40,780 bases of DNA, taken from IMG/VR virus record IMGVR_UViG_3300047355_000078, positions 1-40,780 of that record. One strand, given 5' to 3'. The first letter of the stretch is position 1. Every line of letters begins with the position of its first letter. Both the position numbers and the translations under genes were made by a program. Source of the stretch: a virus. Of the stretch, positions 1 to 40,780 are shown one piece after another. The notes below the pieces were generated by a model. That model searched no databases. It saw only the letters and a program-made list of their open reading frames with translations, and was not told where the DNA came from.

Positions 1-237
1 GAACTCCTTTCTAAGTCAGAGCGCGCCTACGCGTCTTACTGGATCGCACGTGCAGAGCACTGGGCAGGCGCGGCCGAGGATGCTAGGGAGTTCACATACC
101 AAGCGGCGGCACTGTCGGAACTGCGAGCGCGTGAGCACGAAGCCGAGGTCGAGCACTGTGCCACCAAAGCCGAGATCGCGTTTGATCGGTCAAACTACCA
201 CCGCGCTGAAGCCGAGCAACTGCGCGGCGAGGAGTAA
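1..237 (+). CDS. C-terminal fragment of an Ala/Glu-rich protein
   Basis: Reading frame 1 is open from the first base to a TAA at 235-237, giving the last 78 residues of a gene that begins left of the window. The fragment is rich in Ala, Glu and Arg, with long stretches lacking Pro and Gly, and is probably helical or coiled-coil. I recognise no family. It is followed directly by two GC-rich UUCG hairpins, the second with a U-tract, so it is the last gene of its transcription unit. The overlapping frame that starts at 50 is a shadow: this frame runs into the terminator naturally and has the more protein-like composition. Confidence 0.75.
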   Translation, partial: ELLSKSERAYASYWIARAEHWAGAAEDAREFTYQAAALSELRAREHEAEVEHCATKAEIAFDRSNYHRAEAEQLRGEE

Positions 238-270
238 ATTCACCTAGGGGCTTCGGCCCCACTTTGCGCA

Positions 271-292
271 GGGGGCTTCGGCCCCCTTTTTT
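271..292 (+). terminator. rho-independent terminator (UUCG hairpin)
   Basis: A perfect 6-bp stem GGGGGC/GCCCCC with a TTCG tetraloop is followed by six T. A second hairpin, GGGG-CTTCGG-CCCC at 247-260, lies just upstream but has no long U-tract. Together they end the gene entering from the left edge. Confidence 0.92.
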
Positions 293-310
293 GTGCGTGG
301 CGTCTGGCTA

Positions 311-320
311 TGATAGTAGT
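311..320 (-). repeat. CTACTATCA-family element, copy 1 (inverted)
   Basis: TGATAGTAGT is the reverse complement of ACTACTATCA. It is the only inverted member of the family. It lies 25 bp upstream of copy 2 in the leader of the 469-1068 gene. Confidence 0.6.
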
Positions 321-344
321 TGTGTGTTTTTGAGAGGAGCCTAG

Positions 345-354
345 CTACTATCAT
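345..354 (+). repeat. CTACTATCA-family element, copy 2
   Basis: CTACTATCAT lies about 20 bp upstream of a weak -10-like TATACA (374-379), where a bound protein could act on the promoter region of the 469-1068 gene. The promoter is only tentative, since no good -35 is seen. Confidence 0.6.
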
Positions 355-427
355 GTGGTTCCGTATTGCCTAGTATACATAACAGCCAGAAGATGAGACT
401 ATTCACATGTCGGAGCGGTTCCGGCTT

Positions 428-441
428 ATTCCCACGGGAAT
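428..441. promoter_or_regulatory. 14-bp palindrome, site 1 (AC variant)
   Basis: ATTCCCACGGGAAT. It ends 27 bp before the ATG of the 469 gene and is followed by a TTAC tetranucleotide run and a GGAGG ribosome binding site. It is a member of the eight-site dispersed family. Confidence 0.85.
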
Positions 442-456
442 TACTTACTTACTTAC
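441..456 (+). repeat. TTAC tetranucleotide run, 4 copies
   Basis: Four TTAC units lie between palindrome site 1 and the Shine-Dalgarno of the 469 gene. The same layout recurs at 2242-2261 with five units, so copy number varies between paralogous leaders. Confidence 0.8.
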
Positions 457-468
457 TTGGAGGCTATT

Positions 469-1068
469 ATGCCTATTGAAAAAACAGCAGTGCCACAAAC
501 CACGATCAAGCCCATGGCAGAGGTCGTTCAACACATTACAAAGGCGCGAAACGCTAGCGCCACGATGCTCGCATCATGTAAGGCGGCCGCGAAGGCGGCG
601 GCGCGACAGCTGGACGCTAAGCTACCGTTGAAGTCTCGCATTGATGTAGTCATGATTTGCTACGCGGAGCAGATCGACGGCGACGCGAACGTGCGGTCCA
701 ATTTCAAAGACGCGCTTACACTGTTGGCCTGCGCAGAGTCGCCGGTGTCTATCGAGGTGCGTGGTCAAGAGATACAAACCACAGCGGCGGCGGCCGTTGA
801 CCAACCCAAGCATGTCATGAAGGCGGCCGCGAAGGCGGTGCGCGATGATAACGGCATCGGCCGACGCGAGGGTGCAGGGCGTAAGTCTAAATCTGAGGCG
901 GCCGAAAATGCCACGCGGGTTTCCAGTGCGCCGCTCGATACTGGTGCGGACCAACGCGGCGCGGTTATCAATACCGTAGTCGCTAGCCTAGAAAACGCGG
1001 CATTCTTCGCGGAGTTTAAAGCTAAACTGGCGGAGGCGGGTTTCAGTATCACGCGCAAGCGCAAGTAA
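469..1068 (+). CDS. Ala-rich basic protein of unknown function, between repeat clusters
   Basis: A 199-residue protein. I chose ATG 469 because GGAGG (459-463) lies 5 nt upstream; an in-frame TTG at 457 overlaps that ribosome site and is less likely. The protein is Ala- and Lys-rich, contains two KAAAKA segments and a basic C-terminus ending RKRK. It has no recognisable domain. The gene is flanked by CTACTATCA repeats on both sides, carries palindrome site 1 in its leader, and ends at a strong terminator, so it is a monocistronic unit next to an origin-like region. A role as the DNA-binding protein for one of these repeat families is possible but is inference. The DNA appears richer in GC than the genes to the right (judged by eye). 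Confidence 0.8.
   Translation: MPIEKTAVPQTTIKPMAEVVQHITKARNASATMLASCKAAAKAAARQLDAKLPLKSRIDVVMICYAEQIDGDANVRSNFKDALTLLACAESPVSIEVRGQEIQTTAAAAVDQPKHVMKAAAKAVRDDNGIGRREGAGRKSKSEAAENATRVSSAPLDTGADQRGAVINTVVASLENAAFFAEFKAKLAEAGFSITRKRK
580..598 (+). repeat. internal 19-bp direct repeat (with 820-838)
   Basis: AAGGCGGCCGCGAAGGCGG occurs at 580-598 and again at 820-838, exactly 240 bp (80 codons) apart and in the same reading frame. It encodes KAAAKA both times. Confidence 0.8.
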
Positions 1069-1074
1069 CCACAC

Positions 1075-1098
1075 GGGGGCGCAAGCCCCCATTTTTTT
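1075..1098 (+). terminator. rho-independent terminator after the 469-1068 gene
   Basis: The stem GGGGGC/GCCCCC with loop GCAA is followed by A and seven T. It begins 7 bp after the stop codon. Confidence 0.93.
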
Positions 1099-1110
1099 GG
1101 CTCCACCTAA

Positions 1111-1120
1111 CTACTATCAT
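1111..1120 (+). repeat. CTACTATCA-family element, copy 3
   Basis: CTACTATCAT, 13 bp after the terminator U-tract and 26 bp before the tandem pair at 1146-1193. Confidence 0.6.
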
Positions 1121-1145
1121 AACCTCGAATGAGGTGCGGCGCGTG

Positions 1146-1197
1146 CCTACTATCACATGACCAAGCGCGCCTACTATCACATGACCAAGCGCGCCTA
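1146..1197 (+). repeat. tandem 24-bp repeats with CTACTATCAC cores (copies 4 and 5)
   Basis: Two perfect 24-bp units (1146-1169 and 1170-1193) each start CCTACTATCACATGACC and end AAGCGCG; a third unit breaks off after CCTA. Direct repeats of this length near a putative origin look like iterons or a protein-binding array. The phase (24 bp) is slightly more than two helical turns. Confidence 0.85.
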
Positions 1198-1209
1198 ATG
1201 ATCGACGCT

Positions 1210-1223
1210 ATTCCCGTGGGAAT
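1210..1223. promoter_or_regulatory. 14-bp palindrome, site 2 (GT variant)
   Basis: ATTCCCGTGGGAAT is the reverse complement of the AC variant. It is the only site not followed by a gene, and lies between the CTACTATCA array and the AT-rich iterons. Confidence 0.85.
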
Positions 1224-1288
1224 AAGGTCGCAGTGTGCGGCGAAATAAGCGCGTGGCTGTCATGACAGTCAACGATTCTTAGACAGCT

Positions 1289-1306
1289 AAGTCATTGATT
1301 TATAAG
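1289..1306 (-). repeat. AT-rich iteron-like repeat, inverted copy
   Basis: AAGTCATTGATTTATAAG is the exact reverse complement of the 1647-1664 copy, making an inverted pair about 340 bp apart. Confidence 0.75.
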
Positions 1307-1375
1307 GATTAGATGAAATGAGAAACCGCCAATCTAAGAATGCGTAAATATCATAACAGTGACGTAATAAAAACC

Positions 1376-1393
1376 CTTATAAATCAAGGGCTT
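1376..1393 (+). repeat. AT-rich iteron-like repeat, diverged copy
   Basis: CTTATAAATCAAGGGCTT differs from the 1647 copy at three adjacent positions and keeps the following GCG. Confidence 0.6.
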
Positions 1394-1420
1394 GCGGGGC
1401 ATAGGCGGGCAGTAAGTAAG

Positions 1421-1426
1421 TATAAT
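1421..1426 (+). promoter_or_regulatory. possible -10 element in the origin-like region
   Basis: A perfect TATAAT preceded by AGTAAGTAAG, without a recognisable -35 at 16-18 bp. If used, the transcript would run about 450 nt through untranslated DNA to the hairpin terminator at 1826-1885. Confidence 0.25.
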
Positions 1427-1604
1427 AGATAAATAGTTTATAGATTAAGATATAGAGAGGTAAAATCTGGGATTACTGGCCCTTTCAAGCCGCGCGGCGG
1501 TCTTGGTTTTCTTTGCCTCGAAACTCGCAACCTCTCTCAGAACTCGTCTAATCGTCTAAAGCTAGGAAAATCAATGAGTTACGGGATTACTAAAAAACTA
1601 AACG

Positions 1605-1622
1605 CTTACAAATCAATAACTT
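1605..1622 (+). repeat. AT-rich iteron-like repeat, near-perfect copy
   Basis: CTTACAAATCAATAACTT differs at two positions from the 1647 copy and runs directly into ATAAAATC. Confidence 0.65.
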
Positions 1623-1646
1623 ATAAAATCTAGCTTCCGTCTATTA

Positions 1647-1664
1647 CTTATAAATCAATGACTT
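1647..1664 (+). repeat. AT-rich iteron-like repeat, reference copy
   Basis: CTTATAAATCAATGACTT followed by GCGCGC. It is used here as the reference for the family. Confidence 0.7.
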
Positions 1665-1788
1665 GCGCGCATCCTTCCCCAGCAAAAACGCCCGAATTGG
1701 CAGATTTCTTTAGATTGCAGTCATAACCGCCAAAACACGTGACAGACTGATCGACGACATAATCACGTGATTGAAAAGTCCGCCACGT

Positions 1789-1817
1789 TTTACTTAGAAA
1801 GCGGAGCTTGAGATAAT
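1789..1817 (+). promoter_or_regulatory. sigma70-type promoter ahead of the plus-strand operon
   Basis: TTTACT (1789-1794), 17-bp spacer, GATAAT (1812-1817), with an extended TGA before the -10. The expected start site near 1824 is just upstream of the hairpin at 1826. The promoter at 3533-3561 shares the string TGAGATAAT. Confidence 0.5.
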
Positions 1818-1825
1818 AGTTAAGC

Positions 1826-1885
1826 GCTGGGGGAAAACCGTCAGGTGAGTTTTTTTGTTTTTTCCTCGCCTGCCCCCAGCTTTTT
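1826..1885 (+). terminator. long hairpin terminator / possible attenuator
   Basis: GCTGGGGG (1826-1833) pairs with CCCCCAGC (1873-1880). Internally CAGGTGAG (1842-1849) pairs with CTCGCCTG (1865-1872) with one G-T pair. Five T follow (1881-1885). The left arm has an unpaired 8-nt AAAACCGT bulge. Since a promoter is predicted to start transcription just before it, this may be a leader attenuator or the body of a short RNA rather than a plain gene-end terminator. Confidence 0.7.
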
Positions 1886-1906
1886 ATAGATACTTAAGGA
1901 CTAATT

Positions 1907-1920
1907 ATTCCCATGGGAAT
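1907..1920. promoter_or_regulatory. 14-bp palindrome, site 3 (AT variant)
   Basis: ATTCCCATGGGAAT. The central ATG (1913) is in frame with the downstream gene. The site lies between the hairpin terminator and the first gene of the long plus-strand block. Confidence 0.85.
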
Positions 1921-1927
1921 AGAGGAA

Positions 1928-2212
1928 ATGGTAACAACAATGCTTCTGTATAAATCAATGCCAGTGGCCGAACATTTTTTGGTTGCTTTGTTCAACGACG
2001 ATTTTAGTGACCTTGATGACAGGGATTACTACCTGCTAAAAGAGTGGTGCGAAGACCTGCCCGATACCGTGATGTTTGAAGTGGTAAAGGACGATGACAC
2101 GCTGGGTTTGCAAGAGTCGTCGCGGTACCTTAACTTTTGTGAGGACAGCGTGACCGGCACACTCGCAACCTGCGCGCTCATCAATATCTACACCCCTGTA
2201 ACTGTGCACTAG
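1928..2212 (+). CDS. small acidic protein, first gene of the plus-strand block
   Basis: About 94 residues, strongly acidic (runs such as FNDDFSDLDDRDYY), with three Cys in the C-terminal half. No family is assigned with confidence. The start is ambiguous: ATG 1913 lies inside palindrome site 3 with AAGGA 12 nt upstream; ATG 1928 has GAGGA only about 2 nt upstream; ATG 1940 has it about 14 nt upstream. I list 1928 as a compromise. An early regulatory or host-takeover role is common for small acidic first genes of phage operons, but nothing in the sequence proves it here. Confidence 0.7.
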   Translation: MVTTMLLYKSMPVAEHFLVALFNDDFSDLDDRDYYLLKEWCEDLPDTVMFEVVKDDDTLGLQESSRYLNFCEDSVTGTLATCALINIYTPVTVH

Positions 2213-2228
2213 GGACGCACAACTGACT

Positions 2229-2242
2229 ATTCCCACGGGAAT
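2229..2242. promoter_or_regulatory. 14-bp palindrome, site 4 (AC variant)
   Basis: ATTCCCACGGGAAT, in the 62-bp gap between the 1928 and 2275 genes, followed by the five-unit TTAC run. Confidence 0.85.
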
Positions 2243-2261
2243 TACTTACTTACTTACTTAC
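2242..2261 (+). repeat. TTAC tetranucleotide run, 5 copies
   Basis: Five TTAC units run directly from palindrome site 4 to the GGAGAG ribosome site of the 2275 gene. They are the counterpart of the four-unit run at 441-456. Confidence 0.8.
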
Positions 2262-2274
2262 TTGGAGAGACCCC

Positions 2275-3171
2275 ATGTCTAACTTTATTACTAGACCAAA
2301 AACCAACCCCGAGTTGTACCAGTCATTTCGCAATACGTTGCACGGCCTTGTTGGCCAAGGCGTACGCTGGGAAGACTTCTACAAGTTGGAGCAAGCTTAC
2401 GATCGCAAGACCAAAACGCCGGGTTCGTTTCTTGGACACGCGATCCGTGAACCTCTGACTATTAAACGTAGCGAAGCGCTGAGCTATGACATCTATCTTG
2501 AGTGGCTCGACTGGTATAAGCCGTTGGAGGATGGGTCATACGACCGTGCCGCATACCCACGGGCAACGCCGAAAGCCGCAACAATACTGAGTGCGAAATC
2601 GTACGATGCAACGATGGTCGAGTTGATTTACAACTTCGAGGCCAAAAAGTTTGAGGTGTGGTTCAACATACAGGAGGCGTCCACGACAACGTCTAGGCAC
2701 ATGAAAAATTTTATGTCAGCCGTTGGCTATGGCTCGCGTATGAAGTACGTGGCGGAAATTGGTGGTGTAGAAGTACCCATATATCGGTTCAGTATGGGGG
2801 AGTACGAAGACAACCTAAGCTCGCGGTCTCGGTATTCGGACGATATCGTGGGGCAGATGGATACAGCGATGAATTCGTGGCGCAAAGCGCTCAAGCGGAC
2901 GATCAAAAGAAACACGCGGCACTCCAGTGTTGGCCGGTGGGTGAAGCAAGCCCGCGACTTTGCCACACTTGCACGACGCAACATGACGTTGGACCTAGAA
3001 GAACAGCTGGCGCGCCAACGGATGATATCGCCACACACTCAGGTAGGCGCTAAGTGGATACAAGCAGTTGACAAAACCTACGACGAGGAAGCGTTTTACA
3101 ACATGGTACTTGAGTACCCAGAGGCAGAGTATAAGCGCATGCTGAATGTCTTTAGGGAGTTAGACGCGTGA
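2275..3171 (+). CDS. conserved-looking phage protein of unknown function
   Basis: 298 residues. ATG 2275 has GGAGAG (2264-2269) about 5 nt upstream. The protein is mixed alpha/beta in composition, with many aromatic residues in the middle (LEWLDWYKPLEDGSYD) and a basic segment around residues 200-230 (WRKALKRTIKRNTR). No transmembrane segment or catalytic motif is evident. It has its own palindrome and TTAC leader and is followed by two overlapping small genes, so it heads a three-gene unit with the sigma-like protein. Function unknown. Confidence 0.85.
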   Translation: MSNFITRPKTNPELYQSFRNTLHGLVGQGVRWEDFYKLEQAYDRKTKTPGSFLGHAIREPLTIKRSEALSYDIYLEWLDWYKPLEDGSYDRAAYPRATPKAATILSAKSYDATMVELIYNFEAKKFEVWFNIQEASTTTSRHMKNFMSAVGYGSRMKYVAEIGGVEVPIYRFSMGEYEDNLSSRSRYSDDIVGQMDTAMNSWRKALKRTIKRNTRHSSVGRWVKQARDFATLARRNMTLDLEEQLARQRMISPHTQVGAKWIQAVDKTYDEEAFYNMVLEYPEAEYKRMLNVFRELDA

Positions 3172-3335
3172 ACTACGGCCTATTGGAGAGAGCTGAGACT
3201 TTGTTGCGGGGGAGGTATTACCCGCACGAAGTGGTTAGTATATTGGAGGTTGAATACCCGCATCTGGACGAGTTCCAGCGAGAAGATCTACCATTACTTG
3301 TACGCAGAATAGAGGAAAAATCTGATGCCCCATGA
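3168..3335 (+). CDS. small 55-aa protein coupled to the sigma-like gene
   Basis: A GTG start (3168) overlaps the TGA of the upstream gene (GTGA), with AGGGAG about 8 nt before it, and the frame stops at TGA 3333-3335, overlapping the next gene by 11 bp. The 55-residue product is helical and charged (LLERAETLLRGRYY, then EEK near the end). It is shorter than most ORF cut-offs, but the overlaps on both sides and the ribosome site support it. Function unknown; translational coupling suggests it is made together with the 3325 protein and may partner with it. Confidence 0.6.
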   Translation: MNYGLLERAETLLRGRYYPHEVVSILEVEYPHLDEFQREDLPLLVRRIEEKSDAP

Positions 3336-3531
3336 CATCGACATAACCCACGGCAACGCAGAGGTCACGTTTCAGGAAATAGGTGATCGCGTAGGATTGT
3401 CTCGACAAGGTGCAAAACATGTGTACGACAAGGCTATACGCAAGCTGCAAGCTGATCCGAAACTACGCGCATACTGGGAAGATATGTGTAACAAAGAAGC
3501 CAATGATTTCAGGTGGGAAAAACTCGATTGA
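3325..3531 (+). CDS. sigma70 region 4-like helix-turn-helix mini-protein
   Basis: 68 residues; ATG 3325 with GAGG 9 nt upstream. Residues 14-42 read VTFQEIGDRVGLSRQGAKHV followed by YDKAIRKLQ, the pattern of sigma factor region 4.2 (two helices separated by a turn, then a basic helix). No region 2 or 3 is present, so it cannot be a full sigma factor. By analogy with region-4-only or anti-sigma-like phage proteins it could bind the -35 element or the RNA polymerase beta flap and redirect transcription, possibly at the promoter that starts 2 bp after its stop codon. The fold call is reasonably firm; the role is inference. Confidence 0.8.
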   Translation: MPHDIDITHGNAEVTFQEIGDRVGLSRQGAKHVYDKAIRKLQADPKLRAYWEDMCNKEANDFRWEKLD

Positions 3532-3532
3532 T

Positions 3533-3561
3533 TTGTCTTAGCATCACCTGAGTGAGATAAT
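3533..3561 (+). promoter_or_regulatory. sigma70-type promoter with extended -10
   Basis: TTGTCT (3533-3538), 17-bp spacer, GATAAT (3556-3561) preceded by TGA. It would start transcription near 3568 toward the 3656 gene. Confidence 0.6.
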
Positions 3562-3569
3562 GGTCACAT

Positions 3570-3610
3570 GGCTGGGGAGACTCAGCCCACTAACTAACTA
3601 ACTAACTTTT
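3570..3610 (+). promoter_or_regulatory. leader hairpin plus ACTA repeat and T-run
   Basis: GGCTG (3570-3574) pairs with CAGCC (3583-3587), plus a G-T pair, leaving a GGAGAC loop. It is followed by four ACTA units (3589-3604) and a run of T. The hairpin is close to the predicted transcript 5' end and may be a 5'-stabilising or attenuating element. The T-run is 20 nt from the stem, so it is not a normal terminator. Confidence 0.4.
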
Positions 3611-3628
3611 TGTACTTATAAACTAACC

Positions 3629-3642
3629 ATTCCCATGGGAAT
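3629..3642. promoter_or_regulatory. 14-bp palindrome, site 5 (AT variant)
   Basis: ATTCCCATGGGAAT, 13 bp before the chosen ATG of the 3656 gene and about 60 bp downstream of the predicted transcription start. Its central ATG (3635) is again in frame with the gene. Confidence 0.85.
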
Positions 3643-3655
3643 AAGGAAAAACACT

Positions 3656-4537
3656 ATGAGCCTTAAAGAGAATGCTCTTATCGTATCGCTGTCGGTTCAA
3701 AAGCCGCAGATGACTAAAGTAGACGCAAAAGGTACCGACGCCGCAGAGCGCGCCAACAACGCGCGCCACGCTGGTGAGTATCGGAAGAACTTGTACCCGA
3801 CGCATCTAACGTCCCCCATACGGACAGTAGAAAGTGCCGCACGTTCTTACATGGAAAGTGAGACCTACCCGTGGATGCGAAGTAAATTCATACTGCCGAA
3901 CCCACGGTTCATGGAATTCATGGATACCATGGGCACGTACGAACTGAGGTATGACCAAGCTACTACTGCGTTCTTGCAAAACTGGGTCAACGTACTTGAT
4001 GAGGCGCGGAGTACGCAGGGGGATATGTTCAACGACTCAGACTACCCCGACGTGACCGAGCTACGCAGGCGCTTCAAATTCGAGGTTATTGTCGAGCCTG
4101 TCACTGACAGCACCGACTTCCGCGTGCAGATGCAGAGTGACGAGATAAGCCAACTAACCGCTCGGGCAAAAAAGCAAGCTAACGACCGCATGAATGATCT
4201 GATGGCCGAGCCGCTCAAGCGTTTGCGTACTGTGATCACTCGTCTCAACCAGACTGTATCCAAGGATGACCGCGTTACCACTGACAAACGCACTGGCCTA
4301 GTCGAGGTCAAGTCGCCGATCTTCCGTGACTCCGTTTGCGATGACATCGCACATGAGATAAGTTTGTTGTATGACTTCATGGATGTCATGCCTGCCAGCG
4401 TGTCCAAGCTTGCGTTGAATGTAGCGGGCGCTACTCCATCTCCCGACGAGCTACGTAATAGCAAAGCCGCACGGGAAAAAACCGAGGCTGATACGTCCGC
4501 ACTACTCGCGACTATCGACTCATTACTTGATGACTAA
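3656..4537 (+). CDS. DUF3150-like protein, part of the MoxR/VWA module
   Basis: 293 residues from ATG 3656, chosen because AAGGAA (3643-3648) is 7 nt upstream; the in-frame ATG 3635 inside palindrome site 5 has no ribosome site. The middle part (PWMRSKFILPNPRFMEFMD, then a helix, then GDMFNDSDYPDVTELRRRF, residues about 70-140) resembles the DUF3150-like proteins that accompany MoxR ATPases and CobT-type VWA proteins in phages and plasmids. The rest is helical, with an acidic C-terminus (SLLDD). It stands first in the set with the AAA+ ATPase at 4814 and the VWA protein at 6114, so an adaptor or substrate-recognition role is likely. The family match is from memory and should be confirmed by profile search. 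Confidence 0.75.
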   Translation: MSLKENALIVSLSVQKPQMTKVDAKGTDAAERANNARHAGEYRKNLYPTHLTSPIRTVESAARSYMESETYPWMRSKFILPNPRFMEFMDTMGTYELRYDQATTAFLQNWVNVLDEARSTQGDMFNDSDYPDVTELRRRFKFEVIVEPVTDSTDFRVQMQSDEISQLTARAKKQANDRMNDLMAEPLKRLRTVITRLNQTVSKDDRVTTDKRTGLVEVKSPIFRDSVCDDIAHEISLLYDFMDVMPASVSKLALNVAGATPSPDELRNSKAAREKTEADTSALLATIDSLLDD

Positions 4538-4546
4538 GGAGATAAT

Positions 4547-4777
4547 ATGAAAGTTATGATAACCATACGCGAGGCCATTGTGGATTCTGAAATTGCTATG
4601 CAGGCGTTTCAGCTCTTAGAAGGCAAAGTAGAATTTATAGAGAAGCAGTGGGCGCGTGACAATGATGGCCACGCATGGAAATTCACTAAAGATGTCAGTG
4701 AGTCCGACATCAGTATAAAACCCATTAACCAATCAGTGTATGCACAGGCCGTGCTTGCGCTAAATGACGACAACTAA
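4547..4777 (+). CDS. small protein of unknown function in the MoxR module
   Basis: 76 residues; ATG 4547 preceded by AAGGAG with 6 nt spacing. No recognisable motif; composition is that of a soluble mixed alpha/beta protein. Its TAA stop overlaps the first base of palindrome site 6, so gene and regulatory site are packed without spacer. Function unknown. Confidence 0.75.
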   Translation: MKVMITIREAIVDSEIAMQAFQLLEGKVEFIEKQWARDNDGHAWKFTKDVSESDISIKPINQSVYAQAVLALNDDN

Positions 4778-4816
4778 TTCCCACGGGAATAACTTAATTA
4801 CTGGAGATTTATTATG
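4773..4816 (+). repeat. 44-bp leader cassette, copy A
   Basis: Identical base for base to 6073-6116, exactly 1300 bp downstream. The unit contains the stop codon of the upstream gene (TAA), palindrome site 6, the CTGGAG ribosome site and the ATG start of the next gene. Confidence 0.95.
4777..4790. promoter_or_regulatory. 14-bp palindrome, site 6 (AC variant)
   Basis: ATTCCCACGGGAAT, overlapping the preceding stop codon and 23 bp before the MoxR ATG. Part of a 44-bp perfect repeat. Confidence 0.85.
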
Positions 4817-5821
4817 CGTATTCAACATGTAACACCTGTTCTAGTTAAGCGGTACCTCAACGAAAACACACGTAGGCGCACCGTATTCCTGCGTGGGCCG
4901 TCGGGTATTGGCAAGTCTGATGTCGTCAAGCAAACCTCTAACTTGCTGGCTGACCATGTCAAGGACTGGCAGGGTGTCATCGACCTACGCCTTGCACAGA
5001 TGGACCCGACAGACCTTCGCGGTATCCCGCATATTGTAGACGGTCGCACGGTGTGGGGCCGACCTGACTTCTTACCGCAGTCTGGGTCTGGGATTATCTT
5101 CTTAGATGAGATCACTAGCGCACCGCCAGCGGTACAGTCTGCGGCGTACCAGCTAACGCTAACGCCAGAGGACTATGGTATCCCTGACACGTGGATGATC
5201 GTCGCGGCCGGTAACAACAAGTCTGATCGTGGTGTAACGTTCAACCTTGCAGCACCGTTGCAGAATCGAATGTGTGATATCTCAGTTGATACTACGCTCG
5301 ATGACTTCACCAACTACGCAGTGACGCAAAACGTTGCGGCAGAAGTTTTGTCTTTCCTACGTGACCGGCCTGACCTACTGCATAAATTCGAGGGTGGCAG
5401 TGACATAAAGGCGTTCCCAAGTCCTCGCTCGTGGTTCGCCGTGTCTGATCTAATCCAGCTGGACCTACCTTCACAAGATCGTGTCGAGATGATCAAGGGC
5501 GACATTGGTGACGAGGCCGCAGTCGTGTTTGAGACACACCTACGTATTTGGGAAAGCATGCCCCGCATCGATGACATACTTGCAGGTGTAGATTGCGACG
5601 TACCCAGAGAACTCAACGTGGTGTACTGCGTGGCGATGGGATTAGCTATGCGGGTAAGCCGAGATAACTTTGACAACGCGTGGCTGTTTTTACAGCAACT
5701 GCCGGGTGATGTTCAGACACTAGTTATGAAGCTGGCGTACAAGCGTGACAAATCCATTGCTTCGAGTGCGGCATTCAGCCAGTGGGCGGCCGCAAACGCT
5801 GATGCTTTCAAGAGGGTTTAA
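4814..5821 (+). CDS. MoxR-family AAA+ ATPase
   Basis: 335 residues. Walker A is GPSGIGKS at residues 28-35; Walker B is GIIFLDEIT near 95-103; a sensor-1-like stretch WMIVAAGNNKSDRG follows at about 130-145, and an arginine-rich PSPRSW segment lies near 198. This is the MoxR/RavA branch of AAA+ proteins, which act with VWA-domain partners to remodel protein complexes or insert metals; they have no peptidase activity of their own. The start is fixed by the shared 44-bp leader with CTGGAG 9 nt upstream. The VWA/metallopeptidase protein at 6114 has the same leader, which implies matched expression of the two partners. Confidence 0.92.
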   Translation: MRIQHVTPVLVKRYLNENTRRRTVFLRGPSGIGKSDVVKQTSNLLADHVKDWQGVIDLRLAQMDPTDLRGIPHIVDGRTVWGRPDFLPQSGSGIIFLDEITSAPPAVQSAAYQLTLTPEDYGIPDTWMIVAAGNNKSDRGVTFNLAAPLQNRMCDISVDTTLDDFTNYAVTQNVAAEVLSFLRDRPDLLHKFEGGSDIKAFPSPRSWFAVSDLIQLDLPSQDRVEMIKGDIGDEAAVVFETHLRIWESMPRIDDILAGVDCDVPRELNVVYCVAMGLAMRVSRDNFDNAWLFLQQLPGDVQTLVMKLAYKRDKSIASSAAFSQWAAANADAFKRV

Positions 5822-6077
5822 GCATAAGAACGCGAAGTACGTATTAGCTGAGCAATCCAACAATGTGTTTGTTGTGGCGGTTCAGCTATACGACCCTCAC
5901 ACTGGCAATGACATAGAGACATTGCCAAACAATGTGCGGTTCTTCGCTAGGATAGTCGAGTCGTTGGAGGGCACTGCGTACGTTGACCTTGGTGACTTCG
6001 GTGCGCTGATCCCATTCGACTCAGTCGCTAAAGCAAGGCAACATATACACGTGCTGTACGAACTTGAGCAAGACTAA
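5802..6077 (+). CDS. 91-aa protein overlapping the MoxR gene
   Basis: The frame is open from a GTG at 5745, but ATG 5802, overlapping the MoxR stop by 20 bp, is the more natural start (91 residues); its ribosome site is weak, so translation probably depends on coupling to the MoxR gene. The product is a beta-rich soluble protein (FVVAVQLYDPHTG, then FFARIVESLEGTAYVDLGDFG). No family recognised. It lies between the two 44-bp leader cassettes together with MoxR. Confidence 0.65.
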   Translation: MLSRGFKHKNAKYVLAEQSNNVFVVAVQLYDPHTGNDIETLPNNVRFFARIVESLEGTAYVDLGDFGALIPFDSVAKARQHIHVLYELEQD

Positions 6078-6116
6078 TTCCCACGGGAATAACTTAATTA
6101 CTGGAGATTTATTATG
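6073..6116 (+). repeat. 44-bp leader cassette, copy B
   Basis: A perfect duplicate of 4773-4816, including stop codon, palindrome site 7, ribosome site and ATG. Homologous recombination between the copies would remove the MoxR gene and the 91-aa gene exactly. Confidence 0.95.
6077..6090. promoter_or_regulatory. 14-bp palindrome, site 7 (AC variant)
   Basis: ATTCCCACGGGAAT, 23 bp before the ATG of the VWA/metallopeptidase gene, inside leader copy B. Confidence 0.85.
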
Positions 6117-7268
6117 TCTTACATACACGAAAACAGGCTATCGGTAGCCTACTCTAAGCTGAGCCTGCGTGAGCCGTTTATCGCGGCCGTTATGACTCGT
6201 ATCAAGCGCGAGATCAGCGACGAGGTACCTACTGCGGCGACTGACGGCACCCGTGTCATCTACAACCCCGAGTTCATGGATAAGTGCAGTGATGAGGAAT
6301 TGTTTGGGCTTGCGCTACACGAGTCGTTACACATAATTCTCATGCACATGTGGCGGCGTGGTGAGCGTGATCCCAAACTATGGAACTACGCTAACGATGC
6401 CATCATCAATGCGTACATCCGCTCTAAGCAATACCAACTACCAGAGGGCGGCGTGTTTGTTGGGTGGGTACGCGACAGCATGGACTCTGAGTATGTCTAC
6501 AAGCGCATGCAGAAAGACCAAGATGAGGATCAACAACAGTCCGGCAATGGAGGGGGCGACGACGGGGACAGCGACGCACAAGCGGGGGGCTTTGACGGTA
6601 CTGGTGACCTGATGGACGCACCCAGCGACGCGACTATGACTGACCTCGAAGCTACCATACAAGCGTCTGCCGAGATGGCTAAGGCCTGTGGGCAAGGCAG
6701 TGCGCTTATTGACAACATACTCAAGGGCACCGGCAAGTCACGCGTCGACTGGCGTAATGAGATGCGGGCTATGCTTACCTCTGCATCCAACGACGACTAC
6801 ACATACCGTAGGCCTTCTCGTCGATTCATTGCGCAGGGTACGTACCTGCCTAGTTTGTACAGTGAGGGTCTGGGGCCGGTGCTAATTGCGATCGACTCAT
6901 CTGCGTCTATGTCCGAGCGAGAACTGTGCCAAATTGCTAGCGAAACGCAGCAGATATTCGAAGATCTCAATCCAGCCTTCATACGTGTCGTGTATTGCGA
7001 CACACAGATACAACGCTCTCAAGATTTCCAACAGGGCGACGACGTAGAACTATCATGTCGTGGCGGTGGCGGCACTCGATTCAAGCCAGTGTTTGATTAC
7101 CTTGAAAAAGAAATGCCAGAGGCCGTAGGTCTTGTGTACTTCACAGACCTTGAGGGGAATACTGACGAGTGTCGTGAGCCTAATTGCCCAGTCATCTGGG
7201 CCAACACCGGCGGAAGTCGTCGGGCTAATCAACCTAAATTTGGAGTAGTAGCCAATGTCGAAATCTAA
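6114..7268 (+). CDS. DUF2201-type putative metallopeptidase with C-terminal VWA-like domain
   Basis: 384 residues. The N-terminal half has the zincin signature HESLH (69-73) followed by H78, in the context EELFGLALHESLHIILMH. A low-complexity acidic linker (residues 136-170, GNGGGDDGDSD) joins it to a VWA-like domain with a MIDAS: DSSAS (261-265), a Thr in GGGGTRF (321) and Asp in YFTDLEG (345). This matches the two-part architecture of DUF2201 proteins, the usual partners of MoxR ATPases. Whether the zincin is catalytically active is unknown. Together with the 3656 and 4814 products it forms a predicted chaperone or metal-dependent maturation complex. Confidence 0.9.
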   Translation: MSYIHENRLSVAYSKLSLREPFIAAVMTRIKREISDEVPTAATDGTRVIYNPEFMDKCSDEELFGLALHESLHIILMHMWRRGERDPKLWNYANDAIINAYIRSKQYQLPEGGVFVGWVRDSMDSEYVYKRMQKDQDEDQQQSGNGGGDDGDSDAQAGGFDGTGDLMDAPSDATMTDLEATIQASAEMAKACGQGSALIDNILKGTGKSRVDWRNEMRAMLTSASNDDYTYRRPSRRFIAQGTYLPSLYSEGLGPVLIAIDSSASMSERELCQIASETQQIFEDLNPAFIRVVYCDTQIQRSQDFQQGDDVELSCRGGGGTRFKPVFDYLEKEMPEAVGLVYFTDLEGNTDECREPNCPVIWANTGGSRRANQPKFGVVANVEI

Positions 7269-7539
7269 CAATTACAACAGCCCCGCCCACAGGCTGACGC
7301 GCATCGAAAGTAAACTTGTACGGGGCTTTGAAGAACTAGGAGTTAGTCTAGATGTTGACCCTGACTGGATGACTGTCGATGACGAGGAAAACACAGTCTA
7401 TGTATCTACGATAGGCCGATCTCTCGTGGTTGTTATACAAGAGATGAAAGCCAGAGGTGCAGAGAAGGTGGGCCAACACTATGACATTGTGCACCGTGGG
7501 CAAGTAGTCGCGACAGTTTTATATAACCCACGGTTTTAG
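7255..7539 (+). CDS. 94-aa protein of unknown function
   Basis: ATG 7255 overlaps the VWA gene by 14 bp, with GGAG 9 nt upstream. The product has a charged N-terminal helix and a beta-rich second half (TVYVSTIGRSLVVVIQEM). No family recognised. The overlap suggests coupled translation with the VWA protein. Confidence 0.72.
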   Translation: MSKSNNYNSPAHRLTRIESKLVRGFEELGVSLDVDPDWMTVDDEENTVYVSTIGRSLVVVIQEMKARGAEKVGQHYDIVHRGQVVATVLYNPRF

Positions 7540-7541
7540 CT

Positions 7542-7904
7542 GTGAAGCTAACAAAAGAGGAAATGGCCGAAGTGTTTGAGCTTCGTATGCGGCGTACAAG
7601 TTGGGAAAGCTTGGCGCTAGTTTTTAATGTGTCACCCAATACTTTGAGGAGGTACTACAAAATAGCCGAGGCTGACGGCTTCGCTATATGGCAAAAGCCA
7701 ATAGAACCACAAGAGCCATCAGCGTTACTCAACATATTTGATGCGCTATCAGGTTTTTGTTTTGCCCACAGTGACCTTGAGGTTATTGTTGATGCCAACA
7801 CTGGTAGCACGTTTGAGTGGGGTGAAGTACACAACGCACGGCGCGCTATAAAAGAACTTATTAACTTTGCTAATTCACACGGGATCAAGGAGAACACACT
7901 ATGA
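7542..7904 (+). CDS. HTH-containing small protein
   Basis: 120 residues from GTG 7542, three bases after the upstream stop; no clear ribosome site, so translation is probably coupled. Residues 3-41 (LTKEEMAEVFELRMRRTSWE, then SLALVFNVSPNTLRRYYK) fit a resolvase/transposase-like helix-turn-helix. The remainder shows no known domain. ATG 7563 is an alternative start but would cut the first helix. It is a candidate for binding one of the repeat families in the window, though nothing directly links it to them. Confidence 0.75.
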   Translation: MKLTKEEMAEVFELRMRRTSWESLALVFNVSPNTLRRYYKIAEADGFAIWQKPIEPQEPSALLNIFDALSGFCFAHSDLEVIVDANTGSTFEWGEVHNARRAIKELINFANSHGIKENTL

Positions 7905-8170
7905 CGATTGACCTGACTGGCTCGTATTGGGACTGCGAATGCGAGACAGATAATTACTTCAACCACGTGTCAGTCACAAAATGCACACACTGCGGCGCTT
8001 ACCAAGATGAAATGCCAGACAGTCGTGTTGATGAAGTAATCGAGTTCGCATGCGCAACAATGTTGCGGCAGTACATGCGCGCAAACCCAAACCACGAAAA
8101 GATAGCGGAGACTCCAATACTCATGAATGATTTAGCGTCAATTCTTAGAAATAGAGGGTGTAAAGTATGA
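7901..8170 (+). CDS. zinc-ribbon small phage protein
   Basis: 89 residues, ATGA overlap with the upstream gene. The N-terminus carries CEC (residues 12-14) and CTHCG (28-32), a four-Cys zinc-ribbon arrangement, followed by DEMPDSRVDEV, a sequence style I recall from small phage and prophage proteins of gammaproteobacteria. The C-terminal half is helical. Probably a small DNA- or protein-binding accessory factor; function unknown. Confidence 0.78.
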   Translation: MTIDLTGSYWDCECETDNYFNHVSVTKCTHCGAYQDEMPDSRVDEVIEFACATMLRQYMRANPNHEKIAETPILMNDLASILRNRGCKV

Positions 8171-8394
8171 GCGGGCAAATTAAGACTGAAGCGGATGTCA
8201 TTTCGACTCTGCTTTCTTACTTACAGCTACACTACATAAAAGTTAGTGAGACGGGTGAGCAGCACTTTACAGTTGCAATAGACCCTGTAGAAATTACACA
8301 GTGTATCGCAGTGCTAGCAAGGGCAAGAGTCATGCGCGAGTACAAAGTGAAACCGGCAGAGGTGCCGCTAAAAACCAACCCACTTAACTACTGA
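8167..8394 (+). CDS. 75-aa protein of unknown function
   Basis: ATGA overlap with the zinc-ribbon gene, so translationally coupled. The product is 75 residues, helix-beta-helix in appearance, without recognisable motifs. Confidence 0.72.
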   Translation: MSGQIKTEADVISTLLSYLQLHYIKVSETGEQHFTVAIDPVEITQCIAVLARARVMREYKVKPAEVPLKTNPLNY

Positions 8395-8405
8395 GGAAGT
8401 TTGGT

Positions 8406-8522
8406 ATGGACAAAGAACCATGCTCAATAACAGATGACCCGTTCAACGACTACTCCGATTACATCGAGGGTGAGGGGGTGTACAAGAACCACTGGCTGGA
8501 CGAGGAGGAAGAAGAGGAATAA
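8406..8522 (+). CDS. 38-aa very acidic micro-protein
   Basis: ATG 8406 with GAGGAAG 7 nt upstream; TAA at 8520-8522. Of 38 residues about half are Asp or Glu, and it ends in a run of six Glu (LDEEEEEE). The ribosome site, spacing after the previous gene and the conserved operon strand support translation. Acidic micro-proteins are often DNA mimics or anti-host factors in phages, but that is inference only. Confidence 0.6.
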   Translation: MDKEPCSITDDPFNDYSDYIEGEGVYKNHWLDEEEEEE

Positions 8523-8548
8523 AAAAACGCCCATCACTAGGATGGGCG
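8521..8548 (-). terminator. minus-strand rho-independent terminator
   Basis: A perfect 8-bp stem with a 5-nt loop followed on the minus strand by seven T, lying inside a plus-strand operon. It would end the candidate small RNA. Confidence 0.75.
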
Positions 8549-8635
8549 AAGCACTATCGCAAGGAAGATCGTACATGTTGAACTTACCACTATAAGTTCA
8601 CTACCAATTACACCACTTTTTTACTTATCAAACAA
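8521..8635 (-). ncRNA. candidate antisense small RNA with promoter and terminator
   Basis: On the minus strand: TTGTTT (8635-8630), 17-bp spacer, TGTAAT (8612-8607) as promoter; predicted start near 8600; hairpin TGAACTTA/TAAGTTCA (8600-8579, 6-nt loop); about 30-nt linker containing ATCTTCCTTGCG; then a perfect 8-bp GC-rich stem CGCCCATC/GATGGGCG (8548-8528) and seven T (8527-8521). The plus strand has no U-tract after this hairpin, so the terminator is specific for minus-strand transcription. The TCTTCCTT linker is complementary to AAGGAA-type ribosome sites. The -35 is weak (3/6). No ORF is present. Confidence 0.5.
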
Positions 8636-8650
8636 TAGCACGAGGTTTAT

Positions 8651-8842
8651 ATGGAATTTAACTGTTATGTATGCGGCTTTCAGATGATATGGGGCGGCGA
8701 TGAAGTTGTGCACGACGACTTTGAGGGTATAGAGATGATCGAGACTAATTTTAGTTGCTCAGTTTGCAAGGCCACAGCGCTCGTCTACCACAGCCACACC
8801 GACAACACTTCTACTGATTATTCCCACGGGAATAAGGATTAA
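8651..8842 (+). CDS. small zinc-finger protein (two CxxC knuckles)
   Basis: 63 residues; ATG 8651 with CGAGG 8 nt upstream. Cys pairs CYVC (5-8) and CSVC (36-39) form a likely zinc-binding fold; the segment between is acidic. Its last codons (DYSHGNKD) are encoded by palindrome site 8, so the regulatory site lies within the coding sequence. It stands immediately before the DNA polymerase gene (2-bp gap). Function unknown. Confidence 0.75.
   Translation: MEFNCYVCGFQMIWGGDEVVHDDFEGIEMIETNFSCSVCKATALVYHSHTDNTSTDYSHGNKD
8820..8833. promoter_or_regulatory. 14-bp palindrome, site 8 (AC variant)
   Basis: ATTCCCACGGGAAT, inside the end of the zinc-finger gene and 11 bp before the DNA polymerase ATG. 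It is the last site; none was found further right. Confidence 0.85.
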
Positions 8843-8844
8843 AA

Positions 8845-10683
8845 ATGGAAATCATCACTTGCGATTTCGAGACTTACTACGACAGAGACTTCTCGCTCAG
8901 TAAAATACAGACGGATGAATACATCCTTGACGATAAGTTCCAAACAATCATGGTCTGCCTGATCGATGGGGAGGGCAAAGAGACCGTATTAGCTGGCTCC
9001 GAAGATGAACTACGGCGGGCACTGCATGATTACAGGGATTGGTCACAGGTAGCCATACGGTGCCACAACACGCTGTTCGACGGGTTTATTCTTTCGCAGA
9101 GGTATGGGGTAAAGCCCAAGCTGTGGATGGACACGCTGTCACAGTCACGAATGGTTTTCCCGTTCCTGCGCTCACACAGCCTAGCCAATACAGCTAGGCA
9201 TTTGGGGATTGGGGAGAAGGGCAACGCAGTTACAAACATGATGGGCAAGCGCCTCGAAGACATGACTCCTCAAGATATCGAAGAGTACGCGGAGTACTGC
9301 ATACAAGACACACGGCTGTGTAAACAGATGGGTGAATACTTCGATAAGTTTACGCCACCACTCGAAGCCCGCCTCATAGATATGACCATACGTATGTTCA
9401 CAGAACCGCAGTTGGTCGGGGACGTTGACATGATGCAGAGATTATACGAGACGGAGGTCGCACGTAAAGAAGGGTTGATGGCGTTGGCTAAACTCGATAA
9501 ATCAGAGCTTATGTCGGCCAACAAGTTTGCTGAGAGGCTTAGAGCATTAGGGATCACTCCGCCCACAAAGATAAGCCCACGGACAGGCAAGGAGACGTTC
9601 GCGTTCGCCCGCACAGACAGAGCATTTACAGCACTGCAGGAGCATGAAAACCCCGAAGTGCAGGCACTGGTGGCCGCTAGGATCGGTGCTAAGACCACCA
9701 TCGCAGAGACACGAGCACTGCGATTCCTTGAGATGGCCAAGCGAGGGCCGTTGCCGGTGTATCTAAGTTTTTGGGGAGCCAAAACTACTGGGCGCTACTC
9801 TGGGGGCAACAAAGTAAATTGGCAGAACCTACCTGCTCGGGGCGTATCTGCTGGGCTACGCCGTGCGCTGTGCGCACCGGAAGGTCATTCCGTCCTTGTG
9901 TGCGATTCATCAAACATTGAGCTACGCACCGTAATGGCATTAGCGGGGCAGTATGACGCGATAGAGAAACTTGAAGCAGGCGTCGACATGTACTGCGACT
10001 TCGCGTCCCAACTGTTTGGCAAAGAGATAACTAAAGCTGATAAAGCGGAACGATTTCTTGGTAAGACCGCTATGCTCGGCCTGCAGTATGGTGCTGGGGC
10101 ACAGCGGTTTTGTGAGATGGTTAGGCAAGCGTCAGAGTATATAGATGGGGTAGACCCGATTACTTTTGATCGTGCTCAAGAGGTAGTAAATCTTTATCGC
10201 AGTGTGTATTACAAAGTAGTCAATCTGTGGCACTATTGTCAGGACGTAGTGTTACCAGACATAGCTAACGGCTGTTCACTTATTAACGTAGATCATAACG
10301 GCTGGTTCATTACACAGAAAGATGGTTTCGGCAGGCCGGGAGAACCGGGTGTCGTTTATCATGACTTGCGGTTAGAGGAAGGCGAATGGGTTTACCAAAA
10401 GGGCAGGATGGATGTACGCATCTATGGACCCAAGGTGGTAGAAAACCTATGTCAGCACGCAGCGATGCGCATTGTGATGTGGCAGACAGCGCGGGTTAAC
10501 GAACGCTATCCCGTACGCTTATCAGTGCACGATGAAGCAGTAATGGTCGTGCCCAATGAACAACTAGATGAAGCACAGCGGTATGTAAAAGAATGCTTCA
10601 CGTTAACTCCCAAGTGGTGCAGGGGTCACATCCCCGTCGCTTGCGAGTATGAAGTAGGGAGGTCGTATGGAGATGCCAAATAA
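8845..10683 (+). CDS. family A DNA polymerase with 3'-5' exonuclease
   Basis: 612 residues; ATG 8845 with AAGGA 6 nt upstream. The N-terminal DEDD exonuclease has CDFET (Asp7, Glu9), CHNTLFDG (near 73-80) and YCIQDTRL (near 151-158). Polymerase motif A is VCDSSNIELR (Asp near 354; SSN replaces the usual YSQ), motif B is GKTAMLGLQYGAG, and motif C is VHDE near residue 560. There is no 5'-3' exonuclease domain, as usual for phage replicases. It is somewhat shorter than the T7 enzyme (about 700 residues). It is the replicase of this phage and leads the sub-block containing nucleases, helicase and primase. Confidence 0.95.
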   Translation: MEIITCDFETYYDRDFSLSKIQTDEYILDDKFQTIMVCLIDGEGKETVLAGSEDELRRALHDYRDWSQVAIRCHNTLFDGFILSQRYGVKPKLWMDTLSQSRMVFPFLRSHSLANTARHLGIGEKGNAVTNMMGKRLEDMTPQDIEEYAEYCIQDTRLCKQMGEYFDKFTPPLEARLIDMTIRMFTEPQLVGDVDMMQRLYETEVARKEGLMALAKLDKSELMSANKFAERLRALGITPPTKISPRTGKETFAFARTDRAFTALQEHENPEVQALVAARIGAKTTIAETRALRFLEMAKRGPLPVYLSFWGAKTTGRYSGGNKVNWQNLPARGVSAGLRRALCAPEGHSVLVCDSSNIELRTVMALAGQYDAIEKLEAGVDMYCDFASQLFGKEITKADKAERFLGKTAMLGLQYGAGAQRFCEMVRQASEYIDGVDPITFDRAQEVVNLYRSVYYKVVNLWHYCQDVVLPDIANGCSLINVDHNGWFITQKDGFGRPGEPGVVYHDLRLEEGEWVYQKGRMDVRIYGPKVVENLCQHAAMRIVMWQTARVNERYPVRLSVHDEAVMVVPNEQLDEAQRYVKECFTLTPKWCRGHIPVACEYEVGRSYGDAK

Positions 10684-10694
10684 ATGGGGGTTTT

Positions 10695-11384
10695 ATGTCC
10701 AAACCAATGGCGATGTCATACAGCCGATTGAGTACGTTCGAGCAGTGTCCAGCTAAATTTGATTACTTGTATGTTACTAAGCTAGCGCGTGACGCTGGTA
10801 GTGAAGCTAGCGAGTATGGAAACCGCGTTCATGAAGTCCTTGAGAACTACGGTAAGGATGAACTAGACCTAGATTCTTTGGGGCTAGAAGGTAAACAGAC
10901 CCTGAAAAGGTGGGGTTCTGTTGTTGACTCTATAAAAAACAAATCAGGAAATAAATACTATGAATTCAATATGGCAGTGGACAAAAACAATAGCCCAGTT
11001 GATTGGTTTGACAGCAGCGTTTTTATTCGCTCTATTGCTGACGTACTTGTTGTGGACGGTAGTGTGGCTTACTGCCTTGACTATAAAACCGGAAAAGTTA
11101 GAGAAAATCCGACACAGCTACAACTCTTCGCAGCGATGGTGTTCTGGCATTTCCCAGAAGTTGAAACAGTTAAAACCTCGTTTATTTGGTTGAAATTTGA
11201 CGAGATTACTAACGCTACATACCAACGCAGGTATTTGTCGGCGTTGTGGGAAGGCCTCAAACCTAGGTTTGACAAGGTTCAAGAAACAATAGATCTAGGT
11301 GTATTTGATACGAAGCCATCTGGTTTGTGCCCTTGGTGTCCTGCTAGAAGTATGTGCCCTGACGCACGAGGAGGAAGAAGATGA
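10695..11384 (+). CDS. PD-(D/E)XK nuclease, Cas4/RecB-like with probable Fe-S cluster
   Basis: 229 residues; ATG 10695 with GGGGG 4 nt upstream. The start SYSRLSTFEQCPAKF is the classical N-terminus of the PDDEXK_1 family. It is followed by GNRVHEVLE, then SIADVLVVDGSVAYCLDYKT (Asp and the D-x-K active site) and QLQLFA. The C-terminus CPWCPARSMC, together with Cys18, provides the four Cys expected for a 4Fe-4S cluster. Likely a single-strand-specific exonuclease for recombination or end processing. The next nuclease gene overlaps it by ATGA, so they are co-translated. Confidence 0.9.
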   Translation: MSKPMAMSYSRLSTFEQCPAKFDYLYVTKLARDAGSEASEYGNRVHEVLENYGKDELDLDSLGLEGKQTLKRWGSVVDSIKNKSGNKYYEFNMAVDKNNSPVDWFDSSVFIRSIADVLVVDGSVAYCLDYKTGKVRENPTQLQLFAAMVFWHFPEVETVKTSFIWLKFDEITNATYQRRYLSALWEGLKPRFDKVQETIDLGVFDTKPSGLCPWCPARSMCPDARGGRR

Positions 11385-11686
11385 AAAACGAAGGCGACGT
11401 AAAGAAAGAAGTAAAAAAGTTGCTAAACAGTTTTCCAAAAAACGAGATGTGGTACTACATGCCCTCTGCCAACGGCTATGGTAGGTCGGGCATCCCAGAT
11501 TTTGTTGGTAACTACAAGAGCAACTTCTTTGCCATCGAAACTAAATTCGGTAGCAACTCACCAACCAATAACCAACTGCGTGAAATAGAGCACATCATAC
11601 AGTCGGGGGGTAGATGCTGGATCGTACGCGAAAGCTCCATAAGAGAATGGCAAGACGAGTTTAGGGGGTGGGCGAGTCTGTGTTAG
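11381..11686 (+). CDS. VRR-NUC domain nuclease
   Basis: 101 residues, overlapping the Cas4-like gene by 4 bp. GRSGIPDFVG (Asp of the PD motif) and FFAIETKFG (E-x-K) followed by NQLREIEHIIQSGGRCWIV fit the VRR-NUC family of PD-(D/E)XK nucleases, related to Holliday-junction resolvases. Single-domain phage versions usually cut branched DNA. A following SNF2-type helicase overlapping this gene suggests the two work together, as in VRR-NUC/helicase pairs of other phages. Confidence 0.9.
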   Translation: MKNEGDVKKEVKKLLNSFPKNEMWYYMPSANGYGRSGIPDFVGNYKSNFFAIETKFGSNSPTNNQLREIEHIIQSGGRCWIVRESSIREWQDEFRGWASLC

Positions 11687-13233
11687 TTGTACCCGACAAA
11701 AAGACGCTCATCATTGACAGCTCGCATAACGAGTCAGTAAGGCAGTTTATACCGCATGCTAAAGAGCTAAACCACAACGGTAAGTCCATGGTGGCTGTGC
11801 CATTTGGTCCGATCGAGGCAATGGTATTGCGCAATATGGGGTTCAGTGTCCCAGACCCTATTAAGCAGTACTACAGTTGGCCTGCGCGGTTTAAGCCAAT
11901 GGACCACCAGATCGATACTTCTTCGTTCCTTACGGCTCATAAGCGCGCGCTATGCCTAAATGCTCCGGGTACTGGGAAGTCTATTAGCTCACTGTGGGCG
12001 GCTGACTTCCTTCTGACAGAAGGCGTGATAAAGAAGATTGTTATTGTAGCGCCACTGAGTACGCTAAAAGTTGTGTGGGGTGCAGAGATCCGGCACCACA
12101 TGCCACACCGACAGTTCGTGATTTGCACTGGCACGAAGAAGAAACGGATAGAGCTGCTACAGCAGACTGGGGTGCAGTATGTGATCATAAATCATGATGG
12201 GTTCACAAACATGCGCGACTATATGACTGACATAGACTTAGTTATATACGACGAGGCGACGGCACTTAAATCACCATCATCACAAAGGTTTAAATTATTT
12301 TACAAGTGGGTAAACACACATCATCCGTGGCTGTGGATGTTGACAGGTACACCAATATCACAGACCCCAGCTGACGCATGGACACTGGCGCGCCTCGTAG
12401 AGTCACCAAACGTGCAACGTAGTTTTACCGCGTTCAAAGATGTAGTAATGAAGAAGGTCACGCAGTTTAAGTGGATACCCAGAGAAAACTCATTGGAGAT
12501 CTGCAAGAAGGTGCTTCAGCCGTCGATCAGGTTTTCACTAGATGAGTGTAAGGATCTACCAGCTACAAACTTTGTGGGTAGGAAAACAGCCCTATCTAAA
12601 CAGCAACAGAAAGCATTTAAGGATATGCAGGACCGAGCAGTTACGACGTTCAAAGACGGCCAAGTCACAGCCGCGAACACAGCTGTAATGCTTTCAAAGC
12701 TACTGCAGATCGCATGTGGTGTTGTGTACACCGAAGATTCGTCGATTGCCTTAGATTGTGCTGAACGGTATAATACTCTAACTAACTTGCTAAATGAGAT
12801 CGGCGACAAAGCCATAATATTTGTGCCACTCAAAGGTGTGCAGAGGTTTTTACTGGACAAACTTCGTGCGGATAAATTTACTGTAGAGCTGGTAAACGGC
12901 GATGTAAGTAAAAAAGACCGCGACGAGATATTCCATAACTTTCAGCACACCGATGAGCCTAAAATATTGCTAGCACACCCGAAGGTTGCGGCACATGGTT
13001 TGACACTTACGGCGTCAAAAGACATTGTTTGGTACGCCCCTATATATTCATTGGAGCAGTACGAGCAAGCAAATGCACGGATACGCAGGCTGAGTACAGA
13101 AGGTAAAACAACTGTCTGGCATATCTATGCTACTAACTTCGAGGCGGAACTTTATCGTCGGTTGCGCAAGAAGCAAAGCACACTCGCTGAGTTTTTAGAT
13201 TTGGTGCGTGGCATTAATCATGATGAATCATGA
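11668..13233 (+). CDS. SNF2/DEAD-type superfamily 2 helicase
   Basis: 521 residues from GTG 11668; GTG 11680 is a real alternative since the AGGGGG ribosome site abuts 11668. Motif I is LNAPGTGKS (near 97-105), motif II is YDEA (near 193), motif III is MLTGTPIS (near 223-230), and the C-terminal RecA lobe has LLAHPKVAAHGLTL and motif VI QANARIRRLS. The HepA/SNF2 style of motifs V-VI and the short length match the phage helicases that partner VRR-NUC nucleases. Predicted to translocate on duplex DNA and remodel or unwind recombination intermediates. It overlaps the VRR-NUC gene by about 19 bp. Confidence 0.92.
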   Translation: MGESVLVVPDKKTLIIDSSHNESVRQFIPHAKELNHNGKSMVAVPFGPIEAMVLRNMGFSVPDPIKQYYSWPARFKPMDHQIDTSSFLTAHKRALCLNAPGTGKSISSLWAADFLLTEGVIKKIVIVAPLSTLKVVWGAEIRHHMPHRQFVICTGTKKKRIELLQQTGVQYVIINHDGFTNMRDYMTDIDLVIYDEATALKSPSSQRFKLFYKWVNTHHPWLWMLTGTPISQTPADAWTLARLVESPNVQRSFTAFKDVVMKKVTQFKWIPRENSLEICKKVLQPSIRFSLDECKDLPATNFVGRKTALSKQQQKAFKDMQDRAVTTFKDGQVTAANTAVMLSKLLQIACGVVYTEDSSIALDCAERYNTLTNLLNEIGDKAIIFVPLKGVQRFLLDKLRADKFTVELVNGDVSKKDRDEIFHNFQHTDEPKILLAHPKVAAHGLTLTASKDIVWYAPIYSLEQYEQANARIRRLSTEGKTTVWHIYATNFEAELYRRLRKKQSTLAEFLDLVRGINHDES

Positions 13234-13257
13234 TGACTAAACTACTAAGGAGGTTGT

Positions 13258-13641
13258 ATGAACTACGAACAAGCGGCCGAGAAATACCTCAAGGTCAAGA
13301 AAGATATGGAAGCTCTCGACAGGGAGTTCAAAGAGCGCAAAGCTAAAGTGCGCGAAAAGTTAGTTGTATTAGAAAACTGGTTTACTGCAAAAGCTCAAGA
13401 AGACGGGCTGTCGTCAGTCAAGACATCTTGTGGCACTGCGTACTGGTCAACTCATCACTCAGCGACAGTCGCGTCGCGTGAAGACTTTTTTAGCTTTTGT
13501 AGGGATGAAGATGCGTGGGACTTGCTTGAAGCACGTGCGTCTAAAACCGCAGTAAAAAGCTATATCGAGGCGGCAGGTGAACCACCACCCGGCGTCAACT
13601 ACAGCGCAGTAAATGTGTTTAATTTCCGTAGAGCAAACTGA
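13258..13641 (+). CDS. phage protein with N-terminal coiled coil, probably replication-associated
   Basis: 127 residues; very strong AAGGAGG 5 nt before ATG 13258. Residues 8-45 are a heptad-rich charged helix (KVKKDMEALDREFKERKAKV); the second half (GTAYWSTHHSATVASREDFF, then WDLLEARASKTAV and PPPGVNYSAVNV) is a pattern I recall from small unannotated phage proteins encoded next to ssDNA-binding or recombination genes. Biochemical role unknown. The putative ssDNA-binding protein gene follows 10 bp downstream. Confidence 0.8.
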   Translation: MNYEQAAEKYLKVKKDMEALDREFKERKAKVREKLVVLENWFTAKAQEDGLSSVKTSCGTAYWSTHHSATVASREDFFSFCRDEDAWDLLEARASKTAVKSYIEAAGEPPPGVNYSAVNVFNFRRAN

Positions 13642-13651
13642 GGCAATAAAT

Positions 13652-14551
13652 ATGAGTAACACAGCAAACGTACCGGCGCACATCGCTGCTAGAATTGCAG
13701 AGCGTCAAAAGTCTGGCAAAAAGTCGATATTGGCGTCTGCCATTGTTTCCGATAGTGGGCCGAGCATACCTCGCATAAGTATGAGAGCTGGGCGGTTCCG
13801 CTTAGTCGAAGCCGGTGTAGAAACTACAATCGGTACTTCACTAGATGTAGTAATCGTAGGTGTTAACCCCAAGGTCAGTAAGGTCTTTTACGCGTCGAAC
13901 TATGACGGCGGCAACGACAACAATCGTCCGGCGTGTTTCTCGAACAACGGCACCACCCCAGATGACATGGTCGAAAGCCCCGTCTCTGACAGCTGTGCTA
14001 ATTGCGCACACAACGTGCTGGGGTCTAAGATCACGCCGTCAGGTGCTAAATCGAAGATGTGTTCTGATCAACGACACCTAGCAGTAGTCCCTGCGGCAGA
14101 CCCTCACAAGGTTTATTCGCTGACTGTTCCTGTTAGTGGGATGCGTGGGTTACGGGAGTACTTCACTGAACTCGCTAATTACAACATTAATCCCGAAGAG
14201 GCCATCACAGAGCTTGGCTTCGATGAAAACGCGAGTTATCCTAAGTTGGTATTTAGCCACAAAGGCTATGTCCCCGAAAAAGCAATAGAAGTCGTCGAAA
14301 ACTGGCTTGAGTCCGACTACACCAAGGTAGCAACGAGACAAAAACCACTGTCCGCCACTGCGGGTTTGCCACCGGCGCAGACAGCAGCGAAGATCGAGCC
14401 GCCAAAACCTACTGCGGCAGATGATGAGGCAGATGCTTACGAGGAGGAAGCGCCGGTCGTTGCCAAAAATACTAAAGAAAAGCCGACGGTTACGCCGGTA
14501 AAAGCGTCTGACGAGTTAGCAAGCAAGTTGGATAGCTTATTTGATGAGTAG
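13652..14551 (+). CDS. putative single-stranded DNA-binding protein with zinc-binding insertion
   Basis: 299 residues from ATG 13652 (GAGG 8 nt upstream); the frame is open from GTG 13613 but that lacks a ribosome site. The core (RISMRAGRFRLVEAGVETTI and VVIVGVNPKVSKVFYA) is beta-rich, followed by a Cys cluster (CFSNN..., CANC, then MCSDQ) likely to bind zinc. The C-terminal 80 residues are a disordered Pro/Ala/Glu-rich linker ending in the acidic tip LDSLFDE, the hallmark of phage and bacterial SSBs that recruit partners through the tail. The position between recombination genes and primase fits. The family is inferred from architecture, not from a definite match. Confidence 0.7.
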   Translation: MSNTANVPAHIAARIAERQKSGKKSILASAIVSDSGPSIPRISMRAGRFRLVEAGVETTIGTSLDVVIVGVNPKVSKVFYASNYDGGNDNNRPACFSNNGTTPDDMVESPVSDSCANCAHNVLGSKITPSGAKSKMCSDQRHLAVVPAADPHKVYSLTVPVSGMRGLREYFTELANYNINPEEAITELGFDENASYPKLVFSHKGYVPEKAIEVVENWLESDYTKVATRQKPLSATAGLPPAQTAAKIEPPKPTAADDEADAYEEEAPVVAKNTKEKPTVTPVKASDELASKLDSLFDE

Positions 14552-14559
14552 TAAAGAGT

Positions 14560-14580
14560 GAGGCCTACGGGCCTCATTTC
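14560..14580 (+). terminator. short hairpin between SSB and primase genes
   Basis: GAGGCC-TACG-GGCCTC, a perfect 6-bp stem followed only by ATTTC. It may be a weak or partial terminator that lowers expression of the primase relative to the SSB-like gene. Confidence 0.5.
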
Positions 14581-14597
14581 GACTAAGGGGATCGTTG

Positions 14598-17549
14598 GTG
14601 AATACAAAAGAATTTCTAACTAAGGTATGCCCACAAAAAGATAAGATCGTAGTAACGCAGTACAACCACTTAAAGAACAAGTTCTGGAACCGTGAGATAT
14701 ATTCATTCGACGAGTTAGACAGGGCCGAAGCGGACATACTCCGCTGGGATCAACAGCAAGACGTTACGATCTATTACAGTATTGGGGCATTTGCAGATAA
14801 CGTAGAAGTGGGCGCAGACGGACGCTCAAAAATTCGCAGGACACAAAACTTAGCTACTGTATTTAAAACACTTTGTTTCGACTTAGATTGTGGGCAAGAC
14901 AAGCCCTATAAGACCAAAGAAGAAGGTCTAATAAAGTTGGTCGAGGTTGTTAAAGAACTGGGCTTGCCGAAGCCTATGATTGTTTCTTCCGGTAACGGTG
15001 CGCACGTTTATTGGCCGCTGTCTGCCACTATAGAAAAAGATATGTGGGTGTCAGTGTCTAGTGCGCTAAGTGACGCGCTATTCGACAAAGGTTTGGAAAT
15101 AGACGCGAGCAAGATAAAAGACCCGTCTATGGTGCTCCGCCCTGTGGGTAGCTTCCACAAGAAGGCAGAATGGAAACCTGTCGAGGTAATCTTAGAAGGC
15201 GATGGAGACTCAGACATCGCAGTGCTGGCAGGCCTGCTCAAGGACTACATGGGTAAGCCAAAGGCTGATAAGAAAAAGCCTCGTAGTGCGATGCTCGATG
15301 CTGTGCTAGATGAAAGCAATGACCTAGACATCGACTCTATCGCAGAGAAGTGCGCCCAAATAAACGCCTTGTTAGAGAGTGGCGGTGTGCTAGATGCAGG
15401 GGGTAACCCTGTAGATGAGCCTATGTGGCGGGCGTCGTTGGGCATTGCGAAGTTTACCCCAGACCCAGAGGTGTCAGTCGTCTTGTTAGCAGGGGGGCAC
15501 CCTGAGTTTGACTTCGACGCTAACATGGAAAAGCTATCAGGCTGGAAGGGGACTGGTCCCACCACATGCGCGACGCTAGAACAGTTGTGCCCCAAAGGGT
15601 GTAACGATTGCCCATACCGTGGAGGCATGACATCCCCCGCGCAACTCAGTGGTATATCGTCAGAAATAGTTGAAGAAGTTGTTGATGAGGTGACGCAAGA
15701 GGTTGTGACAAAGACCTTCCAACTGCCAGAGGGATACGCAGTAAAAGATGACTGTATTCTCAGGGAGAAGAAGGTAGAAACAGAGCACGGGATTGCGACC
15801 GAGTGGGAGCGTGTAAGCACCTACCAAATGTACATCAAGAGTATTTTCTTTGACCCTATAGAGCTTGAGACATCGATAAAGGTGGCAATTAAATACCCTA
15901 TACGTGGATGGGAAGAGCACGATTTCCCAGTTGAGGTGTTATCTAGTCTAGGCAAAGAGTTTTCCGCTTTCTTACTTAACACGCAGGTGTTTGGATTTAA
16001 AACCGCACCACAGCAAGAAAAGTTACGAGGGTATCTTATGGACTACTTAGAGATGGTTCAGCAGCGAGTAGCTACTGGCTACGACTATTCGACGTTTGGT
16101 TGGCAGAAGGACGGGTCTTTTATCTGTGGCGATACTATCATCAACGCGCCGCACAACACGACAGACCGTAGGATTACAGGCAATGCACGCGACTTCCTAG
16201 ATCGTGTACGGCAAGAGGGTACGCGAGAAGGCTTTGTCGAAGCGATGTCGATGCTCAACCAATCGGGAACTGAAGTAATACGCATGTGCATACTTATCGC
16301 TACGTCAGGCGTGATAGCGAAGGACGTTGGTAACGGATCAAGTATCGTGTCTATCTATTCTACACTGACCACAACAGGTAAAACGCTGGCGTTATTTGCA
16401 GTTAACAGCTTGTATGGGCACCCGAAGGAACTGATACAGGGGCGCAACGACACATCTAATTTTTTGTATTCGATGCGGGGAACCTTAAACAACCTCCCAC
16501 TGACAATCGATGAATTAACTATGGCCGACGAGTATGCAGTAGCAAGCATGGCGTACTCATTTAGTGAGGGAAAAGAAAAGTCCACGCTTACTTCAGATCG
16601 CCGTATGCGCAAACCTGCGACGTGGGATGGTCCGACATTTATGACAACTAACACGTCTTTGATGGACAAGTTTTCTGACGTGCAACAGGAGTCAGAGCCA
16701 CTTCGTGTAAGGACCTTTGAAGTAAAGCAAGATGACAGGGTGTTCGTATCGCTAGAAAACGAAGATGGCACGTCGCTGGCTAGATCTTTCGGAGACAAAC
16801 TTTTTGAAAACTACGGCTGGGCTTTTCCTGAACTTGCAACTGCAGTATGCGACTTAGGTGGTGCAGAAAAGCTGGCGGTGTCAGGGCGCAAGGACTTTAC
16901 AAAAACGTTTGGTTTTAAGTTTTTACCACAGGAACGCTTCTACGAAGCAATGATCATTTCAGCGTGGACCATGGGTAAGATAGGTAAGGCGCTAGGACTG
17001 TTCCCATTCGATGTCAAAGGCACTATTAAGAGCATGCTGGACTGCGTAGAAGATCTTAGGGAAGACACTGAAAAATCTAAGGTAGACGCACTAGATGTTG
17101 TGGGCCAGTTCATGCAGCAACACAACGATCAGATCATCTCAGTTACTAGACAGTACGGCAAAGACGGTAAACCACAGGTGCAGCACCCTGTACCGGTTAA
17201 GGCTTGTATGCGTGCTGAGTTCGTGTACGACAGTAGTAACCCAATAATGCCGGGGAGTACGTTGGCAATAAACCGGTCGTCCTTTAAGAAATATCTAAAG
17301 GACACTAACGACGCAGAAGATCGGGTACTGCGAGAACTCAAAGAGCTTGGTGCCTTGGCTAAACCTAGTCAGCGTGTGACGCTGTACAAGAATTGCAGTG
17401 GTGTTAGTAACCCCGGACAAGCCTATTGTATAATTGTTAACTTAAACCACCCACGGTTTATAAACGCAGTGTCAGGCACTAAGCATAAAAAGCAGAGTGA
17501 CCTCACAGTAGTTATGTTGCAGGGTATACAGGACGACTCCAATGGCTAG
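14598..17549 (+). CDS. primase-helicase fusion (AEP-type primase plus ATPase)
   Basis: 983 residues from GTG 14598 (AAGGGG 7 nt upstream; the TTG at 14595 is less likely). The N-terminal third looks like an archaeo-eukaryotic-type primase: catalytic FDLD (94-97), SGNGAHVYWP (131-140) and RPVGSFHKK (181-189). A Cys cluster (CPKGCNDC, near 331-338) may bind zinc. The C-terminal part has an ATPase with Walker A in STLTTTGKT (near 590-598), Walker B TIDE (near 636) and a sensor Asn in FMTTNTS, resembling DUF927/virulence-type replicative helicases. It should prime and unwind DNA for the polymerase at 8845. The HNH gene overlaps its end by 8 bp. Confidence 0.9.
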   Translation: MNTKEFLTKVCPQKDKIVVTQYNHLKNKFWNREIYSFDELDRAEADILRWDQQQDVTIYYSIGAFADNVEVGADGRSKIRRTQNLATVFKTLCFDLDCGQDKPYKTKEEGLIKLVEVVKELGLPKPMIVSSGNGAHVYWPLSATIEKDMWVSVSSALSDALFDKGLEIDASKIKDPSMVLRPVGSFHKKAEWKPVEVILEGDGDSDIAVLAGLLKDYMGKPKADKKKPRSAMLDAVLDESNDLDIDSIAEKCAQINALLESGGVLDAGGNPVDEPMWRASLGIAKFTPDPEVSVVLLAGGHPEFDFDANMEKLSGWKGTGPTTCATLEQLCPKGCNDCPYRGGMTSPAQLSGISSEIVEEVVDEVTQEVVTKTFQLPEGYAVKDDCILREKKVETEHGIATEWERVSTYQMYIKSIFFDPIELETSIKVAIKYPIRGWEEHDFPVEVLSSLGKEFSAFLLNTQVFGFKTAPQQEKLRGYLMDYLEMVQQRVATGYDYSTFGWQKDGSFICGDTIINAPHNTTDRRITGNARDFLDRVRQEGTREGFVEAMSMLNQSGTEVIRMCILIATSGVIAKDVGNGSSIVSIYSTLTTTGKTLALFAVNSLYGHPKELIQGRNDTSNFLYSMRGTLNNLPLTIDELTMADEYAVASMAYSFSEGKEKSTLTSDRRMRKPATWDGPTFMTTNTSLMDKFSDVQQESEPLRVRTFEVKQDDRVFVSLENEDGTSLARSFGDKLFENYGWAFPELATAVCDLGGAEKLAVSGRKDFTKTFGFKFLPQERFYEAMIISAWTMGKIGKALGLFPFDVKGTIKSMLDCVEDLREDTEKSKVDALDVVGQFMQQHNDQIISVTRQYGKDGKPQVQHPVPVKACMRAEFVYDSSNPIMPGSTLAINRSSFKKYLKDTNDAEDRVLRELKELGALAKPSQRVTLYKNCSGVSNPGQAYCIIVNLNHPRFINAVSGTKHKKQSDLTVVMLQGIQDDSNG

Positions 17550-17793
17550 AGACTACAAGAGCGAGTACAAGAAGTATCACTCGAAAGATGAGCAAAAGAA
17601 AAAACGCGCCGCACGTAACGCAGCGCGTCGTACCATGGAGAAAGAAGGCAAGGTTAGCAAGGGCGATGGCAATGACGTTAATCACAAGAAGCCGCTTGCT
17701 AAAGGTGGTAGCAACGAACGCAGTAACTTGAACGTCAAGCCAAAGTCAGCAAACCGATCGTTCCCCCGCACAAAACGTGCGAGGATGAAGTAA
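17542..17793 (+). CDS. small HNH-like protein
   Basis: 83 residues, highly basic (long Lys/Arg-rich N-terminal helix). The motif DVNHKKPLAKGGSNERSNL, followed by NVKPKSANRS, gives the His and Asn residues of an HNH fold, although it lacks the CxxC zinc knuckles of larger family members. It overlaps the primase end by 8 bp and is the last gene of the plus-strand block. Possible roles are DNA nicking or packaging; small HNH proteins aid terminases in some phages. Role inferred. Confidence 0.8.
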   Translation: MARDYKSEYKKYHSKDEQKKKRAARNAARRTMEKEGKVSKGDGNDVNHKKPLAKGGSNERSNLNVKPKSANRSFPRTKRARMK

Positions 17794-17796
17794 AGC

Positions 17797-17824
17797 GTAG
17801 AGCCGCACGGGCCTACCGTTTTTT
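17797..17824 (+). terminator. terminator of the plus-strand block
   Basis: GTAG-a-GCC (17797-17804), loop GCACG, GGC-CTAC (17810-17816), then CGTTTTTT. The stem has one bulged A. It lies in the 34-bp gap between convergent operons. Confidence 0.75.
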
Positions 17825-17827
17825 AGC

Positions 17828-17947
17828 TCACTTTTTCTTCTTGCGGTTGGTTGCTGCTCGCTGGCCGCGCTTTGGCATGCTTCGCTTCATGCACTTACCG
17901 GCCTTCTTACACTTTGCAGGGTGGGGACATCCTTTGCATGGGGTCAT
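17828..17947 (-). CDS. 39-aa Cys/Lys-rich protein, last gene of the late operon
   Basis: ATG at 17947 overlaps the TGA of the previous gene by one base (TGATG), with AAGGAG about 6 nt upstream; stop TGA at 17828-17830. The product has four Cys near the start (TPCKGCPHPAKCKKAGKC), possibly a metal-binding knuckle, and a basic tail ending in four Lys. Too short for usual ORF calling, but ribosome site and coupling support it. It belongs to the series of five tiny basic proteins. A virion DNA-associated role is possible. Confidence 0.65.
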   Translation of the reverse strand: MTPCKGCPHPAKCKKAGKCMKRSMPKRGQRAATNRKKKK

Positions 17948-18210
17948 CACTTACTCCTTCTGCGTTTACCTGAAGCGGTAACGGCGTGCTTAATTTTAGC
18001 AGGTCCAGTCTTACGTCGCGCAGACGATGCTTTCTCTGCCTTGGTCATTTTAGCTGCAACGGCCTTGGGCCTACAAGATGGGTATGGGCGCTTACTCTCG
18101 CCTTTCTTTGCAGACTTGCGGCCGCAAGGCTTACCTGTCTTAACGTCAGTCCAATCTTCTTTGAACCATTTCTTAAGGGCAGCGCCCTTCTTACTTTTTC
18201 TTACGGCCAC
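17947..18210 (-). CDS. 87-aa Lys-rich protein (DUF5872-like)
   Basis: GTG start at 18210. The sequence LKKWFKEDWTDVKTGKPCGR, then KRPYPSCRPKAVAAKMTKAE, resembles the DUF5872-type proteins found in many aquatic phages and giant viruses: a W-containing N-terminal helix, a CGR motif, PYP-C-P, and a Lys/Arg-rich tail. About one third of the residues are Lys or Arg. It overlaps the preceding gene by 20 bp. Possibly packaged with DNA; function unproven. Confidence 0.75.
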   Translation of the reverse strand: MAVRKSKKGAALKKWFKEDWTDVKTGKPCGRKSAKKGESKRPYPSCRPKAVAAKMTKAEKASSARRKTGPAKIKHAVTASGKRRRSK

Positions 18211-18358
18211 TTTTGTTACCCCAGTTCTTAGCGCCTACCTTACGGCACTTGGCGACTGCACCAGATGCGTATGCTGAAGGCCAAACCTTGTAACGAGACT
18301 TAACCTTCTTAGCGCACGCGTCGTTGGCTTTCTTACTTTTTGGCGTTGCTTTTGGCAT
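18191..18358 (-). CDS. 55-aa Lys-rich protein with YKVWPSAYASGAV motif
   Basis: ATG at 18358, TAA at 18191-18193; not long enough for common ORF thresholds, but clearly coding: CAKKVKSRYKVWPSAYASG, then AVAKCRKVGAKNWGNKS, is a motif repeatedly seen in small proteins of aquatic phages. It overlaps the genes on both sides (26 and 20 bp). Basic, two Cys. Together with the 17947-18210 product it carries the two halves of the longer DUF5872-like proteins, so it may be a split version of one ancestral gene (inference). Confidence 0.75.
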   Translation of the reverse strand: MPKATPKSKKANDACAKKVKSRYKVWPSAYASGAVAKCRKVGAKNWGNKSGRKKK

Positions 18359-18569
18359 TTTTCTTCCTCATGGGCACACCTGCTTTTTCGGCTGCCGCCT
18401 TCATCCGTGCGTCCATCTTAGCGTTACGCATTTGCTCTGCCATCTTTTTCTGTGCGGCGGGGCTAGGTGTAGAACTTTTAGCGCGCTTATGGTCGGCAAT
18501 CAAACGCGCCTCAATCTGTGCCTGAGTCATACGCTTTTTTGCTGCTGGCTTTTTTGCGGGTTTTTTCAT
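18333..18569 (-). CDS. 78-aa Lys/Ala-rich histone-like protein
   Basis: ATG 18569. KKPAKKPAAKKRMTQAQIEA at the N-terminus resembles the KPA-rich tails of H1-like proteins; the middle is a charged helix (AAQKKMAEQMRNAKMDARMK); the C-terminus is again Lys-rich. Strongly basic without Cys. Probably binds nucleic acid electrostatically; packaging or condensation of virion DNA is a reasonable guess. Confidence 0.72.
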   Translation of the reverse strand: MKKPAKKPAAKKRMTQAQIEARLIADHKRAKSSTPSPAAQKKMAEQMRNAKMDARMKAAAEKAGVPMRKKNAKSNAKK

Positions 18570-18571
18570 AA

Positions 18572-18826
18572 TTACTTCCTCGACTTAGCACCGGAACACT
18601 TCCAGCGTTTACGGCTTAGATTGTTTGGTGTGTTAGGGTCGTTTGCCTTCTTCTTGGGCAGACGCTTCTTGATACCAAGTGAACGTGCACAGTAAGAGTC
18701 GCCTTTGCTGGTACCCGGCTTTACGCGCGGGCCGCCGCCTTTGGCTTTACCTGCTTGGCCGTAGGATACCTTCTTGCCTGATGCAGTGACCTTTACCTTG
18801 GCCTTACCTTTTCTCGGCGTTGCCAT
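18572..18826 (-). CDS. 84-aa basic protein with PGTSKGDSYCARS motif
   Basis: ATG 18826, two bases after the giant protein's stop region, 2 bp before the next gene. It is Lys/Gly-rich, with GQAGKAKGGGPRVKPGTSKG, then DSYCARS and PNTPNNLSRKRWKC, a small family that I recall from aquatic phage late operons. Two Cys could form a metal site with neighbours. Function unknown; likely a virion component given its position. Confidence 0.78.
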   Translation of the reverse strand: MATPRKGKAKVKVTASGKKVSYGQAGKAKGGGPRVKPGTSKGDSYCARSLGIKKRLPKKKANDPNTPNNLSRKRWKCSGAKSRK

Positions 18827-18828
18827 GT

Positions 18829-21800
18829 TTACTCCTCAATCTTGTAGATCTTTTTGACTTCTTCGACTAGCTCAAGCTCTAGGCGTTGAATGTCAGCATA
18901 CAAAGCTTGGTAGTCCGGTGTGCCACTACGCATCTCTTCGCGCTGTAACTTGCGTATTGCAGCCTTGTACTCGCGGCCTACAGCACTTTGACGGATCTCA
19001 CGGTACGTTGCCTCTTCAGCTACGTTGTAATCTACCAGCTTGAGACCCATAACATTTAGAGCAAGCGCCGAAGCTAAACTCTCTGTCTGCCCGACTATAT
19101 TTCTGTCACCTGCAAGAGCACCGCCTAGTCTGTCACGCTTGTAAGACTGCGCCCATGGTGGCAAGAACATGTCAGTCATGCCCTCGAATATCTCACCAAA
19201 TTTAGCAAAGTCTGACTCAGTAGTTTCGTATAACGGCTTGCCTGTGTACGTATCTGTGCCCGTCATCAACATAATTAGGCCATCGATCAGCGGGCCGCCG
19301 GGTTTGAAGCCTTGTGGCCAGTTTTCAAAACCTAAGAAGCCTGTGGGCGTAGTACTGAACGTAGACACCAAAGGTATGTAATCACCTAGCCTGTAGTAAA
19401 CAGGGTTGTTGTCGTCTCCCATGAAAGGGATACGGATGTGTGTGCGAAGGCCAAAGGTGCGCTCGTCTAGGCGCTCTGGCCCAAACTTACGTGCTTCTTC
19501 ATCATCCCCTGCAAGGCCAGCTGCCACCATGTCGAGCATCGTGTAAGCGATGAAGACGTTAGCTAGCTGCCATGGCTTCTGTGCAGCGATACGTGCGATC
19601 AGTGGTATAGCAGCGTAAGTCCACGAAACAAACGGCATGACTGATTGTCGTAAGTTCTTCGCCATGGGAGCATCGATGTCGTAGTCCAAGAACATCTTAA
19701 GTGCAGCTTGACCAGCAGCAGCTTGGTTCTCTGGAGTGTTCTCTCCACCTAGCTCTTCGAGCTTGTTCATATACGCAGCGAGACGGAAGGCGTTATCTTC
19801 CGCCGCATATAGCTGAGTGGTGAACTCATCGGCGTTCTTTACAAAACCTTTTACGCGCTTAGCCAAAGTTATCTTAGCCATCTCAGACGCTGCAAAGTGC
19901 TTTACCATACTATCAACAGTGCCAGCCTCGCTTTCTGCCAGCGTGTCTAAGTGCGCCTTATGGATTACGTTCTTAATCTCGACGGCAGAGAAAGTGCCGA
20001 GCAATGCACCGGAGTTGTAGAAGTCCTGAATAATTTGTAGCTCAGCTGCGCGGTTAGGATTTTTAAAACGCTTTGGATGCACTTCAAACTCCCACAAAAG
20101 CTTGGCGGCTTTGGCGATAGTTCTTGGCGGTATCCCGTGCATCATGGCGAGAGTGACGTTAGATGCAATGTTGGTGATGTGTGTGCCGGGGTTCTGGACT
20201 GTCTTCGTTTTCTTGAAGAACGTCATGGTGTCGTTGACCCAGCGCGCGTTAAACAACGGCTTTCTCGAAGACATGTCGTTCATCGCATGCCACACAGGTG
20301 CATGGATTACTTTGCCCGCTAGTGGTCCCCAGATACCTTCATTGTCAGATACGCGAATCCAGTGCTGGCTGGACCGTGTGCGCTCAAAAATGTCGGCACT
20401 TTTTAAATCTTTGGCATCAGTGACCTGCAAGTTTTCGTTGCCTGACCCTGCCCGTGCTTGCTCGGCGTTGTCGTACACGACTGGCTCGCCGTCGTAGTTA
20501 AGCAGTGATTGGATAAAATCACGTGACGCATTGTAGTTGGACAAGGCGGCCATTGTATTGAGCATGCCGATAGTGATGCGCTCTGTGCCTTTGTCATCAA
20601 GGTTTTGGCGATAGTCATTAGCTTCTCGGAAGCTGTACGTGCCACCTGTAAGTCGAACAAATTCAAGAGGTGTAGAGTCGTGGACTACATAACCGTCACC
20701 AATCGGCAAGTTATCTCTGCCTAAAGCGTCAACTTTCTTCTTGCTAGCTATGAGTTTGTACTCGTTGCCGCTCAAGCTGTCGGTAACTGTGATCATGTAC
20801 ATGGGACCTTCAAGTATTGGCAAGCCATCTTGGTCAAGGTCGAACAGATCTAAGTTAGTGTCTATATCCGCTTCATCGATGCGCATCAACGCAGACTTAG
20901 CTAGGTCAGCAACACTACGCTGCCCAAGGCTGTGGTTAGAAACGTCTTGGCTGTTGGATACGTACAACAAGGTGTCAGTAAACTTCTTGCCTTCAAACAG
21001 CCGACGCTCTTGCTCTGGTAGCCTCGCAACGAACCTGTTGTAGTGGTCCATCAAACTGTCAGCCAGCATCTTCAGAGAGGCTGAGTCATCGTACTGCTCA
21101 ATTAAGTCTAGGTTCGTGTTGTCTAGGTACTCTAGGATGGCACGGCGTCGGTCAACTGACTGATTCTCAAAGCCTTTCAGGATTAACCTGTTAACAATGG
21201 TAAGCGGAGTGTTACGTGTACGCTTCCACATATCCATCAAAGCACTCAGCGCAGGCGTCACTCCATACCGCGAGTTGAACTTACTAATTGTGCTTTCGAG
21301 CGCAGGGGACTTTTCCCGGATTAGGTCGTTGAATTTATCGACATAGTTAGACATAACCTGAATGCCATTTGGCACACCAAGGTTCTCCATAACCATGCGC
21401 GTGACATTTCTGCCCACGTAGGCTTTGCGCTTAGCCCGCTGCTCTTCGTTCATCTCCACGCTGTTGCCAGCCATATCAGAGTTAGCATCGCCCTGCGACA
21501 CCTTCGCATTTAGTCGTCCAGCAACAAAGTTAGCCTTCACAGGCGCGTCATCAATACTAAGCTCAATCAGTCTGTAGGTATTGCTAAGTACATTGTTCGC
21601 AACGGTGCCCTTAACACCCAGTATCTGAGATACAAGACCCACAAGCTTTTTCCACACCTTATCAACAACGCTTATCCATCCAGTAAGCGTAGGTGACTCA
21701 GCCATCTGTATTTCTTTCAGCATGTCTTTGAAGTCACGGAGCGTGGCGCCGTACGAAACCAATTCCAATACGGCGTCGTCTGGCGAGCCACTGTTTTTCA

Positions 21801-24723
21801 GATCACGCAAGATTTGCATGACGCTGTTGATGCGCTCTTTGCTGGCTGGCGAAACCTTTAAAGCCTGAACATACTCTGGCGTAGCAGTGTTTAGTACAAC
21901 GTCGAGCGCGTCTCTAAGTTCCTGTACAGCTTTGTTGTTAGGACTTGCTTGCACGAACCATGCGGTAGCTGCGTGTAATGTCTCGTGCAAAATTTCTTCT
22001 TCTGAAGCTTCTTTGCGGATGAATATAGTGTTCAGCCCACGGTCATAGTACGGGTTACCCTCAGAGATAAACTCAAGCGTAGGTTCGAACCCCGCCTTCT
22101 GCATATTCTCGGTGCCATATCTAATCGCGGAGCTAAGCATGATCACGTAGGAAGAGCGCGTACCGATACGCTTTGAAAGCTCTTTTAGAACAGCGTTTAC
22201 GCCCCCTTGTTCTGCTAAGCGTTCTAGCTTAGTTTTGGCATTTTTAGACTTTCTGCCGTCACGTATCGGGCGAGGGTTTACGCGGTCTAGTTCAGCTGTA
22301 AGGTCCCCGTCCCGGTAGCTAGCAAACGCAGAGGAAAGCTCTGTATCAACGGTGTTAAGAACGTCGAGCATAGACACAAATGGGGTAGCTTTAGGACCAG
22401 TTTTGTTGAATTCAATGTTGTACTGTTCAGCGGCTGTTTCACTTAGCGATGTAGCGGTGCTGAACTGGTCACGATACTTCTTGATCATGGACACCAGTGC
22501 CTGCACGTTACCCTCGCCTTCAGCAGTGTCAATGAGTTCTTTTATCTGTGTGCGCAAAGTCTGCTGGTACCTTCTAGCCTGAAGCGCGTTCTTGTTGGCT
22601 GTACTTATCTTACGATTACCTTCGTTTTCAGACTCGCGGCCGAAGAAAATGCCCTTACTTTTGTCGTCCATCTTCTTTTTGGTGGCCGCTACTTTCATGA
22701 GCGCGTTATAGATGCGCTGCATCTTCTCTGCATTCTTAGCAGTAGCTGCTTGGTCTGGCTCAGTTGTCTGCTTACCGTCTTTAGTAAGCTTATAGATGAC
22801 TGGCTTAGGATTGGGCGACTTGGCTTTCACCATACGCATGACGCCAGCAAAGATATTTTTGTCTAGGCTAACTCTGCCAGTAGGTGCACGGCCCTCTGTG
22901 CCCACTTCTGCCTGCAGGCGATCACTCTCGGCATTGGTCTCGTTGATAGCAGATTCCGCAGCAAAATCTTCTTCCACTGTCTCTTGGCTAACACCTTCAG
23001 CAGCGACGGGCATCGGCGCATCGACCGTAGTGGGTGTAGTGTCAACGTCCTCTACAGTATCTACTTCTTCAGATACCTCGATTGATTCTTCGACAGGAGC
23101 GTCTGCAACAGTTTCTTCCTGCACCTCTTCGATCTGGTTGTCAGCGACTTCAATATCAGGAGTGGTTAGGTCCATCTCCTGTTGCATCTTGTCGCGCTGA
23201 CGTATGAACTGAACTTCTTCAGGTATTGTATTACTAAGCGCAGCCTGCTGGTCAGCTGGCATGTCAGCAACATCTACTCCATCCTGCAAGCTGATAAGTG
23301 CATTCTGGAGCGCAAGGAACTCTACTCTCGCCGCGATCGGGCCAGCACGCTTAGTCTGCTGATCTAGTCGTGTCTGTAAGGTCCTTCTTTGATTGTCCAG
23401 CGCCCGGTACTCTTTGCGGTATTCCGGCTTGATCGGATTGTTTGATACTAAATTAGGGTCCGCCTCAATCTCAGCAATACGTGCATCTACTTGGGCAATG
23501 TCTTGGTTTATTTGCTCTAGGTTTTTAAAAGACACGTTAGCTACGCGATTGCCTGTTTTGTTGCGCGTTGCCTGTGTAGTTTGTAGTTCAGCCAGCCTGT
23601 CCCGCGTATTAGAAACCGCCCGCAACCGCGCTTCTTCATTGTTGTAGATTACGTTGAACTGGTAGTTACCTTCGTCGTCAAACTCCGGCACATCCTGCGC
23701 TGGTGGTGCTTCGCCTAAAGCTACGCGATTAGCATCAACAAACGGATCAGGTGCACCGATCTCATCTCTACCATCTTCATACTGGAAGGACGGTTCCAGA
23801 TCTAGCTCGGCCTGCTCCATGTTGTTTGTGTCAACCGGCGTACTACCAGTCGTATCAGAAGTCAGGTCAATACCATCTGAGTCGTCAGGCGCTTCTCTGC
23901 CGAAAGCACCACCTACTGTGCCCAACGCACCACCAGTTACTCCACCAGCAACCGCTGCATTGAGGCGCATAGAATCTTTCTGCTCCTCAGTGAGGTTGGG
24001 GTTCATAGAAATTTCAAGTTCAGTCTGGCCTAGTTCTGTAGAAGATTCAGCCGCAACCCCCCGTGCGCCGCCAGTAGCTGCACCCACAACACCGCCTCTG
24101 CCGCTACGAATCATTTGCGAGAAAGCCATAGGAGTTAGCGTTTCTAAAAGCGTGTAAGGTATAGCTTTGGCACCTATCTGGATGAGGTCAGAACTACTTA
24201 CGTAACCGTCCGCTTCTCTTGCAGATTCATAAAGCGATCCGACACCGATCGACGCGCCAGCAGCTACACCGGCTGCTGGGTTAACTAAGGTTGTGGCAGT
24301 GAGGCCCGCAAGCAAAGAACCTTGCTTACCGACTTGATACCCAAAGTAGGGAAGAGCTGTAGCTGGTGATTGGTCTTCAATGCGTTCTAGCTTGGGGTTA
24401 CCCGCAAGATAACCTTCATACCCTTGGCGCTCAGCAGCTAAGGCAAGCCCTTCTTCTGCGTCTCGAAAACCAAGCGCGGCTGCGCCTGCGGCAGCTGCAT
24501 TTAAGCCTAGCCCTTGCACCATATCGACGCCGGAACTAAGGCCAGCAGTAAAAGATTTACCTTGTCCGGTTTGTACGCCAAAGTATTCAGCTATTTCGAA
24601 AGGGTCTCTACCAGCGGCTTCGCTGTACTTGACGATTAACTCTTCGTCAGGCGCACCTTCTTGAACATAGCCTTTATTAACTAAGCTGGTACGGAGTTCA
24701 TCAAGAGAAAATATGTTAGCCAC
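18829..24723 (-). CDS. giant 1964-aa polyvalent/internal virion protein with zincin motif
   Basis: GTG start at 24723 with GGAG 9 nt upstream. The N-terminal 280 residues contain Gly/Ala-rich hydrophobic stretches (LLAGLTATTLVNPAAGVAAG and AAVAGGVTGGALGTVGGAFG) that could enter membranes. A long acidic coiled-coil region follows (to about 620). HETLH at 913-917, within EEEILHETLHAATAW, is a zincin metallopeptidase signature. Near 1690 there is PFVSWTYAAIPLIARIAAQK, and the protein ends in a charged helix. Giant virion proteins carrying such domains in phages are usually ejected with DNA and act in the host envelope or cytoplasm. The zincin call rests on the motif alone. Confidence 0.88.
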   Translation of the reverse strand: MANIFSLDELRTSLVNKGYVQEGAPDEELIVKYSEAAGRDPFEIAEYFGVQTGQGKSFTAGLSSGVDMVQGLGLNAAAAGAAALGFRDAEEGLALAAERQGYEGYLAGNPKLERIEDQSPATALPYFGYQVGKQGSLLAGLTATTLVNPAAGVAAGASIGVGSLYESAREADGYVSSSDLIQIGAKAIPYTLLETLTPMAFSQMIRSGRGGVVGAATGGARGVAAESSTELGQTELEISMNPNLTEEQKDSMRLNAAVAGGVTGGALGTVGGAFGREAPDDSDGIDLTSDTTGSTPVDTNNMEQAELDLEPSFQYEDGRDEIGAPDPFVDANRVALGEAPPAQDVPEFDDEGNYQFNVIYNNEEARLRAVSNTRDRLAELQTTQATRNKTGNRVANVSFKNLEQINQDIAQVDARIAEIEADPNLVSNNPIKPEYRKEYRALDNQRRTLQTRLDQQTKRAGPIAARVEFLALQNALISLQDGVDVADMPADQQAALSNTIPEEVQFIRQRDKMQQEMDLTTPDIEVADNQIEEVQEETVADAPVEESIEVSEEVDTVEDVDTTPTTVDAPMPVAAEGVSQETVEEDFAAESAINETNAESDRLQAEVGTEGRAPTGRVSLDKNIFAGVMRMVKAKSPNPKPVIYKLTKDGKQTTEPDQAATAKNAEKMQRIYNALMKVAATKKKMDDKSKGIFFGRESENEGNRKISTANKNALQARRYQQTLRTQIKELIDTAEGEGNVQALVSMIKKYRDQFSTATSLSETAAEQYNIEFNKTGPKATPFVSMLDVLNTVDTELSSAFASYRDGDLTAELDRVNPRPIRDGRKSKNAKTKLERLAEQGGVNAVLKELSKRIGTRSSYVIMLSSAIRYGTENMQKAGFEPTLEFISEGNPYYDRGLNTIFIRKEASEEEILHETLHAATAWFVQASPNNKAVQELRDALDVVLNTATPEYVQALKVSPASKERINSVMQILRDLKNSGSPDDAVLELVSYGATLRDFKDMLKEIQMAESPTLTGWISVVDKVWKKLVGLVSQILGVKGTVANNVLSNTYRLIELSIDDAPVKANFVAGRLNAKVSQGDANSDMAGNSVEMNEEQRAKRKAYVGRNVTRMVMENLGVPNGIQVMSNYVDKFNDLIREKSPALESTISKFNSRYGVTPALSALMDMWKRTRNTPLTIVNRLILKGFENQSVDRRRAILEYLDNTNLDLIEQYDDSASLKMLADSLMDHYNRFVARLPEQERRLFEGKKFTDTLLYVSNSQDVSNHSLGQRSVADLAKSALMRIDEADIDTNLDLFDLDQDGLPILEGPMYMITVTDSLSGNEYKLIASKKKVDALGRDNLPIGDGYVVHDSTPLEFVRLTGGTYSFREANDYRQNLDDKGTERITIGMLNTMAALSNYNASRDFIQSLLNYDGEPVVYDNAEQARAGSGNENLQVTDAKDLKSADIFERTRSSQHWIRVSDNEGIWGPLAGKVIHAPVWHAMNDMSSRKPLFNARWVNDTMTFFKKTKTVQNPGTHITNIASNVTLAMMHGIPPRTIAKAAKLLWEFEVHPKRFKNPNRAAELQIIQDFYNSGALLGTFSAVEIKNVIHKAHLDTLAESEAGTVDSMVKHFAASEMAKITLAKRVKGFVKNADEFTTQLYAAEDNAFRLAAYMNKLEELGGENTPENQAAAGQAALKMFLDYDIDAPMAKNLRQSVMPFVSWTYAAIPLIARIAAQKPWQLANVFIAYTMLDMVAAGLAGDDEEARKFGPERLDERTFGLRTHIRIPFMGDDNNPVYYRLGDYIPLVSTFSTTPTGFLGFENWPQGFKPGGPLIDGLIMLMTGTDTYTGKPLYETTESDFAKFGEIFEGMTDMFLPPWAQSYKRDRLGGALAGDRNIVGQTESLASALALNVMGLKLVDYNVAEEATYREIRQSAVGREYKAAIRKLQREEMRSGTPDYQALYADIQRLELELVEEVKKIYKIEE

Positions 24724-24747
24724 AAGCTAAGTCTCCGTAAGCGATGT

Positions 24748-26373
24748 TTAAAATCTATTGCCTAGCTGGCCGTACCGTCTCATAGCTTCAGACCTCGCAG
24801 CTTCGCGGTCAGCTCTATCCTTTGTAAGCCTATCTATCTCAGCTTTTACTTCTGGTGATGCACCCGCGTAGCCAACGTCATATAACTCTTGGTCTGCGCT
24901 ACCAAACAAACCTCGCCCAGTTTTATAGCCTAGTATTTCTTCGGCTTCAGACGTTGCAGTGCGCTCCCCTTTTTCTTGCTCTGCGCGGGCCGTTTGCGCT
25001 GCTTCAATAGCTGCGAGTCCCGCACCTTTTTTAGGAGGTTTCACATTGACGTCTAAATCAGGTACACCAATAGATGGCGGAGGTGTAACTCCTAATGAAT
25101 CATATACGCCCTTGATCTGGGCTTCTTGATCAGATTTGGGCATAGATGCAAACATTGGATTATCACGAAGTTTGTTGATGCCATCACCAATCTCTTGTAT
25201 TACAACTTCGCCATAGTCTTTGTCCATGCCGTACTTTTCAAGATCTCGCTCAGCCTGCCTAAGCATCGCTTCGGCTGCCTTACCTCTTCTGGATACAGCC
25301 TTGTTAGTGAGAGACTCAACCGCCGTTCCTCTAGAGTGCGCAAGGGTACGCAAGTCGTTAACAGCTGCACCGAAATCTTCTGTAGAACCAAGCACTCTTT
25401 TTTGTGCGTAAGTTTTCTGGCCGTCTTCTGTTTCGCCAGTCACGTCGTTAGTGTCAAATACTACAACGTCGTACAGTTCACTTTCGTTGTTATATATGAT
25501 GTCGTAGTGTTCGCCCTTACTTATATTTTCATCTTGTATGTGGGCTTGCTTTAGCTCTTCCCAAGTCATATCAGCGACTTCATCACGTATTCTTTTTTGC
25601 TCCGCCTGTACCTCTGCATCTTTTAAATTAAACGCGCTGGTTACAATGTTCATGGCTGTAGCACCGTCTAAAAATTCATTGTCGGTGATGAAATTTTGAA
25701 TATCAGACATAGACACGCCGCTATTGACCTTTATCAAAAGATCTCTCGTTGCCTGTCGCTGCCCCTCTGTAAATTTACGGTTATATTCAACATCCGCCCG
25801 CTCATTCGAGTACTGCAAACCTGCTAAATCTGCCTGCTGTTGTGCCAAACCCTGCGCCTGCGCAAACTCTGACTGACGAATCGCATCTAATTGCTCGTTA
25901 CGATCAGCGGCAGCAGCTTGGCTCATCAAGCTAATGCCAGTAGCAGTATCACCGTACTGCATAGCAAGCGCGGCCATATCACGCTGATAGTCTTGATAAC
26001 TTGTAGCTGGGGGCGGTGCCATCATAGCGGCTTGGGGCATAGCCCCAGCACCAGCGAGACCACCAGCTTGCGGAGCAACGGGCGACATCTGCGCACCTTG
26101 GGGGTTCATGTTGCCGGGAACAGCGTTATTTAAAAGTGCACCTGTACCTGTAGGGGCTACCGGACTAGCCAACGCCATACCAGCGTCCAAGTTTGCCTGT
26201 TCCTGCGCGCCATAATCAGCTTGAATCTGCTGACCAGCTTGGTACTGCTGCGACAAACCGGCGGCTGCTGCCTGATATGCATCTGCTTTTTCTCTCTCTT
26301 CCCGCATACCGCGCAGGCGTAAGCCACGCTCTACAGCGCCCGATCCAGCTGAAAACCCTGCTGCAAAACTCAT
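24748..26373 (-). CDS. Ala/Gln-rich putative internal virion protein
   Basis: 541 residues; ATG 26373 overlaps the end of the upstream gene. Residues 1-75 are helical with a GFSAGSGAVERGLRLRGM start and a coiled coil; 75-135 are Gly/Pro/Ala-rich; the remainder has charged coiled coils and ends EAMRRYGQLGNRF. The composition and location between the small S74 protein and the giant protein match the ejection or internal core proteins of podovirus-like phages. No catalytic motif. Confidence 0.8.
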   Translation of the reverse strand: MSFAAGFSAGSGAVERGLRLRGMREEREKADAYQAAAAGLSQQYQAGQQIQADYGAQEQANLDAGMALASPVAPTGTGALLNNAVPGNMNPQGAQMSPVAPQAGGLAGAGAMPQAAMMAPPPATSYQDYQRDMAALAMQYGDTATGISLMSQAAAADRNEQLDAIRQSEFAQAQGLAQQQADLAGLQYSNERADVEYNRKFTEGQRQATRDLLIKVNSGVSMSDIQNFITDNEFLDGATAMNIVTSAFNLKDAEVQAEQKRIRDEVADMTWEELKQAHIQDENISKGEHYDIIYNNESELYDVVVFDTNDVTGETEDGQKTYAQKRVLGSTEDFGAAVNDLRTLAHSRGTAVESLTNKAVSRRGKAAEAMLRQAERDLEKYGMDKDYGEVVIQEIGDGINKLRDNPMFASMPKSDQEAQIKGVYDSLGVTPPPSIGVPDLDVNVKPPKKGAGLAAIEAAQTARAEQEKGERTATSEAEEILGYKTGRGLFGSADQELYDVGYAGASPEVKAEIDRLTKDRADREAARSEAMRRYGQLGNRF

Positions 26374-27341
26374 TGGCTAACCTCCACCATTCTAAGGCCA
26401 AGCTCGGCGTAATCAACCGCGTAGTAGCCATCTTCTTGTTCAATAACTGCTTGTGGGAACCGCTCCATAACTTCATCAGCCATAACCCCGATAAAAGTGC
26501 GATCTGGGTCATTGATATAGTTGAACTCGTACAAGTTAAGTTCTGTAGCAGGATCAACCGTGCAGAAGCGGATGTTGTCTTTGAGGCGTCTATCTGAAGA
26601 AGTGCCCATACCACCAAAGGTAGCATAGGTTGCCCCGGCACCGAGTAGGGCACCGAACATACCAGCTTCGTTAGCTTGGCCAGCCATAAAGGCTTGGTTC
26701 TGCATATTGGCCATGTTGCCAAACGTCTGACCTGCACCTGCGAGGCCCTGCTGATACTGGTTACCGGGAGACATCATGGAGTTAAGACCTGCAGATCCAG
26801 CATTTGTAGCACCGGCGTAAGCAGCGGCAGAAGCACCAGCCAAACCACGGCCAAGACCCGCCGCGTCAATCATACGCGCGTATCCCATCTGTTCTGCTTG
26901 CTGCCTTGCTGAAGTCATACCCCCTGCGCGTGCTATACCCTCTTGTAGCTGCGTCGATGTGCCCGCGCCACGCGCGGCACCAGAGTTTGGATTAACGCCT
27001 CTAGCCGCCATAGACCGAGCGTTTGATGCTCTAGCCGTAGAAAATGCCCTGCCCGCAGCGGCGCTAGCTTCTGCGGCCTTCTGCTGACGATATGCGTCAG
27101 TGTTGAAGTTCTGAGCTTGGCTAACGAGCGACTGTTCTACTGGCCGGAATGTATCCTGCATGTAGTTGTAGTAATCCGCGCCTTGCTCCATCTGCTGTGT
27201 CTGAGCAGCGATCTGAGCGTTACCAATACCTTGTGCAATCGGCAGCATATCGGCGTACTGTTGTTGCGCGAAACGCAGCTGCTCTCGTGAGACTTGCTCC
27301 ATTCCCGAATAATCAGGTGGTGGGTTACTCTTACCGCCCAT
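26370..27341 (-). CDS. virion protein with C-terminal S74 auto-chaperone domain
   Basis: 323 residues, ATG 27341. The N-terminal 235 residues are Ala/Gln/Gly-rich helix (REQLRFAQQQYADMLPIAQ; YNYMQDTFRPVEQSLVSQA). The last 75 residues (SDRRLKDNI, then LNLYEFNYI, TFIGVMADEVMERFPQAV) are a peptidase S74 intramolecular chaperone domain, which trimerises and cuts itself off after a Ser-Asp step. Here the Ser-Asp is present as SSDRRLK. An S74 domain on a short helix-rich protein rather than on a fibre is less usual. Probably an internal or tail-associated virion protein. Confidence 0.85.
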   Translation of the reverse strand: MGGKSNPPPDYSGMEQVSREQLRFAQQQYADMLPIAQGIGNAQIAAQTQQMEQGADYYNYMQDTFRPVEQSLVSQAQNFNTDAYRQQKAAEASAAAGRAFSTARASNARSMAARGVNPNSGAARGAGTSTQLQEGIARAGGMTSARQQAEQMGYARMIDAAGLGRGLAGASAAAYAGATNAGSAGLNSMMSPGNQYQQGLAGAGQTFGNMANMQNQAFMAGQANEAGMFGALLGAGATYATFGGMGTSSDRRLKDNIRFCTVDPATELNLYEFNYINDPDRTFIGVMADEVMERFPQAVIEQEDGYYAVDYAELGLRMVEVSQ

Positions 27342-27344
27342 ACT

Positions 27345-27782
27345 TTATTCCTCCCGTAGCCAGCGGCACTTATCTGGCCACAACACTAAAACCATCATAT
27401 CAGCGCCAAGAGCGCCATCTTTCATAACAAATTCTTCTTCGTAGCCCAACTTTTTATCGAACTCAATAGTGCGTGGCTCGTTTGTCGGTACCATACCTGT
27501 TAGACGTTTTAAATTGCAGTGCCTAAATGCGTAGTGTGCTGTGTGCCTAAACAGGTCTATATTTTTCTTACTGAATTCTTTTATTGCAATATGGCTGGTA
27601 GCGTTAGACCCGTTGTAGTTATTAATGACTACTCCTGCGGTTATCCTATCTCCTTTACGGACACCCAATGCGTAATAGTCACCCCAACTCGCACCGTGTC
27701 CTACTTGATCTGCCACCCAAGCGCCGATAGCTTCCTTGTCGTCGAGGACTATTTCTGCATTTTGAGTTGACACAGTATCCAT
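27345..27782 (-). CDS. GNAT-family N-acetyltransferase
   Basis: 145 residues, ATG 27782. The fold pattern is GNAT-like: beta strand DRITAGVVINNYNG, a helix, strand HIAIKEF, then RHTAHYAFRHCNLKRLTGMV and NEPRTIEFDKKLGYEEE (motif B-like), and a final strand. The acetyl-CoA loop (Q/R-x-x-G-x-G/A) is not clear. It is embedded between the tail chaperone-like gene and the S74 protein gene. It could acetylate a virion protein or a host target; no substrate can be inferred. Confidence 0.78.
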   Translation of the reverse strand: MDTVSTQNAEIVLDDKEAIGAWVADQVGHGASWGDYYALGVRKGDRITAGVVINNYNGSNATSHIAIKEFSKKNIDLFRHTAHYAFRHCNLKRLTGMVPTNEPRTIEFDKKLGYEEEFVMKDGALGADMMVLVLWPDKCRWLREE

Positions 27783-27789
27783 TTATGGA

Positions 27790-28170
27790 TTATGCCTCAT
27801 TAGGTGGTGTTGGCCAAACAATATTACCCGGAAAACCTGACTGATTTGGCACGTCTCTGAGTGCTGTTCTGTAGGTAGCCCATGCTGTTTTGTCCGTGTC
27901 ACTGAGCGGTGAGTCCGACATTTGTGTCCAATCGCTCGATGCCAGTAACCGATTACGCTCGCCGCGCTCAAATTCGTCAGCAGGGTTATCTAGATCAGGG
28001 TCAACTACAAACGTACCTGTAGCAACGTCGCCATCTATAGATATAGCAATTTTCTCATTGTACGCTGCGTCATGTGGATGAACGCCTTCGTACCAGTACC
28101 AGTCTTCGCCACTGCCTTTCATAGACTGCGGCCCAACCACAATTTCGTTATCAGCTACTTTGACAAACAT
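27790..28170 (-). CDS. tail assembly chaperone-like protein (Phage_tail_APC type)
   Basis: 126 residues, ATG 28170, directly after the J-like gene. The C-terminal region (RNRLLASSDWTQMSDSPLSD, then AWATYRTALRDVPNQSGFPG and VWPTPP) is the recognisable signature of Phage_tail_APC and related tail-fibre assembly proteins. The N-terminus is a small beta-rich domain. Such proteins are encoded next to the fibre or host-specificity protein and help it fold or assemble; the partner here is the 1712-aa protein. Confidence 0.88.
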   Translation of the reverse strand: MFVKVADNEIVVGPQSMKGSGEDWYWYEGVHPHDAAYNEKIAISIDGDVATGTFVVDPDLDNPADEFERGERNRLLASSDWTQMSDSPLSDTDKTAWATYRTALRDVPNQSGFPGNIVWPTPPNEA

Positions 28171-28171
28171 A

Positions 28172-31100
28172 TTATCTCGCCTGCATTACTACGCCTTGGA
28201 TGTTAATAATCCCAAACTTTTTACTGCCACTGGTAAACGTAGGTGGCGTAGCGGTGCTGTTTGTTACAGTGCCACTGCGGTAAAACACGACTCTAACGTC
28301 TACTTCATTGTTGGTTGCATCAGGCAAAGCGCCTTGGAAAGACATGGGTTTCCAGCTAGGCCCTGACCGCTCTACTACATACGACTTTGATACAGTTACC
28401 CACGTTGCTGTTTGCGGGAACTTAGAATACGCGCCCGTAGCTGGAGCTGAGTAAACAACGCCGTTATTGACCGTCGTTACAAAGGCAACGATTGCGCCAG
28501 AATACGTAATTATAGAAACTACTCTATAGACCGGGTTGCTCAGCGTCGTAAGACCAATTAAATCACCCACTGCAACCGATGACGTACTGGGGAATACCAA
28601 AGACGCACCTAAGTAGAAGTAATCTTCAAAAGTAGCGCCTGAAGAAGCTGACGCAGTGCCTATCGATGTTTTAGATGTAGTGTTGTTTTCCCGCATTTGA
28701 AGCTCGCCCCACACGGTAATGTTGTCCTGCAACTGGGCGGTAGCGTTAATTGTCACGAACGGGCGATATGCGTTTGTTTGTTCAGGTATGGTTACCATAT
28801 CGCGTGTGTAGCTTGCTTGTACTTGAAACGGCACGTTGGTAGCAGTAAACGTATCGACCTCTGTTACGTCACCAGCTAAGTTCGACACTGTTAGGTTGAC
28901 AATGTCAACGTCAGTCGCATCGAGAGTGCCAGCTGTAATTGTGTCAGCACTAAGATCATTGATCTGCGCGTCGGTAATCGCAGCGTTTGCAATGTATGTA
29001 GAGACGTTAGCGTTGGTGATCTCATCGAGTGTGGCAAAACCACCTTGGTTAGCGATAGCCGCTGCGGTGTTGTTTGCTGTCGTATCGGCCGCACGTTGCC
29101 AGTGGCCTTCAGCATAGCTCTGCGTAGATGATCTGGCTGTAATACAGCGCCAAAGCCCGGTTGTAGATCCACGATCCCATAGATCTCCCACATCGTAGGG
29201 TGGCACAGGTGTAGTACTAACAAATAGCTGTATTTTGCCATCTGCCGTGCCTTGGGCGGCGGAGGCAGCTGCGGCTGCGTCGATAGCGTCTTGGTTCTCT
29301 ATCTCATCCCACTGGTAGCTGCTAGAAACCTCACGCCACACTTTTAATACTCTGGTGTTGGGGTTGTACCAGAGATCGCCAAGGTGCTCTTCTTTCTGAG
29401 TAGCGTTCCAGCCAGATGATGGGTCGGACGTTGAGTAAAACTGCTCGATCTTGCCATCGATGCGGCCGCGCAACGCTTGGTCTAGGTTAGTAAAGGAGAC
29501 ACTGCTAAGGGTTGCTAGTGCACCTTGCCCAGAAAAATTTGCGGCAGTGTTGTTTGCTGTTGTATCCGCAACTTGTGACCAGTCGGCAGAAACATACGAA
29601 CCAGAGGCTCGGGTAACGGTTGCGCGCCAAAGACCATCACTGCCGCCTTGGTCCCACAAATCACCCTCGTCGTAGGGTGTCGAAGGTGTGGTAACAAATA
29701 CGCGCCGTTTACCGTCGGCAGTATCTTGTGCGTCAGAAGCAGCATCAGCAGCGTCGATAGCGTCTTGGTCTTGAATAGCTTGCCAACTGAAGTTGTTAGT
29801 AGAGGTTTCTACCCAGACCTTAAGTACTTTATTTGTAGGGTGATACCAGAGATCGCCAATATGATCTCTTTTAATAGGATTAGTTGACCATGCAGTAGAC
29901 GGATCAGACGTGCCATAGTGCTGTTCTATTTTGCCATCTAGCTGCCCTTGCAAAGAAGAATCCAGACGGCTGTAAGAAACAGTATTTAGTGTTGCTAGTG
30001 CACCTTGCCCAGAAAAATTTGCAGCGGTGTTCGCAGACGTAGTGTCTGCTGCTACGCGAAAATCAGTGGCTACGTAACTGCCGCTGGCTCTAGAATTTAC
30101 ACAGCGCCACAAACCTTCGTTGGCACCGTTACCTCTGTCCCACAGATCGCCTTCATCGTACGGAGTAGTAGGCGTAGCAACAAAAACGCGCCGTTTGCCA
30201 TCAGCGGTGTCTTGAGCGGTAGAAGCTGCGGCAGCTGCGGCAGTAGTTTCTGCGTCTTCAACGTAAGTCCAAGTAAATGAACCAGTGCTTGGCTCCCGGT
30301 ACACATACAACTTGTTTACGTCAGTGTCGTACCACAAGTCACCTAAATGCTTACGCTTAATAACCGCACCAGTCCAAGCACTTTGAGGATCAGACGACTG
30401 GTAGTACTGCTCAACTTTGCCGTCAATAAGACCTTGAAGCGACGTTTCAAGCTCGTCTTCCGAAATCTCATCTAACCTAGCTAGCGCCCCCCTACCAGTA
30501 AAATCAGCCGCAGTGTGGTTCGCAGTTATATCGGCAACAGCCTGCCAGTCACCCGAAGAAAATTGTTCTGTTGAAGTTCTTGCCGCCTTGCAACGGTATA
30601 GCCCAGTGGTAGACCCGCGATCCCATAAGTCACCCACGTCGTAAGGTGTCGAAGGTGTAGCAACAAATACGCGACGTTTACCGTCGGCAGTATCTTGTGC
30701 GTCAGAAGCCGCTGCGGCTGCATCGATAGCTGCTTGGTTCTCTACTTCATCCCATGCGTAGTTGTTGGCTGAAGTCTCTACCCAGACTGAAAGCGTCTTA
30801 TTAGAGGTGTCGTACCACAGATCGCCTACGTGCTGGTCTTTAACCGGATTGGTAGTCCATGCAGTTGATGGATCAGATGTGCCGTAATGCTGCTCTACTT
30901 TGCCATCAATCGTACCTTGCAGTGTGCTAGCTAAATCGTCATAAGAAACTTCATTCAGAGTCGCTAATGCACCTCGGCCAGTAAAATCAGCGGCGGTGTT
31001 TAGTGACGTAGTATCAGCTACCTTGCCCCAGTCATTCGACGAAAAGTTTTCAGAAGAAGTTCTCGCAGTAGCCGCACGGTATAGACCTATTGTCGAACCT

Positions 31101-33310
31101 CTATCCCACAAGTCACCCACGTCGTACGGAGGTGTAGGCTCAGCAATGAATACACGACGTTTACCATCAGCTGTGTCTTGGGCCGCAGAGGCGGCATCAG
31201 CTGCGTCGATTGCCGCTTGGTCTTCGACAGTTTGCCAGCTGTACGTATTAGTAGATGTTTCTACCCACACTTTCAGCACTTTATTGGTCGGGTGGTACCA
31301 CAGATCGCCTACGTGCTGGTCTTTAACCGGATTGGTAGTCCATGCAGTGGCGGGGTCGGCCGTTACAAAGTGCCACTCAACTTTGTCATCTAGCGTCGTT
31401 TGTAAATTAGCGACTCGGCCTATGTCCAAGTTACCCCCGGACGCAAGTAGCACACTGTTATCACTGTCGCGTATCTCTATGTTTCTAAATACAGCCGTGC
31501 CGTCTTTGTTGATGTACCACTTGAGGTGCCCGCCGCTAGTAGTAGCTGTGGACTGAATCACATCGCCAATCTTTGCATTAGTTATCTGAGCATCACCTAT
31601 CTTTGCGGTGGTGATTTGAGCAGTACCTATCTTCGCAGTAGTAATCGCAGCGGTGGCGATCTTGGCAGTATCGACCGCTAAATCCCCAATCTTGGCGTTC
31701 GTAATCGACGCGTTACTAATAAACGCTGAGTCTATGTAAACACCGGCAGGTACACTCACATTACCAATTGTTGTCGGGGTAGCCTGCACGATGAATGGTA
31801 GGTTTTGGGGTGTAGTGCTCCATCCGCTACCTGTGTAGTACTTAGTTACGTGGTTATCATCTCCGCCGCTGGTATCAACCCACACACGCCCTGCGTATAG
31901 GTTTGTTGTAGGTGCTGAAGCAGACAACGTAGCAGGTGGTGAAACCCAGAACTGGTTAGCACGTACACCGAACTGAGATGTAGGCGTGCCGTCGACTGCA
32001 CTGCTCGCTAGACCATAGCCTGAAACGTGGCCCGCAACATCAATCTTTACTGTGTACTGCGCGTTAAGACCGTCGATAGAAGTGGCCTGTGTTTCGATAC
32101 TCGCAGTGTTTTCCCCAACCGTTGTCTCAACAGTATTCATCGCAACAGCAATAGCCGACGAAGAGGTAGCGCTGATTGTATTAATCTGTGTAATGCCACC
32201 GTGTGCCGCCGCAAGGCCTGTTGTTGAGTCGTTAACTGTCGCCTGTAATGAAGCAAGTGTAGAAGCGGCAGCCGATGTTGACGTAACGTCAACCGTGTTT
32301 AACTGAGTAATCGCAGCGTTAGCGGCTACTAGGCCAGAATTTTCGTCAGTCACCTGCGCTTTGAGCGTAGAGAACTGTGACGCGATGGCTGATGTCGAGG
32401 AAGCATCGACAAAATTAATCTGAGTGATATCGGAAGTGTTGCCACCTACCGCCGCAGATAGACTTGTAAAGGCACCAACGAAGTCCCAGTATGCTGTGTC
32501 CGTAGTATTTCCTGACGGCTGGTTGTTGGTATTGCCGTTTGTTTTTGAGCGGTATAAGTTGCCGTTATACGTAACAAGATCTTCTGTTGCGTACGTTTCT
32601 GATGAAGCCCAAGCCGATACAGAATTTAGAGTATTAATCTGGTTCTGAAGACTAGTAACCTGCGCCTGAGTATTTGCAGGTAAGTTGCCTATTGGCGAGG
32701 CCAGCGATGTTGCTAGCTGTCCAGAAGTAATTTGATCTGTCAGCGTCGAAAGCAAAAAATCAACGTCGACTGAAGTTTCGCCATTTACACCTGTGGTAGA
32801 GTTAAACGCCCCTTGCCTGCCAGAAAAGTTTACGTTCCGCGCCCAATAATACCGCCCCTTACCACTACCCAGTGCGTCATTTATTACAGAGCCTGCAGAT
32901 ATAGCGACCAAGGTCGCAGTAGTCGAATCGAACGTCGCGTAGGTTGTAGGGTCAACATAACTGGGGTCAGTAGACACCAATGTAGTATCGTAAATCGGAG
33001 AACCCCACACCTCAGTAAACGCATGCCCAAAGTATTCAGGCTGATCCCATGTAACGATGACGTTACGAAATGCACCGTCGGCGTCTAAGTTTACGACTAG
33101 TGCGGGTGGACCATACTCGACTGGCTCACCGGGCTGGGGTTGCACCGCAGGGACACCCGTATCATCAGTGAGACCAATATCGCGCAAATCCTTGGTGGTG
33201 ATAATCCCACCACTTTGATTAAGCAGGCCCCTAAGACGGTCAAGATACGCCCTGAGATCTCTAGGTATGTCAGAAGTAATAGTAGGTAAGGCATCAGCTG
33301 GTCTAGACAC
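28172..33310 (-). CDS. 1712-aa J-like host-specificity tail protein with five repeated modules
   Basis: GTG start at 33310. Residues about 45-130 form a fibronectin III-like domain as in J-type tail tip proteins (NVIVTWDQPEYFGHAFTEVW). A helical repeat region contains ITQINTVD-style repeats, then KIGD repeats (534-584), then IEIRDSDNSVLLASGG (610-625), typical of the central J domain. Residues about 641-1440 are five modules of about 160 residues, each with two GDLW motifs and TADGKRRVF. The C-terminal 270 residues are beta-rich and probably carry the receptor-binding part. A tail chaperone-like gene follows. J proteins usually act at the tail tip in siphoviruses; the tail type of this phage is not settled. 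Confidence 0.88.
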   Translation of the reverse strand: MSRPADALPTITSDIPRDLRAYLDRLRGLLNQSGGIITTKDLRDIGLTDDTGVPAVQPQPGEPVEYGPPALVVNLDADGAFRNVIVTWDQPEYFGHAFTEVWGSPIYDTTLVSTDPSYVDPTTYATFDSTTATLVAISAGSVINDALGSGKGRYYWARNVNFSGRQGAFNSTTGVNGETSVDVDFLLSTLTDQITSGQLATSLASPIGNLPANTQAQVTSLQNQINTLNSVSAWASSETYATEDLVTYNGNLYRSKTNGNTNNQPSGNTTDTAYWDFVGAFTSLSAAVGGNTSDITQINFVDASSTSAIASQFSTLKAQVTDENSGLVAANAAITQLNTVDVTSTSAAASTLASLQATVNDSTTGLAAAHGGITQINTISATSSSAIAVAMNTVETTVGENTASIETQATSIDGLNAQYTVKIDVAGHVSGYGLASSAVDGTPTSQFGVRANQFWVSPPATLSASAPTTNLYAGRVWVDTSGGDDNHVTKYYTGSGWSTTPQNLPFIVQATPTTIGNVSVPAGVYIDSAFISNASITNAKIGDLAVDTAKIATAAITTAKIGTAQITTAKIGDAQITNAKIGDVIQSTATTSGGHLKWYINKDGTAVFRNIEIRDSDNSVLLASGGNLDIGRVANLQTTLDDKVEWHFVTADPATAWTTNPVKDQHVGDLWYHPTNKVLKVWVETSTNTYSWQTVEDQAAIDAADAASAAQDTADGKRRVFIAEPTPPYDVGDLWDRGSTIGLYRAATARTSSENFSSNDWGKVADTTSLNTAADFTGRGALATLNEVSYDDLASTLQGTIDGKVEQHYGTSDPSTAWTTNPVKDQHVGDLWYDTSNKTLSVWVETSANNYAWDEVENQAAIDAAAAASDAQDTADGKRRVFVATPSTPYDVGDLWDRGSTTGLYRCKAARTSTEQFSSGDWQAVADITANHTAADFTGRGALARLDEISEDELETSLQGLIDGKVEQYYQSSDPQSAWTGAVIKRKHLGDLWYDTDVNKLYVYREPSTGSFTWTYVEDAETTAAAAAASTAQDTADGKRRVFVATPTTPYDEGDLWDRGNGANEGLWRCVNSRASGSYVATDFRVAADTTSANTAANFSGQGALATLNTVSYSRLDSSLQGQLDGKIEQHYGTSDPSTAWSTNPIKRDHIGDLWYHPTNKVLKVWVETSTNNFSWQAIQDQDAIDAADAASDAQDTADGKRRVFVTTPSTPYDEGDLWDQGGSDGLWRATVTRASGSYVSADWSQVADTTANNTAANFSGQGALATLSSVSFTNLDQALRGRIDGKIEQFYSTSDPSSGWNATQKEEHLGDLWYNPNTRVLKVWREVSSSYQWDEIENQDAIDAAAAASAAQGTADGKIQLFVSTTPVPPYDVGDLWDRGSTTGLWRCITARSSTQSYAEGHWQRAADTTANNTAAAIANQGGFATLDEITNANVSTYIANAAITDAQINDLSADTITAGTLDATDVDIVNLTVSNLAGDVTEVDTFTATNVPFQVQASYTRDMVTIPEQTNAYRPFVTINATAQLQDNITVWGELQMRENNTTSKTSIGTASASSGATFEDYFYLGASLVFPSTSSVAVGDLIGLTTLSNPVYRVVSIITYSGAIVAFVTTVNNGVVYSAPATGAYSKFPQTATWVTVSKSYVVERSGPSWKPMSFQGALPDATNNEVDVRVVFYRSGTVTNSTATPPTFTSGSKKFGIINIQGVVMQAR
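29000..31390 (-). repeat. five in-frame modules of about 480 bp in the J-like gene
   Basis: Module starts (minus strand) near 31390, 30910, 30425, 29940 and 29455. Each encodes D-G-K-x-E-Q-x-Y, GDLWY, then AQDTADGKRRVF, PPYD-x-GDLWDRG, and ends GALATL-x-x-(V/I)S. Modules differ by scattered substitutions, so they are old or under diversification rather than a fresh tandem expansion. Confidence 0.85.
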
Positions 33311-34922
33311 TCATCAACTCCTCCATTGACTGAGCCATAGCAAAAGAAAACACTTCATTAGTACTACTAAGCTCTACTTCCCAGTCTCTAGCTACCTTGG
33401 CAGGTAAGCGGAAAGGGTTACGGTCGGCAACTGTTTGTGTGTGCAACAACGCGCCATCAGCATATATTTTGGCAGTGACGGGGTACGCCTCTGCTTCTAC
33501 TTGCGCACAGGCCATACTGAGGGGTTTAGGCATCGGAAAAATTTTAGACCGCCACGTATAAGTCAGGTTGCTGCCCGCGTCCCACTCTTTAATATTACCC
33601 CCCACAGAAACATACAGTTTGTCATTGCGTAAAGACTGGAACGTAGCCGCAGGATTAGTAGTGCTTGTACTAAGAACAAAACTGCTGGATATAGTGTCAA
33701 AAATAAAAGACCCAGAATCAGTGCCGTTGTTGTAAAAACCCACATACCTAGACTCGTAGTGGTTAGCTATAACTGAGGTAGGGTCAATCAAATCCTGCCA
33801 CTGCTCTTTAGTGAACATAGAATCAGTTACGTTTCGTGATCCACCGGGAGTTAGCGCAATAAGTCCGTCTGGGCTACAGTAAAAAACAGCGTTATTAAAA
33901 CTAACAATACTGCGCTTGGAGGAGCAAGCCTGCTCTAAATCTGACTTTACTACAACCATCGAGTCTGGGTGTGAACCCTGAATAAAGTACGGCGTACCTT
34001 TGGTCAGCACAGCCAATGTAGTGTCCATACGCCCCAAGCCGACGACTGGGAAGTCTAAAGTCTGGCGGTAGCTGTCGGGCCAAGCGTGGGGGACATACGG
34101 CTCACAAAAATATACGTCTCTGCTTACAAACCCTGCCATAACACCATTGGGCATATTTATAAGCCCTGCAAGGTTAGTGGGGGGTTCTAGCCAGTATAAA
34201 GACGGTATCTCTTCCGCTAGTAATTCAGGGTCTTTACTGTCTTCGTACGGCGATGTAGATGAAGCCGCAGCGCCTGTCGCTAAAGATATTTCTGCGACGA
34301 AAAGGTACACACCTGCGGTAGAACGGTATATCCGATAGTGCGTAGCAAGAGTTGGCGTTGAAAACCCATATAGATTTGCAGACTGGCCGGGGTATATGTC
34401 TACTAGGTTGGAGCCGGGTGCCGGGGATGACTCGATATCTCTACCACCTACTTTGTACACAAAGGTATAGGTGTACAGCCGTGTCTCCTCAGTAAGCGAA
34501 TCAGTATCTGTAGGCAACGTAGCAGAATCCGCCAGAGCTGTAAGCGCTCCGGTAGGAGCTGCGATACCCATAGAAATAGGACTGGCTGTGAACCCTGATC
34601 GGATTGCTTTAGGCGCACCGTCTCCCGTGTAGAATGTCCACTCTTCAGTATCGCCATTAATCTGCCCCCGCGCTACATCTACGTCAGAATTAAACGCCAG
34701 CCAGCCGCTAGTTTCGCTGGTAGAATCTTGGCCGAACTTGTAGATAGTCTGAGTTGATCCGGGCTTGGCGGCAACGGTCGTGCCAGAAACGTCTTTAGCT
34801 GGTCTTAAGGCTCCATTGAACACAGCGCATTTGTCTGCTGTCTGCGCTTGGGTCTCGCTAAGCCTTCGGGGTGGAGTTTTTGGTGAAATACCACCAAATG
34901 CACGGATAACTACGCCTACCAT
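33303..34922 (-). CDS. beta-rich virion structural protein (gp10/stabilisation-like)
   Basis: 539 residues; ATG 34922 with AGGAG 5 nt upstream. Rich in beta strands and aromatic residues with repeated turns typical of propeller or stabilisation proteins: TYTFVYKVGGRDIESSPAP, YRIYRSTAGVY, then GRMDTTLAVLTKGTPYFIQG and CSPDGLIALTPGGSRNVT. The pattern is like the packaged-DNA stabilisation or tail tubular proteins of podoviruses, but no definite family. It overlaps the start of the J-like gene by 8 bp, suggesting tail function. Confidence 0.8.
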   Translation of the reverse strand: MVGVVIRAFGGISPKTPPRRLSETQAQTADKCAVFNGALRPAKDVSGTTVAAKPGSTQTIYKFGQDSTSETSGWLAFNSDVDVARGQINGDTEEWTFYTGDGAPKAIRSGFTASPISMGIAAPTGALTALADSATLPTDTDSLTEETRLYTYTFVYKVGGRDIESSPAPGSNLVDIYPGQSANLYGFSTPTLATHYRIYRSTAGVYLFVAEISLATGAAASSTSPYEDSKDPELLAEEIPSLYWLEPPTNLAGLINMPNGVMAGFVSRDVYFCEPYVPHAWPDSYRQTLDFPVVGLGRMDTTLAVLTKGTPYFIQGSHPDSMVVVKSDLEQACSSKRSIVSFNNAVFYCSPDGLIALTPGGSRNVTDSMFTKEQWQDLIDPTSVIANHYESRYVGFYNNGTDSGSFIFDTISSSFVLSTSTTNPAATFQSLRNDKLYVSVGGNIKEWDAGSNLTYTWRSKIFPMPKPLSMACAQVEAEAYPVTAKIYADGALLHTQTVADRNPFRLPAKVARDWEVELSSTNEVFSFAMAQSMEELMSV

Positions 34923-34965
34923 AGCTCCTGTCCTTTTGATTACCTGACTCGCGAGAATACCATAT

Positions 34966-35520
34966 TTATAAGCCGTTTATACGCTTGTTATAGTCGTCTT
35001 GATTAAATGTGTTCCCTTTACTAGCGTTAGCTGTGTACGGAACTATCCGTAGATTAGCAAAGCAGTGGAGGCCGCACACTACCTCGTGAACAATGGGAAT
35101 TATGTGGTCTACGTTATAGTTTTTACCAGTCTCTGCACGCATTAGCTTTGCGTCTAAGTACAGCTGCTGTACTTTTATTCGATCAATCGGGCATTTTAAC
35201 GTGGCACGCTTTATCCTACGTTTGCGTAAGTTTGAGTTGTATCGGGAACCAAACCGCCACCTTGTGCTAAATTTGTGGCGTTGGATAGCTGAGCGATAAG
35301 CTTTTTTCTCCGCGCTCTGATTTTGCACGTACTTTTTGTAATATTCCTTGTAGTACGCACGGAACGCTGGGGTTTTGTTTCTTTCTGCAAGGCACTGTAG
35401 GCAATGCTTAGAGGATGTGTACCTTTCACTTATGTGCCCGTACTTACAGGGCTTACCAGTAAAGTATTTTTTGTAGCCGATAGCTTTAGCTTCGGCACGA
35501 GACATCAACTCTTTTTTCAC
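34966..35520 (-). CDS. HNH endonuclease with N-terminal zinc motif
   Basis: 184 residues, ATG 35520. An N-terminal GKPCKYGHISERYTSSKHC, then LQCL, gives a C-x3-H-(x)-C-x2-C zinc site. The C-terminal HNH core is YNVDHIIPIVHEVVCGLHC, then FANLRIVPYTANASKGN (DH, N and N/K residues present). The middle is strongly basic. The gene sits between lysozyme and structural genes, as free-standing homing endonucleases do. It could also be a packaging nuclease, but a smaller HNH already ends the other operon. Confidence 0.85.
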   Translation of the reverse strand: MKKELMSRAEAKAIGYKKYFTGKPCKYGHISERYTSSKHCLQCLAERNKTPAFRAYYKEYYKKYVQNQSAEKKAYRSAIQRHKFSTRWRFGSRYNSNLRKRRIKRATLKCPIDRIKVQQLYLDAKLMRAETGKNYNVDHIIPIVHEVVCGLHCFANLRIVPYTANASKGNTFNQDDYNKRINGL

Positions 35521-35532
35521 AGGGTAAAGTTT

Positions 35533-35946
35533 TTAGCTTATTTCGCCTGTGCGTATCATGTCCGCTATCTTGCCTGACCTGTTCTCGCCGACTTGCCGCG
35601 CCCACTTGCTGTCTAAGAACTCTTCAGCCGCCTTAGTGTACAAGCCCTCGGCCATAGCGGCTAACGCTTTGCGAAAAGCCATGAGGGTAGGTAGGCCCAT
35701 ATTGAAACACAAATCTACTAAGGCCATCTGCCGTACGTTATCTAGGTCTGGAAACCATGAAAAGCACTCAAGCTCTTGGTAACACAGGTAAATGTCGTTG
35801 ATTAGGAGAACGTCAGCTTCTTTCTGGGTGACGCCTCTATCATCTAAATTGCGCCCATAACCTATGGTTAACTTCCCTGCCGTGCACTTGTAGGGCTTTA
35901 GACGAAGCCCTTCGTGCTGCTTGATCATGTTAATAAGGTAGTCCAA
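35533..35946 (-). CDS. endolysin, T4-type lysozyme (GH24)
   Basis: 137 residues, ATG 35946. The N-terminal active site reads HEGLRLKPYKCTAGKLTIGY: catalytic Glu12, Cys21 in place of the T4 Asp20, and Thr27, fitting the natural E-8aa-(D/C)-5aa-T triad of phage lysozymes. No signal peptide or SAR anchor is visible, so it should leave the cytoplasm through the holin encoded just upstream. It cleaves between MurNAc and GlcNAc of the cell wall at the end of infection. Confidence 0.93.
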   Translation of the reverse strand: MDYLINMIKQHEGLRLKPYKCTAGKLTIGYGRNLDDRGVTQKEADVLLINDIYLCYQELECFSWFPDLDNVRQMALVDLCFNMGLPTLMAFRKALAAMAEGLYTKAAEEFLDSKWARQVGENRSGKIADMIRTGEIS

Positions 35947-35984
35947 AGCAAAGCCCCCGATCTAATCGCCTACAAACAACACAC

Positions 35985-36455
35985 CTACGATTTTTGTGAT
36001 GCCCCAAAATAAAAGGACACAACTGCGGACACAAGCCCACCTAAGTACCCCATAACCAAATTAGTTAGCTCCATGGAGTTCTGCTCTGGTGGTAATATCG
36101 TTACAAGCCCTACATAACTACAGAAAAATAAAACCATGATTAGGCCAATAACTCTAGCCGTCCAATCCCGCGAGAAATTTTCTCTAGCGTTCTGAATGTC
36201 TTCAGTCTCAAGCGCAAACACATCTACCTCAAGCTCTTTCATACGTGCTTCAAACGACAACTCAGCCTTCTTTATTTCGACCAGTTGCTCGGGCGTGGCT
36301 TGTTTGAGAGCGCGCTCTATTTTCTGCGGCGCAGGGTCACAACCTAAAACGTCTGCGAGCATAGTCGCAGCTGCGCCACCAACTGGGCCGCCTAGAGCCG
36401 CACCTAAAGTAGGAGCTATCCCCCCGATAACGCCTTTAATTTTATCAAAGTTCAT
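35985..36455 (-). CDS. holin, 3TM (GTA-holin-like) family
   Basis: 156 residues, ATG 36455, overlapping the upstream gene. An N-terminal amphipathic/hydrophobic stretch (GVIGGIAPTLGAALGGPVGG), a charged helix, then NARENFSRDWTARVIGLIMV and two hydrophobic segments (GLIMVLFFCSYVGLVTIL; LVMGYLGGLVSAVVSFYFG). This matches the 3TM holins of gene transfer agents and tailed phages. It opens the inner membrane for the lysozyme encoded next. Confidence 0.9.
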   Translation of the reverse strand: MNFDKIKGVIGGIAPTLGAALGGPVGGAAATMLADVLGCDPAPQKIERALKQATPEQLVEIKKAELSFEARMKELEVDVFALETEDIQNARENFSRDWTARVIGLIMVLFFCSYVGLVTILPPEQNSMELTNLVMGYLGGLVSAVVSFYFGASQKS

Positions 36456-36706
36456 ATAGCACCCCCCTGCGAAAGTAAAGTTACGAGTAGCCCCGCCATA
36501 CCGCCTATAATCATAACGCCTAGAGTAAACATGCGCTTACTCATCAAGTCTAGGGAGTCATCTATACGATCTAGCCGATTGAAAATAGTTCTAGACCTTT
36601 CTTCACACATAGCTTCATGGGAAGCTATTTGCGTAGCGTTGCGGTTTATCGCATGCCAGTGCTGCCTGTCTACGCTTTCAGAGCTACTCTGCTGACTCTG
36701 CATCAT
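36452..36706 (-). CDS. XhlA-like membrane-anchored protein
   Basis: 84 residues from ATG 36706 (a GTG at 36721 is in frame but unlikely). A charged helical N-terminal domain (EERSRTIFNRLDRIDDSLDL) precedes one C-terminal transmembrane segment (MFTLGVMIIGGMAGLLVTLL). This is the layout of XhlA-type holin-associated proteins. It overlaps the DUF6447-like gene before it and the holin after it, consistent with a lysis role. Confidence 0.75.
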   Translation of the reverse strand: MMQSQQSSSESVDRQHWHAINRNATQIASHEAMCEERSRTIFNRLDRIDDSLDLMSKRMFTLGVMIIGGMAGLLVTLLSQGGAI

Positions 36707-36923
36707 CACTACCACTCTCACCGTCAGTTACTTTCTGGCTTATTAAAGATGCTAAGTTTGTGACGGACACTTCGTGGATAATAGCTTGCCTACGTGCCCC
36801 AATCATCATGTCGTTCGCCTGTGCATGTAAAGACAGGAGTTCTTTTATTTCCCCAGACAGACTTTCAATGTCGTATTCTTCACCATCGATAATTAAAGTC
36901 TGTGATTGTGCCGCGTCGTTCAT
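36684..36923 (-). CDS. small DUF6447-like protein
   Basis: 79 residues, ATG 36923. The start QTLIIDGEEYDIESLSGEIK, then ELLSLHAQ, resembles the DUF6447 pattern of a small beta hairpin and helix. The C-terminus is acidic (GESGSDDAESAE). Encoded upstream of the holin genes; function unknown. Confidence 0.72.
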   Translation of the reverse strand: MNDAAQSQTLIIDGEEYDIESLSGEIKELLSLHAQANDMMIGARRQAIIHEVSVTNLASLISQKVTDGESGSDDAESAE

Positions 36924-36958
36924 TAGTAAGTTCCTTATACCCCAAGTGATATATACCT

Positions 36959-36986
36959 ATTCTATTGCCTGCAGTAACTTTTGCAA
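36959..36986 (-). promoter_or_regulatory. possible internal late promoter before the lysis cassette
   Basis: On the minus strand TTGCAA (36986-36981), 16-bp spacer, TAGAAT (36964-36959). It lies in the only sizeable gap of the late operon (36924-36999) and would drive the lysis genes. Confidence 0.35.
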
Positions 36987-36999
36987 TCATTTTGCCGAT

Positions 37000-37455
37000 C
37001 TAGCTAAACATAAACATCAGTAGGCCAGATAGAGCAGCGACAAGAACCATTATGAAAAAGCTGTTAACCATAGCCTCCTTCATTTCTTGCTGCCGGTACA
37101 CTGTATCTTCCCGCTCTTGAATTATTTGCTTCCGTATCTCACGGAACTCCTGTAACCCTTGTGCTCCGTAAACAAGGTTGATCATAGATATTAGCTCGCT
37201 CTGCTGACTCTCCAGTTTTTTCTTAGCCGCAAAAGCTTGAATAGCCTCTTGCTGAGCGCTTTTTCTAAACACCACTCGCCTGAACGGGCTGATGTTCTTA
37301 GCTTTTTTGTCAGCATAAAGCACATCTGAGGCGTGCCCGTACCATACTCCGATCTGCATCATAGTATCTTCAGCGGATTTTCCAACTTCCACCATAGCTT
37401 TTACGAGCGTGAAAGCCTTGGTAGCTCCTGCGATGGCTGTTACTGGATCAATCAT
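37000..37455 (-). CDS. membrane protein with coiled coil, near lysis genes
   Basis: 151 residues, ATG 37455, ATGA overlap with the previous small gene. Long helical charged region (QQEAIQAFAAKKKLESQQSE; QEFREIRKQIIQEREDTVYR) followed by one C-terminal transmembrane helix (SFFIMVLVAALSGLLMFMF). Could be a spanin-like or virion-membrane linker protein; similar proteins occur in aquatic phages, unassigned. Confidence 0.75.
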   Translation of the reverse strand: MIDPVTAIAGATKAFTLVKAMVEVGKSAEDTMMQIGVWYGHASDVLYADKKAKNISPFRRVVFRKSAQQEAIQAFAAKKKLESQQSELISMINLVYGAQGLQEFREIRKQIIQEREDTVYRQQEMKEAMVNSFFIMVLVAALSGLLMFMFS

Positions 37456-37628
37456 TTTTTAAACCTCGCATACGGTGGACATGTATAAATTCCCGGAACG
37501 TACCATCTGTACCGCTTGTCTGATTCTGTATACAGCTCCTTGTACTCGCAGACCGTATGGTAGACCACCGTTTTACCTATGTATGCTGCCGCACCTCCCT
37601 GCAAGACGAGATATAAAACAATCGTCAT
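37452..37628 (-). CDS. 58-aa protein with N-terminal hydrophobic segment
   Basis: ATG 37628, TGA 37452-37454 overlapping the next ATG (ATGA). The N-terminus TIVLYLVLQGGAAAYIG may be a signal or membrane anchor; two Cys (YHTVCEYKELY, GIYTCPPY) follow. The ribosome site is weak. It fills an otherwise empty 170-bp gap and is coupled to the next gene, so it is probably real. Possible small lysis-associated membrane protein; no family recognised. Confidence 0.6.
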   Translation of the reverse strand: MTIVLYLVLQGGAAAYIGKTVVYHTVCEYKELYTESDKRYRWYVPGIYTCPPYARFKK

Positions 37629-37653
37629 AGACCAATAAATTGCGTGTGCGCAC

Positions 37654-37851
37654 TCATTCCCCTAGCATAGCCTGAATATCTAGCGCCTGCTGTTGGATCG
37701 TTTTCATTTTTTCAACAGTTGCGTCTATGTCCTGCACTCCGTCTACATAGATAATTGGAGTTGTGAACGTCCCCGAATTAGAATCCGACTGCCAAGTGCC
37801 TTCAAGGTGAGCCGCGTCTGATGACGGGGTTGTATAAGTCAAAGTAATCAT
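37654..37851 (-). CDS. 65-aa virion-associated small protein
   Basis: ATG 37851, overlapping the previous gene by 4 bp. N-terminal beta-rich half and C-terminal helix (ATVEKMKTIQQQALDIQAML). No family recognised. Location among fibre-associated genes suggests a minor structural or accessory role. Confidence 0.7.
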   Translation of the reverse strand: MITLTYTTPSSDAAHLEGTWQSDSNSGTFTTPIIYVDGVQDIDATVEKMKTIQQQALDIQAMLGE

Positions 37852-38402
37852 GATATCAAAACGTCTATGTTTCCTGAGCCGTCGAAAGTCGTCTGGAATT
37901 TCGTATAGTGCCCAGTATCGAAATCAGCAGAATCCCACGTCCAATAACGGTAACTGCCTCCTAATTGGGAAGTACTTGCATCAGAGCTATCTAAAGAAAC
38001 AATGGTTCCATCAGTGGCCGTAAACTCAAGAGTGCTAAAAGCCGTCGCAGGCACAGTGCCACTAAGATAAAACCACAAATTATCGGAACCTGACGCCATA
38101 TCGTAGCGTGCAAGAGTATAAATTGCGTAACCAGAGTAAGTTGTTGGGCTAATTGACCCCGTCACCGTTGCAAATTTACCGTTGTAGGTATTACCCGATG
38201 AAGTAAAAGACCCTTGCGTCAATGTATGCGTGGCTGTCCAAGAGCTTGCACCATAAAAATCACCTAGGTCTATTGCTCCAGACGCAATACTAACCAGACC
38301 TCTGACGTCTGTATCATTTAAAGACACAGTAGTGCCTGACGTAGCGCCAAGCTCTTGGTGAATGTCATTCAGCGATATAGCGCCAGAGGTTTGAAGAGCC
38401 AT
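37848..38402 (-). CDS. virion structural protein, GAISLNDIH type
   Basis: 184 residues, ATG 38402. The N-terminus ALQTSGAISLNDIHQELG, then SGTTVSLNDTDVRGLVSIAS, is a widely seen start of minor structural proteins in aquatic phages. The rest is a Ser/Thr-rich beta domain (FTSSGNTYNGKFATVTGSIS) likely exposed on the tail or head. Overlaps neighbours by a base or a few bases. Confidence 0.82.
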   Translation of the reverse strand: MALQTSGAISLNDIHQELGATSGTTVSLNDTDVRGLVSIASGAIDLGDFYGASSWTATHTLTQGSFTSSGNTYNGKFATVTGSISPTTYSGYAIYTLARYDMASGSDNLWFYLSGTVPATAFSTLEFTATDGTIVSLDSSDASTSQLGGSYRYWTWDSADFDTGHYTKFQTTFDGSGNIDVLIS

Positions 38403-38671
38403 TAGTCAGTCCATATAGCCGAGGCAATGTCTTGCACCATTTGGTCGTGACTAGTCATGTCAGTGGCCGTAGAAGTTTCTGTGCCTTCGTCGTCCACAGT
38501 CACAACGTACCGCGCCAAGTGAATAATCTTATCTGTGGTGACTGGAAGCTCTGCGTCATCTGTGTCGTCGAATGTGTGCTGATAAACAATCATCATAGTT
38601 GGATGCTCGTCGGCACTCATTGCTGGGTACACTTCGCAACGCTGAACTGTTCGTGTGTTAGTTATCGCCAT
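38402..38671 (-). CDS. 89-aa virion-associated protein
   Basis: ATG 38671, overlapping the fibre gene end by 14 bp. TRTVQRCEVYPAMSADEHPT, then a beta-rich middle and an acidic C-terminus (MVQDIASAIWTD). Similar short proteins with VQR-x-EVYP are often encoded next to fibre genes of aquatic phages. Function unknown. Confidence 0.78.
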   Translation of the reverse strand: MAITNTRTVQRCEVYPAMSADEHPTMMIVYQHTFDDTDDAELPVTTDKIIHLARYVVTVDDEGTETSTATDMTSHDQMVQDIASAIWTD

Positions 38672-40780
38672 TTTCTAAATCCTCTATCCGTTTGTTTAAG
38701 TCTTTAACAGTCTCAACCAATAGCCCAATTATGGCTTGGTAATCCACTGACTTCATTTCATCGCCGTCGCGGATACTTACCTCTTTGACCACGTCTGGCA
38801 TGATTTGCTCGACCTCTTGAGCTATTACGCCGCCTGAGTGCTCGCCTGAGTTCTTCCAGTCGAATGTATAGCCAGAGATTTGCTTAACCTTTTCAATGGG
38901 GTCGCTAATTTGCTGGATATTTTCTTTTTGGTTGATGTCCGAAATACTGGTTGTTGAGTAGGCTGTTATATTTCCTTCGCACTCCAAACCACCACCAGCC
39001 GTAACTCGGACGCGATTAATTATATCAACGTAGTCTGTACCAGCCTCAACGCAGTCGAGCATCATCACGCCGCCAGCGGCTATCCTTACGCGGTCGGCCG
39101 TAAATTGCACGTAAGTGTTGGTGTCGCCCGTGTGATAGATGTTACCGTTTACATAAACATGACCTGCGTTTGTCAGCGTATTGTTTTTCAGATCTAGAGT
39201 TGCAGAAGTAAAATTAAACTCGTGCGCTCCAGCGCAAGCCACCCCTATCTCGTTAGCGCCTGTATCGTAAAATCCTGTATTTGTATCGCCTACCTGAAAA
39301 GCAGGAGATGCCGCCGTTCCTAATCCCGACAAAAACCTGTCTGCGGTTACCAGCCCTGTACTAGTAATAGCCCCACTCGAGATATTACCTGCAACTGTTT
39401 GATTGCCACGTATATTGGCACCGACTTCATACCATGTCCCCACAGTTCCGTTTTCACAGTTTCGTATATACATCGAACCACTCTGACTGGTGGTTCGTGG
39501 ATACGCCATTTCAAGCCAGTAGTCGCCAGCGCTTAGTCCGTGTCCATAAGTACTGCCAAGCGACACACGATTTCTGTACCACTGACCCGAGCCAGTATGA
39601 GGCGCGTTAATATTTCCCTGCACATAGTTCCATCCCCAATAATCCACGTCGGCATTGAATCCAGCTGAGGCGTATCGAGCATGGGCTAACCACTGACCAA
39701 AGTTGCCGTTCAATGACTGACCGGATTCAGCCTCGGTTATGGTGACGGAAACATTGGCTAAGCTACGCCCCGTACTTAAAACACCAACACCTCCAACCGC
39801 TAGTGCGTATCCACTTACATGCCCGCTTGCATTTCCTGCAAGTGATAAATGCCCGCTTGCATTGAAGTGCGCCGCAGTAGCACCTACGCCGTTACCTAAA
39901 TGAACGCCGCCAGTGCCATCGTAGTAATTAAGATATGTACCGAAAGCGCCAGTCGCCGCGTCAATGTGTAAGTTGCCATTTGTTGTGCCTATAGAGGCTC
40001 TAGTAGAAGTTGAGTTGTTAGCGTTACCACCGATAGCTAATGACCTTGAGTAAAGACTATTAGGTCCAAACACTGCTAGGTTGTTGCCAGATAACGATAG
40101 TTGACCACTACTAGTAATAGCCCCACTCGAAATAGAGCCGCTCACATCTAAAGCATGAGTCGCTCCGGGGGTCGTGGTGTCACTTACGCCATAACCAAGC
40201 CGCATTGAGTGGGCTACTGTCATCTTGCCTTCTGTTGTAAGCGCCATCGCGCCTTGGGCATCTGTTTGGATATTATTGCCCCACCACCAACCACGAGTAG
40301 CGGTAGAATTCATTTGGAAGCACATTGCGTATTCACTTCCGAGTCCACCATACGAAAAGCCGTTTTTCATGCCTATACCGTATGTAGTGCCACTCCAAAC
40401 CGAAAACTTAACTCTGTATGCCCCTGAGCCTCCAATAAAATAGGGGGCATTAACTATCCCACTGCTGGTGATAGCCCCACTCGTGATGGCGCCTCCAAAC
40501 GATGCATTTTTAGAGGCATCAAGCGTTAATGACGCATTCGCTAGGCTTGTGCTTAACCCGTTAGTTCCGAAAACTAGATAGCCGCCTGTCTGATCTGCAA
40601 AAATATAATTTGCACTTGGTCTTTTAAAGAATTGATTACCGCCAGTAGCATTCCCTACGGATAAAGTAGTACCCAAAACGTCTACGTTACCGTTGCCGAA
40701 CACGCTGAACGTCTTAACGCTCGTTCCCTTGTAACCGGCGTTGTATTGGCTGTGAAAATGTATATTGGTTTTGCTTTGGT
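38658..40780 (-). CDS. tail fibre with C-terminal S74 chaperone domain (5' end cut by window)
   Basis: The frame is open to the right edge; a GTG at 40703 exists, but in-frame protein-like sequence (NIHFHSQYNAGYKGTSVKTF) continues upstream, so the gene starts outside the window. The visible 700 residues are Gly/Ser/Asn-rich beta repeats, with the recurring element SGAITSSG at least four times. The last 100 residues (SISDINQKENIQQ, then YTFDW, GGVIAQEVEQIMPDVV and a coiled-coil end) are an S74 auto-chaperone domain that promotes trimerisation and is cut off after assembly. Predicted receptor-binding fibre. Confidence 0.92.
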   Translation of the reverse strand, partial: QSKTNIHFHSQYNAGYKGTSVKTFSVFGNGNVDVLGTTLSVGNATGGNQFFKRPSANYIFADQTGGYLVFGTNGLSTSLANASLTLDASKNASFGGAITSGAITSSGIVNAPYFIGGSGAYRVKFSVWSGTTYGIGMKNGFSYGGLGSEYAMCFQMNSTATRGWWWGNNIQTDAQGAMALTTEGKMTVAHSMRLGYGVSDTTTPGATHALDVSGSISSGAITSSGQLSLSGNNLAVFGPNSLYSRSLAIGGNANNSTSTRASIGTTNGNLHIDAATGAFGTYLNYYDGTGGVHLGNGVGATAAHFNASGHLSLAGNASGHVSGYALAVGGVGVLSTGRSLANVSVTITEAESGQSLNGNFGQWLAHARYASAGFNADVDYWGWNYVQGNINAPHTGSGQWYRNRVSLGSTYGHGLSAGDYWLEMAYPRTTSQSGSMYIRNCENGTVGTWYEVGANIRGNQTVAGNISSGAITSTGLVTADRFLSGLGTAASPAFQVGDTNTGFYDTGANEIGVACAGAHEFNFTSATLDLKNNTLTNAGHVYVNGNIYHTGDTNTYVQFTADRVRIAAGGVMMLDCVEAGTDYVDIINRVRVTAGGGLECEGNITAYSTTSISDINQKENIQQISDPIEKVKQISGYTFDWKNSGEHSGGVIAQEVEQIMPDVVKEVSIRDGDEMKSVDYQAIIGLLVETVKDLNKRIEDLENGDN

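Follow-up and report, generated by a model that had tools for sequence, protein, structure and literature searches.

A predicted small-RNA gene, conserved in an uncultivated phage lineage, whose anti-Shine–Dalgarno seed may act on replication-operon genes

Overview

The minus strand of an uncultivated phage genome carries, at 8635-8521 within a rightward replication operon, a compact cassette that, judged from its sequence, is a conserved small-RNA gene long kept in this tailed-phage lineage. On balance, we favour the reading that the predicted RNA, through a seed complementary to Shine–Dalgarno (SD) sequences, lowers translation of genes of the phage's own operon in trans. Trans-acting small RNAs are, to our knowledge, known for few phages, and mostly for temperate phages of model hosts; the one delineated here comes from an uncultivated lineage and from sequence alone, and the evidence for it is the co-variation of RNA and target. 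The approach is a concrete route to post-transcriptional control in phage genomes without a cultured host, and it names a target pair.

The phage genome

The window analysed here is the whole of an uncultivated virus contig, 40,780 bases in length. Rightward genes of replication type extend to about 17.8 kb and encode, among other proteins, a family A DNA polymerase, an SNF2-type helicase, a PD-(D/E)XK nuclease and a DUF927 protein, and beyond them lie long late genes that run leftward (18-40 kb). The initial annotation had the terminator of the cassette opposing all genes, which does not hold for these late genes, as they run leftward too. No close isolate was found, the window polymerase being at most 36% identical to those of the best-covered known phages; a DNA similarity search of a phage collection gave no record related to the window, and the exact 5' region gave 0 matches as a DNA query.

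The early region also contains a recurrent palindrome, TTCCCAYGGGAA, at 429, 1211 (as the variant TTCCCGTGGGAA), 1908, 2230, 3630, 4778, 6078 and 8821, with a weak copy at 7874. Most copies stand immediately 5' of early plus-strand genes, in many cases with ACTTACTTACTTA or AACTTAATTACT coming next, then an SD sequence, and the counterpart in relatives is AATCCCATGGGATT; the palindrome has the look of an early-operon operator or RNA element. The palindrome TTCCCATGGGAA, at 1908-1919 and 3630-3641, contains an ATG used as an ORF start, and the ORFs that start inside it are probably mis-started; the SD sequence fits a start at 3656 better than one at 3635.

Anatomy of the cassette

Every element that had been described from the sequence, namely a promoter pair at 17 bp, an 8-bp hairpin, a linker and a terminator followed by seven T, is present in the cassette (Table 1).

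Table 1. Coordinates of the cassette and of its predicted targets in the window
Feature	Position	Strand	Basis or detail
Promoter, extended -10	8607..8635	-	Sequence: -35 TTGTTT (8635-8630), 17-bp spacer holding the extended -10 TG, -10 TGTAAT (8612-8607)
Predicted small RNA, ~80 nt	8521..8601	-	5' end inferred from the -10; layout kept in relatives
5' hairpin, perfect 8 bp, TGAACTTA/TAAGTTCA	8600-8593 / 8586-8579	-	Sequence and fold
Anti-SD seed and linker GUACGAUCUUCCUUGCGAUAGUG	8551..8573	-	CUUCCUU single-stranded in window fold; TCTTCCTT at 8568-8561
Intrinsic terminator CGCCCATC-CTAGT-GATGGGCG	8521..8548	-	Sequence: 8-bp stem 8548-8528, T7 8527-8521
Predicted primary target, RBS of 127-aa gene	13240..13271	+	Ortholog ranking, swap test, joint fold
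Gene for predicted target protein, 127 aa	13258..13641	+	Fold likeness to Gp157, weakly to host-nuclease inhibitor
Second candidate target, start region of DUF927 gene	14568..14604	+	Ortholog ranking, swap test, joint fold
DUF927 primase/helicase-like gene	14598-17549	+	

The -10 lacks the usual A at -11, and a default sigma-70 scan did not list the cassette promoter among its sites. The terminator ranks second among the terminator-like sites of the first 20 kb, and its T tract overlaps the stop codon of the plus-strand gene ending at 8522. The promoter pattern matches once in the window against 0.37 expected, which is not significant alone, and the folding z of the RNA is -2.3; these two values alone barely suffice, and the cassette exceeds chance because it is conserved in relatives. 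In the window, no Rfam covariance model matched at its gathering score, those of known anti-SD small-RNA families included, and ARAGORN found no tRNA or tmRNA. A tRNA-like reading of the minus strand (GTGTAATTGGTAG, resembling a D-arm) was rejected, as it had no ARAGORN or Rfam match and the region serves as the -10 in relatives. The RNA had further been thought to overlap the leader of the 8651 gene; as predicted (~8601-8521) it leaves a gap of some 50 nt to the 8651 start codon, and the promoter, not the RNA, lies in that leader.

Conservation and inversion in relatives

Polymerase-based searches for relatives gave 72 loci and then 80. A minus-strand cassette of the same layout is found in 15 of the relatives (L003, L005-L009, L011-L016 and L018-L020), always 5' of the polymerase, either directly or with one small gene or 1-1.5 kb between them. 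All 15 carriers fall on one large branch of the DNA-polymerase tree, and the genes beside the cassette often differ. An alignment of 12 cassettes shows invariant promoter positions at the TTG and last T of the -35, two spacer A residues, the TG and T..AAT; the L007 promoter retains TTG, TG and T..AAT, and the class pattern TTG-N17-TG.T..AAT is present in all minus-strand cassettes. The terminator stems differ between clades (CGCCCATC, CGCCCACCC, GCCCAC, AAGCCCGC, AGCCTCC, GCCCTC and CCCCGC), with the partner strand changing in step so that pairing is kept, as compared by eye, the MAFFT alignment of the stems being poor. The stop codon of the preceding plus-strand gene falls within the terminator's A tract in several relatives, and since this gene differs from one relative to another, the cassette behaves as an independent unit.

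An inverted, plus-strand cassette occurs in L021-L027, L033, L040 and L042, some of them cut at a contig end, and in L030. It has a promoter-like pair (TTGCAA-16-TATATT), a hairpin, an exposed UACUCCU and a terminator. Orientation tracks the polymerase tree, the inverted form occupying a sister branch; two label changes suffice for the 15 minus-strand rows and two for the plus-strand version. Promoter-pattern matches 5' of the polymerase in L132, L134, L138-L142, L148 and L154 were set aside and read as coding, because they lie in near-identical long stretches that have no CU linker or terminator. In all, conservation spans about ten lineages, which supports the initial annotation of a complete small-RNA gene whose linker can pair with ribosome-binding sites.

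A separate element was seen in the L036 (L181) genome, where, oriented 26869-26850 on the minus strand, a late-operon terminator is preceded by UUACUCC and by a stretch complementary to GAACTATGA of that genome's own 13258 homologue (z -2.8). The element sits between late genes on their own strand; it is possibly another small RNA.

In RNAfold predictions for 13 versions of the RNA, the CU-rich stretch is fully or largely unpaired in all, as CUUCCUU in the window, CCUUCCUU in L005, CUCCUUCCCCUC in L008, CUCCUCUU in L014, CCCCCCUCUU in L018 and CUCCU within a loop in L040. The expectation that both hairpins would show compensatory changes was borne out by the terminator of every clade but by the 5' hairpin of some clades only, with changes of this kind in the window, L005, L006 and L009. 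L007 and L008 have a weak 5' hairpin and L014, L018 and L019 have none, while the one in L040 and L023 is different, L040 having a larger replacement. With the 5' hairpin varying while the seed is exposed and the terminator paired throughout, the constant parts of the RNA are therefore the seed and the terminator. At the level of sequence and prediction, the RNA shows three features of a trans-encoded base-pairing small RNA: a putative promoter of its own, a terminator with compensated changes and a conserved single-stranded seed for a distant mRNA.

Predicted targets

In 14 genomes, the start region of every SD-bearing gene was scored for pairing with the linkers, on energies of bare duplexes that ignore accessibility and RNA chaperones. 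The 13258 gene came first of 27-28 ortholog groups (Stouffer -5.6 over nine clades), followed by the DUF927 gene at 14598 (-4.0) and the next group at -2.8. When the entire 5' part of the RNA was used, the order held: the 13258 gene scored -6.0 against shuffled RNAs and -4.0 within genomes, and the DUF927 gene -4.6 and -3.0. Clades A, C, D, F and I placed the 13258 gene at rank 1-2; clades H and J show weak targeting of it (rank 5/19 and 9/30; 7/17).

In a swap test, run at two window sizes, each RNA was paired with the homologue in its own genome (cognate) and with those of other genomes. Cognate pairing was better for the 13258 gene (p = 0.0050 and 0.0018; in a repeat, 0.0020 and 0.0032), where the test treats nine lineages as independent, although clades A and C are closely related and the nine points hence not fully independent. 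For DUF927 the values were 0.0033 and 0.22, and in the repeat 0.010 (wider window) and 0.19. The polymerase, PD-(D/E)XK, VRR-NUC, SNF2, 13652 and 17542 genes gave no signal (p 0.13 to 0.99); the 13258 target was picked after inspection of the data, and these negative controls are clean.

The matches can be followed in single genomes. The L007 RNA is complementary to GGAGTA and ATGAAC of its own 13258 homologue, that of L009 to AACTAGGG and that of L040 to AGGAGTAAT, and the L006 RNA complements CGAACAA, codons 3-5 of its homologue. The L005 and L030 contigs are without a 13258 homologue; the L005 RNA predicts that the leader of its homologue should read near ACTAAGGA..GGT..ATGAACNAC. In the joint fold for the window, the linker covers the 13258 gene from -18 to about +2 and leaves both hairpins of the RNA intact, for a gain of -8.0 kcal/mol, compared with -6.7 for the 3656 gene, -2.4 for DUF927 and -2.1 for the 8651 gene.

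These results bear on the targets first suggested. Base-pairing prediction against leaders supports 13258, the best, and DUF927 at 14598, and does not support the sites at 3643 and 8651; the AAGGAA site at 3643-3648 (gene 3656) has a z of -0.2 in the window and +0.6 in the closest relative, ranking 17/38 and 32/37. Nor do they show the proposed early-to-late switch, the conserved predicted targets being replication-operon genes 4.7-6 kb downstream. The start of the late gene 36455 does pair with the window RNA at -29.7 (p 0.005), compared with -22.1 for the 13258 gene in the window, but was not adopted as a target, its homologue in the L003 genome being weaker (-21.5, p 0.06) and no homologue being found in two other genomes. 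That gene (35985-36455, minus strand) has a weak Pfam likeness to a 3-TM holin (E 0.17).

Among phage protein families the 13258 protein hits PHROG 13900 (E 2e-22), whose label, minor head protein, is doubtful because the gene sits between those for the SNF2 helicase and the DUF927 protein; a match to Pfam DUF7307 fell below the cut-off. Its AlphaFold model (pLDDT 91, pTM 0.53) has a long helix and then a mixed part ending in a long strand. It had no match in the PDB; its matches in BFVD include a Gp157 protein from a Siphovirus (E 2e-4) and a weak one to a host-nuclease inhibitor (E 0.014). We infer, short of proof, a replication- or recombination-associated or Gam-like function. Directly 5' of the DUF927 RBS, a terminator-like hairpin on the plus strand (~14559-14576) recurs in relatives (L007 8313, L008 6873, L022 7024 and L028 6256) and suggests partial termination before the DUF927 gene.

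Proposed mechanism and alternatives

In the mechanism that we favour, the minus-strand promoter and terminator seen in the sequence bound an RNA of about 80 nt, which would belong to a unit that, by comparison, is kept across much of the lineage and inverted with the same layout in the sister branch. The exposed CU seed is predicted to pair with the 13258 gene at its SD sequence, and in many cases also at its start codon and codons 2-5, with the DUF927 gene (14598) as a secondary partner. Such pairing would stop ribosome loading and lower translation of both genes, probably as a means of limiting or timing replication or host-takeover functions. Since this operon contains the small-RNA gene in antisense orientation, its read-through mRNA would be a perfect complement of the small RNA and could titrate it. 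A more speculative extension, which we consider doubtful, is a self-limiting circuit in which the antisense-encoded RNA acts in trans on two downstream operon genes, read-through mRNA is its built-in sponge and the balance between sense and antisense transcription sets when host takeover gives way to DNA synthesis; were this true, the inverted version of the sister branch would be a rewired form of the same circuit.

The strongest rival, though an unlikely one, is that the small RNA is real but a general anti-SD regulator, its main targets being host mRNAs or many phage mRNAs and not the 13258 gene. The CU seed does resemble those of known multi-target anti-SD RNAs (PMC8844928), linkers favour ribosome-binding regions over flanking windows in most genomes, and pairing with the 13258 gene is favourable for non-cognate RNAs too; yet cognate beats swapped pairing for two genes only, and a single gene stands out among the ortholog groups. 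Less probable again is a role for the promoter and terminator themselves, in transcription interference or in halting read-through from the leftward late operon, with an RNA that does nothing. The direction of the late genes and a further minus-strand terminator at 17629 would suit this, but stopping read-through needs no adjoining promoter, the inverted cassette of the sister branch would terminate the early operon, and the CU seed and cognate pairing are left unexplained.

Local antisense action on the 8651 gene, as the initial annotation had allowed, or on the operon mRNA at the locus, would draw on the perfect complementarity to read-through mRNA and on the promoter within the 8651 leader. 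The arrangement, however, is not conserved: the neighbour in relatives may be an 8651-type gene, another small gene or the polymerase itself, the cassette lies 1-1.5 kb 5' of the polymerase in L007 and L009, and clade K has the RNA on the same strand as the operon, all of which makes this quite improbable. We give still less credence to a plus-strand leader ORF with its own RBS, which would explain the SD-plus-ATG look of the reverse complement. Short ORFs do follow an SD-like stretch in L008 (MNTRSLFNHYLLT) and L009 (MAPFNHFFT), but they are conserved in neither length nor frame, that stretch has no start codon after it in L014, L016 and L019, a terminator is formed by the A tract and hairpin on the minus strand only, and clade K carries the same kind of seed on the plus strand. 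A chance mix of promoter-like and terminator-like sequence, suggested by the non-significance of the lone promoter match, is scarcely credible for a whole cassette conserved across divergent phages. None of read-through blocking, cis-antisense action, a leader peptide and chance thus accounts for the inverted cassette, the variable neighbours and the swap-test result together, and we return to regulation of the phage's own operon in trans as the preferred reading.

Comparison with known systems

Several known RNAs work in comparable ways, the likeness being one of mode, with none shown to be homologous to the window RNA. The part of a review drawn on here (PMC12197685) gives no example of an RNA that is conserved across an uncultivated lineage and targets the replication operon of the phage encoding it. 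In Sinorhizobium, AbcR1/AbcR2 and NfeR1 (alpha-r15 and related anti-SD small RNAs) act in trans, their CU-rich anti-SD loops or linkers pairing at the RBS to repress translation (PMC8844928), but they are host-encoded with many metabolic targets, and no Rfam match ties them to the window RNA. RoxS and FsrA of Bacillus subtilis pair with target mRNAs through a C-rich seed, RoxS at SD sequences, and there is a sponge RNA, RosA (PMC8216469); these too are host-encoded, and a sequence relation to the window RNA is not shown. VpdS of phage VP882 and PreS of phage lambda are phage-encoded, trans-acting and 50-90 nt long, VpdS affecting both phage and host mRNAs (PMC12197685). They belong, however, to temperate phages and depend on Hfq, and PreS acts on host dnaN, whereas the predicted targets of the window RNA are in its own replication operon. 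That source also describes OOP of lambda and sar of P22 as short phage transcripts from the antisense strand that block a phage gene (PMC12197685); these are cis-encoded opposite their target, whereas the window RNA would reach its predicted target 4.7 kb away through imperfect pairing.
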